From NCBI GenBank assembly GCA_025699025.1, contig JAILWJ010000002.1, positions 1-64,000 of the forward strand: a DNA stretch of 64,000 nucleotides, in the 5' to 3' direction. The DNA comes from Nitrosarchaeum sp. Lineage in GTDB: Archaea; Thermoproteota; Nitrososphaeria; Nitrososphaerales; Nitrosopumilaceae. Positions 1-64,000 of the stretch are shown piece after piece. A model generated the notes under the pieces. That model had not been told where the DNA came from. It did not search any database and saw only the letters and a program-made list of their open reading frames with translations. The first letter of the stretch is position 1, and each line of letters opens with the position of its first letter. A program made the position numbers and the translations under genes.

Positions 1-120
1 TGTAGAGTTGGTAAGGTCTGGGGATGTAGAGTTGGTAAGGTCTGGGGATGTAGAGTTGGTAAGGTCTGGGGATGTAGAGTTGGTAAGGTCTGGGGATGTA
101 GAGTTGGTAAGGTCTGGGGA
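1..120. repeat. Five perfect 24-bp tandem repeats (coding minisatellite)
   Basis: A 24-bp unit (TGTAGAGTTGGTAAGGTCTG followed by GGGA) is repeated five times without a mismatch at 1-120, followed by 9 bp of a sixth copy. The array is cut by the window edge, so its full length is unknown. The unit is a multiple of three, lies inside the minus-strand reading frame of the next feature and encodes the octapeptide SPDLTNST. Perfect identity between copies suggests recent expansion or continuing homogenisation. Confidence 0.97.
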
Positions 121-888
121 TGTAGAGTTTGAAAATGATTCCTGTGCAAAAGCTAGACCATAATAATTATTTGAAATTGATAATGGTGCAATAAACGCTG
201 AAGAAATTAACAACACAACAAAAGAAAAGCAAAGCTTGTGTTTTTCATCTCTCTGACTACTGAATATAGCTACTGAAACAAATCCCAGCATCACAAATGG
301 GATTAACAATGAGATTTGATCAGATTCAAAATCACTGTACAAATCAGAGAAATATACAACATTATCAAAACTTGCAAGATCGTTTCGATATACAGATGAT
401 ATGATAAGATTTTGAAGTAAAACATCATAGTTCAATTTAGATACATGATCATTGAATTGATGTAAGGAAATGAAATCGTCATATTCCAAATTAGATTTTT
501 TATCTTTTGGAGTAATCCTGTCAAGTATTGCAAGGTTTGTAAATGACGGTTTTGTTGTAATTACTGGATCAAGTTTTTTATCAAATGATTCAACTGCAAT
601 ATTCTCATGTAAATGAAGTGTTTTTGTCATTGCAATGTTTTCAATATGTGATGCATCATGGTTGAAATTTTGCTGAGCAGAGCTATCATTTGATTTTACG
701 GATATACTTTCATGTAATTTTATTTTATTATGTACTTCAGATGAGATGTTTGAAGTAATATTTTCTTGAAATGAAGTAAGTGTTAATTTTATCTCAGATG
801 AAGAATCAGCAAATGCAGTTGGACTAGAAACTAACGAAAGAATTACCAGCAGAGTAAAAATTTGAAAATAAGAGGTTTTGTTAATCAT
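1..888 (-). CDS. Secreted surface protein with octapeptide repeats (partial, C-terminus off window)
   Basis: An open minus-strand frame runs from ATG at 888 to the window edge (296 codons, no stop). The product begins with a signal peptide ending near residue 28 (hydrophobic stretch then AFADSS). About 170 mainly polar residues follow, with several HENI/HESI-like motifs, then two hydrophobic segments at roughly 200-215 and 225-245, the second ending in AFAQES. From about residue 254 the chain becomes SPDLTNST repeats. Each repeat contains N-S-T, an N-glycosylation sequon. A GAGGAG ribosome-binding site lies about 7 nt before the ATG, supporting this start. I infer an exported, possibly glycosylated envelope protein. 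No family is recognised and the remainder is missing. Confidence 0.8.
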   Translation of the reverse strand, partial: MINKTSYFQIFTLLVILSLVSSPTAFADSSSEIKLTLTSFQENITSNISSEVHNKIKLHESISVKSNDSSAQQNFNHDASHIENIAMTKTLHLHENIAVESFDKKLDPVITTKPSFTNLAILDRITPKDKKSNLEYDDFISLHQFNDHVSKLNYDVLLQNLIISSVYRNDLASFDNVVYFSDLYSDFESDQISLLIPFVMLGFVSVAIFSSQRDEKHKLCFSFVVLLISSAFIAPLSISNNYYGLAFAQESFSNSTSPDLTNSTSPDLTNSTSPDLTNSTSPDLTNSTSPDLTNST

Positions 889-895
889 TAGATAT

Positions 896-901
896 CTCCT
901 C
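896..901 (-). promoter_or_regulatory. Shine-Dalgarno GAGGAG before the repeat protein
   Basis: The minus strand reads GAGGAG a few bases before the ATG at 888. A strong ribosome-binding site is notable here because many genes in this window look leaderless. It implies a transcript with a 5' leader. Confidence 0.55.
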
Positions 902-1079
902 AAAAAAGATAGAGCATATTATCAAGTGAGAATTAATGAAAAATCGATCAAATGCAACATTGAAAATACAATATATCACAATGATACTAATTTGAATAAA
1001 TCAATAAGATACAAGGAAAATAAAGAAGATAGCATATTCCAAAGAGGAATTTTTGCTGCAGTATGGTGCCAATTTGGAG

Positions 1080-1871
1080 CTAGTGAAATAATGAAGAAAA
1101 AAGCTTGTTTTTAAATTGTAAAAAGAATATCGGGATAATCAATAAGAGAATAAAGAAAAAAGTTGTTGAGGAGAATTCTGGCAGTGATTTATCAGGTGAA
1201 ACAAGATTGCCCCAGTGTGCAGGTTGTAAAATTGAAATTGAGTTGGATTCAACTTTGTTGTCTGGCCAAACAATTTTGGAGTTGGTTTTTCCATCAAAGA
1301 CAGCAAGATGAAATCCATAGTTATTTGACCGTCCTAAAACTTCAAGAGGAATTTTAAATTCATATGAAACATGTGGGTGATTAGAGTATCGATCATTTTC
1401 ATCAGATAACCCACCAATTGCAATCAGATCATTATTGTTTGTGATTTTTTCAAAATTGCTTTGCGAGCCAAACGGTGAACCGCCTTGAAAAGTAATTGGA
1501 TTAGATCTTCCCAGAATGGACATGAAGCAATAATCATTTTTATCAGCTATTTTGGATTTTTCATTTTCAGTATCAAAACATAACATAGCATAATCTGCTC
1601 CTCTATCAAACGAATAATCGTTGACAAAGTCAATCAATGCATAAATAAATTCATCTTGATGTGCTATACGAAATTGAATAACAAAGTTTTCAACCTTAAC
1701 TTCTTCATGAGAAGAAGATTTCCATTCTTCCCAGAATGACCACTTGCCATCGAAATATACAGCATCCATAGAATTTGAAAAGGTTATAGGGATTAAACTT
1801 TCTGCAAAGACTACATTGATAGGTATTAGTAATAATATCAGAAAAGACACGTAAACAAATCTATATTTCAA
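1080..1871 (-). CDS. Secreted membrane-anchored protein, CBM9/DOMON-like domain
   Basis: About 263 residues from a TTG at 1871. I prefer this start because it gives a normal signal peptide (LKYR, a hydrophobic run, then VFAES). The frame stays open to a further TTG at 1958, which would add 29 residues. The exported part contains VYFDGKWSFWEEW and a body resembling the beta-sandwich carbohydrate/haem-binding CBM9-like domains of archaeal envelope proteins. The C-terminus has PEFSST, about 17 hydrophobic residues and a short basic tail, which resembles the PEF-type C-terminal sorting signals of thaumarchaeal surface proteins. It is probably extracellular and membrane-tethered. The ligand is unknown and the domain call rests on motif resemblance only. 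Confidence 0.65.
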   Translation of the reverse strand: MKYRFVYVSFLILLLIPINVVFAESLIPITFSNSMDAVYFDGKWSFWEEWKSSSHEEVKVENFVIQFRIAHQDEFIYALIDFVNDYSFDRGADYAMLCFDTENEKSKIADKNDYCFMSILGRSNPITFQGGSPFGSQSNFEKITNNNDLIAIGGLSDENDRYSNHPHVSYEFKIPLEVLGRSNNYGFHLAVFDGKTNSKIVWPDNKVESNSISILQPAHWGNLVSPDKSLPEFSSTTFFFILLLIIPIFFLQFKNKLFSSLFH

Positions 1872-1958
1872 TTTATGAATCGTAATTTTTCTTTGAATGT
1901 AAGTTTTGTGTTTAAAGATAAGATTTTCAAATTTAATGGTAATAACAAGTAATGACAA

Positions 1959-2402
1959 AAGTTAGATAAGATTAGGTGGAAAAATCAACATTAAGTAATT
2001 CATACGAAATCCAGAATTATCATAGACAAAACTAGCTAATTCAATAAGGAAATTAGATAAGAAATTTGGAATTTTAGAGAGTTTTGTGCTGACAAATATC
2101 TAACGTAGATTTACAATAATAGTATGACATGCATCATAATGCGATTACAACATAAGACTAGACTATAATTTCTTGAATGTGTTAATTAATCTGGCATTTA
2201 TTTATGTGACAGACGATGGGTTTTCTATTACGTATTGAATTCAAAATGCAGTCATGATTCTTGGATGCTATCTAAAACTTGGTCAATTAATTCTGCTCAA
2301 CCATTACAAACTTCATTATAGTTTGATAATATTTCCCTGCAAATATGAAATCTCTTAAAAATATCAAGCATTATTGACATGTTAAATTAAAAATAAAATA
2401 TT
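1959..2402. other. Intergenic region without recognised gene
   Basis: About 440 bp of AT-rich sequence between two minus-strand envelope genes. I see no convincing small ORF, structured-RNA signal or repeat. It presumably carries the promoter of the gene ending at 1080. Confidence 0.5.
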
Positions 2403-2425
2403 GGAACTAGTGACGACTAGTTTCC
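2403..2425 (-). terminator. Hairpin overlapping stop codon, then T-rich tract
   Basis: Read on the minus strand, GGAAACTAGT, CGTC and ACTAGTTCC form a stem of about nine pairs with one bulged A and a 4-nt loop. It is followed directly by a T-rich run (ATATTTTATTTTTAATTT). The stop codon of the gene ending at 2417 lies in the 5' arm. This is a plausible 3'-end signal, though archaeal termination mainly needs only the T-tract. Confidence 0.4.
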
Positions 2426-3010
2426 ATCAATGGTTACAGTCCATTCTACGGTGAGATCGTCAGTGGAACCCAATACAATTTCAGTGAATTGTTGGTATGC
2501 CAAAGCGTTTCCAGCACCTTGAGTGACTGAATTTCTAATGGCAGCCTCGTCGATGTTTGCATTAACATTGTTAAATGTTGCAGTCAAAACAGTTGAAGCA
2601 CCACCAGTACCAGTTGCATTAGTTAGTACTATTGAAGAGGCTGTTGCTGCAGCAGTCCAAGTAATTGGAAGTGGATCAGCATCAGCTTCGGCTGTACTTG
2701 AATCAGAGCCAGTACCGATATGGATGTGGTTATAGTTATCAGATAAAGTACATCCATTACCAGAAGTCAGTGTAAACAATTTTTCAGATATACAATTGTC
2801 TGCGGTATTTAGTACTACATTATCTGTTTGTATGTATTGTTTGATGTTGCCATTCTCATCGTGTGCTGTCAGTGTTAGGTGTCCTACCATAAAGGAACTG
2901 CTATCAAGAGTTGAAGCATCATTTGTTCCAAATGAATTTGAAATGCCAAATGCGCCCAGTCCTAGTGCGATTGCGGTTCCAAGAAATAGGATCCCAGTGT
3001 TTTTGTTCAT
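2417..3010 (-). CDS. Secreted thaumarchaeal protein of unknown function
   Basis: 197 residues from ATG at 3010. A longer frame to 3073 is unlikely because the signal peptide begins MNKNTGILFLGTAIALG. The mature part is rich in Thr, Ser, Ala and Asn and predicted mostly beta. It has one Cys pair about 12 residues apart (NCISEK...NGCTL) and a short NHIHIGTGSD motif. No transmembrane anchor is visible after the signal, so the protein is either released or held by other envelope components. A small membrane-anchored protein lies 69 bp upstream on the same strand, so the two may be co-transcribed. I do not recognise a family and assign no function. Confidence 0.7.
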   Translation of the reverse strand: MNKNTGILFLGTAIALGLGAFGISNSFGTNDASTLDSSSFMVGHLTLTAHDENGNIKQYIQTDNVVLNTADNCISEKLFTLTSGNGCTLSDNYNHIHIGTGSDSSTAEADADPLPITWTAAATASSIVLTNATGTGGASTVLTATFNNVNANIDEAAIRNSVTQGAGNALAYQQFTEIVLGSTDDLTVEWTVTIDGN

Positions 3011-3079
3011 ATGGTGATGAGTGATGGAAAGTAAATATAGATTATGGCAATTTGTGGTTTTTTTTGATTCCAAAAAGGA

Positions 3080-3277
3080 TCAAGGTTGTGATTCGGTGGT
3101 GATTCCGTCTTGCAGTTTAATGGTGAATTGCTTTCCTTCATCAGGTAATGCATCAGTTGAGAGCGATTCATCAGAATTGACGAGGGTATCATTTCCCCCA
3201 AGTGTATAGATACCTATAGAAATTCCAGCGATTATAATTATTGCAGCAGCAATTATTCCAAGATATTTGATATTCAA
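3080..3277 (-). CDS. Small single-span membrane protein
   Basis: 65 residues from a TTG start at 3277. Residues 5-28 form one hydrophobic segment (IIAAAIIIIAGISIGIYTLGG) preceded by a lysine, followed by a polar tail of about 37 residues ending GITTESQP. The orientation suggests an N-terminal anchor with the tail outside. It precedes the secreted protein at 2417-3010 on the same strand. No function can be read from it. Confidence 0.55.
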   Translation of the reverse strand: MNIKYLGIIAAAIIIIAGISIGIYTLGGNDTLVNSDESLSTDALPDEGKQFTIKLQDGITTESQP

Positions 3278-3371
3278 GTCAATCTAAAAGCAGATAAATT
3301 GAATATAAAGTTGATGAGTAAATCAGATAAATTTGAATTTAAGAAAAAGAAACACCTTCGTCCTACACAAT

Positions 3372-4022
3372 CTACTCAAAACTAGAAGTAGAGGATTGAG
3401 ACGAAAGTCCTGTTGGTGATGGTACAGATGGGAATTTGTCTCCTATCTGTTGCTCAGCTACTGCAGATGCTTCTTGGAGGATCTTTTCAGTTTCTTCGTT
3501 TGAAACATCAGACTCCATGCTAAATGAGTCTCCTGCAAGTGAATCCATCATTAGTCCATTGAGTGTCTGGGTCATGGTATTCAGTTCCGAGTCTGCTTCT
3601 GGCATGAATCTTCCTAGTGATGACTTCAATCCCTTCATTGTAGACATCGCCGGTCCAATCGCTACCATAGCGTCGCCAAGATCATGAATAGTCGTTAGTC
3701 GTAGTTGGACTTGTTCTAATGACATTCTCGCGTTGCCGAGCATCTTTGTAACTTTACGAATTTCAGCTAATTCGTTAGACAAAACTCTACTTGTGCTAGT
3801 ATCGTGTTGGCCCATTGCAGTCACGACTCGTTGAAAGAGTTGCGCATCTCTTTCGTGCAGTTTGTTTAACATAGAGTCCATCTTTGATATTTGGACTTGA
3901 AGTTTATTTACTGCAGTTTGGATTCGTGGTTTTAATGCACCTTGAGGCTTTACTGCTTCACGGAGTTTGCCAGTTACGCTTTGGGACTCTTGTCGAGCCC
4001 AAGTCTTATCGAAGTTTGGCAT
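3372..4022 (-). CDS. cdvB: ESCRT-III-like cell division protein, CdvB paralogue 1
   Basis: 216 residues from ATG at 4022. It belongs to the Snf7/CdvB family, which forms filaments at the division site of Cdv-type archaea. Helical features are clear: a basic N-terminal region (about 1-35), a long heptad-rich hairpin (about 36-110, VNKLQVQISKMDSMLNKL), further helices to about 150, and an acidic Ser-rich tail. A Pro motif near the end (FPSVPSPTG) could serve as a MIM-like site for the CdvC ATPase. It shares this architecture, including FPSVP, with the protein at 29110-29757. No CdvA or CdvC is seen in this window. The upstream region shares spaced blocks with the second copy. Confidence 0.9.
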   Translation of the reverse strand: MPNFDKTWARQESQSVTGKLREAVKPQGALKPRIQTAVNKLQVQISKMDSMLNKLHERDAQLFQRVVTAMGQHDTSTSRVLSNELAEIRKVTKMLGNARMSLEQVQLRLTTIHDLGDAMVAIGPAMSTMKGLKSSLGRFMPEADSELNTMTQTLNGLMMDSLAGDSFSMESDVSNEETEKILQEASAVAEQQIGDKFPSVPSPTGLSSQSSTSSFE

Positions 4023-4045
4023 GGTGGATGATTTAGAAATTTAGT

Positions 4046-4099
4046 CTTAATAGACGGTGTAAATTTAGATCAGTTTTTGAGCAAATTTAGCTAACAAAC
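4046..4099 (-). promoter_or_regulatory. Conserved upstream blocks of cdvB paralogue 1
   Basis: Three blocks recur at identical distances upstream of the second cdvB. GTTTGTTAGCTAAAT occupies 4099-4085, whose near edge is 63 nt from the first base of the start. ACACC lies at 4060-4056 (34 nt) and TTAAG at 4050-4046 (24 nt). The matching blocks are at 29834-29820, 29795-29791 and 29785-29781. The AT-rich stretch between the first two blocks probably holds the TATA box. The conserved spacing suggests a shared promoter and regulator. Confidence 0.6.
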
Positions 4100-4128
4100 T
4101 ATTATTCAGGATTTGCAGCAAAGTAGGT

Positions 4129-4890
4129 GTGGCAAGGATTGCAGTTTTTGATTCCGGGCTGGGCTCGCTGTCAATAATTCGTGAAATTCAAAAGATTGCA
4201 AAATCAGAGATTATCTATTTTGGGGATCAGAAAAACTTCCCATATGGCAAAAAATCAAAGGCAGAACTTGAAAAGATCATATGTTTGACAATCAAAACGC
4301 TCAGAGACAGGTTCTCACCTGACCTGATAGTTGTGGGCTCAAACACTCCTACATTGATGCTGGACATTCAAAAAGATATCATCGGTGTAAGACCACCCAT
4401 CAGAGAAGCAATAAAAATCTCCAAGACAAAAAATGTTGGGATATTGGGAACAAAGTCCGCAATTCAAAGCAGAGGCATGTCGAAATTTATCAAGGGATTG
4501 AATCTAGATTTAGAGAAAAACATACACAGAATAAATGGCTCTGATTTAGTAGAACTGGTAGAAACGGGAAAATTTCTAACATGCAGAGCACTTTGCTGCA
4601 GAATCATAAGAAATAGTTTGCAAGATATCATATCTGACAAAAACATTGACGTAATTACATTGTCCAGCACGCACTTACCGTTCCTAAGACCGTTGCTGGA
4701 AAAAGAATTTCCAGATGTGACATTTTTAGATCCGGCAAGATTGGTTGCAAAGAAAATTTACAAAAAAATCAAACATAAACAAAAAAGACAGAACAAATTA
4801 AGAATATACACATCAGGAAATGTCAGAAAATTTCAAAAAAACTTGTCCAGACTGGGAATAAAAAACAAGGTTAATTTTTTGTCGATCTAG
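4129..4890 (+). CDS. Asp/Glu racemase (MurI)-family protein lacking both catalytic cysteines
   Basis: 253 residues from GTG at 4129. The fold is recognisable from the start (VFDSGLGSLSIIRE, then IIYFGDQKNFPYGKKS), as in glutamate racemase. The two catalytic cysteines of the family normally lie in ACNTAS and LGCTH. Here those sites read GSNTPT (about residue 81) and LSSTH (about 184), so both are serine. A classical two-cysteine racemisation is therefore unlikely. Archaea make no peptidoglycan, so a repurposed enzyme or a different substrate is possible. The 3' end overlaps the convergent cbiF by 20 bp. The family assignment is firm and the activity unknown. Confidence 0.8.
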   Translation: MARIAVFDSGLGSLSIIREIQKIAKSEIIYFGDQKNFPYGKKSKAELEKIICLTIKTLRDRFSPDLIVVGSNTPTLMLDIQKDIIGVRPPIREAIKISKTKNVGILGTKSAIQSRGMSKFIKGLNLDLEKNIHRINGSDLVELVETGKFLTCRALCCRIIRNSLQDIISDKNIDVITLSSTHLPFLRPLLEKEFPDVTFLDPARLVAKKIYKKIKHKQKRQNKLRIYTSGNVRKFQKNLSRLGIKNKVNFLSI

Positions 4891-5647
4891 TCTTGGCTTT
4901 TCTGTATCCATGGCTGAATTCCTTGTCATACAACTTGGAATACTCGTATGATTTAGGTGCAATGACATTGCTAACTATGACAATTGCGGTTCTGGTAATT
5001 TTTTGATCCTGAACCTTTTTTACGATATCAGACAAAGTTCCCTTGATTATCTTTTGATCATCCCAGCTTGCTCTGTACACAACAGCCACGGGAGTTGTTT
5101 TTTTGTAGCCGCCTTGAATTGCTTCTTTGACAAGCTTGGATAGCAAATGAACGCTGAGATAAAAGATCAGAGTTGCCTGGTGTTTTGCAAGTTCAGAGAT
5201 TTGCTCGCGCTTTGGGACCTTTGTTCTGGATTCAGCACGTGTCACTATGATTGTCTGGGTTACGCCAGGCAGCGTCAGCTGAGTTCCAAGTGCGGCAGCT
5301 GAGGCCAAAAACGCAGTGATTCCAGGCACAACAACAGACTTTATCCCATTTTTTTCCAGGTTGTCAATCTGTTCTTTTATTGCGCCATAAATTGACGGAT
5401 CGCCATCATGCAACCTAACTACAAGCTTGTTGTTCTTTGCATTCTTGTACAGCAAATCAAAGATCTCCTCTCTTACCAATTTTGCAGCATCATACAGCTT
5501 GCCCTTTTTGCAGAGCTTCAAGATTGGCTCTGGAATAAGTGAGCCCGAATAGACGACAACATCAGCCTTTTGAATCAGCTTTTTTGCCTTGATTGTAATT
5601 AGTTCCGGATCGCCGGGACCGCATCCGACAAAAAATACGTCAGACAC
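4871..5647 (-). CDS. cbiF: Cobalt-precorrin-4 / precorrin-4 C11-methyltransferase
   Basis: 258 residues. This SAM-dependent uroporphyrin/corrin methyltransferase shows GCGPGDPELITIKAKK at the N-terminus, VVYSGSLIPEPIL about residue 32, RLHDGDPSIYGA about residue 78 and VVPGITAFLASAAALG about residue 107, which together match CbiF/CobM. It methylates C11 of the corrin ring during B12 synthesis in the cytoplasm. It follows cbiL with an 8-bp overlap, and cbiT lies further upstream on the same strand, so the three form a likely operon. CbiE is encoded separately at 58962. The basic C-terminal tail overlaps the end of the MurI-like gene on the other strand. Confidence 0.92.
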   Translation of the reverse strand: MSDVFFVGCGPGDPELITIKAKKLIQKADVVVYSGSLIPEPILKLCKKGKLYDAAKLVREEIFDLLYKNAKNNKLVVRLHDGDPSIYGAIKEQIDNLEKNGIKSVVVPGITAFLASAAALGTQLTLPGVTQTIIVTRAESRTKVPKREQISELAKHQATLIFYLSVHLLSKLVKEAIQGGYKKTTPVAVVYRASWDDQKIIKGTLSDIVKKVQDQKITRTAIVIVSNVIAPKSYEYSKLYDKEFSHGYRKAKTRSTKN

Positions 5648-6362
5648 GTTTTACCACCAAAATTGAAAAGTACTTTGTAGTCAATGTATCGTCATTGACC
5701 TCACCAAGCGTCATTCTTCTAATTATTTCGTTTTCTGTTCCAAGATCCTGCCCTATTGCAAATATCGAGTTGTCAGGAAATCCCGCTTCCTTTAGTACCT
5801 GAATCACCTGATCAAAGTACCTACCATCCTTTAGAAATATCATGGACTCGGAATTTTTTGCAATCTCTTTTACACTTGACAGGTCATAGCATGAGGGAAT
5901 GATTGAAACTTTTTCTGCGCCTTCGGCAATGCTTACGCCAACCTTTGATGCAAATGTAAACATTGAGACAATCCCTGGAATTACGCTGATTTTGATTTCC
6001 GGATGGTTCTCTGAGATGTCCCTGTGCATGTATATCCATGTGCTATACAAGAAAGGATCACCTACTGTAAGATATACGACATTTTTTCCAGACAAAACTT
6101 TTTCCGCCATAATTTTTGCATTCTTTTTCCAGGTTTCAGACAAAACGTCCTTGTCTTTGGTCATTGGAAAAATGAGTTTTACAATTTCCTGATTCTTTGA
6201 CTTATCAATTAATGAATCAACTACAGATAGTGCTATGCTGGGCCTGTCCTCTTTTGATGCAGGACACATTATGACATCGGCACTCTGTATTGCCTTTACT
6301 GCCTTGACTGTAAGAAGGTCAGGATCTCCAGGACCTACACCAATCCCTATCAATTCAGGCAT
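5640..6362 (-). CDS. cbiL: Precorrin-2 / cobalt-factor II C20-methyltransferase
   Basis: 240 residues. The corrin methyltransferase fold is shown by GIGVGPGDPDLLTVKAVKAI at the N-terminus, YLTVGDPFLYSTW about residue 97 and VIPGIVSMFTFASKVG about residue 127. These fit the CbiL/CobI group, which adds the C20 methyl group early in corrin synthesis using SAM. The gene lies between cbiT (35 bp upstream) and cbiF (overlapping 8 bp) on the minus strand, which supports translational coupling in a B12 operon. No cobalamin riboswitch was found upstream of the cluster. Confidence 0.92.
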   Translation of the reverse strand: MPELIGIGVGPGDPDLLTVKAVKAIQSADVIMCPASKEDRPSIALSVVDSLIDKSKNQEIVKLIFPMTKDKDVLSETWKKNAKIMAEKVLSGKNVVYLTVGDPFLYSTWIYMHRDISENHPEIKISVIPGIVSMFTFASKVGVSIAEGAEKVSIIPSCYDLSSVKEIAKNSESMIFLKDGRYFDQVIQVLKEAGFPDNSIFAIGQDLGTENEIIRRMTLGEVNDDTLTTKYFSILVVKRV

Positions 6363-6397
6363 AAAGCTATGCCTTTGTTCCCAATTAAAAATCTAGA

Positions 6398-6988
6398 TTA
6401 TGCTTTGGTTGCAGAAATTATGGTTACGGGATTTCTTGCAAGCATCATGGTTCCAGTTGAAGTTTTCCTGCTTTTTGAGATGGTTACCTGAGTGATATCA
6501 ACTGATTCAAAGGATAATTTATCCAAAGTTTGCAATACAGAGCATAACGTCTCAATCAAAATGATGCCAACCACAATTCTTCCGCCTGGTTTGAGCTTGT
6601 CTTGAGATAATTCAATTATTTCTTGTGTGTCTCCTCCTGTTCCTCCGATAAAGATTGCGTCTGCTTTTTCAAGATTTAGGATTTTTTCTTTTGCATTGCC
6701 TGATAGTATGGTGATGTTTGAGACGCCAAACTTTTCAATGTTTTTCTTTGTAAGTTCGATTGCATTGTCATCATAGTCAATTGCAATTACCTTGCCAGAC
6801 TTTTCTACTTGAAGTGCGGCCTCTATTGAAACAGACCCGCTACCACAACCAATATCATAAACTGTTTGTCCAGGCGACAGACGTGCCTTGCTTAGCTGTA
6901 TTACACGTACCTCTTCTTTTGTGATTGGTACCTTGTCAGTGCGCTCAAAAAGCTCGTCAGGTATTCCAGGAGTTTTAAAGTTCCACAT
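6398..6988 (-). CDS. cbiT: Cobalt-precorrin-6B C15-methyltransferase (decarboxylating)
   Basis: 196 residues, a Rossmann-type SAM methyltransferase. The SAM motif VYDIGCGSGSVSIEAAL lies near residue 43, and VIAIDYDD follows as motif II. ITKEEVRVIQLSKARLSPGQ before motif I and FIGGTGGD near residue 112 are typical of CbiT. The enzyme methylates C15 and decarboxylates the C12 acetate side chain. CbiE, which handles C5, is usually its fused or neighbouring partner but is here 52 kb away at 58962. It is the first corrin gene of the minus-strand cluster, 17 bp after the membrane protein at 7006-7494. Confidence 0.92.
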   Translation of the reverse strand: MWNFKTPGIPDELFERTDKVPITKEEVRVIQLSKARLSPGQTVYDIGCGSGSVSIEAALQVEKSGKVIAIDYDDNAIELTKKNIEKFGVSNITILSGNAKEKILNLEKADAIFIGGTGGDTQEIIELSQDKLKPGGRIVVGIILIETLCSVLQTLDKLSFESVDITQVTISKSRKTSTGTMMLARNPVTIISATKA

Positions 6989-7005
6989 TGCTATTCACTT
7001 TGCAA

Positions 7006-7494
7006 TTATCTGACTTGGGATACAATATCAGTTGCAACCTTGCTTCCATGTACTATGGTGTTTGTTAGAATCCACATGAACAGATAGATGAAAATGTAAC
7101 TTCCTATTCCCTGTGTAACTATTTTTTTTCTGTCAGAAGAGGGCAATTGCATCTTCATTCCTTTTGCAATTACTATAGTTATGATAAACACGATTATCAT
7201 GAATCCAATTGAGGTCCAGCGTTTCTCTTCCATGTCTGCAATGTCATTAAAGAGAAATGTGGCGGCGGTTCCTGCCAATACTGCAAAACCCACACGTAAC
7301 CAGAACAATTTGTTTAGTTTTTTGTCTTTTTCACTCTTTTCAGCCTGGTTCACGTTAGGCTCTGATGAGTTCTCAGAATCCTTTGACTCTACAGGTTCGG
7401 TCTCTGGAATGTCTTTTTGTTCATCAGGTGACACTTTTTTAGAGTCATCAGGTCCAGGTGTAGGTGGAGATTTTTTCTTTTTGAATTTTGCCAA
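7006..7494 (-). CDS. Membrane protein with charged disordered N-terminus
   Basis: 162 residues. Residues 1-62 are a Lys/Pro/Glu/Ser-rich, probably disordered cytoplasmic tail. Three hydrophobic segments follow at about 66-85 (LRVGFAVLAGTAATFLF), 93-113 (SIGFMIIVFIITIVIAKGM) and 130-150 (GIGSYIFIYLFMWILTN). The three-helix pattern with a long polar tail vaguely recalls the EMC6-like insertase components of archaea, but I see no diagnostic motif and do not assign it. It is encoded 17 bp upstream of cbiT on the same strand, so co-transcription with the corrin genes is likely. Confidence 0.6.
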   Translation of the reverse strand: MAKFKKKKSPPTPGPDDSKKVSPDEQKDIPETEPVESKDSENSSEPNVNQAEKSEKDKKLNKLFWLRVGFAVLAGTAATFLFNDIADMEEKRWTSIGFMIIVFIITIVIAKGMKMQLPSSDRKKIVTQGIGSYIFIYLFMWILTNTIVHGSKVATDIVSQVR

Positions 7495-7598
7495 GTGAAT
7501 TTCTAGCGTGACTCAATCAAGCCTCGTTTAAAATCTTTGGTCATTATCTGAGCCACAGATATAGCAAGAGTATAATTTAGTCACGGAAAATCTTGGTT

Positions 7599-9515
7599 AT
7601 GCCACTTGCAGGAATTGAGCTCCGTTATCTTGTGGACCAGATAACAAAAGAGGTTCAAGATTACTATGTCAGCAACATTTATGGAATTACAAAAGACAGC
7701 ATCTTATTCAAATTACACCACACTGAAAAGCCAGATCTATACATGATGATCTCGACTTTTGGTGTATGGCTGACATCTGTAAAGATAGATCAGATGGAGC
7801 CCAACAGATTGCAAAAGAGGCTGCGAAGTGATCTCTTAAGACTGAAATTAAAAAAAATAGAGCAGATAGGCTCTGAAAGAATTGCATATTTTACTTTTGA
7901 AGGTTTTGGCAAAGAACTGATTATTGTGGGGGAATTTTTTGGGGATGGAAATATTTTGCTGTGTAATAACGAAATGAAAATTCTGGCATTACAGCACTCA
8001 ATTGACGTAAGGCACAGAAAGCTAGGAGTTGGGTTGGAGTATGTTCCCCCGCCAACAAGCGGGGTAGATATCTTCAAAATAACTGAATCAAACTTTGAGG
8101 AGTTGAAAACTTCTGATTTAACAGGTGCAAAATGGATTGGAAGGACTTTAGGACTGCCAAAAAAATATGCCGAAGGAATCTTTGAGATTGCCAAAATCGA
8201 TTCAAAAAAGATAGGCAACGACTTTACAAGTCAAGAGATAGAAAAGATCTACAAAACAACCAAAGATATTGTTACAGACGTAATTTCCGGTAATCACGAG
8301 CCAATAATAATTCGCAATGAAAAAACAGAGGTTTTGCCAGTAAATCTGGGAAGAGACGGAGAAAATGTAACCAAAGTCAATAGTTTCATTGAGGGATTGG
8401 ATGTTGTTTTTACAGAAGACATAGTTGCAAAAGGAAAGTCAATCCAGTCCAGCGGCTCAGATAAGAAGATAAAAGATCTTCAAAGTCAGATTGCAGAGCA
8501 AGAAAAGGCAATAGAGACAGTCAAAGAAAAATCAAATTACATAACAAAGGTTGCAAACTCCCTCTATGAGATGGTCTCAAAGGGCATTCTATCAATAGAG
8601 GAACCAAAAGCAAAGGAGATCCTAGAGGGATTGAATGCAAAGATTACAAAAGAGAAAGGCATATCATTTATAGTAATTCATGACCAGAAAATTCAGATAA
8701 ATACCGAATCCTCACTGCAATCAATTGCATCAGTATTGTTCAATGAGGCAAAACGGCAGTCAGGTGCAATAAAATCAATTGAGCAGATCAAAGAAAACAC
8801 CAAAAAGAAATTAGAAAAACTTCAAAACAGAACAGAGTCTGAGAAAAATTCTGTCACAGTTTTGGATATTCGCAAGAAAAACTGGTATGAAAGATACAGA
8901 TGGTTCTTTACTTCAGATGGGTTATTGGCAATCGGCGGACGTGATGCAGCATCAAACTCGGCTGTGGTAAGAAAGCATCTTGGAAAAAACGACAGAATAT
9001 TTCACGGTGAGATTCATGGTTCGCCATTTTTTATTTTAAAAGATGCTGACAATGCGCCAGATTCAAGCATGAACGAAGTGGCTCATGCAACCGCATGCTT
9101 TAGCAGAGCATGGAGAGAAGGATTGTATGGTATGAAGACATACTGGGTTAATCCAGATCAGGTAAAAAAGTCAGCTCCAAGTGGACAGTTTCTTCCAAAA
9201 GGATCATTTACTATTGAAGGAAAGAGAAATTTCATTGGCGTACCATCGCTGAAATTAGCAGTGGGAATTATTCCCCAAGAAGACAGTTATGTTCTAACTT
9301 GTGGGCCACCAGAACCAATAATGAAAAGTTCCGTCTGCTATGCAATAATTGAGCCACACGGCTCAGAAATGGTAGAAACTGCAAAGAAGATCAGAATAGA
9401 GTTTTCCAAGATACGAGAAGAGATTGCAAAGAACATAAACATTGATGACTTTGTGAGGGTTCTTCCGTCAGGACCAAGTCAAATCAAAGAAGTTGGCTTT
9501 GGAGATGCATCATAA
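7599..9515 (+). CDS. rqcH: Ribosome quality control protein RqcH / NEMF homologue
   Basis: About 638 residues. The ATG at 7599 (MPLAGIELRYLV) is preferred over a TTG two codons upstream. NFACT-N covers roughly residues 1-170 with the conserved SIDVRHRKL...YVPPP region. A long coiled-coil middle follows (about 285-330 and 385-415). An NFACT-R domain begins near GLLAIGGRDAASNSAVVRKHL at about 440. RqcH/NEMF proteins bind 60S/50S subunits carrying stalled peptidyl-tRNA and, in bacteria and archaea, recruit tRNA-Ala for C-terminal tailing. The end of the gene overlaps the next ORF by 11 bp, indicating an operon with the Mut7-C and AMMECR1 genes. Confidence 0.93.
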   Translation: MPLAGIELRYLVDQITKEVQDYYVSNIYGITKDSILFKLHHTEKPDLYMMISTFGVWLTSVKIDQMEPNRLQKRLRSDLLRLKLKKIEQIGSERIAYFTFEGFGKELIIVGEFFGDGNILLCNNEMKILALQHSIDVRHRKLGVGLEYVPPPTSGVDIFKITESNFEELKTSDLTGAKWIGRTLGLPKKYAEGIFEIAKIDSKKIGNDFTSQEIEKIYKTTKDIVTDVISGNHEPIIIRNEKTEVLPVNLGRDGENVTKVNSFIEGLDVVFTEDIVAKGKSIQSSGSDKKIKDLQSQIAEQEKAIETVKEKSNYITKVANSLYEMVSKGILSIEEPKAKEILEGLNAKITKEKGISFIVIHDQKIQINTESSLQSIASVLFNEAKRQSGAIKSIEQIKENTKKKLEKLQNRTESEKNSVTVLDIRKKNWYERYRWFFTSDGLLAIGGRDAASNSAVVRKHLGKNDRIFHGEIHGSPFFILKDADNAPDSSMNEVAHATACFSRAWREGLYGMKTYWVNPDQVKKSAPSGQFLPKGSFTIEGKRNFIGVPSLKLAVGIIPQEDSYVLTCGPPEPIMKSSVCYAIIEPHGSEMVETAKKIRIEFSKIREEIAKNINIDDFVRVLPSGPSQIKEVGFGDAS

Positions 9516-9996
9516 AAGTAACATTTTGTTTTTTGTAGATGCAATGCTAGGAAACGTTGCAAGAAAATTAAGATTACTAGGATATGATTCAAAATATTTT
9601 GCAGATATTACTGATGAGGATCTAATCAACGCAGCAAAAGAGGAAAACAGAATAATCATCTCAAGAGATGAGGCTCTTGTCAAAAAATCCCAAAAAATTG
9701 GAATGAGGCCGATATTTATTACCAAAGATGATGAGATGGAACAGTTCTACGAGATACTTGATCATGTTGATTTGGATGTTTTTCAGATTAATGGCAATAC
9801 AGCTAGATGCCCTAAATGCAACTCTACCACCGAGCATATAGACAGGACATCCATAAAAGACATGGTACCCAAAAATGTGTACGAAAAAAATGAAAAGTTT
9901 TGGAAATGCAAAAGATGTAACAAGTTGTACTGGGAAGGCACACATATTAAAAATCTCCAAAAGTTTGCAGGTGAGATAAATGAAAGATTACGATAA
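9505..9996 (+). CDS. Mut7-C RNase-like domain protein with zinc ribbon
   Basis: 163 residues from ATG at 9505, inside the last codons of rqcH. A TTG at 9493 would add four residues. The N-terminal half is a PIN-like Mut7-C fold: FFVDAMLGNVARKLRLLGYD, then IISRDEALVKKS, with the acidic residues expected of the nuclease site. The C-terminal half has two CxxC pairs (CPKC near residue 99, CKRC near residue 135), making a zinc ribbon. Families with this layout are predicted RNases. Coupling to rqcH is consistent with a role in RNA turnover on stalled ribosomes, which is my inference. Its end overlaps the AMMECR1 gene by 17 bp. Confidence 0.88.
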   Translation: MHHKSNILFFVDAMLGNVARKLRLLGYDSKYFADITDEDLINAAKEENRIIISRDEALVKKSQKIGMRPIFITKDDEMEQFYEILDHVDLDVFQINGNTARCPKCNSTTEHIDRTSIKDMVPKNVYEKNEKFWKCKRCNKLYWEGTHIKNLQKFAGEINERLR

Positions 9997-10591
9997 TCTA
10001 ACACAAAAAGACGGAGATATGCTGGTAAAGACTGCGAGAAAAGTTGTTGCAGAGTATCTAAAGACAGGCAAGCAACCAAAACTTGAAAAACAGTTTCAAG
10101 AGGATTTTTCATTCAATTCGGGCGTATTTGTCACACTAAACAGCACGTTGGGGTTGAGAGGATGCATAGGATATCCGCTTCCTGAAAAAAAACTGTACAA
10201 CGCATTAGAGGATGCCGCCATTGCAGCTGCAACAGAAGATCCAAGATTTCCCCCAGTAAAACCAGACGAGCTTGAATCAATTACGTTTGAAGTGACGGTT
10301 TTGACTCCTCCAAAAAAAATTGTGGTAAACAAACCTGATGAATATTTATCAAGGATAAAGGTGGGCAGAGATGGACTCATTGTAAGAAACAGATTCAATT
10401 CTGGATTGCTTTTGCCCCAGGTACCAGTAGAATACAACTGGAATGAAAGAGAGTTTCTAGAGCATACGTGTGAGAAGGCAGGATTGCCAAAAGATTACTG
10501 GAAGAAACAAGATACAGAGGTGCAAAAGTTTGAGGGCATTGTTTTCAAGGAAGAGACACCAAATGGAACCGTTATTCAAGAAGTGTTATAG
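9980..10591 (+). CDS. AMMECR1 domain protein
   Basis: 203 residues covering a complete AMMECR1 domain, including the invariant LRGCIG motif near residue 59 and the AAATEDPRFPPV motif. The fold is conserved from archaea to humans but its reaction is unproven. The archaeal family often sits beside MEMO-type and radical SAM proteins; here it lies last in the rqcH, Mut7-C, AMMECR1 series, overlapping its upstream neighbour by 17 bp. The 3' end overlaps the convergent phosphomevalonate dehydratase small-subunit gene by 20 bp. Cytoplasmic location is expected. Confidence 0.9.
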   Translation: MKDYDNLTQKDGDMLVKTARKVVAEYLKTGKQPKLEKQFQEDFSFNSGVFVTLNSTLGLRGCIGYPLPEKKLYNALEDAAIAAATEDPRFPPVKPDELESITFEVTVLTPPKKIVVNKPDEYLSRIKVGRDGLIVRNRFNSGLLLPQVPVEYNWNEREFLEHTCEKAGLPKDYWKKQDTEVQKFEGIVFKEETPNGTVIQEVL

Positions 10592-10961
10592 GGTCAGAAG
10601 ACTCTGTGTCAATTGATACCTGCTGTCCAGTTTGAAATGACTGAAATTTATCATCATTAATAATTACAAGTGGAATGTTTGCAAGCGCACATCCTGTTGC
10701 CACAGTTAGATCCGCCTTTTGGCAAACCATTGCAAGTGGTGCGGATTCATTTGATTTTACAGAGTAAATTGTGTATGCGCCAACACTGCTTCCCACGCCG
10801 GAAGGAAAGACCAAGATGGTGTCCTTGATGGATTTGTTGTATAGCTCGTGGTGCTTGTCGCTAATTATGCCAGTTTTTTTGTCAACTGTTCCTAAAAAAT
10901 TAATTGGATCATTCGATTTTAGGACAGTTCCTCTAGCTTTTCCTTTAACTAGAATCTTCAT
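10572..10961 (-). CDS. Phosphomevalonate dehydratase small subunit (aconitase X swivel domain, DUF126)
   Basis: 129 residues. The swivelling-domain features are KGKARGTVLKSNDPINFLG at the N-terminus and VFPSGVGSSVGAYTIY near residue 52, typical of DUF126. With the large subunit directly upstream (ATGA overlap at 10958-10961) it forms archaeal aconitase X. This enzyme dehydrates (R)-5-phosphomevalonate to trans-anhydromevalonate 5-phosphate in the modified mevalonate pathway to isoprenoid lipids. The tight overlap implies equimolar translation of the pair. Confidence 0.92.
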   Translation of the reverse strand: MKILVKGKARGTVLKSNDPINFLGTVDKKTGIISDKHHELYNKSIKDTILVFPSGVGSSVGAYTIYSVKSNESAPLAMVCQKADLTVATGCALANIPLVIINDDKFQSFQTGQQVSIDTESSDPITLLE

Positions 10962-12112
10962 CGTGTTTCATCTTCAATTATTTGCAGAAGAGGCTTTAGG
11001 TTGACACCGACGCCGTTTGAATTCTTGAGATAGAACGCGCCTTTGATGCTGTTTGTAGTTACTGCATCAACATCATCTTTGTTAATCAGCGGGGTAAGAC
11101 ATGTACAGCAGTCAGAAAGAATTTCACATCCTGCCCTTTCAAGCTCGTTTGTATAACCTATTTTTTGTGCCTGTTCTTTGACAGTTCTTGGACAGAATAT
11201 CATGCACCGTTTCTTAAAAGAACGGCCTTTGAGTTTGTGTGTGAGATCAGATATTTCCTCCAGTCCCAGCTGCGGACTGCCAAGTGTGATCAGATCTCCT
11301 TTTTCAGATGTGTTTAGCTCATCATGAACATTTTGCATTTCTTTATTATCAAAGTCAACTTTTTCACATCCAGGATCTCCATCGCCAAAGTTAAATTTTG
11401 CACAGGTACCTGATGTTCCCATTCCTCCGCACAATGCCTTGCAGCTGCGTCTGTCCATCTCTCCAATCCCTGAAATGTTTACAGAGTTGTCACCAACTTT
11501 TCCCGCAAAGAAACCCAACATGCCATATGTCAGCTCATTTGGGTTGTCCACCTTCATTCTAATTGTGACATTTGGAGTGTCATCTTTTCGTAATGAAGAG
11601 TAGGGGCTTTTCCCAGTTATTGCACTTGCAAGTGCACTAAATGCGCTTTCCTTGTTTGTTTTTAGATTATCAAAAGAGTTTGCATGGATTGCAGCATTGC
11701 TTTCTGCAAAAGATACCTGAGTTCCTTCTTTTGGGATATCAAAGATCTCATATGGAATGCATGAAAATGACGGAGTGACTCCCATTGTTTCATATGAATT
11801 TTTAATTGATAGCTGTTTTGTGATGAAATTATCATCTAGTCCGTAATTTGATACATTATCAATATCAAATCCCATTGGATTGAGTGTGGTCCTGACCTTG
11901 ACTCTGGCGTCTTTGCTTATTTTTGAGAGAAACTCCTCTCCAGCATCACCAATGGTGTTATAGTTTACGCCTGAAAGATGAGCCCATTCTATTGGAATTA
12001 GCTTCTCAGCATCAGTTGCCTCGCCTGTTGCAACAAGTATTCTGTATGCCATCTGTAGAATCTCGCCTTGCTCGCCTTTGAGCGCAGATTCTTCTTCCTT
12101 TGTTAATTCCAA
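10958..12112 (-). CDS. Phosphomevalonate dehydratase large subunit (aconitase X catalytic, DUF521)
   Basis: 385 residues from TTG at 12112 (LELTKEEESALKGEQGEI). The frame is open to 12187 but the longer form would run into the divergent nth gene, so the TTG is preferred. DUF521 features include GEATDAEKLIPIEWAHLSGV, cysteines in CKALCGGMGTSGTCAKF (about 250-265) and DCCTCLTPL (about 340), which can supply the Fe-S cluster and active site. With the small subunit it catalyses the dehydration step of the archaeal mevalonate pathway. It shares a short intergenic promoter region with nth. Confidence 0.9.
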   Translation of the reverse strand: MELTKEEESALKGEQGEILQMAYRILVATGEATDAEKLIPIEWAHLSGVNYNTIGDAGEEFLSKISKDARVKVRTTLNPMGFDIDNVSNYGLDDNFITKQLSIKNSYETMGVTPSFSCIPYEIFDIPKEGTQVSFAESNAAIHANSFDNLKTNKESAFSALASAITGKSPYSSLRKDDTPNVTIRMKVDNPNELTYGMLGFFAGKVGDNSVNISGIGEMDRRSCKALCGGMGTSGTCAKFNFGDGDPGCEKVDFDNKEMQNVHDELNTSEKGDLITLGSPQLGLEEISDLTHKLKGRSFKKRCMIFCPRTVKEQAQKIGYTNELERAGCEILSDCCTCLTPLINKDDVDAVTTNSIKGAFYLKNSNGVGVNLKPLLQIIEDETR

Positions 12113-12160
12113 CAGTTGGAGTTGTGTTATTACAGATATAATACTTGTACGTAAAAACAG

Positions 12161-12820
12161 ATGCAGATGGAGAAAATTCTTCGCCAAATGATGGATACTA
12201 TGAATTCCGTAAAACCTCCCAGAATGACCGCGTTAAGAGAACTACACGAGGCAGAGACAGGAGGTCCGTTTAGTATATTGATTGGAACAATTTTGTCTGC
12301 CAGAACTAAAGATGAAAGTACAACCAAAGTTGTCAAAGCATTATTTGCAAAATACAAGAATGCAAAAGAATTAGCAAATGCAAAACTGAGGGATGTAGAG
12401 AAGATAATAAGACCAATTGGATTCTATCATGTCAAATCAAAAAGAATCATCGAAGTTGCAAAGATCATAGATTCAAAATACAGGGGAAAAGTACCCGATG
12501 ATTTAGATGAACTAGTCGAACTGCCGGGAGTAGGAAGAAAAACTGCAAACTGTGTTTTGGTATATGCATACGACAAGCCAGCCATACCAGTTGACATTCA
12601 TGTACATAGAATTTCAAACAGATTAGGTTTGGTAGAAACAAAAACACCTGAAGATACGGAGCAGGAGCTGATGAAGAAGATTCCAAAAAAATACTGGATT
12701 GAGATTAATGATACGTTTGTAATGTATGGCCAAAACATTTGCAAGCCGGTATCGCCAATGTGCAATGTTTGCAAGATAAACAAAGTCTGCAAGTTTTATA
12801 AAACTAGGAACGCCTCTTAG
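12161..12820 (+). CDS. nth: Endonuclease III, DNA glycosylase/AP lyase
   Basis: 219 residues. The helix-hairpin-helix LPGVGRKTANCVL begins near residue 121 and contains the catalytic Lys. The catalytic Asp follows in VDIHVHRISNRL near residue 144. A 4Fe-4S site is complete at the C-terminus with spacing C-x6-C-x2-C-x5-C (from about residue 193 to 210). The enzyme removes oxidised pyrimidines and cleaves the abasic strand in base excision repair. A second in-frame ATG occurs two codons in. The 3' end overlaps a convergent membrane-protein gene by 17 bp. Confidence 0.95.
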   Translation: MQMEKILRQMMDTMNSVKPPRMTALRELHEAETGGPFSILIGTILSARTKDESTTKVVKALFAKYKNAKELANAKLRDVEKIIRPIGFYHVKSKRIIEVAKIIDSKYRGKVPDDLDELVELPGVGRKTANCVLVYAYDKPAIPVDIHVHRISNRLGLVETKTPEDTEQELMKKIPKKYWIEINDTFVMYGQNICKPVSPMCNVCKINKVCKFYKTRNAS

Positions 12821-13484
12821 TCAGATACAATATTCCAACAAGCGCTCCGACTCCTGCTGCCACATAAAATGGAAATAATGCAAATGCATTCTTTGACGGA
12901 TCCCCTGAAAGAAATTCAACTGTCATGCTTCCAGAGTTGACTGCAGGGGGATCAGAATAGCTCTCCATCCCGTGCACAGAGTAGGAATCAAATGCAAATT
13001 TGCCAATGTCTAGATTAGTCACAACAATTCTTGCACCATTGTTTACAGTCAGGCCTGCTCTATCAGTATAAGATGCAATGACTTTTGCAGCAGGGAACCA
13101 ACCACGCTCAAGATCACGGTGAACTACAATGTATCCCTCTTTTTCAGTCTGGACTGCCACCCAGAACTTTTCATCAGGCTTGGCACCCATGCCAATCTCT
13201 ATGAACAAATTCGGATCTTCGATATTGTATATTTTCAAAACTGCATTTCCGCTTGGGTTTGCGTAAAGTAGATTGTTGTCAATTGTTGCCTGCCAGCTCA
13301 CCTCGTGTACTTTGTCCATTTTGACAACGACTGCGTCCCTTGAGATCTTGTTGAATTCCTCTGCAGGTATTTCTATAGTATCAATGAGTAATGACGGATT
13401 TTTTAGCTCCTGAGCAAAAGCTGGTGAGATAAAAAATCCAGTGATAAAAAATAAAACAACTAGATGCTTCACAAGCAAAGTCAC
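12804..13484 (-). CDS. Exported membrane-anchored protein of unknown function
   Basis: 226 residues. The signal peptide ends near residue 24 (PAFAQELK). The exterior domain is mostly beta and about 175 residues long, with no cysteines seen. A C-terminal transmembrane helix (about 203-221, FPFYVAAGVGALVGILYLT) ends in KRRS, giving an outside domain with a short basic cytoplasmic tail. I recognise no family. It lies downstream of the sulfate-assimilation genes on the same strand (18 bp after sat), which may mean co-transcription, but its content does not suggest a sulfur role. Confidence 0.65.
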   Translation of the reverse strand: MTLLVKHLVVLFFITGFFISPAFAQELKNPSLLIDTIEIPAEEFNKISRDAVVVKMDKVHEVSWQATIDNNLLYANPSGNAVLKIYNIEDPNLFIEIGMGAKPDEKFWVAVQTEKEGYIVVHRDLERGWFPAAKVIASYTDRAGLTVNNGARIVVTNLDIGKFAFDSYSVHGMESYSDPPAVNSGSMTVEFLSGDPSKNAFALFPFYVAAGVGALVGILYLTKRRS

Positions 13485-13502
13485 GTCAGAGTGAATAAAT
13501 AT

Positions 13503-14645
13503 CTAATCAACAAAAGGATTTGGATAATCAAGGATTACCTTTGAGACTTCAGGTCTTAGGATAAACTCAGATGGTGCTTGTCCATTTTGAATCATTTCAC
13601 GCAGTTTTGTACCGCTGATCTGCTCTTTTGTATTATCATCATGTGGGCATGCTTTGGGATTTGTGTATGTTAGGCACTTTCTACAGTAAAAGAATGCAGG
13701 AAAGAATACCGGCGCAATCTCAAGCTCTGGATAGTCAGAGAATATTTTTTGTGCTGCAAACGGATCATAAAAGTTTCCGACACCGGCATGATCTCGCCCT
13801 ATGATGATGTGTGTGCATCCATAGTTTTGTCTCATTATTGCATGGTGTATTGCTTCTTTGGGACCGGCATACTTCATTTCTGTATGCAGTGTTCCCAGTT
13901 GGCATCTATTTTGAGGGTAATAGTGTTTGATCATTGTTTCATAGGATTTTACAATTACTTCATCAACAAAGTCGCCAGACTTTTTCTTTCCAATTATTGG
14001 ATTCACAAATACGCCGTCCCTTGTTGTAATTGATGTTTTTTGGAGCATTTCGTGCGCCACATGTGGTGGATTTCTGGTTTGAAATGCAACTATTGTCTTC
14101 CATCCCGCTTTTGAGAATGCCTCTCTTGTTTGCAATGGAGACAACCTGTATTTTCTGATTTCAGTCTCAGGCGGTCTTTGGATAAAATCAATTTTCCCGC
14201 CTACAAGATGATCTTGCATGGAGAATGTTTTTGCAACACCAGGATGCGACGAGTCAGTTGTTCCATAGATTCCTTTTGCGGTGTTTTCTTTATCAAAGGT
14301 AAATGTCTCCTCTACATGCAAAATCGCAACGCCTACTCCTTCTGGGGTTTTTAGCAAAACATCACCAGATTCCTTGAGTTTGGAAGCGGTTTGAGCATCA
14401 ACATCCAATACTATTGGAATGGTCCATGCCAAGTCATTTGACAGCCTGCCTTTGGAAACAACGCTTTCAAAGTCTTGTTTGTCCAAAAATCCCTCAAGCG
14501 GGCTAAAAATTCCGTCGGCAATGTTTTCAACATCATTTGCAAGGTCTTCAGAAATTGTAATAGAGTGTAATCCGGTTGGGTCTGTCTTTTTCATTTTATT
14601 TACAAGGCTTCCCCCATGTGGTTTGATCGCCGAGTTTTCAGGCAT
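13503..14645 (-). CDS. sat: Sulfate adenylyltransferase (ATP sulfurylase)
   Basis: 380 residues. ATP sulfurylase signatures are present: [16 protein letters not shown] near residue 188 (with the QxRN and HxxH elements) and [16 protein letters not shown] near residue 276. A CRKC...CPHD cysteine set near residue 310 could bind zinc, as in other single-domain archaeal forms. The enzyme makes APS and pyrophosphate from ATP and sulfate. It lies three bases downstream of the APS reductase gene on the minus strand, so the two form an operon that feeds sulfite to cysteine synthesis. An APS kinase is encoded separately at 32540. Confidence 0.95.
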
Positions 14646-14648
14646 ACG

Positions 14649-15374
14649 CTAATCCAGCCTTTTACGCTCTATATGAAGGCCACATTCTTTATGCTCTCCT
14701 TGCTCCCACCACCAGCGGCCAGATCTGAGGTCTTCACCTGGTTTGATCGATCTCGTACAAGGCTCACACCCAATACTTGGATAGCCTTTGTCCAACAGGC
14801 TGTTGTAAGGAAGATTATTCTTTTTGATATAGTCTTGAACGTCATCCCAAGTCCAATCAATAATTGGATTAATCTTTAAAATTCCACCATGTCCGTGATC
14901 AATTTGAAAAATACTGGCATCTTTTCTAACCTCAGTCTGATCTCTTCGTAACCCTGTAATCCACCCATCCAACGTACTTAGCATTCTATTGATTGGATGA
15001 ACTTTACGTATCTCACAGCACAGTTTTCTGTTTTCAACGCTTTCGTAGAACAGATTCATTCCTTTTTCCCTAACCATGTCCTCGACTTCTTTGGTGTCGG
15101 GGAATAATACCTCGATTGAAATGTTGTATTTTTTTCTCACAACATCCATGATATCATAGGTCTCTTGTGGCAATCTGCCAGTATCTAGTGTAAAGAACCT
15201 AAATTTTGGATTGATTTTTAACATTATATCCATTATTGCCGCATCTTCGGCTCCAAAACTAGATGCCTTGGCTACTCTTGGATGAAGGTTATCAGATGCC
15301 CATTGCAGAGCTTCTTCGGCAGTTTTTATTTTTGCATTAAGTTCATCTACTTGTTCCTGAGTGTATCTGGTCAC
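14649..15374 (-). CDS. cysH: Adenylyl-sulfate (APS) reductase, thioredoxin-type with Fe-S cluster
   Basis: 242 residues from GTG at 15374 (VTRYTQEQVDELN). A longer frame to 15491 runs through the divergent gene and is rejected. The PAPS-reductase fold shows ASSFGAEDAAIMD. The cysteines CC (near residue 119) and CEPC (near residue 201) form the CC...CxxC site for a 4Fe-4S cluster, which is diagnostic of enzymes that use APS rather than PAPS. The catalytic Cys is in ECGLH at the C-terminus. It converts APS to sulfite and AMP with thioredoxin, and sits directly upstream of sat. Confidence 0.92.
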   Translation of the reverse strand: MTRYTQEQVDELNAKIKTAEEALQWASDNLHPRVAKASSFGAEDAAIMDIMLKINPKFRFFTLDTGRLPQETYDIMDVVRKKYNISIEVLFPDTKEVEDMVREKGMNLFYESVENRKLCCEIRKVHPINRMLSTLDGWITGLRRDQTEVRKDASIFQIDHGHGGILKINPIIDWTWDDVQDYIKKNNLPYNSLLDKGYPSIGCEPCTRSIKPGEDLRSGRWWWEQGEHKECGLHIERKRLD

Positions 15375-15457
15375 AAAAAGAATTAAACGATTTGTTTTAT
15401 ATTGATTACCCGAGTTTAATCCTAAATTATAAACAAGTGTGTTTGAAAAAAGAGAAT

Positions 15458-16585
15458 ATGAATGAGATTTCTTATGTAGTAGTTTTTCCAAACGACTTTT
15501 CTAAAAACAAAATTTCTCAGTTAATAGACAACATTAAAAAAATTCTAAAAATAAAAGATCAGAAATTCAGCTCCGTAAAGCGTGACGGAGATGTGATTTT
15601 AATTGATGCTAATGATCCCGTGTTTGCATCTTCGGCAGTAAATTTGCTTTTTGGAGTCAAAAAAGTTGCAATTGCAAGACAGATTAAGAACAATTTTGAG
15701 GAAATTGTTTCAGAGATCACTTCGGTAGGAGGAAATCTACTTCTGAAGGGAGAAAGGTTTCTTGTCAAAGTTGAAGGTGAGTCTAAAGGGTTCTTTACAA
15801 AAGACGTAGAACTTGCAGCAACATCATCAATTATAGAAAAAAAGTCAAGCATGGATGCAAAGCCTGGAACAGAAGAAGACTATGATAAGATGTTGTACAC
15901 ATATCTAACAAAAAACAATGCATATGTTTGTATTTTTTCAGATAAGGGATTGGGAGGAATTCCACTACTTTCAGAGAATCAAAATACAATTTGTGCCGTA
16001 TATGATGAGATTTCTGCAATTTCTTGTTTTGAAACGATAAAGCAGGGGTTTAATACAAAAATTATCGTCTGCTACAGGCAAAAGTCAGAGTTGATGAATT
16101 TGGCAAAGATGCTCAATCACATTATTCCTAGATTGGTAAAACGTGAAATTGAGCTTGAGTTTTTTCATATCAGAGTCATGGGCTCGGGTACCAAGAGTCA
16201 TCTAGCATTTGTAAATTCTGTTTTAGAAGTCATGATATGCATATCCAAAGAAAAAAAGACAAGCTACATATCAATTGCAGTGTCTCCGCTTTTGTTTTCA
16301 TCAGACTTTATAGACAGATCAATAAAGCATGTGTTTGAAAACGGATTGATTCCTGTTCTTCCAATGAGCGGCATAGATGACAGACTGTTTAGTGATGCAA
16401 AAGAGATCGGACTGGAAAAAAACATTCAAAAAATAAAAAAATCAATCTCCATTAAGGCAAATCAAATGCCAAGTTCTTCGTCAAAGATCGTAAACGAGTC
16501 CATCAGATCAAAAAAAGTTGTTACCATCAAAGTAGGACCAAATAATGTTCATGACATACTTGATTCACTTGATGAGGATCACTGA
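15458..16585 (+). CDS. THUMP/ThiI-like protein without a visible PP-loop
   Basis: 375 residues from ATG at 15458. An upstream ATG at 15392 is less likely, since the first ~22 codons resemble a leader. Residues about 60-130 resemble the NFLD/THUMP region of ThiI (NLLFGVKKVAIARQ, FLVKVEGESKGFFTKDVELAATSSII). The second half looks like a ThiI-type alpha/beta domain. The SGGxDS pyrophosphatase loop that activates tRNA U8 in true ThiI is not present; the equivalent area reads AVYDEISAISCFE. It may bind RNA without adenylating it. It is divergent from cysH, which hints at sulfur-linked regulation, though this is only contextual. Confidence 0.65.
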   Translation: MNEISYVVVFPNDFSKNKISQLIDNIKKILKIKDQKFSSVKRDGDVILIDANDPVFASSAVNLLFGVKKVAIARQIKNNFEEIVSEITSVGGNLLLKGERFLVKVEGESKGFFTKDVELAATSSIIEKKSSMDAKPGTEEDYDKMLYTYLTKNNAYVCIFSDKGLGGIPLLSENQNTICAVYDEISAISCFETIKQGFNTKIIVCYRQKSELMNLAKMLNHIIPRLVKREIELEFFHIRVMGSGTKSHLAFVNSVLEVMICISKEKKTSYISIAVSPLLFSSDFIDRSIKHVFENGLIPVLPMSGIDDRLFSDAKEIGLEKNIQKIKKSISIKANQMPSSSSKIVNESIRSKKVVTIKVGPNNVHDILDSLDEDH

Positions 16586-16615
16586 GAATTTAAACAGCAT
16601 TTACAGGCTTGATTT

Positions 16616-17848
16616 ATGTACAAAATAAGTGAATTCATCTACCCATGGGGAGGAGGCCACTATTCAAGAATGATGAGGTTGAATTCTGTCCTAGGAGAAC
16701 ACATCAAGGATTTTGAGATTCACTATTCTAGCAAAGACCATGTATATCAAAAATTGATAGATAAATTTCCAAACAATAAAGATCAGATTCATGAGATTTT
16801 AATGCCTACACCAATTGATGGGAAGTTTGGACCTAGTGTTGCTTTATCCATGCTTAATTTGCTGTTACCAATAGATAACAATCCACCGCTTGTAAAACAG
16901 ATTGCAAGTTATTTGAGACAGGAAAAAGAATTGTACAATAAAATAAAATTTGATCTGGTGATAAATGATGGCGACATGGGTTCTAATATTCTAGCCAAAA
17001 ATCGCAACATCCCGAGTTTGTTTATAACAAATCAATTTAGACCAAAATTATACAAATCAAGAGCCTATTTTTATCCATCATTGGTTTTTGTTGCAAAGCA
17101 AATAGCAAAGGCATCAAAAATCCTTGTAGCTGATTCTCCACCGCCATATACTTTGTGTGAGTACAATCTAAATTTTACAAAAGAGATCAAAGATAAAGTG
17201 ATCTATGTAGGACATTTTACAGATACAAAAAACATTACAAAAGAACCACCGTCAGATTTAGAGAAATTAATTCAAGACTCAGAGTTTGGCTATTGGATGA
17301 GAACAGGTAACAAGTCCACAAACAATGGAACAGGTCAGAGATACCAGGATGTCTTTAATGATGAAGAAATGAGAACCGAAAAGAGAATCATATCACATGC
17401 AAAAAATGATTCTTCTATAGATTCAGTAATTGGTAAAGACGGAAAAAGATACTCAGTATCCGATGCGGTGGAAAAAAAGGTTGACTGGATTCAGATAGAT
17501 GTTGGCTTTCTATCAGAGCAAGAAAAAGAAACAGTGCTGAATCTTTGTAAATACTCAGTTGTTAATGGATCGCATACGGTAATGGGTGAAATTCTTGGCG
17601 GTAAATTAAAGCCGATAATTGGAATTCCCGTATATGATGAGCATACAAATAACATCAAGTGGGCCGAAGAGAGAGATTTGGGGGTTTTAGCCAGAAAAAC
17701 AAAACAAGTCATCAAAGCAATATCAAAAATCAAGAATAATTACAACAAATTCGAGGAAAACTTGAGTGAATTTGCAAAGAATTTTGTTCCTAATGGGGCA
17801 GAAAATTCAGCAAAAATAGCAGCCCAAATACTAGAAGAAAAGAGATAA
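16616..17848 (+). CDS. GT-B family glycosyltransferase
   Basis: 410 residues with a MurG/UDP-glycosyltransferase-like layout. The N-terminal domain starts YPWGGGHYSRMMRLNSVLG, a glycine-rich acceptor-domain motif. The C-terminal nucleotide-sugar site reads NGSHTVMGEILGGKLKPIIG, followed by PVYDEHTNNIKWAEERDLG, as in GT1/GT28 enzymes. No membrane helix is visible, so it is likely cytoplasmic or peripheral, transferring a sugar to a lipid or small acceptor. It starts 30 bp after the ThiI-like gene on the same strand. T-rich sequence after its stop (17852-17870) probably ends the transcript. Confidence 0.8.
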   Translation: MYKISEFIYPWGGGHYSRMMRLNSVLGEHIKDFEIHYSSKDHVYQKLIDKFPNNKDQIHEILMPTPIDGKFGPSVALSMLNLLLPIDNNPPLVKQIASYLRQEKELYNKIKFDLVINDGDMGSNILAKNRNIPSLFITNQFRPKLYKSRAYFYPSLVFVAKQIAKASKILVADSPPPYTLCEYNLNFTKEIKDKVIYVGHFTDTKNITKEPPSDLEKLIQDSEFGYWMRTGNKSTNNGTGQRYQDVFNDEEMRTEKRIISHAKNDSSIDSVIGKDGKRYSVSDAVEKKVDWIQIDVGFLSEQEKETVLNLCKYSVVNGSHTVMGEILGGKLKPIIGIPVYDEHTNNIKWAEERDLGVLARKTKQVIKAISKIKNNYNKFEENLSEFAKNFVPNGAENSAKIAAQILEEKR

Positions 17849-17870
17849 AACATATTTTTAGAGTTTTTTT

Positions 17871-17943
17871 GTATCTGGCACGCGGGATGTTCGATGGGCG
17901 AACGGACCGCAAGGGATGACGATAAAATCCGCGTGTCAGATAC
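17871..17943. ncRNA. Candidate structured RNA closed by a 16-bp stem
   Basis: The arms GUAUCUGGCACGCGGG and the matching 3' segment ending CAGAUAC pair over about 16 bp with two G-U pairs. Inside lie a 5-bp hairpin (GUUCG, loop AUGGG, CGAAC) and a CC-GCAA-GG GNRA-type hairpin. The element is clearly richer in G+C than its flanks, a common mark of RNA genes in AT-rich archaea. TATA-like sequences are plausible on both sides, so the strand is undecided. It does not match tRNA, H/ACA, C/D or SRP patterns that I know. Confidence 0.5.
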
Positions 17944-18001
17944 AATCGATCAAATAATTACGTGGGAACGCTTTTATGGAAAAAATTAGGGCAAATCATC
18001 A

Positions 18002-18310
18002 GTGCCAAACTGTCCCGAATGTACTGCAAGAGAGAAAAAGAAAATCCAAGCAAAGTATGAAGCAGATGTGCCAGAAGAGGATCGTTCCAGAGATGATTTG
18101 TACAAGTTATTTGATGAGATTGATTTTCCTATGAAATTAGATTCTGCAACTAAGCATTTTATTTGTAAGAGATGTGGACTGTATGCAACAAGAGAACAGG
18201 TTTCTGACATCAAATTCAAACTAAATCAAAGAGAAAAAACGCGAGAAGACAAGCAAGACGACTACCTAGAGTGGTGGCAAAAGAGCAAAAAAGAAAAACA
18301 AGAAAACTAG
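18002..18310 (+). CDS. Small zinc-ribbon protein
   Basis: 102 residues from GTG at 18002. Two cysteine pairs (CPEC at residue 4 and CKRC near residue 55) form a zinc ribbon around a charged helical insert, and the C-terminal third is a Lys/Glu-rich helix ending in WWQKSKKEKQEN. A TATA-like GCTTTTATGG about 26 nt upstream fits leaderless transcription. It is followed after 9 bp by another small charged protein on the same strand. The RNA-binding or transcription role seen for many archaeal zinc ribbons is possible but unproven. Confidence 0.7.
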   Translation: MPNCPECTAREKKKIQAKYEADVPEEDRSRDDLYKLFDEIDFPMKLDSATKHFICKRCGLYATREQVSDIKFKLNQREKTREDKQDDYLEWWQKSKKEKQEN

Positions 18311-18319
18311 TGGTTTTTT

Positions 18320-18718
18320 ATGGCAAAAAAGAAAGACGACATTCCTGACTGGGTTACAGACGAGATCCAAAATGCCAAATTTGAGAAACCTGAGGAATTG
18401 AAGAGATCTGGATATATCCTTGAGATTTATGACGACGATAACAAAGTAGACGCTCAGTTGTATGATCCAGTAGAGGACGGAAGGCACATTGTAACTATGG
18501 ATCTGCCAAAGAAAATAAAACCGTCAGATCTAGAGAAGGGAGTTGTATACGAGTTTACCTTTGATCAACACAAAGCCCCATTAAGCAAAAAGGTATCAGA
18601 ATATCTCCAAAAAGAAAAAGAGGTAGACATGAATGCAATATACCAGTTTGAATTAAAGTCCATGGAGTTGCTAGATGTCGGTTCTAGTGCATCAGTAGAC
18701 GAAGATTTAGAGGAATAA
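18320..18718 (+). CDS. Small acidic protein, possible OB-like fold
   Basis: 132 residues, strongly acidic, with no signal or membrane segment. The middle (YILEIYDDDNKVDAQLYDP, then GVVYEFTFDQHKAPLSKK) alternates beta strands in a way that suggests a small barrel, and the tail is acidic (DVGSSASVDEDLEE). It lies 9 bp after the zinc-ribbon gene, and its stop is 2 bp from that of the convergent SDR gene. I do not recognise a family, and function is unknown. Confidence 0.65.
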   Translation: MAKKKDDIPDWVTDEIQNAKFEKPEELKRSGYILEIYDDDNKVDAQLYDPVEDGRHIVTMDLPKKIKPSDLEKGVVYEFTFDQHKAPLSKKVSEYLQKEKEVDMNAIYQFELKSMELLDVGSSASVDEDLEE

Positions 18719-18720
18719 CA

Positions 18721-19515
18721 CTAGTCTTTAGAGTCTAGTTGTTTTTTGAATACAGAACCCACAATTGGATTTATCACATATGGAAATGTATTCTTCATCC
18801 ACACTGCTCCACGAACCACAGACGGAACAATAATTTCCAGTCTAGGTGAATTTGCCGCTTTTAGAATTGCTTTTGCAACAGTATTGGCACTAAGAGATGT
18901 AGGAGAATACTTTGGAATTTTTTTAAATGACGGATGATCAAAAAAGTCTGTTCTGACCATGATTGGGCTGACCACCGTTATGCCAATGCCAGTTCCCTTT
19001 AGCTCGTGTTTTAGTCCCTCAGAGAATCCCAGCATGGCAAACTTTGATGCACAATATGGCGCTATTCCAGGCAATCCAAAACTGGCAGCAACTGAGGCCA
19101 CATTGACAATATGACCTGATTTCTTTTTTATCATAGATGGAAGAAAGTTTTTGGTGCAGTAAATCATGCCAAGATAGTTTGTGGCCATCTGGGATTCTAT
19201 ATCCTCAACAGTCAGATCAGAAACGGTACCAAAAATCGCAAAACCGGCATTATTTACCAGAACATCAACTGAGTCGAATTTATCTAAAACTGCCCGAGAC
19301 ATTGTTAGAACCTGCGATTTATCAGATACATCACATTGATGAATCATGACAGGCACATTGAATTTTTCTAGCTCCTTTTCTACTTGTTCGAGCTTTGGTT
19401 TTCTTCTGGCAACAAGAATAACTTGCGAGCCTTTCTTTGCAAACTCGATTGCTGTTTGTTTTCCAATTCCTGATGACGCTCCCGTGATTAGTACAACTTT
19501 GTTTTTAAAATCCAC
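18721..19515 (-). CDS. Short-chain dehydrogenase/reductase
   Basis: 264 residues. The classical SDR motifs are complete: cofactor loop TGASSGIG near residue 11, NNAG near residue 89, catalytic Ser in NVASVAASFG near residue 140, and YCASK (Tyr and Lys) near residue 154. The Arg in VARRKPK after the second beta strand favours NADP(H). The C-terminal 60 residues are hydrophobic (VWMKNTFPYVINPIVGSVF), so membrane association is possible. Similar proteins reduce lipid or sugar-derived ketones, but the substrate cannot be read from sequence. Confidence 0.88.
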   Translation of the reverse strand: MDFKNKVVLITGASSGIGKQTAIEFAKKGSQVILVARRKPKLEQVEKELEKFNVPVMIHQCDVSDKSQVLTMSRAVLDKFDSVDVLVNNAGFAIFGTVSDLTVEDIESQMATNYLGMIYCTKNFLPSMIKKKSGHIVNVASVAASFGLPGIAPYCASKFAMLGFSEGLKHELKGTGIGITVVSPIMVRTDFFDHPSFKKIPKYSPTSLSANTVAKAILKAANSPRLEIIVPSVVRGAVWMKNTFPYVINPIVGSVFKKQLDSKD

Positions 19516-19579
19516 AAATGAAAAAACTTGTTTGGAGATAAAGCGGTTTCTATAGGAGTTTTTTACCGTATAAACAAGA

Positions 19580-20596
19580 CTATAATTTTTCAGATTTTGG
19601 GATTTTGCTCAAGGCTAATTTAACCAACAGTAGCCATGTAATGGCTATAGGAACATAATATGTTGCAATTCTCCAGCCAATGACGGCATCCCATGCTACA
19701 GCTTCTTTAGGAATGTCAAAATTAAACGGATCCAAATCGTTCAAGTATGCTACAATGCCAAATTCTGCCAGACCAGATCCTCCAACAGTGATGGGCAGAT
19801 TCCCAATTGCATTTGCTCCCATTACTGCCATGATTGAATCAAATGCACTGATGATATATCCAGTACCAAATGCGATGATCATAAATGATATTCCATAAAA
19901 TGACCAAGAGGCAAGTGACAAAAGAAAAGACACTGTAAAGACTTTTTTTGATTCTGTAGTTCGAAGGTTTTCTCTGCTCATTGTACAGACTTCTTTCATC
20001 CAAATGTTAGTTTGTTCAATGTATCTTTCGCCTTTGTCTTTTCCAAATCTTTTTGTCAGTTTAGCAAGTACGGAGGGAACCTGAAATGTTCTCTTTGATG
20101 AAAGGAAAAACAATACTAACCATAGTGAAGTGATTATGACGCTGGTACCTAAAATTACGCTTCCAACAACATAAGCCCCATGTAGCAATGCAATAATTCC
20201 TGCCATGATTGACAACAAGCCGCCTGCAAAGACTTCAGTCACAATATCCATTATTGCAATCCATGTTGATTTTGAAGGTGGTACTCCCTTTTTGTGCAGA
20301 TAGTAAATTACGATAAATTCTGCACCTACAAACATCGGAGTAGTAAATTTTATGAATTCACTTCCGACTCTTACTCCCACTAATTTCAGGGATGAGTCAA
20401 ACTTTCCAAGATATTTTTGTGAAATGTACGCAAATTTTACTCCTTGAATGCCAAGTTTTATCATCATGGCCACTACAGCCCCAACAAATGGAAAAAGTCC
20501 GATTGCAAGAACGTCTTCTGGTCGTATATCAAATTGAATTGCAATTATGAAAATTGGAATTAAGGTTGCAGGAATTGCAATTATTCTCCAGTTCAT
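19580..20596 (-). CDS. Lysylphosphatidylglycerol synthase/flippase-like membrane protein (UPF0104)
   Basis: 338 residues with about eight hydrophobic segments. Features of the LPG synthase TM-region/AglD-like family include GVRVGSEFIKFTTPMFVGAEF near residue 74 and GNLPITVGGSGLAEFGIVAYL near residue 265. Family members sit in the cytoplasmic membrane and are linked to lipid or lipid-linked sugar handling. In archaea AglD itself acts in protein N-glycosylation, which would suit the sequon-rich surface proteins in this window. Its promoter region also borders a short minus-strand ORF. Confidence 0.8.
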   Translation of the reverse strand: MNWRIIAIPATLIPIFIIAIQFDIRPEDVLAIGLFPFVGAVVAMMIKLGIQGVKFAYISQKYLGKFDSSLKLVGVRVGSEFIKFTTPMFVGAEFIVIYYLHKKGVPPSKSTWIAIMDIVTEVFAGGLLSIMAGIIALLHGAYVVGSVILGTSVIITSLWLVLFFLSSKRTFQVPSVLAKLTKRFGKDKGERYIEQTNIWMKEVCTMSRENLRTTESKKVFTVSFLLSLASWSFYGISFMIIAFGTGYIISAFDSIMAVMGANAIGNLPITVGGSGLAEFGIVAYLNDLDPFNFDIPKEAVAWDAVIGWRIATYYVPIAITWLLLVKLALSKIPKSEKL

Positions 20597-20700
20597 TTGA
20601 TAATTTTTTTTGAGGATGCAAATATGAAAGTTTGATTATTCTTTTTAGCAGATTTCTCACGCCTAGATTTAGGCACAAAATGACAGAAAACCTAAAAAAT

Positions 20701-20841
20701 CTATTGTTTTGCTTGAAATTCTTCTTTGATCTCAGCAAACAGTGAATCTAAAAGCTGCAAATAAGAAAAGTTTCTTTCTTTGAGTAGTTTTACAACCAAG
20801 TCTTTGAGATGCTCTTCTTTTGTAATATAATTCTCAGTCAT
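20701..20841 (-). CDS. Small ORF, 46 residues
   Basis: A complete minus-strand frame from ATG at 20841 (another in-frame ATG lies at 20850) to TAG at 20701. The peptide starts MTENYITKEEHLKDLVVKLL and continues as a charged amphipathic helix pair ending EEFQAKQ. Codon use and composition resemble the neighbouring genes and it fills an otherwise empty 380-bp gap, which supports coding. No function is apparent. The rest of the gap, 20851-20977, shows no certain feature. Confidence 0.5.
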   Translation of the reverse strand: MTENYITKEEHLKDLVVKLLKERNFSYLQLLDSLFAEIKEEFQAKQ

Positions 20842-20977
20842 AACTTGCATGAAATGTTGTAGATTATAGATCAGGTGGAATTTCAGTTGTTATTGGTATT
20901 CCGTTTTGGAATTTCACAGGTGTCAAATAAAACCAGCTAGTTTGAAATATAAGCAAACAAAGAATATTTAGAAAAGA

Positions 20978-21736
20978 TTGAAAACAATTTTTATTGCCGG
21001 CACAGCGGGCTCTGGAAAATCACTTCTTACATCAAAATTAAATGAATATTATGCAAGAAATGGAGCATTTACAGCCGTCCTGAATTTAGATCCCGGTGTT
21101 GAAAATTTACCATATACTTGTGATGTCGATGTCAGAGATTATGTGGACATTGTATCTATAATGAACAATTATGATTTGGGGCCAAATGGTGCCCTGATCA
21201 TGGCAAATGATCTCATAGCATCTAAAATTGACGAGATTCAAAATGAAGTTAACAGGATCAACCCAGATTATCTCATAGTTGATACGCCAGGACAAATTGA
21301 ATTATTTGCGTACCGCACTAGTGGGAGATTTCTTGTAGAAAATATTACAACCGATGAAAAAACATGCATATTTCTATTTGATGGAGCATTAATCACCACG
21401 CCGGTGAATTTTGTCTCTATTGCACTACTGGCAACATCAATCAGGCTTAGATTGAATTTACCAACCATTAACGTAATTACAAAGACTGATCTGATTGGCA
21501 CAAAACTTAATGATATTCTCCAGTGGTCCACAAATATTAGGATGTTAGAGGATGCAATTGCAAAAGAGGCAGACGGCGAGACATATTCATTGACTACAAA
21601 TATTTTACGGGGATTGAATATGGGCGGGTTTGCACAAGGTTTGATTCCTGTTTCCAATGTGACTGGCGAGGGATTGGTGAATTTAGAAGGGGCGTTGAGT
21701 AGAATTCTTAACTTGGGCGAAGAGGTAGAGGATTAA
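20978..21736 (+). CDS. GPN-loop GTPase
   Basis: 252 residues from TTG at 20978. The P-loop GTAGSGKS is at residue 8, the DTPGQIELFAYR switch II region near residue 104, and the NVITKTDLIG base-recognition motif near residue 166. The GPN insertion is present as GPNGALIMAND near residue 69, which defines the family. Eukaryotic relatives help assemble and import RNA polymerase II; the archaeal form is a homodimeric GTPase of unknown client. The gene overlaps thrB by one base (TAATG), indicating an operon. Confidence 0.93.
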   Translation: MKTIFIAGTAGSGKSLLTSKLNEYYARNGAFTAVLNLDPGVENLPYTCDVDVRDYVDIVSIMNNYDLGPNGALIMANDLIASKIDEIQNEVNRINPDYLIVDTPGQIELFAYRTSGRFLVENITTDEKTCIFLFDGALITTPVNFVSIALLATSIRLRLNLPTINVITKTDLIGTKLNDILQWSTNIRMLEDAIAKEADGETYSLTTNILRGLNMGGFAQGLIPVSNVTGEGLVNLEGALSRILNLGEEVED

Positions 21737-22659
21737 TGAACTCGGTAACTGCCAAAGCACCTTCATCTACGGCAAATCTAGGGCCGGGATTTGACGTGTT
21801 TGGGTTAGCAGTTGACGCGTTTTTTGACGAGATTACCTTAACAAAAAAGAAACAAAGCGGAATTACAATTGTGACGCAAGATGATATACCAACTAACCCT
21901 GAAAGCAATACTGCGGGGCTGGTTGTCAAGAACTTGAGAACGGAGTTCAAAATACAAGACGGTATAGAAATACGGATCAAAAAAGGAGTTCCTGCGGGAT
22001 TTGGGATGGGGAGTAGTGCTGCATCTGCTGCTGCAACTGTAATAGCATTTGACAAGCTGTATGGATTGAGATTGGATAAAAATTCACTTGTGAGTTTTGC
22101 TGGAATTGGCGAGAAAGCAAGTGCAGGATCAGTACATTACGACAATGTTGCAGCATCGGTTCTTGGTGGGTTTGTTATTGTAAAGACCAATCCATTAGAT
22201 ATTATCAGAATTGATCCGCCGACAAATCTTAGAATGTGTATTGCGGTTCCAGAGTTAGATGTTCCAAAGAAGAAAACCAAGGTCTCACGGGGCGTAATAC
22301 CAAAAAAAGTAAGTTTGAGTGATAGCGTGTTGAATCTATCAAATGCCGCTGCAATTGTTGCAGGTTTTATGAAAAAAGATCCTAAATTGATTGGAAGCTC
22401 AATCATAGACGTAATCGTAGAGCCTGCAAGACAACACATGATTCCAGGGTTTGCAAAGGTAAAAGAAAATGCTCTAAAAGCAGGCGCATTTGGTGTAACA
22501 ATTAGCGGTGCTGGTCCTTCAGTAATAGCATTCTCAGACAAGTCATCTGATCTAAAGAGAATTTGTTTGGCAATGTCGAGAGGATTTTCTTCGGCTAATA
22601 CAAAATGTCAAACTGTAATTTGCAAACCAAGTACAGGTGCTAAAGTACAAACAAGATGA
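21736..22659 (+). CDS. thrB: Homoserine kinase
   Basis: 307 residues of the GHMP kinase family. The N-terminus (APSSTANLGPGFDVFGLAVD) and the ATP loop GVPAGFGMGSSAASAAA near residue 87 match homoserine kinases. The C-terminal GVTISGAGPSVIAFSD near residue 256 is the third GHMP motif. It phosphorylates homoserine for threonine synthesis in the cytoplasm. It follows the GPN GTPase with a 1-bp overlap and ends 16 bp before queC, so the three genes probably share a transcript despite unrelated pathways. Confidence 0.93.
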   Translation: MNSVTAKAPSSTANLGPGFDVFGLAVDAFFDEITLTKKKQSGITIVTQDDIPTNPESNTAGLVVKNLRTEFKIQDGIEIRIKKGVPAGFGMGSSAASAAATVIAFDKLYGLRLDKNSLVSFAGIGEKASAGSVHYDNVAASVLGGFVIVKTNPLDIIRIDPPTNLRMCIAVPELDVPKKKTKVSRGVIPKKVSLSDSVLNLSNAAAIVAGFMKKDPKLIGSSIIDVIVEPARQHMIPGFAKVKENALKAGAFGVTISGAGPSVIAFSDKSSDLKRICLAMSRGFSSANTKCQTVICKPSTGAKVQTR

Positions 22660-22675
22660 CTGGAAAGTACAGATT

Positions 22676-23353
22676 ATGAAAAAGGCAATCATAGTGTTTA
22701 GTGGAGGAATAGATTCTGTCTGTGCAGCGTCGTTTCTAAAATCAAAATACGAACTTTATGGAATATCATTTTCATATGGCCAAAAAGCAGACAAAGAGAT
22801 AGTTGCAGCAAAGAAATTTGCCAAAAAACTGGGAATGAAGCAGCACAAGATAATCGATATAGGATTTATGAAAAATTTGTATGGCAATTCAAATGTATTG
22901 ACAAGCACAAAAAGAAAAATCCCAGGCAAATTTGATTATTCCATAGTGGTTCCAATTAGAAATGCGGTTTTTCTTTCAATAGCATCAGCATGGGCATATA
23001 CACTAAATGCCGAGCTTGTAGCATACGGTGCACATACAGGAGACAGGCATTATCCTGACTGCAGACCAATATTTGCAAAGAAGTTAGAATCAGCATTTAA
23101 TCTAGGGGAGAGTGACGGGATAAATTCAGGATTAAGAAACAGTCTCAGAATATGGTCACCATATAGCGAGGGTTTATCCAAGAGTGATATTCTGAAAATG
23201 GGGATTAGGAATCTAGGTAATTCCATCTTCAATACATGGAGTTGTTATTCCAGCAAACAATCACATTGCGGAGTATGTGAGTCATGCAATAATAGAAAGA
23301 ATGCGTTTGCCAAAGCAGGAATCAACGACAAGACAAGATATCTAAAAGCCTAA
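22676..23353 (+). CDS. queC: 7-cyano-7-deazaguanine (preQ0) synthase
   Basis: 225 residues from ATG at 22676; an earlier start at 22637 would lie inside thrB. The PP-loop SGGIDSVCAA is near residue 9. Four zinc cysteines are visible near the C-terminus (C in TWSCYSS, then CGVCESC). QueC converts 7-carboxy-7-deazaguanine to preQ0, which archaea insert into tRNA and convert to archaeosine at G15. QueE and FolE are encoded just downstream on the opposite strand. The stop interlocks with that of the convergent membrane-protein gene (CTAA at 23350-23353). Confidence 0.94.
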   Translation: MKKAIIVFSGGIDSVCAASFLKSKYELYGISFSYGQKADKEIVAAKKFAKKLGMKQHKIIDIGFMKNLYGNSNVLTSTKRKIPGKFDYSIVVPIRNAVFLSIASAWAYTLNAELVAYGAHTGDRHYPDCRPIFAKKLESAFNLGESDGINSGLRNSLRIWSPYSEGLSKSDILKMGIRNLGNSIFNTWSCYSSKQSHCGVCESCNNRKNAFAKAGINDKTRYLKA

Positions 23354-23613
23354 TACTTGTTATCAAGAATTTTCTTTTTAAGAACAAGGCTTCGAATTAC
23401 AATATACCAGACAAAAAATATTGCACCAACAATTCCCATGAATACCCAGTTCTGGATTTCAGGAGTTAGCCCTTCAAAAGAGTTTGTGATTTCTCGGGAG
23501 ACTAGCATAGATACAGCGATCACTATTCCAAATTCTATTGCATACCAAGTCCAACTGGGCCATGATTCTTTTGGAACATGGACATTAGGATGTGCTCCCA
23601 TGGATTTGGTCAA
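23350..23613 (-). CDS. Small two-span membrane protein
   Basis: 87 residues with two hydrophobic segments, about 22-41 (WTWYAIEFGIVIAVSMLVS) and 55-75 (NWVFMGIVGAIFFVWYIVIR), a Pro/Trp-rich N-terminus (PKESWPSWTWY) and a basic C-terminal end. It lies downstream of folE on the minus strand. No family is recognised. Its stop codon shares four bases with the convergent queC stop. Confidence 0.65.
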   Translation of the reverse strand: MTKSMGAHPNVHVPKESWPSWTWYAIEFGIVIAVSMLVSREITNSFEGLTPEIQNWVFMGIVGAIFFVWYIVIRSLVLKKKILDNKY

Positions 23614-23642
23614 AAAGATTGATTATTTAATTTTTCACTACC

Positions 23643-24200
23643 CTATAGTGAATTATCAGTAGGACGTCTTCGAATCATGGCCATAATGCTCTCCTTTTCT
23701 TCCTTGTTTTCATAAATTCCTCGATATGCTGATGAAGAGAGCGTTGCATCATTTCGTACTCCACGCATCTTCATGCACAGATGTTCAGCGTCAGCCAACA
23801 CAACCACGCCCTTTACCCCCTGAGCGTAAAGCTCATCAGCAATATTCTTTGTAAGTCTCTCTTGAATTTGTAGTCTTTTTGAGAATTTTTCTACCAATCG
23901 AACCAGTTTTGATATTCCAAAAACTCTGCCATTAGGAGAATATGCGATATGGATCTTGCCAAAAAATGGCAACATATGATGCTCGCACATGGAATAGAAT
24001 TGTATGTTTCTGGCAACAACTACATCAGAGTCTTCGGAGAATTGTACTGACAGTTCAGAATCAGATTCGTATCCACCGAAAATTTCCTTGTACATATTTG
24101 CAATTCTTTCCGGTGTATCTCGTAACCCCTCCCGTGTTGGGTCCTCGCCAATCTCAATAATTAGTTCCCTGACGAGTTTTTTGACACGTTCCTTGTCCAT
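23643..24200 (-). CDS. folE: GTP cyclohydrolase I (type IA)
   Basis: 185 residues. Zinc and active-site motifs are complete: [20 protein letters not shown] near residue 68, and [11 protein letters not shown] near residue 140 with the third zinc ligand Cys. The enzyme opens GTP to 7,8-dihydroneopterin triphosphate, the first step towards both pterins and 7-deazaguanines. Its position between queC and queE argues that here it supplies preQ0/archaeosine synthesis. QueD was not seen in the window. The Arg-rich tail ([11 protein letters not shown]) is short. Confidence 0.94.
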
Positions 24201-24261
24201 TTTATGATCTCACAGATTTTTGCTAGTATTTGAACCTAATCTGTTTTTTAGGCAAGTGACA

Positions 24262-24975
24262 TTATGGTGCTCCAATCAATTTGTGGAGTTGGGGCACCAC
24301 TTTAACATCTACATAATATGGATAAACTATATCATACAATTCCAGGAGTAGATCCAATGATGGCTCTGCAATGCCAAAAGTTGGCTGAATTACAAACCCG
24401 TCAATTTGATCTTTTGAAACAGTATGGAATATTTTATCAACAAGGGATTTGAGATCTTCTGGTTTTGTTTTGGAACTCACTACAATTTTGATGTACGTGG
24501 TTTTTTTGGCAGACACTGAAGACTCTAAACATCGAATAGCATTTTCAATTAGTCTTTCATAATGTTCTGAATCAACAAAATCAGAGTCTTTTGTTTTAAA
24601 TTCGATTTTTACAATATCAATAAATGGCAATACGTAATTGAACCTCTCCGAGTCAAAGCAGGAAGACTCTAGGTATGTAGGAATTTTTTTTGATTGAATG
24701 TGTTTTGCAAGTTCGGCCACTGCATGATGCTGAATTAGTGGATCTCCTCCCGTAAAGTTGACTTTGTATGTCTGTTTTTTTAGATTTGTATCGATTAATT
24801 TGCATGCTTCATCAATTGTGTATTCTTTTCCCGAGTCAAGTGGCAGTGACTCTTTGGTATCGCAATAAAAGCAAGTAAATGGGCACCCAGCAAGTCTGAC
24901 AAAAAGCGTCTTTGTTCCAAAAAGAATTCCCTCACCTTCAACTGATGTAAAGATCTCAAATAACCGGACTTTCAA
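24262..24975 (-). CDS. queE: 7-carboxy-7-deazaguanine synthase, radical SAM
   Basis: 237 residues. The radical SAM cluster motif CPFTCFYC (C-x3-C-x2-C) lies near residue 31, preceded by SVEGEGILFGTKTLFVRLAG, which identifies QueE. NFTGGDPLIQ near residue 73 is the GGE-like SAM motif with Asp replacing Glu, as in many QueE proteins. The enzyme contracts 6-carboxytetrahydropterin to 7-carboxy-7-deazaguanine. It lies upstream of folE on the same strand with a 61-bp gap. Confidence 0.93.
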   Translation of the reverse strand: MKVRLFEIFTSVEGEGILFGTKTLFVRLAGCPFTCFYCDTKESLPLDSGKEYTIDEACKLIDTNLKKQTYKVNFTGGDPLIQHHAVAELAKHIQSKKIPTYLESSCFDSERFNYVLPFIDIVKIEFKTKDSDFVDSEHYERLIENAIRCLESSVSAKKTTYIKIVVSSKTKPEDLKSLVDKIFHTVSKDQIDGFVIQPTFGIAEPSLDLLLELYDIVYPYYVDVKVVPQLHKLIGAP

Positions 24976-25016
24976 TGATAATAAGAATTGTTTTCATTAT
25001 TTATTCAATGAGTTTG

Positions 25017-25211
25017 CTAATGCATTACAGGTTCTTTAGTATAAAATAAACCGGAGATAAAAAATACAACTCCCAAAATCCCTATCAAGCTTCCAACAAA
25101 TTCCACTGTATTTTGCATTTCTCCTTCCAAAGGAGCCCAAAGCCATGCCATTAGTGCACCGACTACAATCATTGGAATTCCGACGCCAACGGTAATCGCC
25201 TTAGAAGCCAT
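25017..25211 (-). CDS. Small two-span membrane protein
   Basis: 64 residues with two hydrophobic helices (about 7-26 and 37-57) joined by a short acidic loop (APLEGEMQNTVE), ending KEPVMH. It lies downstream of the secreted helical protein at 25253 on the same strand, 41 bp away, so it may belong to the 25.0-27.6 kb locus. It resembles in size and layout another two-span protein at 31518. No function is assigned. Confidence 0.6.
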   Translation of the reverse strand: MASKAITVGVGIPMIVVGALMAWLWAPLEGEMQNTVEFVGSLIGILGVVFFISGLFYTKEPVMH

Positions 25212-25252
25212 GCAAAAACCTGTTTTGAAAATGTATATGAAGTTTATGATGA

Positions 25253-26260
25253 TTATGAAAGAGATTTAGTAATTGTATTGAGTTGATCTGCCAAGTTTCT
25301 CAAAAGGTCATTTGCTTGTTCAAATTCGCTGGCTTGTACTAGTCTTTTTATTTTCAGCAAAGTTTCTTTGGCATCTTGAATCATTTGTGGATCCGCTTTC
25401 TCCATTTGAGACAATCGCTGTAGTGTTTTTTCAACTTGCATTATTCGTGATTCTAATCTATCATTTTTTGTCAATTCGAATTGGTCTTTGATGGAAATTA
25501 TCTTTCGTACTTCTTTTATGATGTCTTCTGGGCTGGACGCAGAAGATAGTCTCTCTCTTGCATCCTCAAGTCTTTTGATTATGTCATCAGAAACTCCCTG
25601 ACTCTTTGCGCTTTCAATTAATCTATCAAGTTGCTCTAGGTAGTTTTGGGCATACTTCTTTGCACGTTCAGATTCTTGTTGGGCTGCCTTGTCTCTGAGC
25701 TGTTTTTCAATGTCATCGATGATTTGGTTTATTTGACGAATAGTTTGTTGGGCATCATCGAATTGCTTTGAGGCAATCTGCTCTCTTGCTACTCCAAATA
25801 GATCATAAAGTTTGGTAAAGTCAATTTGTGTATGATGTGCTTCGGAGATTGTTTTTAGGTTGTGTGTGTATCTGTAGAGTTTGAGCAAATCGCTTGTAGG
25901 ATCATCTATTGTTACTCTAGCAGGAGCCATTTCTGCGCTAGCAGGTTCATCTTGTGTTAAGATTTGTGATATTTCTTTAAAGATTCTCATTGCAGATAAG
26001 AAATGGCTCTTTGCGGATTCAGAATTGTTGTTTTGCAAGGCCTCCTTTAGAGCATCTACTTGACTAGAACCGTCTTTGAATAATTCCTTGATTTTATCTG
26101 ATGAGTCATCTGTAATGTTATTTCGAATCTGTTCTTGAGCATTTTGGGCTATTTTTAGCAATATTGCAGGATCATCTTGGGCTGCTACAGGATTTATCAT
26201 CCCGATGATAGTTACAGTTGCAATTAAAATCAACAAACCAAATATTGATATTTTTTTCAT
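25253..26260 (-). CDS. Secreted helical/coiled-coil protein
   Basis: 335 residues. A signal peptide ends near residue 27 (NPVAAQDDP). The mature protein is almost entirely charged, amphipathic helix with many Gln, Glu and Lys residues and short repeats of the type ALQNNNSESAKSHFLSAM and AREQIASKQFDDAQQTIRQI, resembling helical-repeat or spectrin-like bundles. No membrane anchor follows. The start ATG overlaps the stop of the membrane-anchored winged-helix protein by 4 bp (26257-26260), so both are translated from one message. An extracytoplasmic partner or ligand domain for that regulator is a reasonable inference. Confidence 0.75.
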   Translation of the reverse strand: MKKISIFGLLILIATVTIIGMINPVAAQDDPAILLKIAQNAQEQIRNNITDDSSDKIKELFKDGSSQVDALKEALQNNNSESAKSHFLSAMRIFKEISQILTQDEPASAEMAPARVTIDDPTSDLLKLYRYTHNLKTISEAHHTQIDFTKLYDLFGVAREQIASKQFDDAQQTIRQINQIIDDIEKQLRDKAAQQESERAKKYAQNYLEQLDRLIESAKSQGVSDDIIKRLEDARERLSSASSPEDIIKEVRKIISIKDQFELTKNDRLESRIMQVEKTLQRLSQMEKADPQMIQDAKETLLKIKRLVQASEFEQANDLLRNLADQLNTITKSLS

Positions 26261-27279
26261 TCCTCTTCCTCCAGTTCTTCTTTTAGTTTCACCATATTTT
26301 GTAGATCCTTTTTAATAATTTCAACCACTCCTAATCTTTCTAGTCTTTTAACAGCTCTCCACATTGTGGTTCTAGGTTGAAGAAACTTTTTTCTCAGATC
26401 ACTTTCAAACACTTGGCCACCATTTTCTGAGATGAATTTTATGATTTCTTTGTCATCGTCTCTCATTTCTGGCCTTAGGTTGAAAATTGTTTCCGTGTCA
26501 ATAGTTTTGTTTTCTTTTTTATCGACTATTGCTTCATTCTGGATAGTTTGTGGTAATGGTTTTGACTGTCTTTTCTTTAGAATTAATGTAATTCCTGTAA
26601 TTGCAGCTATTATTGGTCCTGCTATTATTGCAACAGGCATATAATCAAATGGTGTTTCTGTGGTGGTGTTATTTGGTGGAATTGTAGATACACCAAGTAT
26701 GTAATTTATTTCAGCAGGGCCACTGGAGAGCTCCAATCTTGTTTGTTCATCTATTAATTCCATATTGTTTGGTAATGCATTCATGCCAACAATGACAGAG
26801 TTTTCTGGCATTAGCAGAGTATAATCAGAGGGGGAATTGAATGAAAAAGTCCAGACTCTTCCTTCTTTAGAAACTAAATCGTGAGTATCATAATCAATGG
26901 TAATGCTTGATGAGCCAAAAGTGTCAATTGATACCACATTGCCAGATATTTCACTTGACAGAAGAAAACCAGTTTCTCCAACTACCACAAAATTATCAAT
27001 TGACGGACCAAATAGGGTTGTCTCAAAGTCAGGATTTAGTGGATCAATATCTATCTGATGTGATATGTGTGTAGAGCCATCTGAATAGATGGTAAGTTCT
27101 AGAGTACGAGTAGAGCCGAATGAGGTCTGAATAGGCATCACAATAACTGCAACAATTAACCCTACCATGATTAAAGGTGCTTTGACCATTGTTTCGAGGA
27201 TACCATCAGTCCTTACAAAAAGCATTCCATCTTCTCGAAGATACTCTTCCCTGTGGATAGATACGATTTCGGGATTCAT
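26257..27279 (-). CDS. Membrane-anchored winged-helix regulator with exported domain
   Basis: 340 residues from ATG at 27279; an ATG at 27189 would begin nearer the first hydrophobic segment. Segment 1 (about 34-52) acts as signal anchor. An extracellular beta-rich domain spans about 53-215. A transmembrane helix lies near 218-238 (VAIIAGPIIAAITGITLIL). A cytoplasmic winged helix covers about 262-335 (DKEIIKFISENGGQVFESDL, then PRTTMWRAVKRLERLGVVEI). This layout is a one-component membrane sensor whose DNA-binding part faces inside. It lies 3 bp after the small winged-helix gene and overlaps the secreted helical protein gene, so a three-gene operon is likely. Confidence 0.8.
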   Translation of the reverse strand: MNPEIVSIHREEYLREDGMLFVRTDGILETMVKAPLIMVGLIVAVIVMPIQTSFGSTRTLELTIYSDGSTHISHQIDIDPLNPDFETTLFGPSIDNFVVVGETGFLLSSEISGNVVSIDTFGSSSITIDYDTHDLVSKEGRVWTFSFNSPSDYTLLMPENSVIVGMNALPNNMELIDEQTRLELSSGPAEINYILGVSTIPPNNTTTETPFDYMPVAIIAGPIIAAITGITLILKKRQSKPLPQTIQNEAIVDKKENKTIDTETIFNLRPEMRDDDKEIIKFISENGGQVFESDLRKKFLQPRTTMWRAVKRLERLGVVEIIKKDLQNMVKLKEELEEEE

Positions 27280-27282
27280 TGG

Positions 27283-27570
27283 CTAGTACCTTAAGTTCAT
27301 GCTTTCTACGAGTCCCTGAAATCTCTTAAATTCCTGAAAAAACTGTAATCCTTTTTCAGTAATCAAAAAGACTCGATTTCTGTCATTTTTGACGGACTCG
27401 ACTAAGCCTGCTTCTACCAGTTTCTCACATTTGTCTAGTACTGCGTAGTGAGATAGGTTGGCTTTGCGAGAAATTGCAGATACAATGACACCATTACGTC
27501 CGCCATCAGCGGTTACGTCTAAGATATCACCCATTATGCCCATTTCGGACCTGTATTGTTGTTTTGACAT
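27283..27570 (-). CDS. Winged-helix transcriptional regulator (HTH_45-like)
   Basis: 95 residues. A single winged-helix domain covers most of the chain (GVIVSAISRKANLSHYAVLD recognition region near residue 27, then LVEAGLVESVKNDRNRVFLI wing near residue 51) followed by a C-terminal helix for dimerisation (EKGLQFFQEFKRFQ). Proteins of this short archaeal type are common in thaumarchaea. A perfect inverted repeat ends one base before its ATG, suggesting autoregulation. It is first in the minus-strand operon with the membrane sensor and secreted helical protein. Confidence 0.85.
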   Translation of the reverse strand: MSKQQYRSEMGIMGDILDVTADGGRNGVIVSAISRKANLSHYAVLDKCEKLVEAGLVESVKNDRNRVFLITEKGLQFFQEFKRFQGLVESMNLRY

Positions 27571-27585
27571 GTTCTAGTATAGAAC
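27571..27585. promoter_or_regulatory. Perfect inverted repeat GTTCTA-GTA-TAGAAC, probable operator
   Basis: A perfect 6-3-6 palindrome directly abuts the start codon of the winged-helix regulator (ATG at 27570). A TATA-like ATTAAT sits about 25 nt from the ATG, so the repeat covers the presumed transcription start of a leaderless message. This is the expected place for a repressor site, most simply the regulator's own. Confidence 0.55.
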
Positions 27586-27888
27586 TACTAGATTAATGAG
27601 GGACGTTTTGAAACTTCATAGCGGAACGCAAAGCGGAACAGGCATTCCAGGCAAAAAAATCGTCATTTTTAGCAATTTTTGATGGAGTGATAGAAATTTC
27701 GCATTTTTTTGATGCCTAAAAGTTTGATCAAAAAAATCATGATTTTCAAGGTTAATCAAATTCATAGAATTTTTTTTAAAATTCAAAGAAAATGGTCCGT
27801 ATTTAGGGCATTTTTCCAGATTTGACTATATAAGGAACAGGATGTTTCCTATCCGTCCCTAAACTATCATTTACGCATCTATGACTTG
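27586..27888. promoter_or_regulatory. Intergenic region with direct repeats and promoter of the gene at 27889
   Basis: AGCGGAAC is repeated directly at 27620-27627 and 27632-27639, then GGCATTCC and CCAGGC follow, a short G+C-rich patch with no evident gene. At 27826-27833 CTATATAA forms a good TATA box, placing transcription start near 27855 and giving the downstream message a leader of roughly 30 nt. Nothing else was recognised. Confidence 0.45.
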
Positions 27889-28542
27889 ATGAAAAAAATA
27901 CACGTTAGTCAGATTAGTGGTATAATCATACTTTTCATGTTAGGTACCTCACAGTTGGCCGTCACCTATGGTTATTCATACGAAGATGGCGAGTATCAAA
28001 ATGAGGATTTGGTCCAAGCCCAAAACAAGGATCTTTGGAAGATAATTCTTACTGAAAAAATTGTCAATGGCAGGCTGCAGGTAAATCACTATGCATTCCC
28101 AGAAAATGCAACTTCGAAGGATGTACAAAGAATACTAGCATTTGAAGATGAAAGTAAATGGGTGAATACCAACTACAAAGTCTACCAAGCAGGAATAGTA
28201 CTTTTTGATGGAAAATCATCTAAAATTGACACTAATGTATGGAAGATTTCAAATGAAGTGGCAAAATTGACTCTAAATGAACTAGAATTAGATGATCAGC
28301 AGGATAAATCGGGTCTCATATCAAATGAAGTTGTCTCAATAGAGGAATTTGATTACAAGGTAATATTTTCAGGTAAAATGACTGAGACAAATGTTGATAT
28401 GAATTCAGTTATTTCCCTAATGGATTCTAGCCTGAAAAATCTTGAAATGGAACAAAATAAGGCAGTACATCAAAATAACGATTCCCTCTTGGTTTTAGAA
28501 AATTCAGTGACTATGGTCAATTCGGAATACGGTTTTGATTAA
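27889..28542 (+). CDS. Secreted protein of unknown function
   Basis: 217 residues from ATG at 27889 (a TTG one codon earlier is possible). A signal peptide ends near residue 28 (LAVTYGYSYEDG). The mature region is acidic with mixed alpha/beta character and carries repeated phrases on Glu, Asp and Asn. No anchor is seen. It is divergent from the regulator/sensor operon at 25.2-27.6 kb across a shared intergenic region, so it is a candidate target of that regulator. No family is recognised. Confidence 0.65.
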   Translation: MKKIHVSQISGIIILFMLGTSQLAVTYGYSYEDGEYQNEDLVQAQNKDLWKIILTEKIVNGRLQVNHYAFPENATSKDVQRILAFEDESKWVNTNYKVYQAGIVLFDGKSSKIDTNVWKISNEVAKLTLNELELDDQQDKSGLISNEVVSIEEFDYKVIFSGKMTETNVDMNSVISLMDSSLKNLEMEQNKAVHQNNDSLLVLENSVTMVNSEYGFD

Positions 28543-28644
28543 ATGATCGCTTTTCTCTAGTTTCAATGGGAAAAAAATCATTCACTGGGTCAGCTTTGAG
28601 ATTCATAATAACTTTTTATTCCCATTTTGAAAAATAAATCATAA

Positions 28645-29106
28645 ATGTTTGATAAATTCAAAAAAGAAGAGGGTGGGGAAATGGTGGAAGAAAAACCAAG
28701 TGTAGAGTCAGAACCTACCAAAATCTCAGAATCATCCAGCGAAATTGGGATCAGTGAACTTATGGATAAACGTGCCAAATTAGAAGAGGCAATTGATTAT
28801 GTTGGATTGATGATCAAAAATCTAAAAGACAAGAGAACAAATCTGGAAAAAGACATTGAGGAAGAATCTGTAGACATTAAAAATCTAAAGGAAAAGCTCC
28901 AAAAGGTAAGTGAGTACATTGAGGAAGAAAATCAGGGAATTAGAGCTTTGGCAAAAAAGAGACAGCAAGTAGAAAACGAAGCTGATGAGGTTGGATCTTT
29001 AATCAACAGTTTAAGGGATAGACTATCAGGAATTGATAGAATCATAGACACTGAGGGAAATAAAATTAAAAGAATCAGAGAATCTAAAGAATCTCTAGAG
29101 AGTTAA
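28645..29106 (+). CDS. Coiled-coil protein beside cdvB paralogue 2
   Basis: 153 residues. Residues 1-35 are acidic and probably disordered; residues 36-150 are a continuous heptad-rich coiled coil (LMDKRAKLEEAIDYVGLMIK, then LEKDIEEESVDIKNLKEKL, then LINSLRDRLSGIDRII). It has no membrane segment and lacks a PRC barrel, so it is not a standard CdvA. Its stop lies 3 bp from that of the convergent cdvB paralogue. A filament-associated or scaffold role is possible but unproven. Confidence 0.7.
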   Translation: MFDKFKKEEGGEMVEEKPSVESEPTKISESSSEIGISELMDKRAKLEEAIDYVGLMIKNLKDKRTNLEKDIEEESVDIKNLKEKLQKVSEYIEEENQGIRALAKKRQQVENEADEVGSLINSLRDRLSGIDRIIDTEGNKIKRIRESKESLES

Positions 29107-29109
29107 AGT

Positions 29110-29757
29110 TTAGTAAAATTTTGAAGGATTTGTAGTTGCTGAATGTGTGTCAGCAGGTACTGATGGGAACATTTGTCCTGTAGAACTCTCTGCAACAGCG
29201 GCTGCTTCTTGTAGAATTTTTTCAGATTCTGCGTTTGTAGAATCATCTATTCCAAATGAGCCTTCACTTGAGAAACTATCACTCATGAAACCCCCTAGCA
29301 TTTCAGCCATTTGGTTAATCTCTTGATCAGCTCCTGGCATGAATTTTGAAAGTGATGATTTTAGATTCTTCATCAATCCAATTGTGGGCATTATAGTTAC
29401 AACAGTATCTCCCAAATCGTGATAAGTCGTTAATCTTAATTCAATCTGTTCTAATGCAACCCTAGCATTACCTAGGATTTTTGCAACTTTTCTAACCTCA
29501 GATAACTCTTTTGATAAGACTCTGCTTGTTCCTACATCATGAGATTGAGTCGCATCTACAATTCGTTGGAATAGCTTGCTATCTCTCTCATTTAATTTAG
29601 TTATCATTGAGTCAAGTTTAGCAATTTGTGTTTGTAACCTCTTAATTCCGCTTTGAACCTGAGGCTTTAGAGGACCCTTAGGCTTGAAGGCGTCATTAAT
29701 CTTATCACCTATTCCAGGCTGATACTGTTTATTCCATTTATTCTGAAAGTTAGGCAA
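29110..29757 (-). CDS. cdvB: ESCRT-III-like cell division protein, CdvB paralogue 2
   Basis: 215 residues from TTG at 29757. It aligns along its whole length with the CdvB at 3372-4022: basic N-terminus (MPNFQNKW), helical hairpin (LQTQIAKLDSMITKLNERD), a shared SRVLSKELSEVRKVAKILGN segment, the GLMKNLKSSLSKFMPGA region, the EKILQEAAAVAES tail and an FPSVP motif near the C-terminus. The two probably co-assemble in division rings or serve different stages. Thaumarchaea typically carry several CdvB copies. Upstream blocks match those of copy 1. Confidence 0.9.
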   Translation of the reverse strand: MPNFQNKWNKQYQPGIGDKINDAFKPKGPLKPQVQSGIKRLQTQIAKLDSMITKLNERDSKLFQRIVDATQSHDVGTSRVLSKELSEVRKVAKILGNARVALEQIELRLTTYHDLGDTVVTIMPTIGLMKNLKSSLSKFMPGADQEINQMAEMLGGFMSDSFSSEGSFGIDDSTNAESEKILQEAAAVAESSTGQMFPSVPADTHSATTNPSKFY

Positions 29758-29780
29758 TGAGATGAATTATAGAGTTTGTA

Positions 29781-29834
29781 CTTAATTTTAGGTGTGAATA
29801 TTGCTTAACAAGATATCATATTTGGCTAACAAAC
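29781..29834 (-). promoter_or_regulatory. Conserved upstream blocks of cdvB paralogue 2
   Basis: GTTTGTTAGCCAAAT at 29834-29820 differs by one base from the block upstream of paralogue 1 and stands at the same 63-nt offset from the start. ACACC at 29795-29791 and TTAAG at 29785-29781 also match at offsets of 34 and 24 nt. The conserved spacing argues for a common promoter. Confidence 0.6.
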
Positions 29835-29928
29835 ACCAGAATCTGACGATGATGTATGTATGCCTAGTTTTCCAGTGAGGAAAATAAAATTGATTAGGCA
29901 GAGCCCAGAATAGACGTTAGATAGCCAA

Positions 29929-30360
29929 TTGAAGAAAATAATTGTAATTATTCCAATTATAATTGCCATAATTGGCTTAATTGTTGTTTTAGAATCAAAT
30001 AATGAGGCAAGGGTTGACAAGGCCATTTTTCATGTAACTTTGGCAGATCCAAAAATGTATCAAGATGGCGTATATACTGACATATTTTCAGCAGAGGCAG
30101 GAAGCTATTTCTTTAGATTTATCCCAAATGGCGACAGCCCCAAGTCTCTGTCAATATCATTAAAGGGTAAAAATTTGAATTTTTATGAAGATTTTAGATT
30201 AAATGGCACATTACATGAAACAGGAATATCACAATACTACACTTGGGATTATGATGGGCAGAAACAAGTCGTAATTTCTGAACAACAAGAAATCACCATT
30301 GAGATTAATCCCAATGACAGTATTTTGGGTTCTGTGTCAGTAAGTATTTTACAAAATTAA
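29929..30360 (+). CDS. Membrane-anchored exported protein, beta-rich
   Basis: 143 residues from TTG at 29929. Residues 2-22 are an N-terminal signal anchor (KKIIVIIPIIIAIIGLIVVL). The rest is beta-rich (YFFRFIPNGDSPKSLSISLK, QVVISEQQEITIEINPNDS), resembling an emp24/GOLD-like or other small sandwich domain. It is probably displayed outside the cell. No family is assigned. The candidate RNA at 30364 begins just after its stop codon. Confidence 0.65.
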   Translation: MKKIIVIIPIIIAIIGLIVVLESNNEARVDKAIFHVTLADPKMYQDGVYTDIFSAEAGSYFFRFIPNGDSPKSLSISLKGKNLNFYEDFRLNGTLHETGISQYYTWDYDGQKQVVISEQQEITIEINPNDSILGSVSVSILQN

Positions 30361-30363
30361 GAG

Positions 30364-30495
30364 AAGGCGTAACCCCCTAAACTGCAGAACTCTGAGAGAT
30401 TTCCTCTCGTTATCAGGTCGTCAGTACGCCTGATTGCCTTTTTCGTTCTGCGGGGCCACGCAGTTTTAGTCGATGAGAATTATATCCATCGGCAT
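30364..30495 (-). ncRNA. Candidate multi-stem structured RNA
   Basis: A G+C-rich island of about 130 nt between AT-rich flanks has extensive complementarity. Outer stem: 30377-30385 with 30460-30469 (one bulge). Next stem: 30386-30390 with 30445-30449. Hairpins: 30394-30398/30404-30408 and 30412-30417/30429-30434. Another hairpin: CGATG/CATCG near 30471-30490. CCCC at 30373-30376 can pair with GGGG at 30452-30455, giving a pseudoknot. On the minus strand, CTTAAATAC at 30525-30517 sits about 25 nt before the 5' end, which favours that orientation. I cannot match it to RNase P, SRP, tRNA or known riboswitches. Confidence 0.55.
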
Positions 30496-30730
30496 TACTT
30501 ATTATAGGAAGTTCAAGTATTTAAGATTTAATATTAAAAATTATAAAAAAGATCTTATTTTTATAGAAAATATCATGCCTGATGATTCTGTATCATGAAA
30601 TAAGCCAAATTTTAGATATAAAATGCAACTAAGGTAGAAAAGATGCAAGATTGTCCAAAAACTTTGAAAAGAATTGCAGATAATTTTTGAAATGCAGTTG
30701 ATCTATAAATTACGAGTTTGATGGATGTAG

Positions 30731-31477
30731 ATGTTGAGTCTTTCAGGCAAAGTTGCTCTAGTTACTGGCGGAAGTAGAGGAATTGGATTTTCGACTGCAA
30801 AAATCTTCTCAGAAAACGGAGCTCAAGTTGTTATCACTTCTAGAGATTCATCAAGGTTGAAGGATTCTACATCAAGTCTAGCAAATACTGTTGGGATTGC
30901 AGCTGATATTAGAAATGAAGAAGATGTGAAAAGAGTGGTGGATGAAACCATAAAGAAATTTGGTAGATTGGATATTCTGGTAAACAATGCAGGAGTATTT
31001 CCAAAAATAAAACAGCTACATGAGATTGACGAGTCAGAATGGCAAGAGGTTTTAGATGTGAATTTGACAGGACAATTTAGGTTTACAAAGGCAGCAATCC
31101 CACATTTACAAAAAACATCAGGATCAATAATCAACATTTCATCAGATGCCGGATTGAAGGCATATCAGGGGTTTAATGCCGATGCATATTCTGCCTCAAA
31201 AGCAGCGTTAATCATCCTAACAAAGTGTTGGGCATTGGAATATGCAAAAGATAGAGTTCGGGTAAATTGTATTTGTCCAGGTGTGGTAGATACGGACATG
31301 ACAAAGCCGTTTTTAAAAACAGATGATGATAGAAGATTTATGGATAATGAGCATCCTATTGGACGAATTGGCCGGCCTGAGGAGATAGCCAAGGCAGCAT
31401 TATATTTTGCATCAGATGATTCATCATGGACTACAGGAGCAGTATTGGCAGTTGACGGTGGAGAATCAATCAAATAG
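30731..31477 (+). CDS. Short-chain dehydrogenase/reductase, FabG-like
   Basis: 248 residues. TGGSRGIG near residue 12 binds the cofactor, NNAG occurs near residue 85, and the catalytic Ser is in NISSDAG near residue 136. The YSASK active site is near residue 151, and a C-terminal VDGG loop completes the classical type. Arg after the second strand (TSRDSSRL) suits NADPH. It is typical of 3-oxoacyl reductase-like SDRs, though many have other substrates. About 250 bp upstream hold the candidate RNA and AT-rich sequence only. Confidence 0.9.
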   Translation: MLSLSGKVALVTGGSRGIGFSTAKIFSENGAQVVITSRDSSRLKDSTSSLANTVGIAADIRNEEDVKRVVDETIKKFGRLDILVNNAGVFPKIKQLHEIDESEWQEVLDVNLTGQFRFTKAAIPHLQKTSGSIINISSDAGLKAYQGFNADAYSASKAALIILTKCWALEYAKDRVRVNCICPGVVDTDMTKPFLKTDDDRRFMDNEHPIGRIGRPEEIAKAALYFASDDSSWTTGAVLAVDGGESIK

Positions 31478-31517
31478 ATTCACATGGATTTAATACTATA
31501 CAAAAAATAGTGATGAT

Positions 31518-31724
31518 ATGAATGACAGAAAGAAAAAAGCCAAGTTGATAATTTTGTTGGGAGTAATTTGGGTAGTAGTAACCTTGCCTTTACCTTGGAT
31601 TGTCAATAATCCTGAGGTTTCAACGGAGCAATTTAACATAATTTTATCAATAATTGGAATAATGTCAATTCCATTTATTGTCCTAGGAGTAGTATGGACA
31701 TTAAAACCAGAATTAACTACTTAG
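31518..31724 (+). CDS. Small two-span membrane protein
   Basis: 68 residues with a basic start (NDRKKKAK), two hydrophobic helices (about 10-29 and 41-62) and a short polar loop. It starts 40 bp after the SDR gene and its 3' end overlaps the predicted start of cysQ by 31 bp, unless cysQ begins at the TTG at 31733. It resembles in plan the small membrane protein at 25017. Function unknown. Confidence 0.6.
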   Translation: MNDRKKKAKLIILLGVIWVVVTLPLPWIVNNPEVSTEQFNIILSIIGIMSIPFIVLGVVWTLKPELTT

Positions 31725-32548
31725 GAAATAATTTGAATAGCATTCCAATTCATGACAAGATCCCAGAATTAGATATAGCCATCAAAGCTGCAATGGAGGC
31801 AGGTAATGCAATATTAGAAATTTATGGTGAAATTTATGAAACATCAACAAAGAGTGACGATTCTCCTATTACAGAAGCAGATCTAAAAAGCAACGAGGTG
31901 ATAAAAAAAATATTATCGAAGACTGATCACAGTATTTTGTCTGAAGAAGACAAGGATGATCAAAGCAGATTATCAAAGGAAACCATTTGGATAGTCGATC
32001 CGCTTGATGGAACCTCTGATTTTATTGATAAAACTGGGGAATTTACTGTCATGATTGCTCTTGTGAAAAATCAAAAACCAATTCTAGGTGTGATAGGATG
32101 GCCAATAGAAAAAACAATTTTTGCCGCACAGAAGGGAGGTGGTGCATTTAGATATTCACATGGTAAATGGGAAAGAATTAGAGTCACAAATGTCACAGAT
32201 CTGGCAGAATGTAGGGCAGTTGGCTCAAGACATCATTTGTCTGATGCTGAAAAAATGTTTATCAAAAAATTAGGAATTAAGAATTTTACAAGCATTGGAA
32301 GTTCGTTGAAGGTTGGAAAAATAAGTTCTGGGGAGGCAGAAGCATACATTACTACAACAAACAAGATGAAAGAATGGGATTCTGCAGCATCATACTGTAT
32401 TGTAAGTGAAGCTGGGGGAAGAATGACGGATATGTATGGAAACGATATTTCATACAACAATAAAGTTGTAAATCACCAAAATGGAATTTTAGTTACCAAT
32501 GGATTTGTTCATGAAAAAATAATTAATGAATTTAAAAAATTAGATTAG
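31694..32548 (+). CDS. cysQ: 3'(2'),5'-bisphosphate nucleotidase / inositol monophosphatase family
   Basis: 284 residues from ATG at 31694; TTG at 31733 is an alternative that removes the overlap with the previous gene. The Mg/Li-dependent phosphatase motifs are DPLDGTSDFIDK near residue 98 and WDSAASYCIVSEAGG near residue 216, with EED near residue 76. The family includes PAP phosphatase CysQ, inositol monophosphatase and fructose bisphosphatase. Its 9-bp convergent overlap with the APS kinase gene supports the PAP role, because PAP arises from use of PAPS. Substrate specificity remains inferred. Confidence 0.8.
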   Translation: MDIKTRINYLGNNLNSIPIHDKIPELDIAIKAAMEAGNAILEIYGEIYETSTKSDDSPITEADLKSNEVIKKILSKTDHSILSEEDKDDQSRLSKETIWIVDPLDGTSDFIDKTGEFTVMIALVKNQKPILGVIGWPIEKTIFAAQKGGGAFRYSHGKWERIRVTNVTDLAECRAVGSRHHLSDAEKMFIKKLGIKNFTSIGSSLKVGKISSGEAEAYITTTNKMKEWDSAASYCIVSEAGGRMTDMYGNDISYNNKVVNHQNGILVTNGFVHEKIINEFKKLD

Positions 32549-33055
32549 ATTTCTTTCTTTAAGAAATGCTCTTACTTTGTTTGCACTATCAGAAAGGGAT
32601 TCGTGTTCTGTGTCAATCACCAAATCGGCGTTGGTTGGAGCTTCATATGGATCATCAATTCCGGTAAATCCTTTGATCTCTCCCTTTCTTGCCTTTGCAT
32701 ACATCCCCTTGACATCCCTTTCTTCACATTTTTCCACTGAACACTTTACATAACATTCTGCAAACTGGTTTCCTGCATCAATGATTTTTCTTGCACTTTC
32801 TCGGTTCTCCACGTATGGGGATACCAGCGAAACTGCGCTAGGAACTCCATGTTTTAGCAAAAGTTTTGCTAAATGGGCAACTTTTTTGTTATGCTCATCT
32901 CTCCCTGCTTTTGAAAAATCCTTCGGTGAAAACCATTCTCTTAGCTCATCGCCATCAAGCATTGCCAGATTGGGTATGTCTTTTTGTAAATCTTTTACAA
33001 TCGTAGTCTTCCCTGAACAAGGAAGACCAGTCATCCAAAGAACAAAAGGTTTCAT
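32540..33055 (-). CDS. cysC: Adenylyl-sulfate kinase (APS kinase)
   Basis: 171 residues from ATG at 33055 (MKPFVLWMTGLPCSGKTT); a start at 33079 would add eight residues. The P-loop GLPCSGKTT, the LDGDELREWF motif and the GFTGIDDPYEAP lid near residue 130 are those of CysC. It phosphorylates APS to PAPS. The APS reductase at 14649 bypasses PAPS for assimilation, so PAPS is probably used for sulfation here. It is convergent with cysQ and downstream of the hemerythrin gene. Confidence 0.92.
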   Translation of the reverse strand: MKPFVLWMTGLPCSGKTTIVKDLQKDIPNLAMLDGDELREWFSPKDFSKAGRDEHNKKVAHLAKLLLKHGVPSAVSLVSPYVENRESARKIIDAGNQFAECYVKCSVEKCEERDVKGMYAKARKGEIKGFTGIDDPYEAPTNADLVIDTEHESLSDSANKVRAFLKERNLI

Positions 33056-33091
33056 AAATAAATTGCCAAAATTACCCATAAAGAGCTTACG

Positions 33092-33634
33092 TTAATTTTG
33101 AAACCAAGGCTGGTTTTCCAAAAAATCAATTTCTTTAACCATATCATCTACTTTTTTTGTAATGGCAGTGACAGATCTGTATTGTTCATACATCTCAATC
33201 TCTTCTTCCTTGGATAGGACTTTGGTTTCTGCTTTATCAAAGAAGATGTTTTCTTTGTTCAAGTGATCATATAGATAGACTCCATATGTTTTCAAAAATC
33301 TGGATACCGGTTCCCTTTCGTCATGACCTTGTTTCCATCTCTGCAAATGTTTTGAAATTTGTCTGGCTATGTTTCTACCAAATTCGTGTTCTATCATAAA
33401 AGCTCGAATTTCTTCTTTAAGAGTGTCATAACTTGCAACACATGGAAAGTAAGAATCCTCTTCTCTTGAATGATGGATTGCATCGACAAAATCAGAAATT
33501 ATTACCATAATTTTTTCAACATCTGAAAATGGAACGTTATTTCCATTTGCGATTTCTTCAGCACATTTTAATACAACTTTCTCAAGACGGCGTACTTGGA
33601 TGTGATCTGCTCGGAGTTGATCAGTTGCACTCAA
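33092..33634 (-). CDS. Hemerythrin-like di-iron protein
   Basis: 180 residues from TTG at 33634. It carries the hemerythrin metal ligands in order: RADHIQVRR near residue 8, DAIHHSREEDSYF near residue 53, IEHEFGRN near residue 80 and YDHLNKENIFF near residue 119. The four-helix fold binds a di-iron centre that senses or stores O2, NO or iron. No membrane or signal segment is present, so it is cytoplasmic. It lies upstream of cysC on the same strand with a 36-bp gap. Confidence 0.9.
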   Translation of the reverse strand: MSATDQLRADHIQVRRLEKVVLKCAEEIANGNNVPFSDVEKIMVIISDFVDAIHHSREEDSYFPCVASYDTLKEEIRAFMIEHEFGRNIARQISKHLQRWKQGHDEREPVSRFLKTYGVYLYDHLNKENIFFDKAETKVLSKEEEIEMYEQYRSVTAITKKVDDMVKEIDFLENQPWFQN

Positions 33635-33756
33635 TGATTTATTCGTAAAACCATGCTTTAATGTGTTTTATGTTAAAAGAGAGATGTTGTAATCAATGAA
33701 TCAATCTAGCTTGACTAGGTCGGCTTTTATCCAGAATAAATGAATTTTAGACAGCA

Positions 33757-35142
33757 ATGAATTTTTTTATTCTTTCAGTACTGGGTTTTTTTCAAGGTCA
33801 GATACAAGACATTCCAATTTTGGATAAAATTAATTCTAGTGGAATTTTAGAAAAATTATCAAGTATTCAAGAAGTAGTTAGTACTTTGGCAATCCAAGAT
33901 GGACCTATTGCCAGTGCACATGTTGTTTTGCTTGCTGCGGGAGTTGTTATATTTTCAGGAGTAGTTGGCGAGGCATTCTTTAAAAAAACTGGTATTCCAG
34001 ATGTTGCATTTCTAATGATTCTAGGGGTTGTAATTGGACCAGTACTTGGAATTATTCAGCCTGAAGCGGTGATTCAAATTGTTCCATATTTTGCAGCACT
34101 AGCCTTGATCATAATCATGTTTGATGGTGGACTGAATCTGGATATTAAAAATATGATAAGAACTGCCCATTTTGCATTTGCACTTTCATTTTTGGGATTT
34201 GTTTTGTCTGTAGTCTTGGTAACGCTTGGTGCACACTATGTTTTAGATTGGGGATGGTTAGAAAGCATTCTTTTAGGTGCAATTGTTGGTGGAAGTAGTT
34301 CAGCAATTGTATTTGGTCTAGTTAGAAACATTCGAATTTCTGATGATGCAAAATCAATGCTAAGTTTTGAATCTGCTCTGACAGATATTTTAGCAACAAT
34401 TGTTGCTTTTATCCTATTTGAAGCAATACTTGTAGGACAATTTGATATTCAAACATTAGAAGAAACTTTAGGCCGTGCAATTATTGTTGGGCTGGTTCTT
34501 GGTTTTGGTGTTGGAATTCCATGGATGTATGTTTCAAACAAACTTGCTAATGCCCAACACAGCTACATGTTAACGCTTGGGGTTTTGTTTGTCTTGTTCT
34601 TTTTGGCAAATTCATTTGGAGAGTCAGGTGCCCTTACAGCACTGGTATTTGGGTTGATGCTTGGAAACAAGAAACACCTATCTAGAATCCTCAAATTTAA
34701 ACTTCCATTAGTTGAAACAGATGATCCAACACACAATCAGATCACATTTTTGGTAAGGGCATTCTTCTTTGTTTTTGTAGGACTTATGGCTAGTTTTGGT
34801 CAAATAGAATACATAATTTTTGGGGTTTTGATTACAATAGCAATCTATTACGGAAGAACCATAATTGGAAAGATTATTCTCACAAAGAGATTCTCTCAGT
34901 TAGATAGACAGGTAACATATGTAATGATTCCAAGAGGATTAGCTGCTGCTGTACTTGCAACATATCCAATAACCATGGGATTGGCAAATGCTGAGGCATA
35001 TCCCCAGATTGTATTTTTTATAATTTTGTCATCAGTGATTATAACAACAATTGGTTTGGGAAAGACAAAAAGCATTCCACCTCCAGAATCCATGGAAGGT
35101 GGATTTGTTAAACCGCCTGAAGATCCACAGGATTCCAAATGA
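33757..35142 (+). CDS. Cation/proton antiporter, CPA family
   Basis: 461 residues with about 12 transmembrane helices. CPA features include MFDGGLNLD near residue 122, GGSSSAIVFGLVRN near residue 177 and ESALTDILATIVAF near residue 207. In this last element the usual Asn-Asp of electroneutral CPA1 exchangers is Thr-Asp, which may affect stoichiometry or selectivity. PRGLAAAVLATYP near residue 390 is also typical. It probably exchanges Na+ or K+ for protons to maintain pH and salt balance. The N-terminal ~60 residues (GQIQDIPILDKINSSG) are unusually long. Confidence 0.88.
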   Translation: MNFFILSVLGFFQGQIQDIPILDKINSSGILEKLSSIQEVVSTLAIQDGPIASAHVVLLAAGVVIFSGVVGEAFFKKTGIPDVAFLMILGVVIGPVLGIIQPEAVIQIVPYFAALALIIIMFDGGLNLDIKNMIRTAHFAFALSFLGFVLSVVLVTLGAHYVLDWGWLESILLGAIVGGSSSAIVFGLVRNIRISDDAKSMLSFESALTDILATIVAFILFEAILVGQFDIQTLEETLGRAIIVGLVLGFGVGIPWMYVSNKLANAQHSYMLTLGVLFVLFFLANSFGESGALTALVFGLMLGNKKHLSRILKFKLPLVETDDPTHNQITFLVRAFFFVFVGLMASFGQIEYIIFGVLITIAIYYGRTIIGKIILTKRFSQLDRQVTYVMIPRGLAAAVLATYPITMGLANAEAYPQIVFFIILSSVIITTIGLGKTKSIPPPESMEGGFVKPPEDPQDSK

Positions 35143-35196
35143 ACAATTTATCAGTTATACGCGGCTCTTATATCTAAAATTTGATCAGGTTAATTC

Positions 35197-35334
35197 ATGG
35201 TACAAATTCCATCAATTAAAGAGAATTCATGTGAGGAAAGTATCTCATGGAAAGACCTGCAGGGCTTGAGTTGGATACTGTCTGACGAGTTTAATATTGA
35301 AACAATGAAGAAAACAACTTGTGCTTGTGCATAA
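35197..35334 (+). CDS. Small Cys-tailed ORF, 45 residues
   Basis: A complete frame from ATG at 35197 to TAA at 35332-35334. The peptide has one internal Cys (ENSCEES), a Trp-rich centre (SWKDLQGLSWILS) and ends TTCACA with two closely spaced cysteines. A TATA-like CTTATATC lies about 26 nt before the ATG, exactly as expected for a leaderless archaeal gene. The rest of 35143-35405 shows nothing else of note. Confidence 0.5.
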   Translation: MVQIPSIKENSCEESISWKDLQGLSWILSDEFNIETMKKTTCACA

Positions 35335-35405
35335 GTTTCAAATTTTTTAATTTTTATAAAAAGAGTTGTAAATGAGATAAATATTTGTAAAAACCATATT
35401 TCAGC

Positions 35406-35582
35406 ATGGCAAAAAGTATCAGTTGTAAAGACGCTGGAAAAGATTGTGGATGGGTTGGATCAGCTCTAACAGAAAAAGAACTTATGGAAAAAGTACTAGA
35501 ACATGTTAAAGCAGAACATAAGGAGATCGAGCTTACTTCTGCAAATATTAATAGTATAAAGTCACTCATAAAAGAAACTTAG
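35406..35582 (+). CDS. DUF1059 family small protein
   Basis: 58 residues, MAKSISCKDAGKDCGW at the N-terminus, with the C-x6-C-x-W pattern of DUF1059, then a helical region containing HVKAEHKE. A second member occurs at 49867. These proteins probably bind metal through Cys and His, but their role is unknown. A TATA-like TTTTTATAAAAA lies in the 50-60 bp upstream. Confidence 0.75.
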   Translation: MAKSISCKDAGKDCGWVGSALTEKELMEKVLEHVKAEHKEIELTSANINSIKSLIKET

Positions 35583-35616
35583 ATTCTAGAGTGGTGTTGA
35601 AATTTAGAAAAATGGG

Positions 35617-36531
35617 TTATAGATCTAGTGAATCTTTAAGACCTTTGTATCTATTTCTGATAGTTACTTCAGTAACATTTGCAGCTTCGGCAATGTCTCT
35701 CTGAGTTTTGTCCTCACCGTTTTTGACACATGACAAATACAATGCTGCAGCAGCTAGACCCATAGGATCTTTTCCCGCTGAAACTTCGTTTTCTTGTGCC
35801 TGTTTTAGTACCTGAACCGCGTATCTCTTTGTTTTTTCTGCAATTCCAATTCTGCTTGCAATTCTTGCAACACATTGAATTGAATCAGTTACAGGCATTT
35901 TCAAGTCTAGTTCTTTTACCAGTAGTCTATAACATCGTGCAATATCTTTTCTTTTGATGTTTGCTGCTTGCTCAACATCTTTGAGATTTCGGGGTGTTTC
36001 AGTATCACGACATGCAGCATATAATGCAGATGCCATAAGTGCAGAAATAGAGCGTCCTCTGACAAGCCCTTTATCAAGTGCTTTTCTATAGATGTAAGCT
36101 GCTTTTTCAATTACAGCATCAGAGATAGCAAGTTTGTCTTTTAGTCTATTTAATTCACTAAATGCTTGTCTAAAGTTTCGATCAACAGGTTCATGGACTT
36201 GGCTTCTACTGTCCCAAGTTCTTAGTCTTTCAATTGTACTTTTCATTGAGGCAGTTAATGGACGACCTGATGCATCTTTATTGATTGGGTTAATTATGGT
36301 TGCAAGTCCCATATCATGCATTGTAAGTGATGTTGGCGCACCTGCTCTTGCTCTATCACCATGTTCGTCTTGTGTAAAGGATCTCCATTCTGGTCCAGAT
36401 TCTTGGAGTTTCTCAGTAATTACAAAACCACATTTGGAACAAAACATCTCTCCAGACTCGTTGTCAGTGACTAGTTTACCCTGAGCACATCTTGGACACA
36501 ATTCTTTTGGATTTTTAGATTGGCTTACCAT
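35617..36531 (-). CDS. tfb: Transcription initiation factor TFB (first copy)
   Basis: 304 residues. The N-terminal zinc ribbon has CPRC at residue 12 and CSKC at residue 31. The B-reader/linker region (EWRSFTQDEHGDRARAGAP) follows. Two cyclin folds occupy about 115-205 and 210-300, with VRGRSISALMASALYAAC and SAGKDPMGLAAAALYLSC as their matching motifs. The C-terminal helix-turn-helix that reads the BRE is DIAEAANVTEVTIRNRYK. TFB bridges TBP-DNA and RNA polymerase. This copy is canonical, unlike the one at 50232. Confidence 0.95.
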   Translation of the reverse strand: MVSQSKNPKELCPRCAQGKLVTDNESGEMFCSKCGFVITEKLQESGPEWRSFTQDEHGDRARAGAPTSLTMHDMGLATIINPINKDASGRPLTASMKSTIERLRTWDSRSQVHEPVDRNFRQAFSELNRLKDKLAISDAVIEKAAYIYRKALDKGLVRGRSISALMASALYAACRDTETPRNLKDVEQAANIKRKDIARCYRLLVKELDLKMPVTDSIQCVARIASRIGIAEKTKRYAVQVLKQAQENEVSAGKDPMGLAAAALYLSCVKNGEDKTQRDIAEAANVTEVTIRNRYKGLKDSLDL

Positions 36532-36663
36532 ATCACGATTCGAGGTTTTTGAGATTGACGGTATTTATGAATCATCAACTTTTTACTCAGATTTAAGACT
36601 GGTTTTGAGCCTAACAATAACATAGAATAGTCAAATATGGTAATGTAATTTCAGGTAAAAACC

Positions 36664-37620
36664 ATGAAACACCATAGAACCGTATCTTTACTGCTAGTGA
36701 CCGTTTTAGTATTTCTTCCAAGTGCATATGCAGACACAAAAGACCTTACCATGGAAGGAAGCATGGATATTAAGATTACATATTCAAATGAAGCGGTAGC
36801 GGGTAGAGTTGTTTCATTATCAGTATTAGTAGAGAATAACGGATGGGAAGATAAGCAAGATATTTCTTTTTTATTTGTCAGTCAGGATAATACATTAACT
36901 CCTCTTACATCAAACAGTATCATAATTGAAAAGCTATCACAGGGCGGTTCATTTGGGGGAAAAATAGATTTTAAGATTTCAGAAGACGCAAATCCGGGAA
37001 ACAGCTTTCTTAATGTAAAATATTCACAGATTCTTGTTGCAAATAATGAGAATCCACAGACTCCAATGTATCAAGACATTGCAATTCCAATTACCATTAA
37101 AGAAAAACCAAACATAACAATCTACACAAAAGCACCAGAGTCAATATTTTCAAATGCAGAATTTCCAATTGAAGCACAGATAATTTCTGAGGATATTGAT
37201 ATTTCAGATGTAAGCATCAAGGTAATTCCACCCAAAGATATTGAGTTCAGAGGAGAAACATTGCATACGTTCTCAACAATTCAAAAAGACAAACCAATTG
37301 AGATTACATCAAGGATAATTACACCAAATAAGGAAGTAAACACTGAATATAAACTTCCATTTGAGATAGTTGTACAATATACTGATGATCAAGGAGAAAC
37401 AAACATTGATTCGAAAATTATGTCCATGGTTTTAAGACCTCGCACATTTATGGAACTCACAACTGACGGTGGAATTTGGATTGGAAGTTTTTTTATTGCC
37501 CCATATATCTCGCTTGGGACCATCATAGGAATACCAGCTGGAGCAATAGTGACGTTGTTAATTAGGAAAAAAACAACAAAGCCAAAAAAGAGAAGAACCA
37601 GAACAAAATCTGGTGCCTAA
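36664..37620 (+). CDS. Exported surface protein with CARDB-like beta domains and C-terminal anchor
   Basis: 318 residues. The signal peptide ends near residue 23 (PSAYADTKD). Two Ig-like beta domains follow (about 30-150 and 155-270), the first with VENNGWEDKQDISFLFVS typical of CARDB/NEW3 folds. A transmembrane helix near 280-302 is followed by a very basic tail (KKTTKPKKRRTRTKS). The chain is therefore outside with a cytoplasmic tail. It may be an adhesin or S-layer-associated protein. Its stop shares four bases (CTAA) with the convergent gene. Confidence 0.72.
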   Translation: MKHHRTVSLLLVTVLVFLPSAYADTKDLTMEGSMDIKITYSNEAVAGRVVSLSVLVENNGWEDKQDISFLFVSQDNTLTPLTSNSIIIEKLSQGGSFGGKIDFKISEDANPGNSFLNVKYSQILVANNENPQTPMYQDIAIPITIKEKPNITIYTKAPESIFSNAEFPIEAQIISEDIDISDVSIKVIPPKDIEFRGETLHTFSTIQKDKPIEITSRIITPNKEVNTEYKLPFEIVVQYTDDQGETNIDSKIMSMVLRPRTFMELTTDGGIWIGSFFIAPYISLGTIIGIPAGAIVTLLIRKKTTKPKKRRTRTKSGA

Positions 37621-37919
37621 GATAGCAGTTTTTGATTAATTGATTGGATGTATTTTTGACTGTATTCAACATACATTTGGATTTTGTCTTGAGCTAGTGC
37701 CATAGCTCCTGGTCTGCTGTTAACTAATTTTTCAGAATTTTGTTGTTCCTCCAAGAGTTTTTTCAGATCATCTTTACTTTTTGATTCAAGTTGAAATAGC
37801 AATAACTGGAATTCGTTTTCAAGTAAATTTTTTGTGTCTGGAATGGCAGGTGGATCAGCTCCAATAATTTCTTTAGTGGTTATTTTTCCAAATACTTTTT
37901 TATCAAGTTCAATCAACAT
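37617..37919 (-). CDS. Small soluble protein of unknown function
   Basis: 100 residues with no signal or membrane segment, mainly helical from about residue 30 (LLENEFQLLLFQLESKSKDD) to the end (YVEYSQKYIQSINQKLL). No cysteines are present. It is convergent with the surface-protein gene with interlocked stops (37617-37620). The 270 bp upstream are AT-rich and hold no evident feature. Family not recognised. Confidence 0.6.
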   Translation of the reverse strand: MLIELDKKVFGKITTKEIIGADPPAIPDTKNLLENEFQLLLFQLESKSKDDLKKLLEEQQNSEKLVNSRPGAMALAQDKIQMYVEYSQKYIQSINQKLLS

Positions 37920-38191
37920 GGCAAAATCTCATTTAGTGTTATAAATTCAATTTGAATTTTCGATTTTTTCAAGTCTTGTATTCAATAATTTAATTAAAAA
38001 ATAAAAAGCAGGAATGCATTGCAATTACATTTTCATGTTTGATATGTATGATTGCATGTAGTTAGAATACACCTAAAACGAATGATGACAGATAGAAAAT
38101 GGAATCTTGTCTTGTAATAGTTGTAAATATTGTGATTTTGATGTTAAAAAATAATAAACTATCGAAGTTTGTGCAAAAAACATTCACAATT

Positions 38192-38779
38192 CTAATAGTC
38201 GTGTTCGCTAAAGTCCGATCCTAGAGGAATTGTTGCAATAATCGTACTTTTTGTAGTTTGAAAATTGATATTTTTGTCAGGTACAAATTGGTGGAATATC
38301 TCTTTAAGTAGTTGTTCGGTGAATAACGACCAATTCATGCCTAATTCATGCTGGATAATAAAATGGTGCAACTCTCCCTCTGTTCTGTGATCAGATTTCA
38401 TGCCAGATGCTCTTATGTAGTCCTCAAGAGTTTCAATGCAACGTTTAAGGTCATATTTTCCCTTCATGAAAAGAACTGTGTCTTTTATCAGAGGTACAAC
38501 TGTTTTGATAATTTCATTAATGTCTTCTCCATCCATTTCCATTCCAAGCGAGTCTAGAATTCCTTTTGGTACTGGTATCATTCCAATTTTATCGCCAAAG
38601 CGATCCCAGTTGACATATTTTTCAAGGATTTGTTTTACCAAAACATTCTGTGAGATGTTTTTGTTCATTGCTTCTGTTTCCAGCTCTTCAACAACTCTCG
38701 CAGGTAGGCGATAGGTAATACTACGGGTTTTTTCTTTTTTTTGTGTATGTGATTGTCTATTTGTGGAAGCAGATCTCAC
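38192..38779 (-). CDS. Ribbon-helix-helix DNA-binding protein near amt
   Basis: 195 residues. Residues about 18-56 form a ribbon-helix-helix domain (RSITYRLPARVVEELETEAM, then NISQNVLVKQILEKYV). The remaining 140 residues are an unassigned alpha/beta region with a His-rich stretch (DHRTEGELHHFIIQHELG). The protein is probably a transcriptional regulator with a C-terminal sensory part. It lies 72 bp downstream of amt on the same strand, so control of the ammonium genes is an attractive but untested idea. Confidence 0.75.
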   Translation of the reverse strand: MRSASTNRQSHTQKKEKTRSITYRLPARVVEELETEAMNKNISQNVLVKQILEKYVNWDRFGDKIGMIPVPKGILDSLGMEMDGEDINEIIKTVVPLIKDTVLFMKGKYDLKRCIETLEDYIRASGMKSDHRTEGELHHFIIQHELGMNWSLFTEQLLKEIFHQFVPDKNINFQTTKSTIIATIPLGSDFSEHDY

Positions 38780-38851
38780 TGTATATCAGTTCAATATTGA
38801 GTATATATGGTATTATTTGCATATTTGAGAGTTAATAGCGAAAATGAAAAG

Positions 38852-40159
38852 TTATTTTTTATTGAAGAAAAACTCATCTCTTTCTTCTAATCCTTTGACG
38901 TATTCGTCCATTTCTAGTTTAAATTCTTCTTCGTCTGCATAAGCTCGTTCGGCATGTTCGCTGATATCTAATCCTGCATCTTCTACTTCTGGTGATACCC
39001 TGACGCCTACTAGGAAATCCAATACTTTCATGATTACATATGTGCCTCCAAACCCTAGACCTGCAGCAACTGCCACACCAAATGCTTGAATTCCTAATTG
39101 TGATGCATTTCCAAATAGAAGTCCGTTTGGTCCTGCCGGATTTACAGCTGTACTTGCAAAAATACCAATTGCAAGCGAACCAATAATTCCTGCAGTTCCG
39201 TGTACAGAACTGACATCTAATGCGTCATCAATCTTCAGTTTTTCTTTGAATATTACTAGTGTGGAATATGATGCAATACCGATTGCAATTCCAATTACAA
39301 ATGAATGCTCAACACTTACAAATCCTGATGCTGGGGTAATTCCTGCGAGTCCGGCAATTGCACCATTAACTGCAGCTACAACAGATGGTTTTCCGGATCT
39401 CATCCAAGATAATCCTACCCAGATTAATGCTGAAACTGAAGATGCCATGTGAGTAACAATTACGGTATTTCCTGCAAGAGAACCAGATGCTAATGCACTT
39501 CCAGCATTAAAACCAAACCAGCCTAGCCACAACAATGACGAACCTACGACAGCTAATGGAATACTGTGTGGGATTTCAATTGCTGGACCAAAGAATCTTC
39601 TACGTCCAAGTACCAATGCCGCTGCAAGTGCACCCATACCTACACTTGTGTGAATTACAATGCCACCTGCAAAGTCCACCACACCAAGTTGAGCTAGCCA
39701 ACCGCCACCCCACACCCAATGCACAAGTGGGTAATAGATGAGTATGGACCAAGATGCTATGAATATGATAAATGAGCTGAATTTCATGCGTTCTGCAATC
39801 GTACCTGTAAGAAGCAAGGGAGTGATTGCGGCAAACATTAATTGGAACTTTACAAACAGCACACCTGGAATTGTAGGTGCATAATCAAGTGACTCATCCC
39901 ACGGAACTCCCTTAAGGAATACCCAATCCAAGTTACCCATCAGTCCACCTGTTTCATCAGGACCAAACGATAAACTAAATCCAAAGACAAACCACATTAC
40001 ACTAAGTAATGCCAAACCAAAGAAGATCTGCATAAAAACTGATACTGCATTCTTTTTTCGTAACAAGCCAGATTCAAAGAGTCCAAGTGCAGGGATCATC
40101 AAAAGCACTAAACTGCCTGCTACTAGCATCCATGCTGTATCACCAGTATCAATGGCCAT
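38852..40159 (-). CDS. amt: Ammonium transporter Amt
   Basis: 435 residues with about 11 transmembrane helices. Pore residues are present: the Phe-gate region KFQLMFAAITP near residue 104, twin His of the pore in VIHTSVGMG (near 168) and VSSVHGTAGIIG (near 318). The tail carries AGLDISEHAERAYADEE, a conserved regulatory C-terminus contacted by PII proteins. It imports ammonium, the energy and nitrogen source of ammonia oxidisers. The gene is divergent from a PII gene 117 bp away, and a PII-like fusion lies beyond it. Confidence 0.95.
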   Translation of the reverse strand: MAIDTGDTAWMLVAGSLVLLMIPALGLFESGLLRKKNAVSVFMQIFFGLALLSVMWFVFGFSLSFGPDETGGLMGNLDWVFLKGVPWDESLDYAPTIPGVLFVKFQLMFAAITPLLLTGTIAERMKFSSFIIFIASWSILIYYPLVHWVWGGGWLAQLGVVDFAGGIVIHTSVGMGALAAALVLGRRRFFGPAIEIPHSIPLAVVGSSLLWLGWFGFNAGSALASGSLAGNTVIVTHMASSVSALIWVGLSWMRSGKPSVVAAVNGAIAGLAGITPASGFVSVEHSFVIGIAIGIASYSTLVIFKEKLKIDDALDVSSVHGTAGIIGSLAIGIFASTAVNPAGPNGLLFGNASQLGIQAFGVAVAAGLGFGGTYVIMKVLDFLVGVRVSPEVEDAGLDISEHAERAYADEEEFKLEMDEYVKGLEERDEFFFNKK

Positions 40160-40276
40160 GACAGATTCACATCTCTAAAACTAAATAATAATAACGAAAT
40201 TTGATATTAATTTGATTATCACATGATTATCGAAATATGAAACTATTATTTGTGAAAAACCTCTGAGATTATTCAA

Positions 40277-40606
40277 ATGCTTAGAATTGAAGCTCTGCTA
40301 GGAAATAATGATGTAATGGCAATAAGCGAAGCATTAAAGAAAATCGATATAGGCGGCTTGACAGTAAATAAGGTCAGAGGTCGTGGAAAGAGACCGCCGC
40401 CGGAAATCCATGCTTCCAAAGGAAGTGCCATATTTCAACCCCAATTCAGCCAGAAATATGTCATAGTTGCTATCATTCCCGAAAACAAAGAGGAAGAGGT
40501 AATTAACATTATCAAAGAGAAGGGAACTGTTGGAAAGATTTTTGTCTCGCCAATTTTACGAGCAGTTGATATAGCAACTGGCAGTGAAGGCGATGAAGTA
40601 ATTTAA
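40277..40606 (+). CDS. glnK: PII nitrogen regulatory protein
   Basis: 109 residues with a PII fold: MLRIEALLGNN at the start, GGLTVNKVRGRG leading into the T-loop, KYVIVAIIPENKEEEVINII as beta-3 and alpha-2, and GTVGKIFVSPI as the nucleotide-binding end. The T-loop region is PPPEIHASKGSAIF and lacks the Tyr that is uridylylated in enterobacterial GlnB. It probably senses ADP/ATP and 2-oxoglutarate and gates Amt. It is divergent from amt. Its stop directly abuts that of the convergent PII-like fusion gene. Confidence 0.9.
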   Translation: MLRIEALLGNNDVMAISEALKKIDIGGLTVNKVRGRGKRPPPEIHASKGSAIFQPQFSQKYVIVAIIPENKEEEVINIIKEKGTVGKIFVSPILRAVDIATGSEGDEVI

Positions 40607-41212
40607 CTAAAACTCTCTGAAATTATTTCCATAAACAATTGTTTCATGTTTTAATTGCTTTTCAATTGTTGGAAGATATCCCATGATGCAATGATTTACA
40701 AAATCACTAAATGATTTTATTCTATAATCGGTTTGCAATTTTTCTTCATTTTCATCATAGATTTTTTCAAGTTTAATTAAAGTAAATTTTTGAAGTGGAA
40801 CTAGTCGACTTCTTTTGATTTTGGGTTTTGGTGGAAATACGAGGTCTGTGTATTCACGATTATGTTCCATACGAGACATTTCTATGTCATGTTCGCCTTC
40901 CAGTGTCTCCATATCGACTACCTCTTCCATTTCAGAAATGAAGATTTTACCTCCTTGTATGGTAGAAAAACCAGATTTTGTCGAGATTAAATTAATGACT
41001 TGTCTGGCGTCCTTTTCTGAAACCACTAGTTCAATTTTTGACAATGGGATCGCTTTAAGACCTGACGAGCCAACCTTGGAAGCATATTGCTTGTCAAAAA
41101 TTTTACTGTCTTCAAGATTTCGTTTATCAATAATAGCATATCCCATACTTGCTAATTGATTAGCAATTTGTGAATAAGATGACCGCTTGATGATGGCCTC
41201 AATTTTCTTCAT
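40607..41212 (-). CDS. PII-like domain fused to a C-terminal extension
   Basis: 201 residues. Residues 1-105 resemble PII: MKKIEAIIKRSSYSQIANQL, then PLSKIELVVSEKDARQVINL and GGKIFISEMEEVVDMETLEG. The T-loop area is short. Residues about 125-201 are an extra domain (VPLQKFTLIKLEKIYDENEE, then IKSFSDFVNHCIMGYLPTIE) whose strand-helix-helix look recalls ribbon-helix-helix DNA-binding folds. It may therefore link nitrogen sensing to transcription, but this is inferred. It lies convergent to glnK within the Amt locus. Confidence 0.7.
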   Translation of the reverse strand: MKKIEAIIKRSSYSQIANQLASMGYAIIDKRNLEDSKIFDKQYASKVGSSGLKAIPLSKIELVVSEKDARQVINLISTKSGFSTIQGGKIFISEMEEVVDMETLEGEHDIEMSRMEHNREYTDLVFPPKPKIKRSRLVPLQKFTLIKLEKIYDENEEKLQTDYRIKSFSDFVNHCIMGYLPTIEKQLKHETIVYGNNFREF

Positions 41213-41351
41213 AAAAAGAAATTTTAAATTGCTTATTTATTAGCCTAGCTAAATTATCAAGGCTAAAATAAACAAAAACTGAACATTGTCAGAAAGTTTT
41301 GGGTGCATTGCAAACATAGATTTTATTTTTCGATTAAAACAACACTACTCA

Positions 41352-41684
41352 ATGAATGGCAAAATTTTGGTTTTTCTGGCTGTTGCAGCGCTAAGTAGCA
41401 TGATAATACCGTCATTGATGGGCATAGCTCATGCACAGTACATGGGAAACGTAGGCAGTGAAGGAGAAACCGGAGCATACACCTTAGAAGAAGCACTTGA
41501 AATCCAAAGAAGGAGAATAGAGGCAGCAGAGGCAAACCCAGCATCTGGTTCAGGTACGCCTTACCTTGATGCAAGCGGTGTAGTCGGCGCTTCAGTGATT
41601 GCAGGCGCAGTCTTTGGTGGTATTGCAGCAGCCTTCTTCATTAGAGGAAGATCTGGCAAATACGCAGCAATGGGAAGAGGATAA
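41352..41684 (+). CDS. Small exported protein with C-terminal membrane segment
   Basis: 110 residues from ATG at 41352; the frame extends to 41286 but the signal peptide begins at MNGKILVFLAVAALSS. The signal ends near residue 27 (GIAHAQYMG). A helix TLEEALEIQRRRIEAAEA lies in the middle. A Gly/Ala-rich transmembrane helix follows near residues 75-98 (GVVGASVIAGAVFGGIAAAF) with a basic tail. Similar Gly/Ala-rich small membrane proteins occur in thaumarchaea, with unknown role. Confidence 0.65.
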   Translation: MNGKILVFLAVAALSSMIIPSLMGIAHAQYMGNVGSEGETGAYTLEEALEIQRRRIEAAEANPASGSGTPYLDASGVVGASVIAGAVFGGIAAAFFIRGRSGKYAAMGRG

Positions 41685-41745
41685 ATGAATCATTCCCAAT
41701 ATTTTCTAATTAATTTAATAAATGAGAAAAACAAGGAGGAAAAAT

Positions 41746-41955
41746 ATGACTTACTGTATTGGAAAATGTAGAGAATACAAAGCAACAAAGCCAATACAAA
41801 TTGGTAGGTATGCAGCAGGACAAAAGCGATGCAATTATTGTGAGATTTTTGTAGATTATGAAGGAATTACTTGTCCGTGTTGCAATAGGCAGTTAAGATG
41901 CCTTCCCCGTAGCAGAAAAGGTAAAGAAAAATACTTGGAACAAATAATAAGATAA
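41746..41955 (+). CDS. Cys-rich zinc-binding protein
   Basis: 69 residues from ATG at 41746. A good Shine-Dalgarno (AAGGAGG) lies 6 nt before it, so this start is preferred over ATG at 41722. Cysteine groups are C-x3-C (MTYCIGKC), CNYC and CPCC, with a further Cys before a basic tail (RCLPRSRKGKEK). It should bind two zinc ions. Nucleic-acid binding is plausible. It is at the left edge of the stress gene block. Confidence 0.7.
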   Translation: MTYCIGKCREYKATKPIQIGRYAAGQKRCNYCEIFVDYEGITCPCCNRQLRCLPRSRKGKEKYLEQIIR

Positions 41956-41965
41956 AAATAAAAAT

Positions 41966-42457
41966 CTATTGTATAGAAATAGATTTTTTTGGTTGTGTTT
42001 TAGTTGGTTTTGCTTTTGGTAAAGTAATATCCAATATACCGTCTGTGAGTTTAGCCTTAACTTGTCCGGAAATAACTTTTTCAGACAATGGTAGTGTTCT
42101 GTAATATGAAATATGACTTCTTTCCTTTCTGAGATAATTCTTTTTCTTCTCTTCAGATGTTTCTTTGTGTTCTGCAGACACTTCCAAAGCATTGTCTGTC
42201 ACATTCAGATTAATCTCGTTTTTCTTAACGCCAGGTACATCCATTTTTATCCTGAATTGATTTCCTTCATCTATTACATCACATGATGCTTGTGGAAGAT
42301 TTGGGAATGACTGCATATGCATTGATGGAAATGATGAAAAAGCTTTTTCCATATTCTTGCGTAGATTTTCTATAGATCTGTCAACATCTAACCAACTTGA
42401 TGCCCAAAAAGGCGTTACCTTTGATTCTTTTTTTATAGGTTTTTTACAGCCATGCAA
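41966..42457 (-). CDS. Small heat shock protein, Hsp20/alpha-crystallin family
   Basis: 163 residues from TTG at 42457. The alpha-crystallin domain covers about 62-150 with FRIKMDVPGVKKNEINLNV near residue 68, SYYRTLPLSEKV near residue 116 and GILDITLPKAKP near residue 137. The N-terminal 55 residues contain a CKKPIKKE start and an FWASSWLDVD motif. It should act as an ATP-independent holdase in the cytoplasm. It is one of three Hsp20 genes in the window. Confidence 0.9.
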   Translation of the reverse strand: MHGCKKPIKKESKVTPFWASSWLDVDRSIENLRKNMEKAFSSFPSMHMQSFPNLPQASCDVIDEGNQFRIKMDVPGVKKNEINLNVTDNALEVSAEHKETSEEKKKNYLRKERSHISYYRTLPLSEKVISGQVKAKLTDGILDITLPKAKPTKTQPKKSISIQ

Positions 42458-42578
42458 GTAATATGATAATATTTACATAAAAAAAATTAGGATGAATTTC
42501 ACAGATGAGAATTAGATTTGTGCACTATGAATGAAAATAATACGTCTTTTTATAAGAAACCGTCTCTAGTAATACTTG

Positions 42579-42851
42579 ATGGCAATTCCTGCAGATATTC
42601 AAGACTATGTTGAAAAGAATATGAAATTGATGATTTCACAGACAGAAACTTATCTGCCGTTTATCAAAGTTGCATTTCCCTACTCCAACAATCTAGCTGA
42701 CGGTGTTTACAACCTGATAGTGGGCAGTGCCCTTTCTGTGTTTGTAAATCAATATGCAATGAGAATGAAATATCCAACTGCTGATGATTTTTCTGAATTT
42801 GGAAAGCTTGTACTAAAATATAGAGATCAGGTAGAGAAATTTTTCACCTAA
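42579..42851 (+). CDS. Conserved small protein of unknown function
   Basis: 90 residues from ATG at 42579 (a TTG precedes it by one codon). It is mostly helical (DIQDYVEKNMKLMISQTETY, then DDFSEFGKLVLKYRDQVEKF) with a hydrophobic centre (NLIVGSALSVFVNQYAM). No signal peptide is evident. Its stop interlocks by four bases with that of the convergent Hsp20 gene. Placed between two hsp20 genes, it may belong to the stress block. Confidence 0.6.
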   Translation: MAIPADIQDYVEKNMKLMISQTETYLPFIKVAFPYSNNLADGVYNLIVGSALSVFVNQYAMRMKYPTADDFSEFGKLVLKYRDQVEKFFT

Positions 42852-43243
42852 TCAATTTTGATCTTCTGACCAGAAATCTTTTTTGGTATAGTAATTTTCA
42901 ATCTGCCATTTTCAAATTTTGCAGAAGTTTTATTTTTGTTTATATTTTCTGGAAGTGAAATAGTTTTTTTGAAGTATTGAAATTTTGTTGTGATACCCAG
43001 TTTTTTCTCAGAGTAGATTTCTCTAAGTTTTGCTTCGACGCTGATTGCGTTTTTATCAAAAGTAACTTTGATGTCTTTCTTATTTACTAAAGGAAGATCA
43101 AATTCTAGCAACCAATAAGCGCCAAATTCCCTAATACAAGAAAGTGGTGATAGTATATGGCTAGTCACATCATCATTAAATAAAGAGATGATTGAGGGTT
43201 GAATTGTCCTAATATCCAAATTATCTTCGTTTGTAGTTTTCAC
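42848..43243 (-). CDS. Divergent small heat shock protein, Hsp20 family
   Basis: About 131 residues from GTG at 43243. The frame continues upstream to 43303 inside the PAC2 gene, but GTG 4 nt after the PAC2 stop is the simplest start. A crystallin-like domain is visible: WLLEFDLPLVNKKDIKVTF, FQYFKKTISLPENINKN, then GRLKITIPKKISG at the C-terminus. The N-terminus is short. It is less typical than the other two Hsp20 proteins. Coupling to PAC2 suggests a shared role in protein quality control. Confidence 0.78.
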   Translation of the reverse strand: MKTTNEDNLDIRTIQPSIISLFNDDVTSHILSPLSCIREFGAYWLLEFDLPLVNKKDIKVTFDKNAISVEAKLREIYSEKKLGITTKFQYFKKTISLPENINKNKTSAKFENGRLKITIPKKISGQKIKID

Positions 43244-43247
43244 ATGA

Positions 43248-43967
43248 TCACCGATAAATTTGTGGGACCCTTGTCTTATCTTGTTGCTGTTGTTGTAAGG
43301 CACGTATGGTCTCCTCCATAAGATTTCTGTGTTGTATTCTTAATCTTTCCATTCTTTTTTTAATGTCAGTTGTATCAACTTTGACATTCAAAACTTTGGC
43401 AAGAGTTGTTATAGCTAAAATTGATGCTTCAGGATCGGGAAAAAATGGATGGCATTCAGCATACAAAATTAATGCAGGTACTTTGGATTTCCTAAATACT
43501 GTAATTATTGCTGCATCAGTTCCAAAAATTGAACCCGACAGGAATTTGGATATTTGATTATCATAGAGAATTTCTTCAAGTGATTGATGGGTAACTAGCC
43601 CATAAATTTTAGGTGTGTTGGGTTCACGGTTTATTGTTTCCATTCCACTGACTATAACTATTTTTTTTATGTCATTACTTTTGCAGTATTGTAAGATGGA
43701 TTCTGAAAAATCATATGCTCTATAGGGATCAAACGGAAGATCTGACATGATTACAAAGAGGTTATCTTTTTTGTAGATTCTGATCGGAGCCAATATTTCA
43801 CCATCTTCTACAAATAGTGTTGGAGGCAAATCAGGATGATCAATTTCTCCAATTTGTTTCATTCCTAGATAGTGAACAAGGTATGAGATTGAGAAAGTTC
43901 CTACAAGACCATTGCTTGGAAAGCCTACTAACAAGATATTTTCTTGATTTGATTTGCTAACTTTCAT
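43248..43967 (-). CDS. PAC2 family proteasome-assembly-chaperone-like protein
   Basis: 239 residues. PAC2 family traits are LLVGFPSNGLVGTFSISYLV at the N-terminus, IVIVSGMETINREPNTPKIYG near residue 105 and PALILYAECHPFFPDPEAS near residue 163. A charged helical C-terminus (MERLRIQHRNLMEETIRALQ) ends in a Gln run. Eukaryotic PAC2 helps assemble the 20S proteasome; the archaeal role is not settled. It is 2 bp downstream of the CBS-hibernation gene and just upstream of hsp20, so a stress operon is likely. Confidence 0.88.
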   Translation of the reverse strand: MKVSKSNQENILLVGFPSNGLVGTFSISYLVHYLGMKQIGEIDHPDLPPTLFVEDGEILAPIRIYKKDNLFVIMSDLPFDPYRAYDFSESILQYCKSNDIKKIVIVSGMETINREPNTPKIYGLVTHQSLEEILYDNQISKFLSGSIFGTDAAIITVFRKSKVPALILYAECHPFFPDPEASILAITTLAKVLNVKVDTTDIKKRMERLRIQHRNLMEETIRALQQQQQDKTRVPQIYR

Positions 43968-43969
43968 AA

Positions 43970-45136
43970 CTAGAATATTGGTAATCCAATTTTTCTAATA
44001 CTTTGTTTAGAACGCCTTTTGGCACGTTTGGATAATGTTCTTAGTAATTTTTGGCTCAGGTCTTCTAAAACTTCACTCAGATCAAATCCTATTGAATTGT
44101 AAATTAGAGGTGCACGGTGTGGGGTTATGATCATGATTGATACTTCATATTTTCCTTCTTTTTTGTTTCCAGTTCTTTGTTGCTTTATTGAGACTCTAGC
44201 TTCTTGAATTTCTGAATAAACATTTTGAACTCTTTTGAGTGTATTTTCAAATTTTTTGCTGATAAGAGTCATATTTTTTTGATCCTCAGGTAATCCTACA
44301 ATGTATAACGGAATGGGAGTTTCTACTTTAGATGCCAATAATCCAAGTATGTCTCTAAAAGTGATTATCCCCTGTAGATTTTCCCAAAGATTAACTAAAC
44401 AACATGAAGTGTTTGTTTTTAACATTGAGTTTATGATCTTATTGAGATTATCATTTGGTGAGCATTGAGGGATTCTTGTGCTTCCTATATTTCCAATTCT
44501 AGATTCTAACTTGTGAATGGTTTTACTTCCCATTGATTTTTTTCCTTGTCTTTCTTGTGGTATAATCAATTCCAGAATATGTGCAGATGTTAAAACTTGT
44601 TTAATTTTTCCTTGATTCAGTACTGGCAAGTGATCAATTCTCTTGGAGGTCATGGTTCGTCTGGCATTACCAAGTGATTCCTCTGCAGAAATGGTTATTG
44701 GATTTTGAGTGTAAATTAAATTGGCTTTTATCCATTTGTTATCTTTGGTTGAAAGAAGCTTTAGTATTCGCTGTGCAGTCACTACTCCTATAATTTTATT
44801 TTTTTGAACTACGGGCACTTCACGAATTCTATAGTGAGAAATTATGTTTGCTGCTTTTTGGATTGAATCATCAGGATTTAGATAAGGAATGGGATAAAGG
44901 AATGGCTCTACTTTCATCGAGGTGATATTTTTAGCATCCAGTAGTGTTCTGATATTAGTTGAAAGGGTTGATTTTCCATTTAGACAAAAAACATCATATG
45001 CATTATTTTTCGAAATTTTACCAATAACATTTGAAAGGGTATCTGATGGATCAATGATTGTGGCCTTTGAAACAAGTGGCTTAACTTTAGAGGATTTTAT
45101 GTCTCGCAAATGCTCATGAATTGTATCTGTAATCAT
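43970..45136 (-). CDS. Four CBS motifs fused to a ribosome hibernation (HPF/RaiA)-like domain
   Basis: 388 residues. Two CBS pairs occupy about residues 15-250 (for example YRIREVPVVQKNKIIGVVTA, KRIDHLPVLNQGKIKQVLTS, LVNLWENLQGIITFRDILGL). From about residue 265 the sequence PLYIVGLPEDQKNMTLISKK, later YEVSIMIITPHRAPLIYNSI and DLSEVLEDLSQKLLRTLSKR, resembles the HPF/RaiA fold, followed by a very basic C-terminus. CBS pairs bind adenosine nucleotides, so the protein may couple energy state to ribosome silencing. CBS proteins that silence ribosomes have been reported from archaea. The domain call is by eye. Confidence 0.7.
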   Translation of the reverse strand: MITDTIHEHLRDIKSSKVKPLVSKATIIDPSDTLSNVIGKISKNNAYDVFCLNGKSTLSTNIRTLLDAKNITSMKVEPFLYPIPYLNPDDSIQKAANIISHYRIREVPVVQKNKIIGVVTAQRILKLLSTKDNKWIKANLIYTQNPITISAEESLGNARRTMTSKRIDHLPVLNQGKIKQVLTSAHILELIIPQERQGKKSMGSKTIHKLESRIGNIGSTRIPQCSPNDNLNKIINSMLKTNTSCCLVNLWENLQGIITFRDILGLLASKVETPIPLYIVGLPEDQKNMTLISKKFENTLKRVQNVYSEIQEARVSIKQQRTGNKKEGKYEVSIMIITPHRAPLIYNSIGFDLSEVLEDLSQKLLRTLSKRAKRRSKQSIRKIGLPIF

Positions 45137-45261
45137 TTTTGCTCTAACTATCTGAACATCTTCCCAGTTTTAAATTAAAAGAAAACCCAGATTTTCAGTG
45201 CTGATTTTCATGTGTGGTATTTGAATGGATATATTTAACGAATTAACTTGATAATGCTGTA

Positions 45262-46125
45262 TTGCAATTAAAAAGTGCGGATCTTAATCAGGTGGTCATT
45301 AAGAGGACTGTGACTATTAACCCCAATGCTACACTTCTAGATGCTAGAGAGATTTTACTAAGACATAATTTGAAAAGATTGGTAGTCATAGATGCAAAAA
45401 ATCGACCAGTGGGAATAATTACAGAAAAAGACATTGCAAAGACAATCTACGCACTTGGAGACAAGCCGATCAAATCTGTAAAAGTATCTGGATTTATGTC
45501 AAAAAAATTGATTACTATAAAGAAAACAGATTCCATCTATGATTGTGCCAAATTAATGAAGAAAAATCGAATTAGCTCCATTATTGTTTTAGGCAAAGAT
45601 GGAGTTTTAGAAGGACTTGTTACAAAAACAGATCTGGCGTCACTTTTCCTTACTCATGCAGTAGCTCCACTCAAAGTTTCAAAGATAATGACTAGAAATG
45701 TAATTACAGTTATGCCTGGAGATTCATTGTTGTATGTAGAAAGTTTGTTGATTCATAATAGAATCGCTAGAATCGTGGTAGAACGAAATAAGATGCCTGT
45801 AGGGATTATAACTTTTAGAGATTTTGTACCAGCAAAATTACCTTATTGGATTGCTCAATCAGCCGATCCAAAGGAGGTTCAAGAATATAAAATGAAAAGT
45901 AATTTTGCAGAATACCATGTAAATCAGATGAGCCACCTGTTGCATTTTAAAGCAGTAGATATAATGTCAGCAAACCCAATCACAGTTGATGCTGACGAAG
46001 ACGTTGGAGTAGCTGTTTTGTTAATGATAAGAAACAATATCAGTGGTATTCCTGTCGTAAAAAAATCAAAACTTGTTGGAATTATTACTAAGACAGATAT
46101 TGTAAAAGCAATTGCAGATGCCTAA
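45262..46125 (+). CDS. Protein with four CBS motifs
   Basis: 287 residues from TTG at 45262. Four CBS motifs follow: LKRLVVIDAKNRPVGIITEK near residue 37, ISSIIVLGKDGVLEGLVTKT near residue 103, IARIVVERNKMPVGIITFRD near residue 169 and ISGIPVVKKSKLVGIITKTD near residue 259, with an insert of about 40 residues before the last. No attached catalytic domain is present. CBS pairs typically bind AMP/ATP and alter a partner's activity. It is divergent from the CBS-hibernation gene across about 125 bp, so both may share control. Confidence 0.88.
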   Translation: MQLKSADLNQVVIKRTVTINPNATLLDAREILLRHNLKRLVVIDAKNRPVGIITEKDIAKTIYALGDKPIKSVKVSGFMSKKLITIKKTDSIYDCAKLMKKNRISSIIVLGKDGVLEGLVTKTDLASLFLTHAVAPLKVSKIMTRNVITVMPGDSLLYVESLLIHNRIARIVVERNKMPVGIITFRDFVPAKLPYWIAQSADPKEVQEYKMKSNFAEYHVNQMSHLLHFKAVDIMSANPITVDADEDVGVAVLLMIRNNISGIPVVKKSKLVGIITKTDIVKAIADA

Positions 46126-46127
46126 AA

Positions 46128-46538
46128 TCATTTTATTATAAGAATTGAACAAGGCGAGTTATTTGCAAGTTTATTGGAGACGCTTCCAAGAAAGAATCGG
46201 GCTGTTGCGCCAAGACCTTTACTTCCTACAATAATCAGGTTACATTGTTCTTTTTTTGCAAGCTTGATTATTTCATTGGTGATGTTTCCTTCTTTCATAA
46301 TTATTTTTGAATCAAGACCTTTCATAGTGGTTGTTTCTTTTGCTTTAATCAAAACTTTATTCCCGAATTTTCTTAAAATGCCAAGATATTCTTTTCTATC
46401 CAAGAAATTGATCGGAAATGTTTTTTCAACTACATGTAAAAGTATCAAACGAGAATGATAGTTTTTTGCCATGTCACATGCATGTAACAGAGCCTTTTCT
46501 GAATATTTTGATCCGTCAAGTGGAACTAGAATATTCAT
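46128..46538 (-). CDS. UspA universal stress protein A
   Basis: 136 residues from ATG at 46538 (six codons after a possible start at 46556). The UspA fold is clear: MNILVPLDGSKYSEKALLHA at the N-terminus and IIVGSKGLGATARFFLGSVS near residue 104, the latter matching the G-2x-G-9x-G-S/T nucleotide-binding loop. ATP-binding is therefore likely. It is convergent with the four-CBS gene with a 2-bp gap. It is the least similar of the four Usp genes here. Confidence 0.92.
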   Translation of the reverse strand: MNILVPLDGSKYSEKALLHACDMAKNYHSRLILLHVVEKTFPINFLDRKEYLGILRKFGNKVLIKAKETTTMKGLDSKIIMKEGNITNEIIKLAKKEQCNLIIVGSKGLGATARFFLGSVSNKLANNSPCSILIIK

Positions 46539-46682
46539 ATAAAGTGATTTTCTCATGTAGAAGTTTACATATTGTGAATATTTAACTAAACTTCAAGATC
46601 ATCAATAATGAAACTAAGAGATAATTCTTATAATTGATAATCTTAATTTGATATTAAATCCAGAAAATGAGAGTAAAAAACA

Positions 46683-47111
46683 ATGATTAAAAAAAACATA
46701 AAGAAGATACTCGTACCGCTTGATGGCTCCAAAAATTCCATGAGAGGATTGGATGAGGCAATTTATCTAGCTAGACAATGTCATGCGACTATTACTGGCT
46801 TGTATGTTATTCCAATCTATCCGAGAAATTTTGCTGATGCAATAATGCCTTATCAAATTCATCTTAAAAAATCAGCTAAAAAGTTTATGAGTGCAGCAAA
46901 AACGAAATGTGCACAGAAAGGAATTGTGTTTGGATCAAAAGTAGTATTTGGTAGTCCAACAGCTGAAATTAATGATATGGTAAATAGTAAAAAATTCGAT
47001 ATGATTGTAATTGGTTCCAGGGGTCAAAGTGGATTAAAAGAAGTGTTTTTGGGCAGTGTTGCAAAAGCTATAGTTCATAAATCAAAAGTTCCCGTATTGG
47101 TCATAAAGTAG
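46683..47111 (+). CDS. UspA universal stress protein B, partner of an inverted near-identical copy
   Basis: 142 residues. ILVPLDGSKNSMRGLDEAIY begins near residue 9 and IVIGSRGQSGLKEVFLGSVA near residue 108 gives the nucleotide-binding loop. Bases 46695-46814 are 119/120 identical to the inverted segment 48640-48759 in UspA D, while the downstream halves differ clearly. That abrupt change points to gene conversion or recent segmental copying. It is followed after 9 bp by UspA C on the same strand. Confidence 0.92.
   Translation: MIKKNIKKILVPLDGSKNSMRGLDEAIYLARQCHATITGLYVIPIYPRNFADAIMPYQIHLKKSAKKFMSAAKTKCAQKGIVFGSKVVFGSPTAEINDMVNSKKFDMIVIGSRGQSGLKEVFLGSVAKAIVHKSKVPVLVIK
46695..46814 (+). repeat. 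120-bp inverted repeat, left arm (pairs with 48640-48759)
   Basis: This segment encodes the N-terminal part of UspA B. On the opposite strand, 48759-48640 is the same sequence with a single substitution (GGC to AGC, Gly to Ser). The two arms are inverted with about 1.8 kb between them and contain no indel. Such arms could undergo gene conversion or invert the intervening genes. Confidence 0.95.
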
Positions 47112-47120
47112 GTAAATGAA

Positions 47121-47588
47121 ATGTTTTCTAAAATGTTAACTAGGATTCTTGTTCCATATGATGGCTCTAAATTTTCATCTAAAGCATTATCACATGCAAT
47201 GGAATTAGCACATAATTTAGACTCGGAAATTTTTTTATTTTCCGTAATTAGTGTTGGATATATCTCACCACCTGGGATGTTGGGTTTGATCAGAACAAAA
47301 TCAGAAAAAGAATCTATGAAAAAATGGCAGAAGATTGTATTTGAGGATACTGAAAAAATGTTAAAGGCAGCTGCAAAGAAATGCAAAGAGAATGGAATTA
47401 CTGCATCTTATAGTATCGCTAGAGGCAATATTGCAAATGAAATATTGAATTTTTCAAAAAAGAAAAAAATTTCATTAATAATAATGGGCAGTCAAGGCCT
47501 TCATGGAATAGGAAAGATCAAAACTTTGGGTAGTGTAAGCAGAAAAGTTTCTGAGCAAGCAAGTTGTCCTGTGCTTTTAGTCAGATAG
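47121..47588 (+). CDS. UspA universal stress protein C
   Basis: 155 residues. The start MFSKMLTRILVPYDGSKFSS gives the usual Usp first strand, and LIIMGSQGLHGIGKIKTLGS near residue 125 the G-2x-G-9x-G loop with G-S. A longer insert (residues 50-75, ISVGYISPPGMLGLIRTKSE) separates strand 2 and the next helix. It is part of the Usp pair with B and ends 2 bp from the convergent small ORF. A nucleotide-dependent stress role is inferred from the family. Confidence 0.9.
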   Translation: MFSKMLTRILVPYDGSKFSSKALSHAMELAHNLDSEIFLFSVISVGYISPPGMLGLIRTKSEKESMKKWQKIVFEDTEKMLKAAAKKCKENGITASYSIARGNIANEILNFSKKKKISLIIMGSQGLHGIGKIKTLGSVSRKVSEQASCPVLLVR

Positions 47589-47590
47589 AC

Positions 47591-47827
47591 CTAACTTAAT
47601 TCGCCTAAAAAGTGTACAATATCATGATCCACTAGTACTGTTCTATCCTTAGGTACATGAAATAGTTTCTTTGAGTTATTTGACTGTATAATAATTTTCG
47701 AGAAAGGATCTTTTAGAGATTTGTATAAAATTCCTTTTTCTCCAATAGATTGCGACCAATGAGTACCCTGAACAAATGTGATTGTCTGGAATTTTATTAC
47801 TTGATAAGAATAAACCATGTAAATCAC
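47591..47827 (-). CDS. Small unknown protein coupled to CBS pair
   Basis: 78 residues from GTG at 47827, overlapping the upstream CBS stop by four bases (GTGA); ATG at 47818 is an alternative. The sequence is beta-rich (YSYQVIKFQTITFVQGTHWS, then KIIIQSNNSKKLFHVPKDRT) with no signal, Cys or membrane segment. The coupling suggests it works with the CBS protein. No family is recognised. Confidence 0.6.
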   Translation of the reverse strand: MIYMVYSYQVIKFQTITFVQGTHWSQSIGEKGILYKSLKDPFSKIIIQSNNSKKLFHVPKDRTVLVDHDIVHFLGELS

Positions 47828-48264
47828 TTATTTTGTTCCATACGTGTTAAGATTTGATCACAAATTCTTCTCATTTCGGAATCAGATCCCACACTACAAA
47901 TTTTAACTAAATCAGTGGTTGTAATTATTCCAATAACCTTACCGTCTTGCATGACAGGTAACTTGTGAATGTTCTTTGTTTTCATAATTTGAGCCGCTTC
48001 CCACACTGTTTCTTCTGGTCCTATTGCAATCAAAGGGGAGGACATTACTTTGTCTAAAGAGTAAGTTGGAGGAATTTCTTTGGCAGTAATCTTTTTTACA
48101 AAATCTCTTTCGGTTAGAATTCCAACCGGAGAATTATCTTTGGTCACTATTATGCAACCTATATTCCTGTAATCCATCATTTTTGCTGCTTCATTTATTG
48201 TAATTGATGCATCTAATTCAGCTAAATCTCTGATCATTACATCTTTTACAAATGTATGAGCCAT
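47824..48264 (-). CDS. Two-CBS-motif protein A
   Basis: 146 residues. CBS motif 1 spans about 8-65 (TINEAAKMMDYRNIGCIIVT, then GILTERDFV) and motif 2 about 72-128 (SSPLIAIGPEETVWEAAQIM, then GIITTTDLV). Two stretches, 48173-48214 and 48002-48037, are identical at DNA level to parts of the inverted CBS gene at 48877. It probably binds an adenine nucleotide as a dimer. It sits between two Usp genes in the stress block. Confidence 0.9.
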   Translation of the reverse strand: MAHTFVKDVMIRDLAELDASITINEAAKMMDYRNIGCIIVTKDNSPVGILTERDFVKKITAKEIPPTYSLDKVMSSPLIAIGPEETVWEAAQIMKTKNIHKLPVMQDGKVIGIITTTDLVKICSVGSDSEMRRICDQILTRMEQNK

Positions 48265-48342
48265 GAAATTATTTTAATGATTATTCTAATAAATAAGATC
48301 TCAATTTCCATGAAAAGAAATTGAAAGTTGAAAGAAATGGCA

Positions 48343-48762
48343 TTATTTTACTATCAATACAGGTATCTTGGATTTATGTAAAACAAAATTCGAAGTACTT
48401 CCAAGAAAAATTTCCTTTATTGAACCCATGCCTCTGGAACCAATTACAATCATATCGAATTTTTTACTGTTTGCATAATTGACAATTTTTGATCCTTCAT
48501 CTCCATAAATCACCATGTCAGAAAAATCAATTCCGTTTTGGGCTGAACGTTTTTTTGCCGTTGACATGAATTTTGATGCATTTTGAAGAAGATGTTTCTC
48601 AACATAAGAAATTTGAGAATCCGTTTGTGGTTTGGATAATGGAATAACATACAAGCTAGTAATAGTCGCATGACATTGTCTAGCTAGATAAATTGCCTCA
48701 TCCAATCCTCTCATGGAATTTTTGGAGCCATCAAGCGGTACGAGTATCTTCTTTATGTTCAC
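48343..48762 (-). CDS. UspA universal stress protein D, inverted near-identical partner of B
   Basis: 139 residues. ILVPLDGSKNSMRGLDEAIY at the N-terminus and IVIGSRGMGSIKEIFLGSTS near residue 105 mark the Usp fold and nucleotide loop. The first 40 residues match UspA B except one residue (LYVIP preceded by S rather than G). From about residue 41 the two differ strongly. It precedes CBS protein A on the minus strand with a 78-bp gap and is divergent from CBS protein B. Confidence 0.92.
   Translation of the reverse strand: MNIKKILVPLDGSKNSMRGLDEAIYLARQCHATITSLYVIPLSKPQTDSQISYVEKHLLQNASKFMSTAKKRSAQNGIDFSDMVIYGDEGSKIVNYANSKKFDMIVIGSRGMGSIKEIFLGSTSNFVLHKSKIPVLIVK
48640..48759 (-). repeat. 120-bp inverted repeat, right arm (pairs with 46695-46814)
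   Basis: The minus strand of this segment equals 46695-46814 except one base. It encodes the start of UspA D. Identity ends sharply at the shared TTCCA, after which the genes diverge. Confidence 0.95.
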
Positions 48763-48823
48763 AATAGCTGTAATATTTAGTCAGATTTAAGATGTTTCTA
48801 TACATTATCGTTTTTGATTTTCA

Positions 48824-48850
48824 ATTATGGTATTATAGAAAGACCATAAT
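48824..48850. promoter_or_regulatory. 8-bp inverted repeat upstream of CBS protein B, overlapping TATA region
   Basis: ATTATGGT at 48824-48831 and ACCATAAT at 48843-48850 are exact complements separated by 11 nt. The second arm overlaps a TATA-like ATAATATAAG whose distance to ATG 48877 (about 26 nt) fits a leaderless start. A repressor or activator dimer site is plausible. Confidence 0.45.
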
Positions 48851-48876
48851 ATAAGGAAAGAATAAAGTACATTGGA

Positions 48877-49341
48877 ATGAATAAGGATCCTACGCGAATT
48901 ACTGTGAAAGATATTATGAATAAATCAGTAATTGCAGTAGATGCATCAATTACAATAAATGAAGCAGCAAAAATGATGGAAGATTCAAAAGTTGGATCCG
49001 TTATAGTTATGGAAAATAATTTACCGATAGGAATTGTTACGGATAGAGATTTTGCAGTGAAAGTAGCAGCTCATGCATATCAAATTTCAACGCCTGTCAA
49101 ACAAATAATGTCTTCTCCTTTGATTGCAATAGGACCAGAAGAAACAGTGTGGATGATTTCAGATTTAATGTATACAAGAGGGGTTAGAAAACTACCTGTA
49201 ATTGAAAATGATCAAGTTATAGGAATTGTAACAGCAACAGATCTCGTAAATCAGCTAGCAATATCAACTGAGGAAGACATACAGAAAATGTTTCATGAAT
49301 CAGTCATTAAAGTATACAAACAATATAGTCCATACAATTAA
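48877..49341 (+). CDS. Two-CBS-motif protein B
   Basis: 154 residues. CBS motif 1 covers about 12-68 (TINEAAKMMEDSKVGSVIVM, GIVTDRDFA) and motif 2 about 78-135 (SSPLIAIGPEETVWMISDLM, GIVTATDLV). DNA segments 48939-48980 and 49117-49152 are identical to inverted parts of CBS protein A, between less similar stretches. Its stop directly abuts the convergent crcB stop. Nucleotide sensing is inferred from the family. Confidence 0.9.
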   Translation: MNKDPTRITVKDIMNKSVIAVDASITINEAAKMMEDSKVGSVIVMENNLPIGIVTDRDFAVKVAAHAYQISTPVKQIMSSPLIAIGPEETVWMISDLMYTRGVRKLPVIENDQVIGIVTATDLVNQLAISTEEDIQKMFHESVIKVYKQYSPYN

Positions 49342-49722
49342 TCACCCATTAATAATATAATTCATCAATGATTTTCCTCCGATTAATGCTCCAATAGATA
49401 ATCCAATATTTGCCAAAAGATTTACTGCCAATGTAATATAATGATGATTATCTAATAGATTGCTAGAATCAAGAGCAAGCGATGACATTGTTGTAAGTGA
49501 ACCACAAAATCCTATTGCAGCAAATAATGAGTATTTACCATCAAGATTCCACTGTTCAGATAAAATTACAAACATTCCTAGAACAAACGCCCCTAGAACA
49601 TTTACAAATAGGACATTTAGAGGCAGAGTGTTTAACAAAACCTGGGATTCTGTAATTTTATATCTGATAAATGCCCCTAGAACAGAGCCTCCTGCCAGAA
49701 ATACAAACTCTAAACCTTTCAT
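49342..49722 (-). CDS. crcB: Fluoride channel/exporter CrcB (Fluc)
   Basis: 126 residues with four membrane segments. Family motifs are FLAGGSVLGAFIRY at the N-terminus, PLNVLFVNVLGAFVLGMFV near residue 34 and AIGFCGSLTTMSSLALDS near residue 70, matching the GG-GA-RY, NxxG and GxxGxxTTxS patterns. Fluc proteins are dual-topology dimers that let fluoride leave the cell. The message has a leader with a probable fluoride riboswitch directly upstream, which agrees with this function. Confidence 0.92.
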   Translation of the reverse strand: MKGLEFVFLAGGSVLGAFIRYKITESQVLLNTLPLNVLFVNVLGAFVLGMFVILSEQWNLDGKYSLFAAIGFCGSLTTMSSLALDSSNLLDNHHYITLAVNLLANIGLSIGALIGGKSLMNYIING

Positions 49723-49813
49723 TGTCTACCTTCTTTTTTTCATTATTGGTAGACATTATCAGTGTTCACAAAACACGGTTTAGGTTACTAGACCAAGGCT
49801 AATGTCATAGCCA
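49723..49813 (-). promoter_or_regulatory. Probable fluoride riboswitch (crcB motif) with SD-sequestering hairpin
   Basis: On the minus strand a P1-like stem GGCU/AGCC (49812-49797) holds the loop UAUGACAU. An AAACC segment precedes a second stem GUGUU/AACAC, then UGAUAAUGUCUACC (49761-49748). GACAUU in the first loop and AAUGUC downstream are exact complements and form the pseudoknot of the fluoride aptamer. An inserted segment lies between P1 and AAACC. Downstream, UGUCUACC can instead pair with GGUAGACA just before the AUG, hiding the AAGGU ribosome-binding region. This supports fluoride-dependent translation of crcB. Confidence 0.8.
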
Positions 49814-49827
49814 GTATGGATAACGTA

Positions 49828-49844
49828 CCTATGATTTTTATAGG
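49828..49844. promoter_or_regulatory. Shared divergent promoter of crcB and DUF1059 gene
   Basis: CCTAT-GATTTTT-ATAGG is an inverted repeat. Read leftward, TATAAAAA (49842-49835) places the crcB start near 49812, at the 5' edge of the riboswitch. Read rightward, the same AT-rich core lies about 28 nt before ATG 49867, fitting a leaderless DUF1059 message. Confidence 0.55.
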
Positions 49845-49866
49845 TTTGTTATTTTTGCGAGATTAG

Positions 49867-50061
49867 ATGACTATTAAACTACGATGCGAAGACTACGGTT
49901 TTGAGTGCGATTTTGTTCTTGAAGGCGAAAAAAACGTCAGCATATTAGAACAATTAAGAAAACATTTTGAAGATGAACATGGAATTGATTATACAACTGA
50001 GGCAGTTACTCAGATGATTATGAATCGTGGTCATTCTTTAGAATCAATCAGAAAAGATTAA
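49867..50061 (+). CDS. DUF1059 family small protein (second copy)
   Basis: 64 residues. The N-terminus TIKLRCEDYGFECDFVLEG contains the paired Cys of DUF1059, and HFEDEHGIDY supplies His residues that could complete a metal site. A helical end (MIMNRGHSLESIRKD) follows. The gene is divergent from crcB and appears leaderless. It is related in plan to the 58-residue member at 35406. Function unknown. The following 50062-50231 is AT-rich with a TATA-like CTTTTATC before the tfb start. Confidence 0.8.
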   Translation: MTIKLRCEDYGFECDFVLEGEKNVSILEQLRKHFEDEHGIDYTTEAVTQMIMNRGHSLESIRKD

Positions 50062-50231
50062 TCTGTTTTAGATTTTTAATTTTTTAACATTTAATACAAT
50101 GTATGTCGTAAGATAGTTAGTAAGGTTTCAAATTAATAATAAGGAATTTTTCGTCTTCAAGGTTACAAGTTAATTCCAAATTTGCCTATTACAAACTCCT
50201 TTTATCTGATAATTACTATTATGAGTTAGTA

Positions 50232-51164
50232 GTGATAAATTATTCTAATGATTATGATGTAAAGTGTCAGCTCGATACTTGCAAAACCTACCCTGTCATT
50301 ACAGATTCTGAAAGAGGAGAAATGTTTTGCGGGGGATGCGGGTTGGTTCTAGTGCAAAACATATCTGATGTTTCACATGAAAACACTGGTTTTACTCAAG
50401 AAGAATATATGAAAGAGACAAGGACAGGTCCTGCAACTTCATTAACAATGCATGACAAAGGACTATCTACAGTAATAGGGATTGACAAGGATTCCACAGG
50501 CAAGGCATTATCAAGTAAAACAAAATATGAATTTAACAGGCTCAGAACTTGGGATCAGAGAAGCAAATCAAGAAAAACCGCAACTCTAAGCAAGGCATTT
50601 ACATTATTGCATGGAATGAAAACAAAGCTTGGAGTTCCTGATAATGTTGTCGAAAGTGCCGCCTATATCTACAGAAAAGCAGTATCTGCAAGGCTTACAC
50701 GTGGAAGAACTATGGCTTCGTTGGTTTCAGCTGCACTGTATGCTGCATGTAGGGAGAATAACATTCCAAGGACTTTGGATGATGTTGCAGCTGCAGGAAA
50801 TATTGAAAGACGTATTTTGTCCAGAGACTTGAGAACAATAATCAAAAAATTGGGATTAAGCCTAAAACAATACGATACAACATCTTTCATATCAAAGATT
50901 TCAAACAACATGAATTTCAAAGAAAAGACCAAGCGGGACGCATTTGACATTCTTAAGAGATGTGAAGACAAGAGAATTACTGCAGGAAAACATCCTGTTG
51001 CACAAGCTGCTGCATCACTGTATATAGCATGTATACTAAATGGAGAAAAAATAAGTCAAAAGAAATTTTCTGTGGAATCAGGAGTCAGCGATGTAACAAT
51101 CAGAAACAGAGCCATTCTGATTAAAAAAACTCTCAATATTTTAGGGGATGAATATGAGTTATAG
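50232..51164 (+). CDS. tfb: Transcription initiation factor TFB (second, divergent copy)
   Basis: 310 residues from GTG at 50232. The zinc ribbon is altered: C-x4-C (CQLDTC) and CGGC rather than two CxxC pairs. The B-linker region (NTGFTQEEYMKETRTGPATS) and both cyclin folds are present (LTRGRTMASLVSAALYAACR and ITAGKHPVAQAAASLYIACI), with a final helix-turn-helix (KFSVESGVSDVTIRNRAILI). Several TFB variants are common in thaumarchaea and may direct different promoter sets. Its end overlaps a small Cys-rich ORF. Confidence 0.93.
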   Translation: MINYSNDYDVKCQLDTCKTYPVITDSERGEMFCGGCGLVLVQNISDVSHENTGFTQEEYMKETRTGPATSLTMHDKGLSTVIGIDKDSTGKALSSKTKYEFNRLRTWDQRSKSRKTATLSKAFTLLHGMKTKLGVPDNVVESAAYIYRKAVSARLTRGRTMASLVSAALYAACRENNIPRTLDDVAAAGNIERRILSRDLRTIIKKLGLSLKQYDTTSFISKISNNMNFKEKTKRDAFDILKRCEDKRITAGKHPVAQAAASLYIACILNGEKISQKKFSVESGVSDVTIRNRAILIKKTLNILGDEYEL

Positions 51165-51273
51165 CCAAATTCATTGTGATTGTGGCATGTGTAATCACAC
51201 ACCAGATCTAGAATGTATAAAAAAAGAATGCAGATGTTGTTTTAATTTTCATATCAGATCAGGTACGGATTAA
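51154..51273 (+). CDS. Small Cys-rich ORF, 39 residues
   Basis: A complete frame from ATG at 51154 (another in-frame ATG at 51148) to TAA at 51271. Its start lies inside the last codons of the second tfb in a different frame. The peptide has seven cysteines: CDCGMC near residue 8, one in LECIKK, then CRCC, plus two His. That density is hard to explain by chance and suggests a zinc or Fe-S site. Translational coupling to tfb is possible. Confidence 0.6.
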   Translation: MSYSQIHCDCGMCNHTPDLECIKKECRCCFNFHIRSGTD

Positions 51274-51312
51274 TTTTAAAAATTAATTCCAAGTAAAAAT
51301 AAGATGGATTAC

Positions 51313-51699
51313 TTAGTTCATCTTATTTACTAAATTCATAATTACTCTAATTTGTTCCATAGTAATTTTATATAATTTTTCTATTTGTTCATACAGTTTA
51401 ACAATCTCTAATTCAAGTTTTGATTTTTCTTTTTGTAAATCCAAAATTTGATCTTGAAGTTGCAAGTTCTGAGATTTGAGATTGGCATTCTCTTTTGTTA
51501 ATCTTTGAATTTTTTCTGATTCTGATTCTTCTGGAAATGGTTCTGGGATTGGCTCTGGTTCTGGTAATTTTATTGGCTCTGGTTCTGGTATAGGCTCAGG
51601 AATTCTTGGTGGTTCTGGTTCCTGTCTAACTTCTTGTGAAAAACTGTAATCAAAACCGATCAACAATAAAAATAAACTAAGGAAAATTATCTTTTTCAT
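51313..51699 (-). CDS. Exported Pro/Glu-rich coiled-coil protein
   Basis: 128 residues. A signal peptide ends near residue 21 (DYSFSQEV). Residues about 24-58 are a PEP-type repeat (PEPPRIPEPIPEPEPIKLPE) that should be extended and stiff, as in wall-spanning linkers. Residues 60-128 form a heptad-rich coiled coil (LTKENANLKSQNLQLQDQIL, then LVNKMN). It may connect envelope layers or multimerise outside the cell. No membrane anchor is evident. Confidence 0.65.
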   Translation of the reverse strand: MKKIIFLSLFLLLIGFDYSFSQEVRQEPEPPRIPEPIPEPEPIKLPEPEPIPEPFPEESESEKIQRLTKENANLKSQNLQLQDQILDLQKEKSKLELEIVKLYEQIEKLYKITMEQIRVIMNLVNKMN

Positions 51700-51767
51700 A
51701 TCTCTAATAATAAAACAGGTTTTTTGTATATGAATATGATTATCGATTTTTAAAATGATTTGAAAAA

Positions 51768-51986
51768 TTATTTAAAGAAATCAAATTCTTGATCTCTTTT
51801 TTGTTTTGGTAGATCTTCCATAACAGCTTGAACTACTTCATTATGGTTGTATGTGAGATGTCTAAGAAATTTTGCAGATTCATCAGCTCTTGTCTTTGCA
51901 TCGGCAAATAGCATTTCTGGACTACTTAATGCATTCATCATTGTGTTGCATTCTCTACACGGTTCAAAATCAAGATACAGCTTCAT
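51768..51986 (-). CDS. Small protein with CxxC motif, unknown
   Basis: 72 residues with CREC near residue 10 and a charged helical body (DAKTRADESAKFLRHLTYNH, then LPKQKRDQEFDFFK). No signal or membrane segment is present. It sits downstream of cdc48 on the same strand with a gap of 29 bp, so it may be the last gene of the hsp20-cdc48 transcript. Metal binding by two cysteines plus His residues is possible. Confidence 0.6.
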   Translation of the reverse strand: MKLYLDFEPCRECNTMMNALSSPEMLFADAKTRADESAKFLRHLTYNHNEVVQAVMEDLPKQKRDQEFDFFK

Positions 51987-52015
51987 ATTCCAAGTTCTTT
52001 GTCTTAGTATTTAGA

Positions 52016-54154
52016 CTATTTTATAGAGTGTGTCATTGGTGTCTCTTTCTTTATTGGCTTAATCTTCTCAATAGCATCAAGAAGATCCTGTTGAGAAATC
52101 CTTATGTCTTTGACATTTTGAGATTTGCCTCTAACATATCTCTTCAAGGATGCAATTGCTGCTCTATTTGCAATCGCTGCAATTTCAGCTCCACTGAATC
52201 CATTTGTCAATTCAACAATTTTAGAAACATCAACGTCTTCTGCAAGTGGTTTCTTTTGAGTATGAATCTTAAAGATATGCTCTCTTCCTTTTGCATCTGG
52301 TTTTGGGACTTCGATTATTCTGTCAAATCTCCCAGGTCTTAGGAGGGCTTCATCAACTATGTCTAGCCTATTTGTAGCGCCAATTATCAGTACATTGTGA
52401 AGTTCTTCAAGACCATCTATTTCAGTAAGGATTTGTGAAACCACGTTTTCTGATACATGAGATGAATCACTTCCGCTTCTTCGTGGTACAAGCGCATCAA
52501 TCTCATCAAAGAAGATTATACATGGTGCGACTTGGCGTGCCTTTCTAAAAATTTCCCTTACACCCTTTTCGGATTCTCCTACCCATTTTGAGAGTAATTC
52601 TGGTCCTTTAACGCTGATAAAGTTCGACTCGGTCATTTTTGCTAATGCCTTTGCAATCAATGTTTTACCAGTTCCTGGAGGTCCGTAGAGTAAAACTCCT
52701 TTTGGTGACTGAACATCAACGTATTCAAATGCCTCTTTATGTTTAATTGGCCATTCAATTGCTTCGCGTAATTCTTCTTTCAGGTCATCCAAACCCCCGA
52801 CATCATCCCAGCTTACATTTGGTATTTGTACCTGAACTTCTCTTAGTGCACTTGGTCTAACTTCTTTTAGTGCATCTCTAAAATCATCACTGGTAATCTG
52901 AATTTTCTGTAGTATCTCTGATGAGATTTTTTCTTCATCTAGATCAATCTCTGGCAATATTCTTCTTAATGATCTCATGGCTGCTTCTTTTGAAAGAACC
53001 TCTAGATCAGCTCCAACAAAGCCGTGGGTAATCTTTGAGATTTGTTTGAGATCTACTTTTTCATCTATCGGCATTCCACGTGTATGAATTGAAAGAATTT
53101 CGAATCTTCCATCCTCGTCTGGAATTCCAATTTCTATTTCTCTATCGAATCTACCAGGTCTTCTTAATGCTGGATCTATAGAATCTGGTCTGTTAGTGGC
53201 CGCAATAACAACTACTTTTCCTCTACTCTTCATCCCATCCATCAATGTCAAAAGCTGGGAAACAATTCTCTTCTCAACTTCGCCAGTTACTTCGTCTCTT
53301 TTTGGTGCAATAGAATCTATCTCATCAATGAATATGATGCTAGGAGAGTTTTCTTCTGCTTGGTTGAATATTTCCCTGATACGTTCTTCGCTTTCACCAT
53401 AGTATTTGCCCATGATTTCAGGACCACTAAGCGAGATGAAATGGGCATTTGTCTCACCGGCAACTGCCTTTGCCAACAGTGTTTTACCAGTTCCTGGAGG
53501 TCCGTAGAGTAAAACTCCTTTTGGTGCCTCCACGCCAATTTTTTCAAATAATTCAGGATGTCTCATTGGCAATTCTACCATTTCACGGATTTTTTGAACT
53601 TCATTTTTCAAACCGCCTAATTCATCATATGTGATTCTTGGAATAGATGAATCAACAACCTTTGTCATGTTGCCTAGTTTGAACATTGTTTGTTCAGTGA
53701 CTATAACTGGTTTTGCAGGTTTTGTACTAGTTACAACAAACTGAACCCTTCCCCCCATTTGGGTATTTAGAGAAATTGTGTCTCCCGTAGTAAATACATG
53801 GTTAAGATAATTGTAAATCATGTATTCTTGTAATCCATCAGCAGCAATTTTTTCAGTAGGTGATAAAATAATTTGTTCGGCATTTACAGCCTCAACAGAC
53901 TTTACTGTAATTTTATCTCCAATTCCGGCCCCAATGTTCTGTCTAGTAATCCCATCTATTTTGATTATACCTGTACCATATTCTTCAGGAGATCCTGGCC
54001 AGAGTTTTACATGTGTCTTTTTATTGTAAGTTAATTCAAGAATCTGACCCGTACTCCATTTTGTATCCTCTAAAATCTTAGGATCAACTATTGCCCTACC
54101 TCTTCCAACATGTTGTTTTGGAATTTCATCTATTTTTAAAACAGTTTCACTCAT
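52016..54154 (-). CDS. cdc48: CDC48/VCP-type AAA+ ATPase
   Basis: About 712 residues from ATG at 54154; a GGAG element 7 nt before it makes this start better than ATG at 54166. An N domain with double-psi barrel (about 1-185) precedes two AAA modules. D1 has GPPGTGKT near residue 222 and IIFIDEID near residue 277. D2 has GPPGTGKT near residue 495 and IIFFDEID near residue 550. SRH Arg residues are present ([20 protein letters not shown]). It unfolds or extracts proteins, probably feeding the proteasome. It follows hsp20 by 27 nt and is likely co-transcribed. Confidence 0.96.
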
Positions 54155-54181
54155 TTTTTTCTCCATAAAAATTTAGGTGGA

Positions 54182-54679
54182 TTATTCTACCTCCACTGTT
54201 TTACCTTTTGGTTTTTCTTCTTGAATTAGTTTAAACACTAGTTCAAGAATCCCGTTTTTGTAGGAAGCTTTTGCAGAGTTCTCATCCACTTTGTATTGAA
54301 TTGGAACTTTTGAGTGGTATTTCTTTTCGCCTCTTTCTGCAGAAATATCTACAGTTCTATCTTGTACCACGATTTTTACATCTTTCTTTTCAACCCCGGG
54401 CATTTCTGCAACGAGTTTTACAAGATTTTCCTTTTCATTCACAATTGTATCCACAACTGGTTCCCGGATATCCGCTGATGGAAGCAATCCAGGTTTTACG
54501 TTTCCATACTCCTTTATCACAGGTTTTCCGTCAGGACCAACAGTCATGGTATAACCGTAATAGAATGGGCCAGTCGAATCTTTTACCTTGAATTCTTCAA
54601 ACACATCATCAGTATTGAAAAAACTTTGGGACATTCGTTTGAAAATTCTGTCAAATTCTTCGTCATAAAACATTGTCAT
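54182..54679 (-). CDS. Small heat shock protein, Hsp20 family, in cdc48 operon
   Basis: 165 residues from ATG at 54679 (a GTG two codons upstream is possible). The crystallin domain covers about 75-160: VKLVAEMPGVEKKDVKIVVQ, VPIQYKVDENSAKASYKNGI and LELVFKLIQEE. The N-terminal 70 residues are Phe/Tyr-rich (FDRIFKRMSQSFFNTDDVF, PFYYGYTMTVGPDG), a common oligomerisation region. It is first in the hsp20-cdc48 unit and has a palindrome between its TATA box and start, suggesting heat or stress control. Confidence 0.92.
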   Translation of the reverse strand: MTMFYDEEFDRIFKRMSQSFFNTDDVFEEFKVKDSTGPFYYGYTMTVGPDGKPVIKEYGNVKPGLLPSADIREPVVDTIVNEKENLVKLVAEMPGVEKKDVKIVVQDRTVDISAERGEKKYHSKVPIQYKVDENSAKASYKNGILELVFKLIQEEKPKGKTVEVE

Positions 54680-54695
54680 ATTCACCTATAGTATG

Positions 54696-54712
54696 TAATG
54701 TATATTACATTA
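54696..54712. promoter_or_regulatory. Palindrome TAATGTA-TAT-TACATTA before hsp20, probable operator
   Basis: A perfect 7-3-7 inverted repeat lies between the hsp20-direction TATA box (TTTATATAATG, just to the right) and the hsp20 start. ATTATATAAT at 54768-54777 and CATTA...TAATG around the divergent gene's start have related sequence, so one protein may bind both sides. The divergent ACT-domain gene at 54785 is an obvious candidate regulator. Confidence 0.5.
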
Positions 54713-54784
54713 TATAAAGATTTTGGTTAATTTGTCATTATTTTACAAAATACTATTATAAATGACATTATATAATAGTACGTA

Positions 54785-55450
54785 ATGCGTATTTTAAGCA
54801 TGTCTGTTCCTGAAGTGGTTAGAGAAATCATAACAAGAAATCGGTCAATTTATGATTGCATGAAGATGGATTTGATCAACTATACGGCATTGGCTGTTAA
54901 GATTCAACCTGAAGTTGAAAAAGTGTTAGGTAATGCAGTTAATCTAAACACGATTGTAGTGGCCATAAAACGATATGCAGATTCTTTTGAGAGTAAAGAT
55001 GAGATTAGAGATGAATCTGTCCTCAAAAACGCCAGATTGGCATTAACGGATGGAATAATGGATATCAAATTTTCGGTGAAAGATTCTGCAATGGACCCCA
55101 TGGTAATTTTAGATAAATTCTCAAAAATTACCAACAATTACGAGTTTTTCAGGCTTTCTGACTCGTTTAGATTTCTAACTGAAGATATTGATGATGTAAG
55201 ACAGATTTTTGAAAATATTCCCAACAGGGATGAGTTTTTTAGTACTGGACTTGCAAAAATTCGAATATCAATTCCAATCAACCAGAATCAGTCTGATGTT
55301 GTGTCTTATGTGGCAGAAGTATTGCATGCAAATGGGATAGAATTGGTAAATGCATTCTTCAGTCAAGACAGTATAATCATAATTTTACGTGGGACAGATG
55401 CCTCTAGAGCATACGAAATTCTTCATTCAGAGATATCCAGAGTTCGATAA
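54785..55450 (+). CDS. ACT-domain protein, possible regulator
   Basis: 221 residues. The N-terminal 70 residues are helical and look like a winged-helix type domain (VREIITRNRSIYDCMKMDLI, then NAVNLNTIVVAIKRY). The C-terminal 65 residues form an ACT fold (GLAKIRISIPINQNQSDVVS, VLHANGIELVNAFFSQDSII). ACT domains usually bind small ligands such as amino acids. It is divergent from hsp20-cdc48 with palindromes between them, so control of that operon or of itself is plausible. A TATTATAAAT about 27 nt upstream supports the start. Confidence 0.7.
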   Translation: MRILSMSVPEVVREIITRNRSIYDCMKMDLINYTALAVKIQPEVEKVLGNAVNLNTIVVAIKRYADSFESKDEIRDESVLKNARLALTDGIMDIKFSVKDSAMDPMVILDKFSKITNNYEFFRLSDSFRFLTEDIDDVRQIFENIPNRDEFFSTGLAKIRISIPINQNQSDVVSYVAEVLHANGIELVNAFFSQDSIIIILRGTDASRAYEILHSEISRVR

Positions 55451-55510
55451 ATCGCACTTTTTGTTAATTAAACTCATAGGATATATTCAGTGATTTCAAG
55501 GTAAAAGCAA

Positions 55511-56866
55511 TTGGCAAGAAATAAGAAAAAAATCCTCATTTTAGGCGGTGGTTTTGCCGGATTAGAATGTACAAGACGGTTAGAAAAATTCTTCAAGAAT
55601 GAACCAGAGATAGAAATTGTATTAGTCAGTGAAGATAATTTTTTGTTATTTACCCCAATGCTGCCTCAAGTTGCATCAGGTATGATCGAAACAAGACATA
55701 TTGTTATGCCGATTAGAGCAATAACAAAAAAAGCAATCTTTTATGAAGGTAGAGTAAAAAACATTGATCCATATGGAAAAATTGTAAATCTATGGGGAAG
55801 TGGAAACAAGAGAGGAATTTCAATTCATTATGATTTTCTAGTAGTTGCATTAGGAAGCGAGACGAATTTTTTTGGTATGAGTGATCTTGAAAAAAATGCA
55901 TATCAAATGAAGACACTCAATGATGCAGTTTTAGTAAGAAATAGAATGATAGACATGCTTGAGCAAGCGGAAAACGAAACTAATCCAATTCTTAAAAAAA
56001 GTCTTCTTACAATAGTAATTGTGGGTGGAGGTTTTGCCGGAATTGAGACCGCAGGTGAGATCATGGATCTTCTTTTGGATGTAAGAAAATACTACCCAAA
56101 TATCAAAAGAGAAGATATTCGAGTAATTGTATTAGAAGCGTTACCAAATATTTTACCTGGTTTTACAGAGAGTCTTGCAAAGTTTGCTCAGGAGAAATTA
56201 TCTAGTCATGGAATTGAAATCAAAACACAAACAGCAGTAACAAGTTTTGATGGAGATGAAGTGATGATTAAGAAGCTTGACGTGGATAAGGATGCAATAG
56301 ATTATTCTGTTGTTAGCTCAATTCAGACCAAGACTGTAATTTGGACGGCTGGAGTAACTCCAGTAAATACAATCAAAAGATCGCTTTTCAAAACAGACAA
56401 GGGAAAAATAATTGTTGATGATTTTCTTGAAGTATTAGATTTTCCAGGCGTGTTTGCAGTTGGAGATTGTGCACTGTTTCTAGATCCTAATACTCAAAGA
56501 CCATATGCGCCTACGGCTCAGATAGCAGAGGCACAAGCCAAAATAGCTGCAAATAATTTGTATGCATTGATAAAAAACAAAGAAAAAACCAAGTTTGTCT
56601 ATGAATCAAAGGGACAGATGGCAATTATAGGTAAACGTACAGGTATCGCGTCGTTTTTAGGAATGAATATTCATGGTCTCTTGGCATGGATACTGTGGAG
56701 GAACGTCTACATATCCAAAATACCCACATGGGATAAAAAATTCAGAGTGTTTCTTGATTGGGTAGCTGATATTTTGTTTGATAGAGATATTTCAAGACTG
56801 AAATTCATGAGACGTGAGCCTGAGAAAGAATACAAAGTTCTTGATGAAGTAGATGATGTGTGGTAA
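55511..56866 (+). CDS. Type II NADH dehydrogenase-like flavoprotein (NDH-2 family)
   Basis: 451 residues from TTG at 55511. FAD motif ILGGGFAGLECTRRL is near residue 9, and a second GxGxxG for NAD(H) lies near residue 171 (IVIVGGGFAGIETAGEIM). FAVGDCALFLDP near residue 315 closes the FAD site. YAPTAQIAEAQAKIAANNLY is typical of NDH-2, and the C-terminal amphipathic/hydrophobic region (MNIHGLLAWILWRNVYISKI) can dock on the membrane. It should oxidise NAD(P)H and reduce quinone without pumping protons. Related sulfide:quinone reductases are less likely. Confidence 0.85.
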   Translation: MARNKKKILILGGGFAGLECTRRLEKFFKNEPEIEIVLVSEDNFLLFTPMLPQVASGMIETRHIVMPIRAITKKAIFYEGRVKNIDPYGKIVNLWGSGNKRGISIHYDFLVVALGSETNFFGMSDLEKNAYQMKTLNDAVLVRNRMIDMLEQAENETNPILKKSLLTIVIVGGGFAGIETAGEIMDLLLDVRKYYPNIKREDIRVIVLEALPNILPGFTESLAKFAQEKLSSHGIEIKTQTAVTSFDGDEVMIKKLDVDKDAIDYSVVSSIQTKTVIWTAGVTPVNTIKRSLFKTDKGKIIVDDFLEVLDFPGVFAVGDCALFLDPNTQRPYAPTAQIAEAQAKIAANNLYALIKNKEKTKFVYESKGQMAIIGKRTGIASFLGMNIHGLLAWILWRNVYISKIPTWDKKFRVFLDWVADILFDRDISRLKFMRREPEKEYKVLDEVDDVW

Positions 56867-56871
56867 AAAAA

Positions 56872-58395
56872 TTATTTTCTCATTCTATAAACAATTACTG
56901 CAGGAGCAACAAAATACATTCCAATATTCATTGCAATAACTCCAATTCCATATGCCAACAATTCTTGTTCAGAATCAATGTCTGCATAGTTTAGAAGTGA
57001 CAAGCTGTAAAGCAGTGGTACAAGGGTAATTTTTACAGCTTCCTTGAATATAGGATTCTCACGTTCTATATCTGCAATTGCTGGAGAAAACGAATAATAC
57101 ACTTGATTAAAACCTGCCATGAATGCGGCTCCTGACTCTGTTGCAAGCAGTTTATTGTCTCGCAACTCTCTTAATTGCTGGACTTGTGTTGCCATCTCTG
57201 AACCGTATGTTGCAGTAGCAATCAGACAGCCACCGCCTTCATTGGTTGAACCAAAATCAGAGTATTGTGAATTGTCTGCCTGTTCAGATAAAATTGAAAA
57301 AGAGTTGACGGATTCTTGGAACTTGGAAAGATCATCATCAAAGTTTTCAATTCCATTACTGTATGCAAAAACATAGAATTTTTCAGGTGTTGAGATAATT
57401 ATTTCATTAAACTCTACTTGAAAAGATTCGCCATTGCTTTGAAATGTTCCTTGGGCATTCGTAACAAAAGAGTCCTTGCCATTGATCTTGGTATTTTCTT
57501 GGGAAATTATTTCAAGATTGCCAGAAGCCACAGCTTGAGCAAGTAATTCATTTTTTTCTAAAACAAACTCATCAAGGGTTTTTCCGTTTGTATCTGTTAT
57601 AGTCAATGAAATCACAGGGTTTATCAATCCATTTTTGGGTCCAACTGCAACCACATCAGGTGTGTTACTATCAGTTTTTTCAGGTTGTTGTAGCAACCAT
57701 CCTGCAGGTGCACTAAAGGTAATATCCAATGGCTGGCTCTCAAAAAGTTGGTTTCCTGAAGAAGCATTCATCGTAGATTCGACTCTTTCTGGCTCATCAA
57801 GAACAAGCAGATTTGATACTTGTGAGCGGCTAACGACTTCTGCTTTGGTAATTCTGACTTGATCAATATCAATCGGAATATCTTTGGACTTTGTTTGTAC
57901 AGATGCAATTTTGTCAAGCGTGTCAAAACTTTCTTGTGTCACAATCCTGCCAAACACAGTGTACTGTTCGTCAAGAAAATTTGAATCCTGGTGAACTATG
58001 AAGAATTGAGAACCGGCACTGTCGGGATCTGCTGCTCTTGCCATTGAGACAATGCCTCTGTTATGTTTTATGTTGTTAAATTCAGATTTGACAAGGTTTT
58101 CTGGTCCGCCTGTTCCCCAAGTACTTTCTTCAGAGTTTTTTGTATTTGGATCCCCTCCTTGAATCATAAAGTTAGGAATTATTCTATGAAACAGTGTTCC
58201 GTCGTAAAATCCACTTTCAGTTAGTTTAATGAAATTAGAAACATGGTTTGGAGCATCTTGTGGGAAAAACTCAATTGTAATGTTTCCAAGATTAGTATGA
58301 AGTACTACAAGTTTATCATCAACTTGAGCAAACGAGTAACTAGTAAATCCGATTGAAAGTAACAATAGTGTAAAAATTACAAGAGTTTCTTTCAA
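56872..58395 (-). CDS. Exported cyclophilin-type peptidyl-prolyl isomerase with CFI-box tail
   Basis: 507 residues. A signal peptide ends near residue 23 (SYSFAQVDD). A cyclophilin domain spans about 28-195 with FHRIIPNFMIQGGDP near residue 69 and FFIVHQDSNFLDEQYTVFG near residue 132. A beta domain of about 150 residues follows (SAPAGWLLQQPE, then EFNEIIISTPEKFYVFAYSN). GGGCLIATATYGSEMATQVQ near residue 389 matches the CFI-box C-terminal domain. Two hydrophobic segments end the chain, anchoring it to the membrane. It probably assists folding of surface proteins outside the cell. Confidence 0.88.
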   Translation of the reverse strand: MKETLVIFTLLLLSIGFTSYSFAQVDDKLVVLHTNLGNITIEFFPQDAPNHVSNFIKLTESGFYDGTLFHRIIPNFMIQGGDPNTKNSEESTWGTGGPENLVKSEFNNIKHNRGIVSMARAADPDSAGSQFFIVHQDSNFLDEQYTVFGRIVTQESFDTLDKIASVQTKSKDIPIDIDQVRITKAEVVSRSQVSNLLVLDEPERVESTMNASSGNQLFESQPLDITFSAPAGWLLQQPEKTDSNTPDVVAVGPKNGLINPVISLTITDTNGKTLDEFVLEKNELLAQAVASGNLEIISQENTKINGKDSFVTNAQGTFQSNGESFQVEFNEIIISTPEKFYVFAYSNGIENFDDDLSKFQESVNSFSILSEQADNSQYSDFGSTNEGGGCLIATATYGSEMATQVQQLRELRDNKLLATESGAAFMAGFNQVYYSFSPAIADIERENPIFKEAVKITLVPLLYSLSLLNYADIDSEQELLAYGIGVIAMNIGMYFVAPAVIVYRMRK

Positions 58396-58467
58396 TAAAT
58401 TTCCCTTATATGCCTCACTTAAAAGCCAATTGTATACTTTTTAACAAGTCTTTATGATTGATTGATT

Positions 58468-58959
58468 ATGCAACCTGATGAAAAAATTCAGGCACATTTA
58501 GTTTCTGTCTGGAGAGAGTCAAAAAAAGTCTTTTCAATTGGAGGAAAAGAAGGCATGCTAGTTTTGACTAACAGACATCTAATATTCATTCACAAGACTG
58601 AGGCAAAAATAAAGTGGTGGCAGGCAATAACCCAAAGACAGGTACTAAATTTCATAAGATCAAAAAATACAATGATAATTCATGACGGATATGATGAAAC
58701 AAACCTCATGGAGGATTTACAGAATGAAAAAAATACCGAAGTTTCATTTGATGACATTACAAATATTTCCCATGAAGAAAAGACGTGGGGAAGCGTTTTG
58801 AAGGTAGAATATGAAAAAGGCAGTAAAAAAGAAAAGTTCCAATATTCAATCGCACAGGATTGGGTAAAGTATCCAGCCAAGGAACCAACTAAATACATGA
58901 AGGTAGATTGGGAGCCCTTTGTGCAATATATTAAAGGAAGACAGAAATTTACAAAGTAA
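58468..58959 (+). CDS. Soluble protein with PH/GRAM-like fold, unknown
   Basis: 163 residues from ATG at 58468 (TTG two codons before). The N-terminal strand pattern GKEGMLVLTNRHLIFIHKTE near residue 27 and QRQVLNFIRSKNTMIIHDGY resemble PH-like or GRAM domains that bind membranes or proteins. The second half is charged (EVSFDDITNISHEEKTWGSV). No signal is present. It ends 2 bp before cbiE, so both are probably on one transcript, although a link to B12 is not evident. Confidence 0.6.
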   Translation: MQPDEKIQAHLVSVWRESKKVFSIGGKEGMLVLTNRHLIFIHKTEAKIKWWQAITQRQVLNFIRSKNTMIIHDGYDETNLMEDLQNEKNTEVSFDDITNISHEEKTWGSVLKVEYEKGSKKEKFQYSIAQDWVKYPAKEPTKYMKVDWEPFVQYIKGRQKFTK

Positions 58960-58961
58960 AA

Positions 58962-59678
58962 TTGGGAAAAATTTATGCTGTAGGTGTAGGTCCTGGATCA
59001 CCGAAATATGTAACTGAAATTGTCAAAGATATCATCCAGAATTGTGACATTGTGATTGGATACAAGTATACCCTTAAAACAATTGAACATTTGTTGGAAG
59101 GAAAAGAAGTTTATGAAGTTACAATGAGTAATCAGGAGGAATCTTACCAAAAAATTTTGCCTGAAATAGGTGAGAGGAGTTTGGTAATCCCATTTACTGG
59201 CGATGTGAATTTTTCCGAGTCTGAGGTTGTAGACAGGCTCATTGAGATTTTTGGAAGAGTGGAAATAATTCCAGGTATCAGTTCAATTCAGGTTGCAGCT
59301 GCTAAAGCCAATGTTCCATTAGATAAATCCAAAGTAATTACAATGCATGTTACGACATCAATTGAAGAAAAGAAATTAGAGTTGCAAAAGGCACTAATTG
59401 ACGGCTTTAGTGTGATATTGATTCCTAGGCCATGGCCAAAACAACCAGACAAGCACTTTATGCCATCAGAAATTGCAATTTATCTTAGAAAGAATGGATT
59501 TGACACTGAGAATATTCAAGTACATGTGTATGAGGCCATAACAACTGAGAATGAAACTAGCTTTGTCGGAAGCGTAAAGGATTTGGAAGGAAAAGAGTTT
59601 TCAGATTTATCAGTAATGGTTTTCAATCAACATATCTTGGATTCGTATATGAACTACAAATGGCAATGGAAAAGCTAG
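58962..59678 (+). CDS. cbiE: Cobalt-precorrin-7 C5-methyltransferase
   Basis: 238 residues from TTG at 58962. The corrin methyltransferase fold shows AVGVGPGSPKYVTEIVKDII, IPFTGDVNFSESEVVDRLIE near residue 77 and EIIPGISSIQVAAAKANVPL near residue 98, matching CbiE. It methylates C5 of the corrin ring; CbiT at 6398 handles C15. Being far from cbiL-cbiF-cbiT, it shows that the pathway is split in this genome. Its stop shares four bases (CTAG) with the convergent exported-protein gene. Confidence 0.88.
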   Translation: MGKIYAVGVGPGSPKYVTEIVKDIIQNCDIVIGYKYTLKTIEHLLEGKEVYEVTMSNQEESYQKILPEIGERSLVIPFTGDVNFSESEVVDRLIEIFGRVEIIPGISSIQVAAAKANVPLDKSKVITMHVTTSIEEKKLELQKALIDGFSVILIPRPWPKQPDKHFMPSEIAIYLRKNGFDTENIQVHVYEAITTENETSFVGSVKDLEGKEFSDLSVMVFNQHILDSYMNYKWQWKS

Positions 59679-60556
59679 TTGCCTGTTTTTCCTTGACCAA
59701 GTACTATGCTGTCTGTGTTTGGAAATACATATGCTACAATGCCCATCCAGTCATAGTCAGGATCATATAGTCTGTAGAATCCTGCATCATCAAATGTTAT
59801 CGTAACTGACTTTCCAGGTAAGATTTCCCCGGTGGAAATTCGGTCATCTGCTGTATATCGATTATAACGATCCCCATAATTTTCTGAACCACTTTTTATG
59901 CTATGTGATACAACGTCATCATTTACAATAGTAATCGTAGTTCCTGGTTTAATTGTAATTCTGTCTTGGGAAAAATACCTAAGGGACTCTGCATTTATGT
60001 AGTTGCCAATACCTTGAGTTGATGAACCCTTAAGGATACGTATGGTTAATTGTTCGTTTGTCGTTTTAGATTCAGTGGTGGGAACTATTTTTGACAAGGC
60101 GGAAAGTTTTACAGTATAGATTATTTTGTACGAATCATCTCCATTTGTAATTCTTCCAGTAAATCCATAGATCGAGGCTGACTTGCTTTCCTCAACCAAC
60201 CTACCAAAGAATCGTAATGATGCTTCTTCACCAGAATCACTTTCAACATTTCCACTAATTCTAATGTATTTTCCTTCCCTCAAAAATGTGGCTTGTAATT
60301 CAGTAGTAAGAAAATCTAAATCATTTATTGTAACAAATCCATCTTCAACTGTTGATTGAATGGTGCTTCCAGTTTGTCGTTGAGTAGAAATTGCTATATC
60401 AATTTCAGATGTGTTGATGGTTTCTTCAGTTACGGCAAATCCAGATCCTTCTAAGATGAAGGCGTTGTTTGGTGTGATTTCACCAAAGGCGGTTGAAAAT
60501 GAGAATCCCGAGAAAACAGCAAATAATGCAAATAATCCTATTATGATGGCCTTCAC
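59675..60556 (-). CDS. Exported protein with cupredoxin-like C-terminal domain lacking typical copper ligands
   Basis: 293 residues. The signal peptide ends near residue 24 (FSTAFGEIT). Residues 30-190 form an unassigned beta domain. The last 100 residues resemble a cupredoxin fold: RITIKPGTTITIVNDDVVSH with the first His, then ITFDDAGFYRLYDPDYDWMG where copper proteins usually have Cys and His before Met. Here Asp and Trp occupy that loop, so type-1 copper binding is doubtful. The protein may instead be structural or bind another metal. Confidence 0.68.
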   Translation of the reverse strand: MKAIIIGLFALFAVFSGFSFSTAFGEITPNNAFILEGSGFAVTEETINTSEIDIAISTQRQTGSTIQSTVEDGFVTINDLDFLTTELQATFLREGKYIRISGNVESDSGEEASLRFFGRLVEESKSASIYGFTGRITNGDDSYKIIYTVKLSALSKIVPTTESKTTNEQLTIRILKGSSTQGIGNYINAESLRYFSQDRITIKPGTTITIVNDDVVSHSIKSGSENYGDRYNRYTADDRISTGEILPGKSVTITFDDAGFYRLYDPDYDWMGIVAYVFPNTDSIVLGQGKTGN

Positions 60557-60639
60557 ACTAGAGTTTCCATTTGATTTGGTTTATAATTTGCTACTAAATT
60601 ATTTTAGACATAATAGGCAAAACACGGTTTTTTACAAAA

Positions 60640-61176
60640 TTAGAGGCCTGGTATTTGGAATCCTTGATCTGCAGCCAATCTTATCATGTAATCCTCCAAG
60701 AATCCACCAGCTAAAAGAAGACCAATGACAATTGCTATTTCAATTCCTGTTGGTTTTAGAGATGGGAGTAAACTTGCTTTCTTACTTATAGTTCTAATCA
60801 GAATATAGCTTCTAGATGTTGCCAAGGAATACGCAGAAAGCTCCATAATTCCAAACGGGGAAAGATAAAGAATTGCAAGCGGTGGTATTTCGCTTAATTG
60901 TGGAGCAACTGTGACAATTGCTGAGAATGCAAAACCAGTAGACCATGCAGAGAACAAGCCCCATGCAATGCCAAATCCAGGAATAAACATGGGCAATGAT
61001 ATGGTAGTATTATGGACAAAGATTCCTATTGCATCAATATCCTCTACTAGTTTCTCAAATTCAGTCATAAATGCATTGGCCTCTTCGTCAGAGACCTCTG
61101 ACATGGAACCTAACTGATATGCAAGAGAGAATAAGCCCATAAAAATAAAGAAAATAACAAGCCTCATTTTTAACAT
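60640..61176 (-). CDS. SpoIIM-like (DUF95) integral membrane protein
   Basis: 178 residues with about five hydrophobic segments. FIPGFGIAWGLFSAWSTGFAF near residue 65, then LYLSPFGIMELSAYSLATSR near residue 103 (a G-x-x-E element in a membrane helix) and a final hydrophobic segment (IEIAIVIGLLLAGGFLEDYM) fit the SpoIIM/DUF95 family found widely in archaea. The protein is in the cytoplasmic membrane. In bacteria SpoIIM works in engulfment; the archaeal function is unknown. It is divergent from polB. Confidence 0.8.
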   Translation of the reverse strand: MLKMRLVIFFIFMGLFSLAYQLGSMSEVSDEEANAFMTEFEKLVEDIDAIGIFVHNTTISLPMFIPGFGIAWGLFSAWSTGFAFSAIVTVAPQLSEIPPLAILYLSPFGIMELSAYSLATSRSYILIRTISKKASLLPSLKPTGIEIAIVIGLLLAGGFLEDYMIRLAADQGFQIPGL

Positions 61177-61250
61177 GTTAGCCTTTGCTTTGTATGATAT
61201 TTGAGGCTTCGTTTGGACACAGATTTAATTAAACCAGAAAATATTCCTCC

Positions 61251-62699
61251 ATGTTGAAAAAGGAACTAACATTTGCTTTGAATTATGCCTTGAATAAGGG
61301 ATTTCAAATTCATCCAGATGCCTTTAAAATTCTAGAAAACATAGATGTTAAAAAACTAGAAAAAATCATCAAGGAGATTGTTCGGGAAAAGACTAAGCAA
61401 AAATTATTCCTAATCAATCAAGATGATTTGGAAACTTATTTAGGAATAAAAGAAGACCCGAATTTAAAAAATGAGCACAGAATACTGTCGGATCCGACAT
61501 CAAAAATCACAACTGGTGAAGGGGTAAAAGGGTACAACGCGTTATTTTCTAGTCGTTTTAACAAGCTTAAAAGAATCATTTCTGACAGGCCTGAATCCAG
61601 AATGTTGAAGTCTATTGCCTCAGTAAAATCAGTAAAAACTGAAGATGACATGTATATTTGTGGTTTAGTCACAACAAGAAATACTGAACGAAATATTGTG
61701 AAATTAGTTTTAGAGGATCCTTCTGGAACATTTGAGGGCATAGTATTTGACAGCGAGTTACAGAATATTGCAGGTTCTCTTCTAAGTGATCAGTTTGTAA
61801 TGGCCAGAGTGAGCATGGGTAAAAATGCTGGATTCATTATCAAAGATCTGATTTTGCCTGATATCCCAGAGCAGGCCATTAATAGGTCTGAAACCGAGAC
61901 TTTTGCAGTATTTCTTTCAGATCTTCATATTGGTAGCAAGTACTTTATGGAAAAAGAGTTTTCAGAATTTGTTAGTTGGATTTCAAGTCCCGATCCAACT
62001 GCCAGGAAGGTTAGATTCGTATTGATTGGGGGGGATGTCGTAGATGGGGTAGGAATCTATCCCAATCAAGACAAGGAGCTGGTATTTCAGACATTAGAAG
62101 AACAATTACGCAGACTCGAGGAATTATTGGATAAAATTCCAAAACATGTAAAAATATTCATCATGCCTGGAAACCATGATCCAGGGCGAAGGGCATTACC
62201 TCAGCCTGCAATTCCTAAAAAATACAATAGTGGTTTGTGGGAGCGTGAGAATGTTTTCATGGTCGGAAATCCGGCCATGATCTCTCTAAATGGGGTCAAA
62301 GTTCTGATGTTTCATGGTCAAAGCATAGATGATATTGTGAAAACCACGCCTGGCCTGAGCTACGATAACCCGGCTAATGTGATGAAACACCTCTTGAAGG
62401 CAAGACATCTTAGTCCGATATATGGCAGCCAGACACCGATTGCCCCAGAGATGGAGGATCTTATGGTAATTGATGAAATTCCTGACATATTTCATGTAGG
62501 TCATGTACATAGAGCACAGTTAGATATGTACAAAGGCATTCTATTGATAAATTCAGGTTCGTGGCAGAGACAGACTCCATTTCAAGCAAGTGTTGGAATG
62601 ACACCCAATCCAGGTATTGCCTTGATGGTAAATTTGAAAACATTTCAAGTGTTTCATGAGAATTATAATTCAAATCTAGATAATATCTTGCAAAGTTAA
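61251..62699 (+). CDS. polB: DNA polymerase II (PolD) small subunit DP1
   Basis: 482 residues. An N-terminal helical domain (about 1-60) is followed by a linker and an OB domain (about 120-205, MYICGLVTTRNTERNIVKLV). A calcineurin-type phosphoesterase/3'-5' exonuclease domain completes the chain, with FLSDLHIGS near residue 223, IGGDVVDG near 262, MPGNHD near 306, FHGQS near 346 and HVGHVHRAQ near 415. All metal ligands are present, so proofreading activity is expected. The large subunit DP2 is not in the window. The 3' end overlaps cdc6 by 24 bp. Confidence 0.95.
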   Translation: MLKKELTFALNYALNKGFQIHPDAFKILENIDVKKLEKIIKEIVREKTKQKLFLINQDDLETYLGIKEDPNLKNEHRILSDPTSKITTGEGVKGYNALFSSRFNKLKRIISDRPESRMLKSIASVKSVKTEDDMYICGLVTTRNTERNIVKLVLEDPSGTFEGIVFDSELQNIAGSLLSDQFVMARVSMGKNAGFIIKDLILPDIPEQAINRSETETFAVFLSDLHIGSKYFMEKEFSEFVSWISSPDPTARKVRFVLIGGDVVDGVGIYPNQDKELVFQTLEEQLRRLEELLDKIPKHVKIFIMPGNHDPGRRALPQPAIPKKYNSGLWERENVFMVGNPAMISLNGVKVLMFHGQSIDDIVKTTPGLSYDNPANVMKHLLKARHLSPIYGSQTPIAPEMEDLMVIDEIPDIFHVGHVHRAQLDMYKGILLINSGSWQRQTPFQASVGMTPNPGIALMVNLKTFQVFHENYNSNLDNILQS

Positions 62700-63881
62700 A
62701 TCATCTTTGAAAGTTTTTTTTACCATCTCTGGGGTAATTGTAAGTTTGTATTTTTTGGTTCTTCCATGAATTCCTTGATGAACCAATCTTCCAGTGATGA
62801 TTCCAGATAACTCAATCTCACTAAGCATTTGGGTAATTCTTCTCTGGGTTAGTTCATCCCTACCTACAGTTTTGCATAAGGCCTTGTATGATGAATAGAT
62901 CTCCCCCGTAGACGAGCCAGCGGCCTTCATTATTGCAAGAATTACTAGTTTTTCATGAAGGGGATATGATTTTAGTGAGGTTTCTTCTTTATTTTCCTCA
63001 ATTTTTTGAGATGCTTCTCTGACATGTTCTTTTGTCACTTTATCTGATTGTTGTCTTTCAGCAAGTTCGCCTGCTACCCTGATCAGATCAATGGCTCTTC
63101 TTGCATCCCCATGTTCCCCACCTGCTAACGCAGCGCATAGGTTTAAGGCAGGTTCTTCTACTGAGTTTGGAATAAAGGCATCTTTTATTCTCTCTTCTAG
63201 AATTTTTTTAATTTGTTCAACATCATAGTTTGTAAAAACAATTTCTTCCTCGCCAAGACTGCTAATTACTCTAGGGTCTAATTTCTCCTTAAAAGTAAGA
63301 TCGTTTGATATTCCTACCAAGGCTAATGAACCCTGTGTCAATCGTTCATTTGCTCTAGTTAGTTGATATAATATGTCCTTTCCCGTTTTAGAGACTAGCT
63401 CGGCAAGGTAATCAATCTCATCAATTACGAAAATGGCGTTCAGTTTCTCATCATCAATTTTATTTAAAATTCTCTTAAAGACCTCACTTATTGCTAGTCC
63501 GGTAGGCGGTAATTTTTCTTCACCCAAACCTAACTGTCTGCCAAAACTCACCAATAGACCGTATAATGTGGTCTCCTCTTTAGAATTAGAATATACTAGT
63601 TTAATTGGAAAATTTGATTTTCTAACCCTCTCTTGAATTTTAGATAAGACTTTCTTTACAACTAAGGTTTTTCCAGTACCTGGTTTTCCATAAACTAGAA
63701 GATTTGAAGGTCGTGAGTGTTTAAGAATAGGTAAGAGTGATTGAGTTACCTGTTCTTGCTCTACAGTTCTATGCTGTATGGTGTCTGGAATGTAGGTAAA
63801 ATGAAGTATATCCCTATTCTTAATTATGGATTTGCCAGATTCTGCTGCATCAAGTAATCTATCTATCGGATCTGACACCAC
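62676..63881 (-). CDS. cdc6: Replication initiator Orc1/Cdc6
   Basis: 401 residues from GTG at 63881 (a second GTG is adjacent). An AAA+ module carries Walker A GKPGTGKT near residue 65, Walker B IFVIDEIDYLAEL near residue 147 and sensor 1 in GISNDL near residue 190, with DARRAIDLIRVAGELA near residue 263 as sensor 2. A C-terminal winged helix (about 315-395, GRDELTQRRITQMLSEIELS) binds origin DNA. It also loads MCM. It is convergent with polB, overlapping by 24 bp. Sequence to its right may contain the origin. Confidence 0.95.
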   Translation of the reverse strand: MVSDPIDRLLDAAESGKSIIKNRDILHFTYIPDTIQHRTVEQEQVTQSLLPILKHSRPSNLLVYGKPGTGKTLVVKKVLSKIQERVRKSNFPIKLVYSNSKEETTLYGLLVSFGRQLGLGEEKLPPTGLAISEVFKRILNKIDDEKLNAIFVIDEIDYLAELVSKTGKDILYQLTRANERLTQGSLALVGISNDLTFKEKLDPRVISSLGEEEIVFTNYDVEQIKKILEERIKDAFIPNSVEEPALNLCAALAGGEHGDARRAIDLIRVAGELAERQQSDKVTKEHVREASQKIEENKEETSLKSYPLHEKLVILAIMKAAGSSTGEIYSSYKALCKTVGRDELTQRRITQMLSEIELSGIITGRLVHQGIHGRTKKYKLTITPEMVKKTFKDDLTLQDII

Positions 63882-64000
63882 TCACACACCTACGTTTCGA
63901 CTCAATATCATAAATCATATCTGAATTAAGAGAGTATAGTATAGAATACTAACTCTAGTTTAGTTTGTAATTAATTATTTTTAGTTAGTTTTAGTTTTTC
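63882..64000. other. AT-rich region beside cdc6, possible replication origin
   Basis: The 119 bp upstream of cdc6 hold no gene. They include TAGTAT-AGA-ATACTA, a perfect 6-3-6 palindrome at 63937-63951, then TTAGTTAGTTTTAGTTTTT-type runs up to the window edge. Archaeal origins often lie next to the Orc1/Cdc6 gene. No canonical ORB element is obvious, and the region is truncated, so this is only a candidate; it certainly contains the cdc6 promoter. Confidence 0.35.

Follow-up and report, generated by a model that had tools for sequence, protein, structure and literature searches.

A fluoride riboswitch of the known crcB class, with a predicted ribosome-binding-site-hiding platform, in the crcB leader of an ammonia-oxidising archaeon

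The window analysed here is a stretch of 64,000 nucleotides from a Nitrosarchaeum genome (contig JAILWJ010000002.1, positions 1 to 64,000), and its minus strand carries crcB (49342–49722, ATG at 49722–49720), which encodes a Fluc-type fluoride exporter of 126 residues (PF02537, E 1.7e-20). Directly 5′ of this fluoride-resistance gene, in its leader, the Rfam fluoride model RF01734 matches the minus strand at 49743–49821 over its complete length (model positions 1–64) with 37.8 bits (E 7e-7), 3.8 bits above the gathering cut-off of 34 bits, in agreement with the initial annotation, which had called a fluoride (crcB) riboswitch at this position. The Rfam scan of the window returned nothing else above threshold, and no second RF01734 copy is present in the rest of the genome (1.7 Mb). 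A TFIIB paralogue (50232–51164, plus strand) adjoins crcB and is divergent from it, and genes of this kind are also found after fluoride riboswitches in the islands of the genus Nitrosotalea described below. The region 45262–49341 is a run of small stress genes beside crcB in which universal stress proteins and CBS-domain proteins alternate (two assigned by Pfam, the rest by eye).

The elements of the leader, all on the minus strand, can be read base by base. The P1 hairpin (49797–49812) is formed by GGCU (49812–49809) and AGCC (49800–49797), and its loop carries GACAUU (49806–49801), the 5′ strand of the pseudoknot, which covaries with the pseudoknot strand in relatives. An inserted mini-hairpin (49782–49796), in which GGU (49794–49792) pairs with ACC (49785–49783), lies between P1 and the AAACC strand, and is followed by the P2 hairpin (49762–49776; GUGUU 49776–49772 and AACAC 49766–49762); P1 and P2 are both placed by the RF01734 alignment. 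The 3′ pseudoknot strand of the ligand-bound fold, AAUGUC (49752–49757), is identified by direct reading, the RF01734 alignment and covariation, and the aptamer core (AUG, AACCG, CUGAU.A and CUAC) is intact throughout. The switching strand UGUCUACC (49748–49755) includes UGUC, which is part of the pseudoknot, and UAC, which is a conserved part of the aptamer, and all eight of its nucleotides pair in the other fold with the ribosome-binding-site (RBS) strand GGUAGACA (49723–49730), which complementarity and folding predict to be hidden in the fluoride-free state. The pseudoknot GACAUU/AAUGUC comprises 6 bp and the hiding helix 8 bp, with UGUC common to both. The two stems, the loop complement and the 8-nt match had all been proposed from the letters alone, and each is found in its place.

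This arrangement is that of the crcB motif (RF01734; Weinberg 2010, PMC2864571), which occurs in bacteria and archaea and consists of P1, P2, a pseudoknot and the AACCG and UGAU.A..CUAC core, located before crcB. The window copy differs from the RF01734 consensus in having an extra hairpin between P1 and AAACC, and in having a predicted RBS-hiding platform where bacterial copies often have a terminator. Judged by its sequence, the crcB leader is a bona fide fluoride riboswitch of a known class, in the form of an archaeal lineage variant, and we infer that fluoride is the ligand of this copy, that the direction of control is ON and that it acts at translation.

The position of the promoter is consistent with a riboswitch at the very 5′ end of the transcript. 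A TATA box, TATAAAAA (within CCTATAAAAATCAT), is located at 49835–49842 on the minus strand, with the centre of the hexamer 27 nt before P1, and across 135 RF01734 loci TATA-like hexamers 24–31 nt before P1 occur 109 times compared with 13 in shuffled controls. Such spacing implies that transcription should start at the first G of P1, so that the crcB transcript is predicted to begin near 49812 and to carry a leader of about 90 nt; a start downstream of 49748 is unlikely given this placement of the TATA box.

The initial annotation had also described an AAGGU ribosome-binding region. AGGU (49731–49728), at the RBS strand, is indeed complementary to the 3′ end of the 16S rRNA of this genome, GGATCACCTCCT, although that end allows a Shine–Dalgarno (SD) sequence of AGGU at best, a weak match of only 4 nt, so that concealment of AGGU may be less important than that of the sequence surrounding the AUG. 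Of the related statement that an SD-led message is unusual among many leaderless genes, the first half is supported by a rough count in the window, which found a 4-nt SD-like match in 9 of 74 genes; leaderless-looking genes, with a TATA box at leaderless distance, numbered 15 of the 74 in the same rough count.

The mutually exclusive pairing of the RBS was followed through the class by scoring, in 123 distinct RF01734 loci, the best uninterrupted helix that the final 15 nt of the aptamer can form with the 60 nt that follow. The helix score was at least 8 in 73 of the 123, compared with 1.3% of dinucleotide shuffles. Where the pseudoknot strand reads UGUC the RBS strand reads GACA, and where it reads UGCC the RBS strand becomes GGCA, GGGCA or a G-U variant, with the P1 loop changing along. 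This three-way covariation (loop, pseudoknot, RBS) takes the form A-U-A in 48 loci and G-C-G in 42, these two states mostly tracking lineages (Nitrosopumilaceae on the one hand, Nitrososphaeraceae and Bathyarchaeota on the other), so that the independent changes are far fewer than the number of loci. The exceptions are five loci with a loop G and a pseudoknot U (a G-U pair), two with a pseudoknot U and an RBS G (also G-U), one with a GATA loop and six without the helix. When the RBS regions were swapped between the two groups, the mean helix score fell from 8.7 to 6.4 and from 7.5 to 5.4, and odd copies carry compensated pairs of their own, among them TGTCTCCAG/CTGGAGACA (L053), TGTCTACTCA/TGAGTAGACA (L051), UGUCUCCAG/CUGGAGACA and UGUCUACUCA/UGAGUAGACA. 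One base that keeps two mutually exclusive, covarying partners is what would be expected of a switch. The covariation, the better fit of own than of swapped partners and the joint loss of both elements in sister genomes (see below) all argue for the RBS-hiding hairpin that had been proposed from this single sequence. Four RF01734 matches of 21.9–23.9 bits (L048, L049, L113 and L114) look like chance and are without an RBS helix.

The segment between P1 and AAACC, initially regarded as an unusual element, turns out to be a regular, covarying small hairpin that is common in these archaea. It has no model position in RF01734, where it is aligned as an insertion, and it is absent from the Rfam consensus. 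Among 88 distinct inserts of relatives, five fixed-register pairs are formed in 75% of cells, compared with at most 64% in 500 shuffles, and 86 changes affect both sides of a pair, a count equalled by none of the 500 shuffles. A stem of at least 3 is present in 92% of inserts and in 48% of shuffles, with arms as varied as GGU/ACC, GGA/UCC, GGC/GCC, GAAAU/AUUUC and GAC/GUC, as well as longer ones. The insert is missing in one family of the same order (f3) and present in another family of the phylum with genomes of 2–3 Mb (f41). Scanning 84,980 species for the pattern of P1 GGCTATGNCATTAGCC plus insert gave 49 stretches, every one of them from archaea (Nitrososphaerota, Bathyarchaeota and, in one case, a label of Crenarchaeota); the pattern is so sequence-specific that its archaeal-only matches are no proof that bacteria lack the insert.

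Folding predictions agree with two competing states. The leader folds with −25.5 kcal/mol (z = −4.6 against shuffles), and the hiding helix is part of the predicted minimum-energy free fold in 94 of 98 leaders. In the window copy the hiding hairpin alone is predicted at −9.5 kcal/mol, and the duplex energies are −4.1 kcal/mol for the pseudoknot and −11.0 kcal/mol for the hiding helix. None of these folding energies takes account of magnesium, the ligand or the tertiary part of the pseudoknot. When the leader is free, its eight RBS bases have a pairing probability of 1.0 (0.83 for the last base), which drops to at most 0.21 when the aptamer is held, that is, with the pseudoknot strands, UAC and UAAACC constrained as bound and the insert hairpin formed. 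If the insert hairpin is left free in this model, pairing of the RBS is still about 0.6, which suggests that the inserted hairpin may help to keep the RBS free. A pairing of CUAAACC (49783–49777) with GGUUUAG at the start of the coding region (49716–49710), seen in a longer fold, is probably incidental and was dropped because the crcB genes of aptamer-less relatives have the same codons.

The reading that best unites these features, to which we assign a probability of nearly nine in ten, is that the RF01734 element with which the crcB mRNA begins is a translational ON switch. The aptamer (P1, the inserted hairpin, P2 and the pseudoknot between loop 1 and AAUGUC) would form first, during RNA synthesis. 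With fluoride and magnesium bound, the pseudoknot would hold UGUC and UAC, leaving GGUAGACA and the AUG single-stranded and allowing crcB to be translated. With no fluoride present, the stronger 8-bp UGUCUACC/GGUAGACA helix would displace the weak 6-bp pseudoknot, hide the ribosome-binding region and keep the exporter low.

The same aptamer could instead control transcription, through termination or pausing, as in most of the fluoride riboswitches that have been studied, for example that of Bacillus cereus crcB (PMC13273304). We consider this improbable, albeit the best of the alternatives. On direct reading no T-run follows the hiding helix, which is succeeded by AATGAAAGG, so there is no terminator; moreover, the helix ends at the AUG, and across the lineage the complement adjoins the start codon, as expected for a helix that hides the RBS.

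Slightly less probable still is that the window copy is a decaying, non-functional remnant. Its score stands not far above the cut-off, and decay is evident nearby: the leader arrangement is shared by four of the five genomes of the genus, and in a congener (G001/L168) the aptamer is partly decayed, with changes in the loop, the switching strand and the RBS strand, and gives no Rfam match. However, the pseudoknot, the UAC and AAACC strands and the 8-bp hiding helix of the window copy are intact, and three congeners keep the same elements. Beyond the genus the element recurs through the Thermoproteota: RF01734 matches were found in 44 of 250 family genomes, in 94 of 399 at the level of the class and in 87 of 397 at that of the phylum, the two larger searches having used stricter filters that undercount and that both miss the window's own copy. 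The crcB gene itself is present in 143 of the 250 family genomes, many of them without an aptamer match. Most of the Nitrosopumilus-type crcB leaders examined have kept a TATA box roughly 100–110 nt before the ATG and have lost P1, the pseudoknot and GGTAGACA altogether, which indicates that in sister-genus genomes loss of the presumed sensor goes together with loss of the RBS complement. In marine Nitrosopumilus-type crcB leaders a stretch, ATAGCACTAATAA, is conserved about 45 nt before the ATG (L167, L169–L182, L188–L207), and no conserved RNA structure was found in these leaders (RNAalifold 0.0).

Ten loci, mostly of family f3 (L064, L068, L081, L085, L087, L089, L092, L097, L103 and L107), carry an aptamer without the insert. 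In these, GCGAGCGG before the start codon complements the 5′ strand of P2, CCGCTCGC, and this P2-5′-strand partner is a predicted second way of hiding the RBS.

The genes linked to the riboswitch bear on the identity of the ligand. In 72 of 135 loci crcB comes first behind the switch or stands a short way downstream, and for many others it lies codirectionally within about 2 kb. In Nitrosotalea the first gene often encodes a secreted or membrane-anchored protein, several of them blue-copper-like as judged by eye, with crcB codirectional within about 2 kb. Two genomes of this genus concentrate riboswitches, with eight within about 21 kb in one (G211, C57:26771–47715) and seven within about 19 kb in the other (G212, C37:54369–73392), and these clusters (loci L050–L053) are apparent fluoride islands. 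By Pfam, the G212 island includes enolase, a fluoride target, together with subunits resembling those of complex I and group-4 hydrogenases, a HAD phosphatase, a universal stress protein, a TFIIB paralogue and a ferredoxin; inspection by eye added MFS, AsnC-like and other genes, as well as the G211 counterparts of the G212 genes. Nitrosotalea is known to grow under acidic conditions, in which fluoride passes into cells as HF, and its fluoride switches may be linked to this way of life. Other riboswitch-linked genes in the lineage encode CrcB and, by eye, antiporter-like proteins of 368 residues and MutS-like ATPases.

Enolase, formate-hydrogenlyase-type and HAD proteins belong to the classes of gene that have been catalogued with fluoride riboswitches (PMC11139923), and the genes linked in this lineage match the listed classes (PMC11139923, PMC2864571), a correspondence that speaks for fluoride as the ligand in the lineage. 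A fold that resembles the fluoride aptamer and answers another ligand in ammonia oxidisers might be suspected from the Nitrosotalea first genes, which are not obvious fluoride genes, but it is very unlikely given the intact conserved core, the frequent proximity of crcB and the enolase of the islands.

Several further arrangements were observed among the relatives. In L055–L058, from other members of the class, aptamers precede MutS-like ATPases of about 495 residues (by eye), which fits the mutS link of the original crcB motif. In L009, L012, L014, L028, L010 and L021 a short open reading frame that starts at the AUG of the switch lies between the switch and crcB; in the first three its stop overlaps the crcB AUG (ATATGAAG), which suggests translational coupling, and in L028 it looks like a remnant of a 390-residue first gene (MNTKNQKQKLGWYKNL). 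In one archaeon of the same phylum (G596) RF01734 matches six times, and a stretch of 14 kb (C13:114652–128591) accommodates five of these matches, two of which are weak; this may be a second type of fluoride island.

That GGUAGACA is simply a common ribosome-binding sequence, containing the weak SD AGGU, and matches the pseudoknot strand by coincidence is the least credible alternative, as GGTAGACA followed by ATG within 4 nt occurs five times in 1.7 Mb (one of them at 49720–49730, in the crcB leader) against two for the reversed control, and as the RBS strand changes with the pseudoknot strand and is gone from leaders that have lost the aptamer.

As a presumed translational ON switch, the window copy has counterparts among described systems. 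The fluoride riboswitch of Thermococcus kodakarensis is likewise archaeal and presumed to be translational (Speed et al. 2018, as reported in PMC8241225); its host is a hyperthermophilic euryarchaeon, and it is compared here at the level of its description. In the primary transcriptome of T. kodakarensis the RNA is placed upstream of TK0513 and not of the crcB gene, TK0514 (PMC4247193), and only one natural archaeal riboswitch has been described as experimentally studied (PMC8241225). The switches of Pseudomonas syringae and Burkholderia pseudomallei, which have served as translational controls, are also of the translational type without an intrinsic terminator (PMC13273304), the comparison here being one of type, and their hosts are bacteria. 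In the B. cereus crcB switch the 3′ part of the aptamer similarly alternates between aptamer and expression platform (PMC13273304), but the competing helix of that switch is a terminator, whereas that of the window copy is predicted to hide the translation start. A literature search found no binding or expression data for any ammonia-oxidising archaeon.

The class itself is already known; the novelty lies in the archaeal platform documented here, in the extra hairpin with its conservation and in the islands. On balance, these features probably define a fluoride-riboswitch sub-type of Thermoproteota archaea, characterised by a hairpin in J1/2, a transcript that starts at P1 and an RBS helix made with the pseudoknot strand, accompanied by the multi-gene islands of Nitrosotalea and by the P2-5′-strand RBS partner in other lineages. 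The mechanism of an archaeal riboswitch can here be read from evolution, in that one strand has two exclusive, covarying partners. For the organisms, the distribution suggests that soil and freshwater ammonia oxidisers, Nitrosotalea above all, invest in defence against fluoride, and that their marine relatives have lost the sensor.
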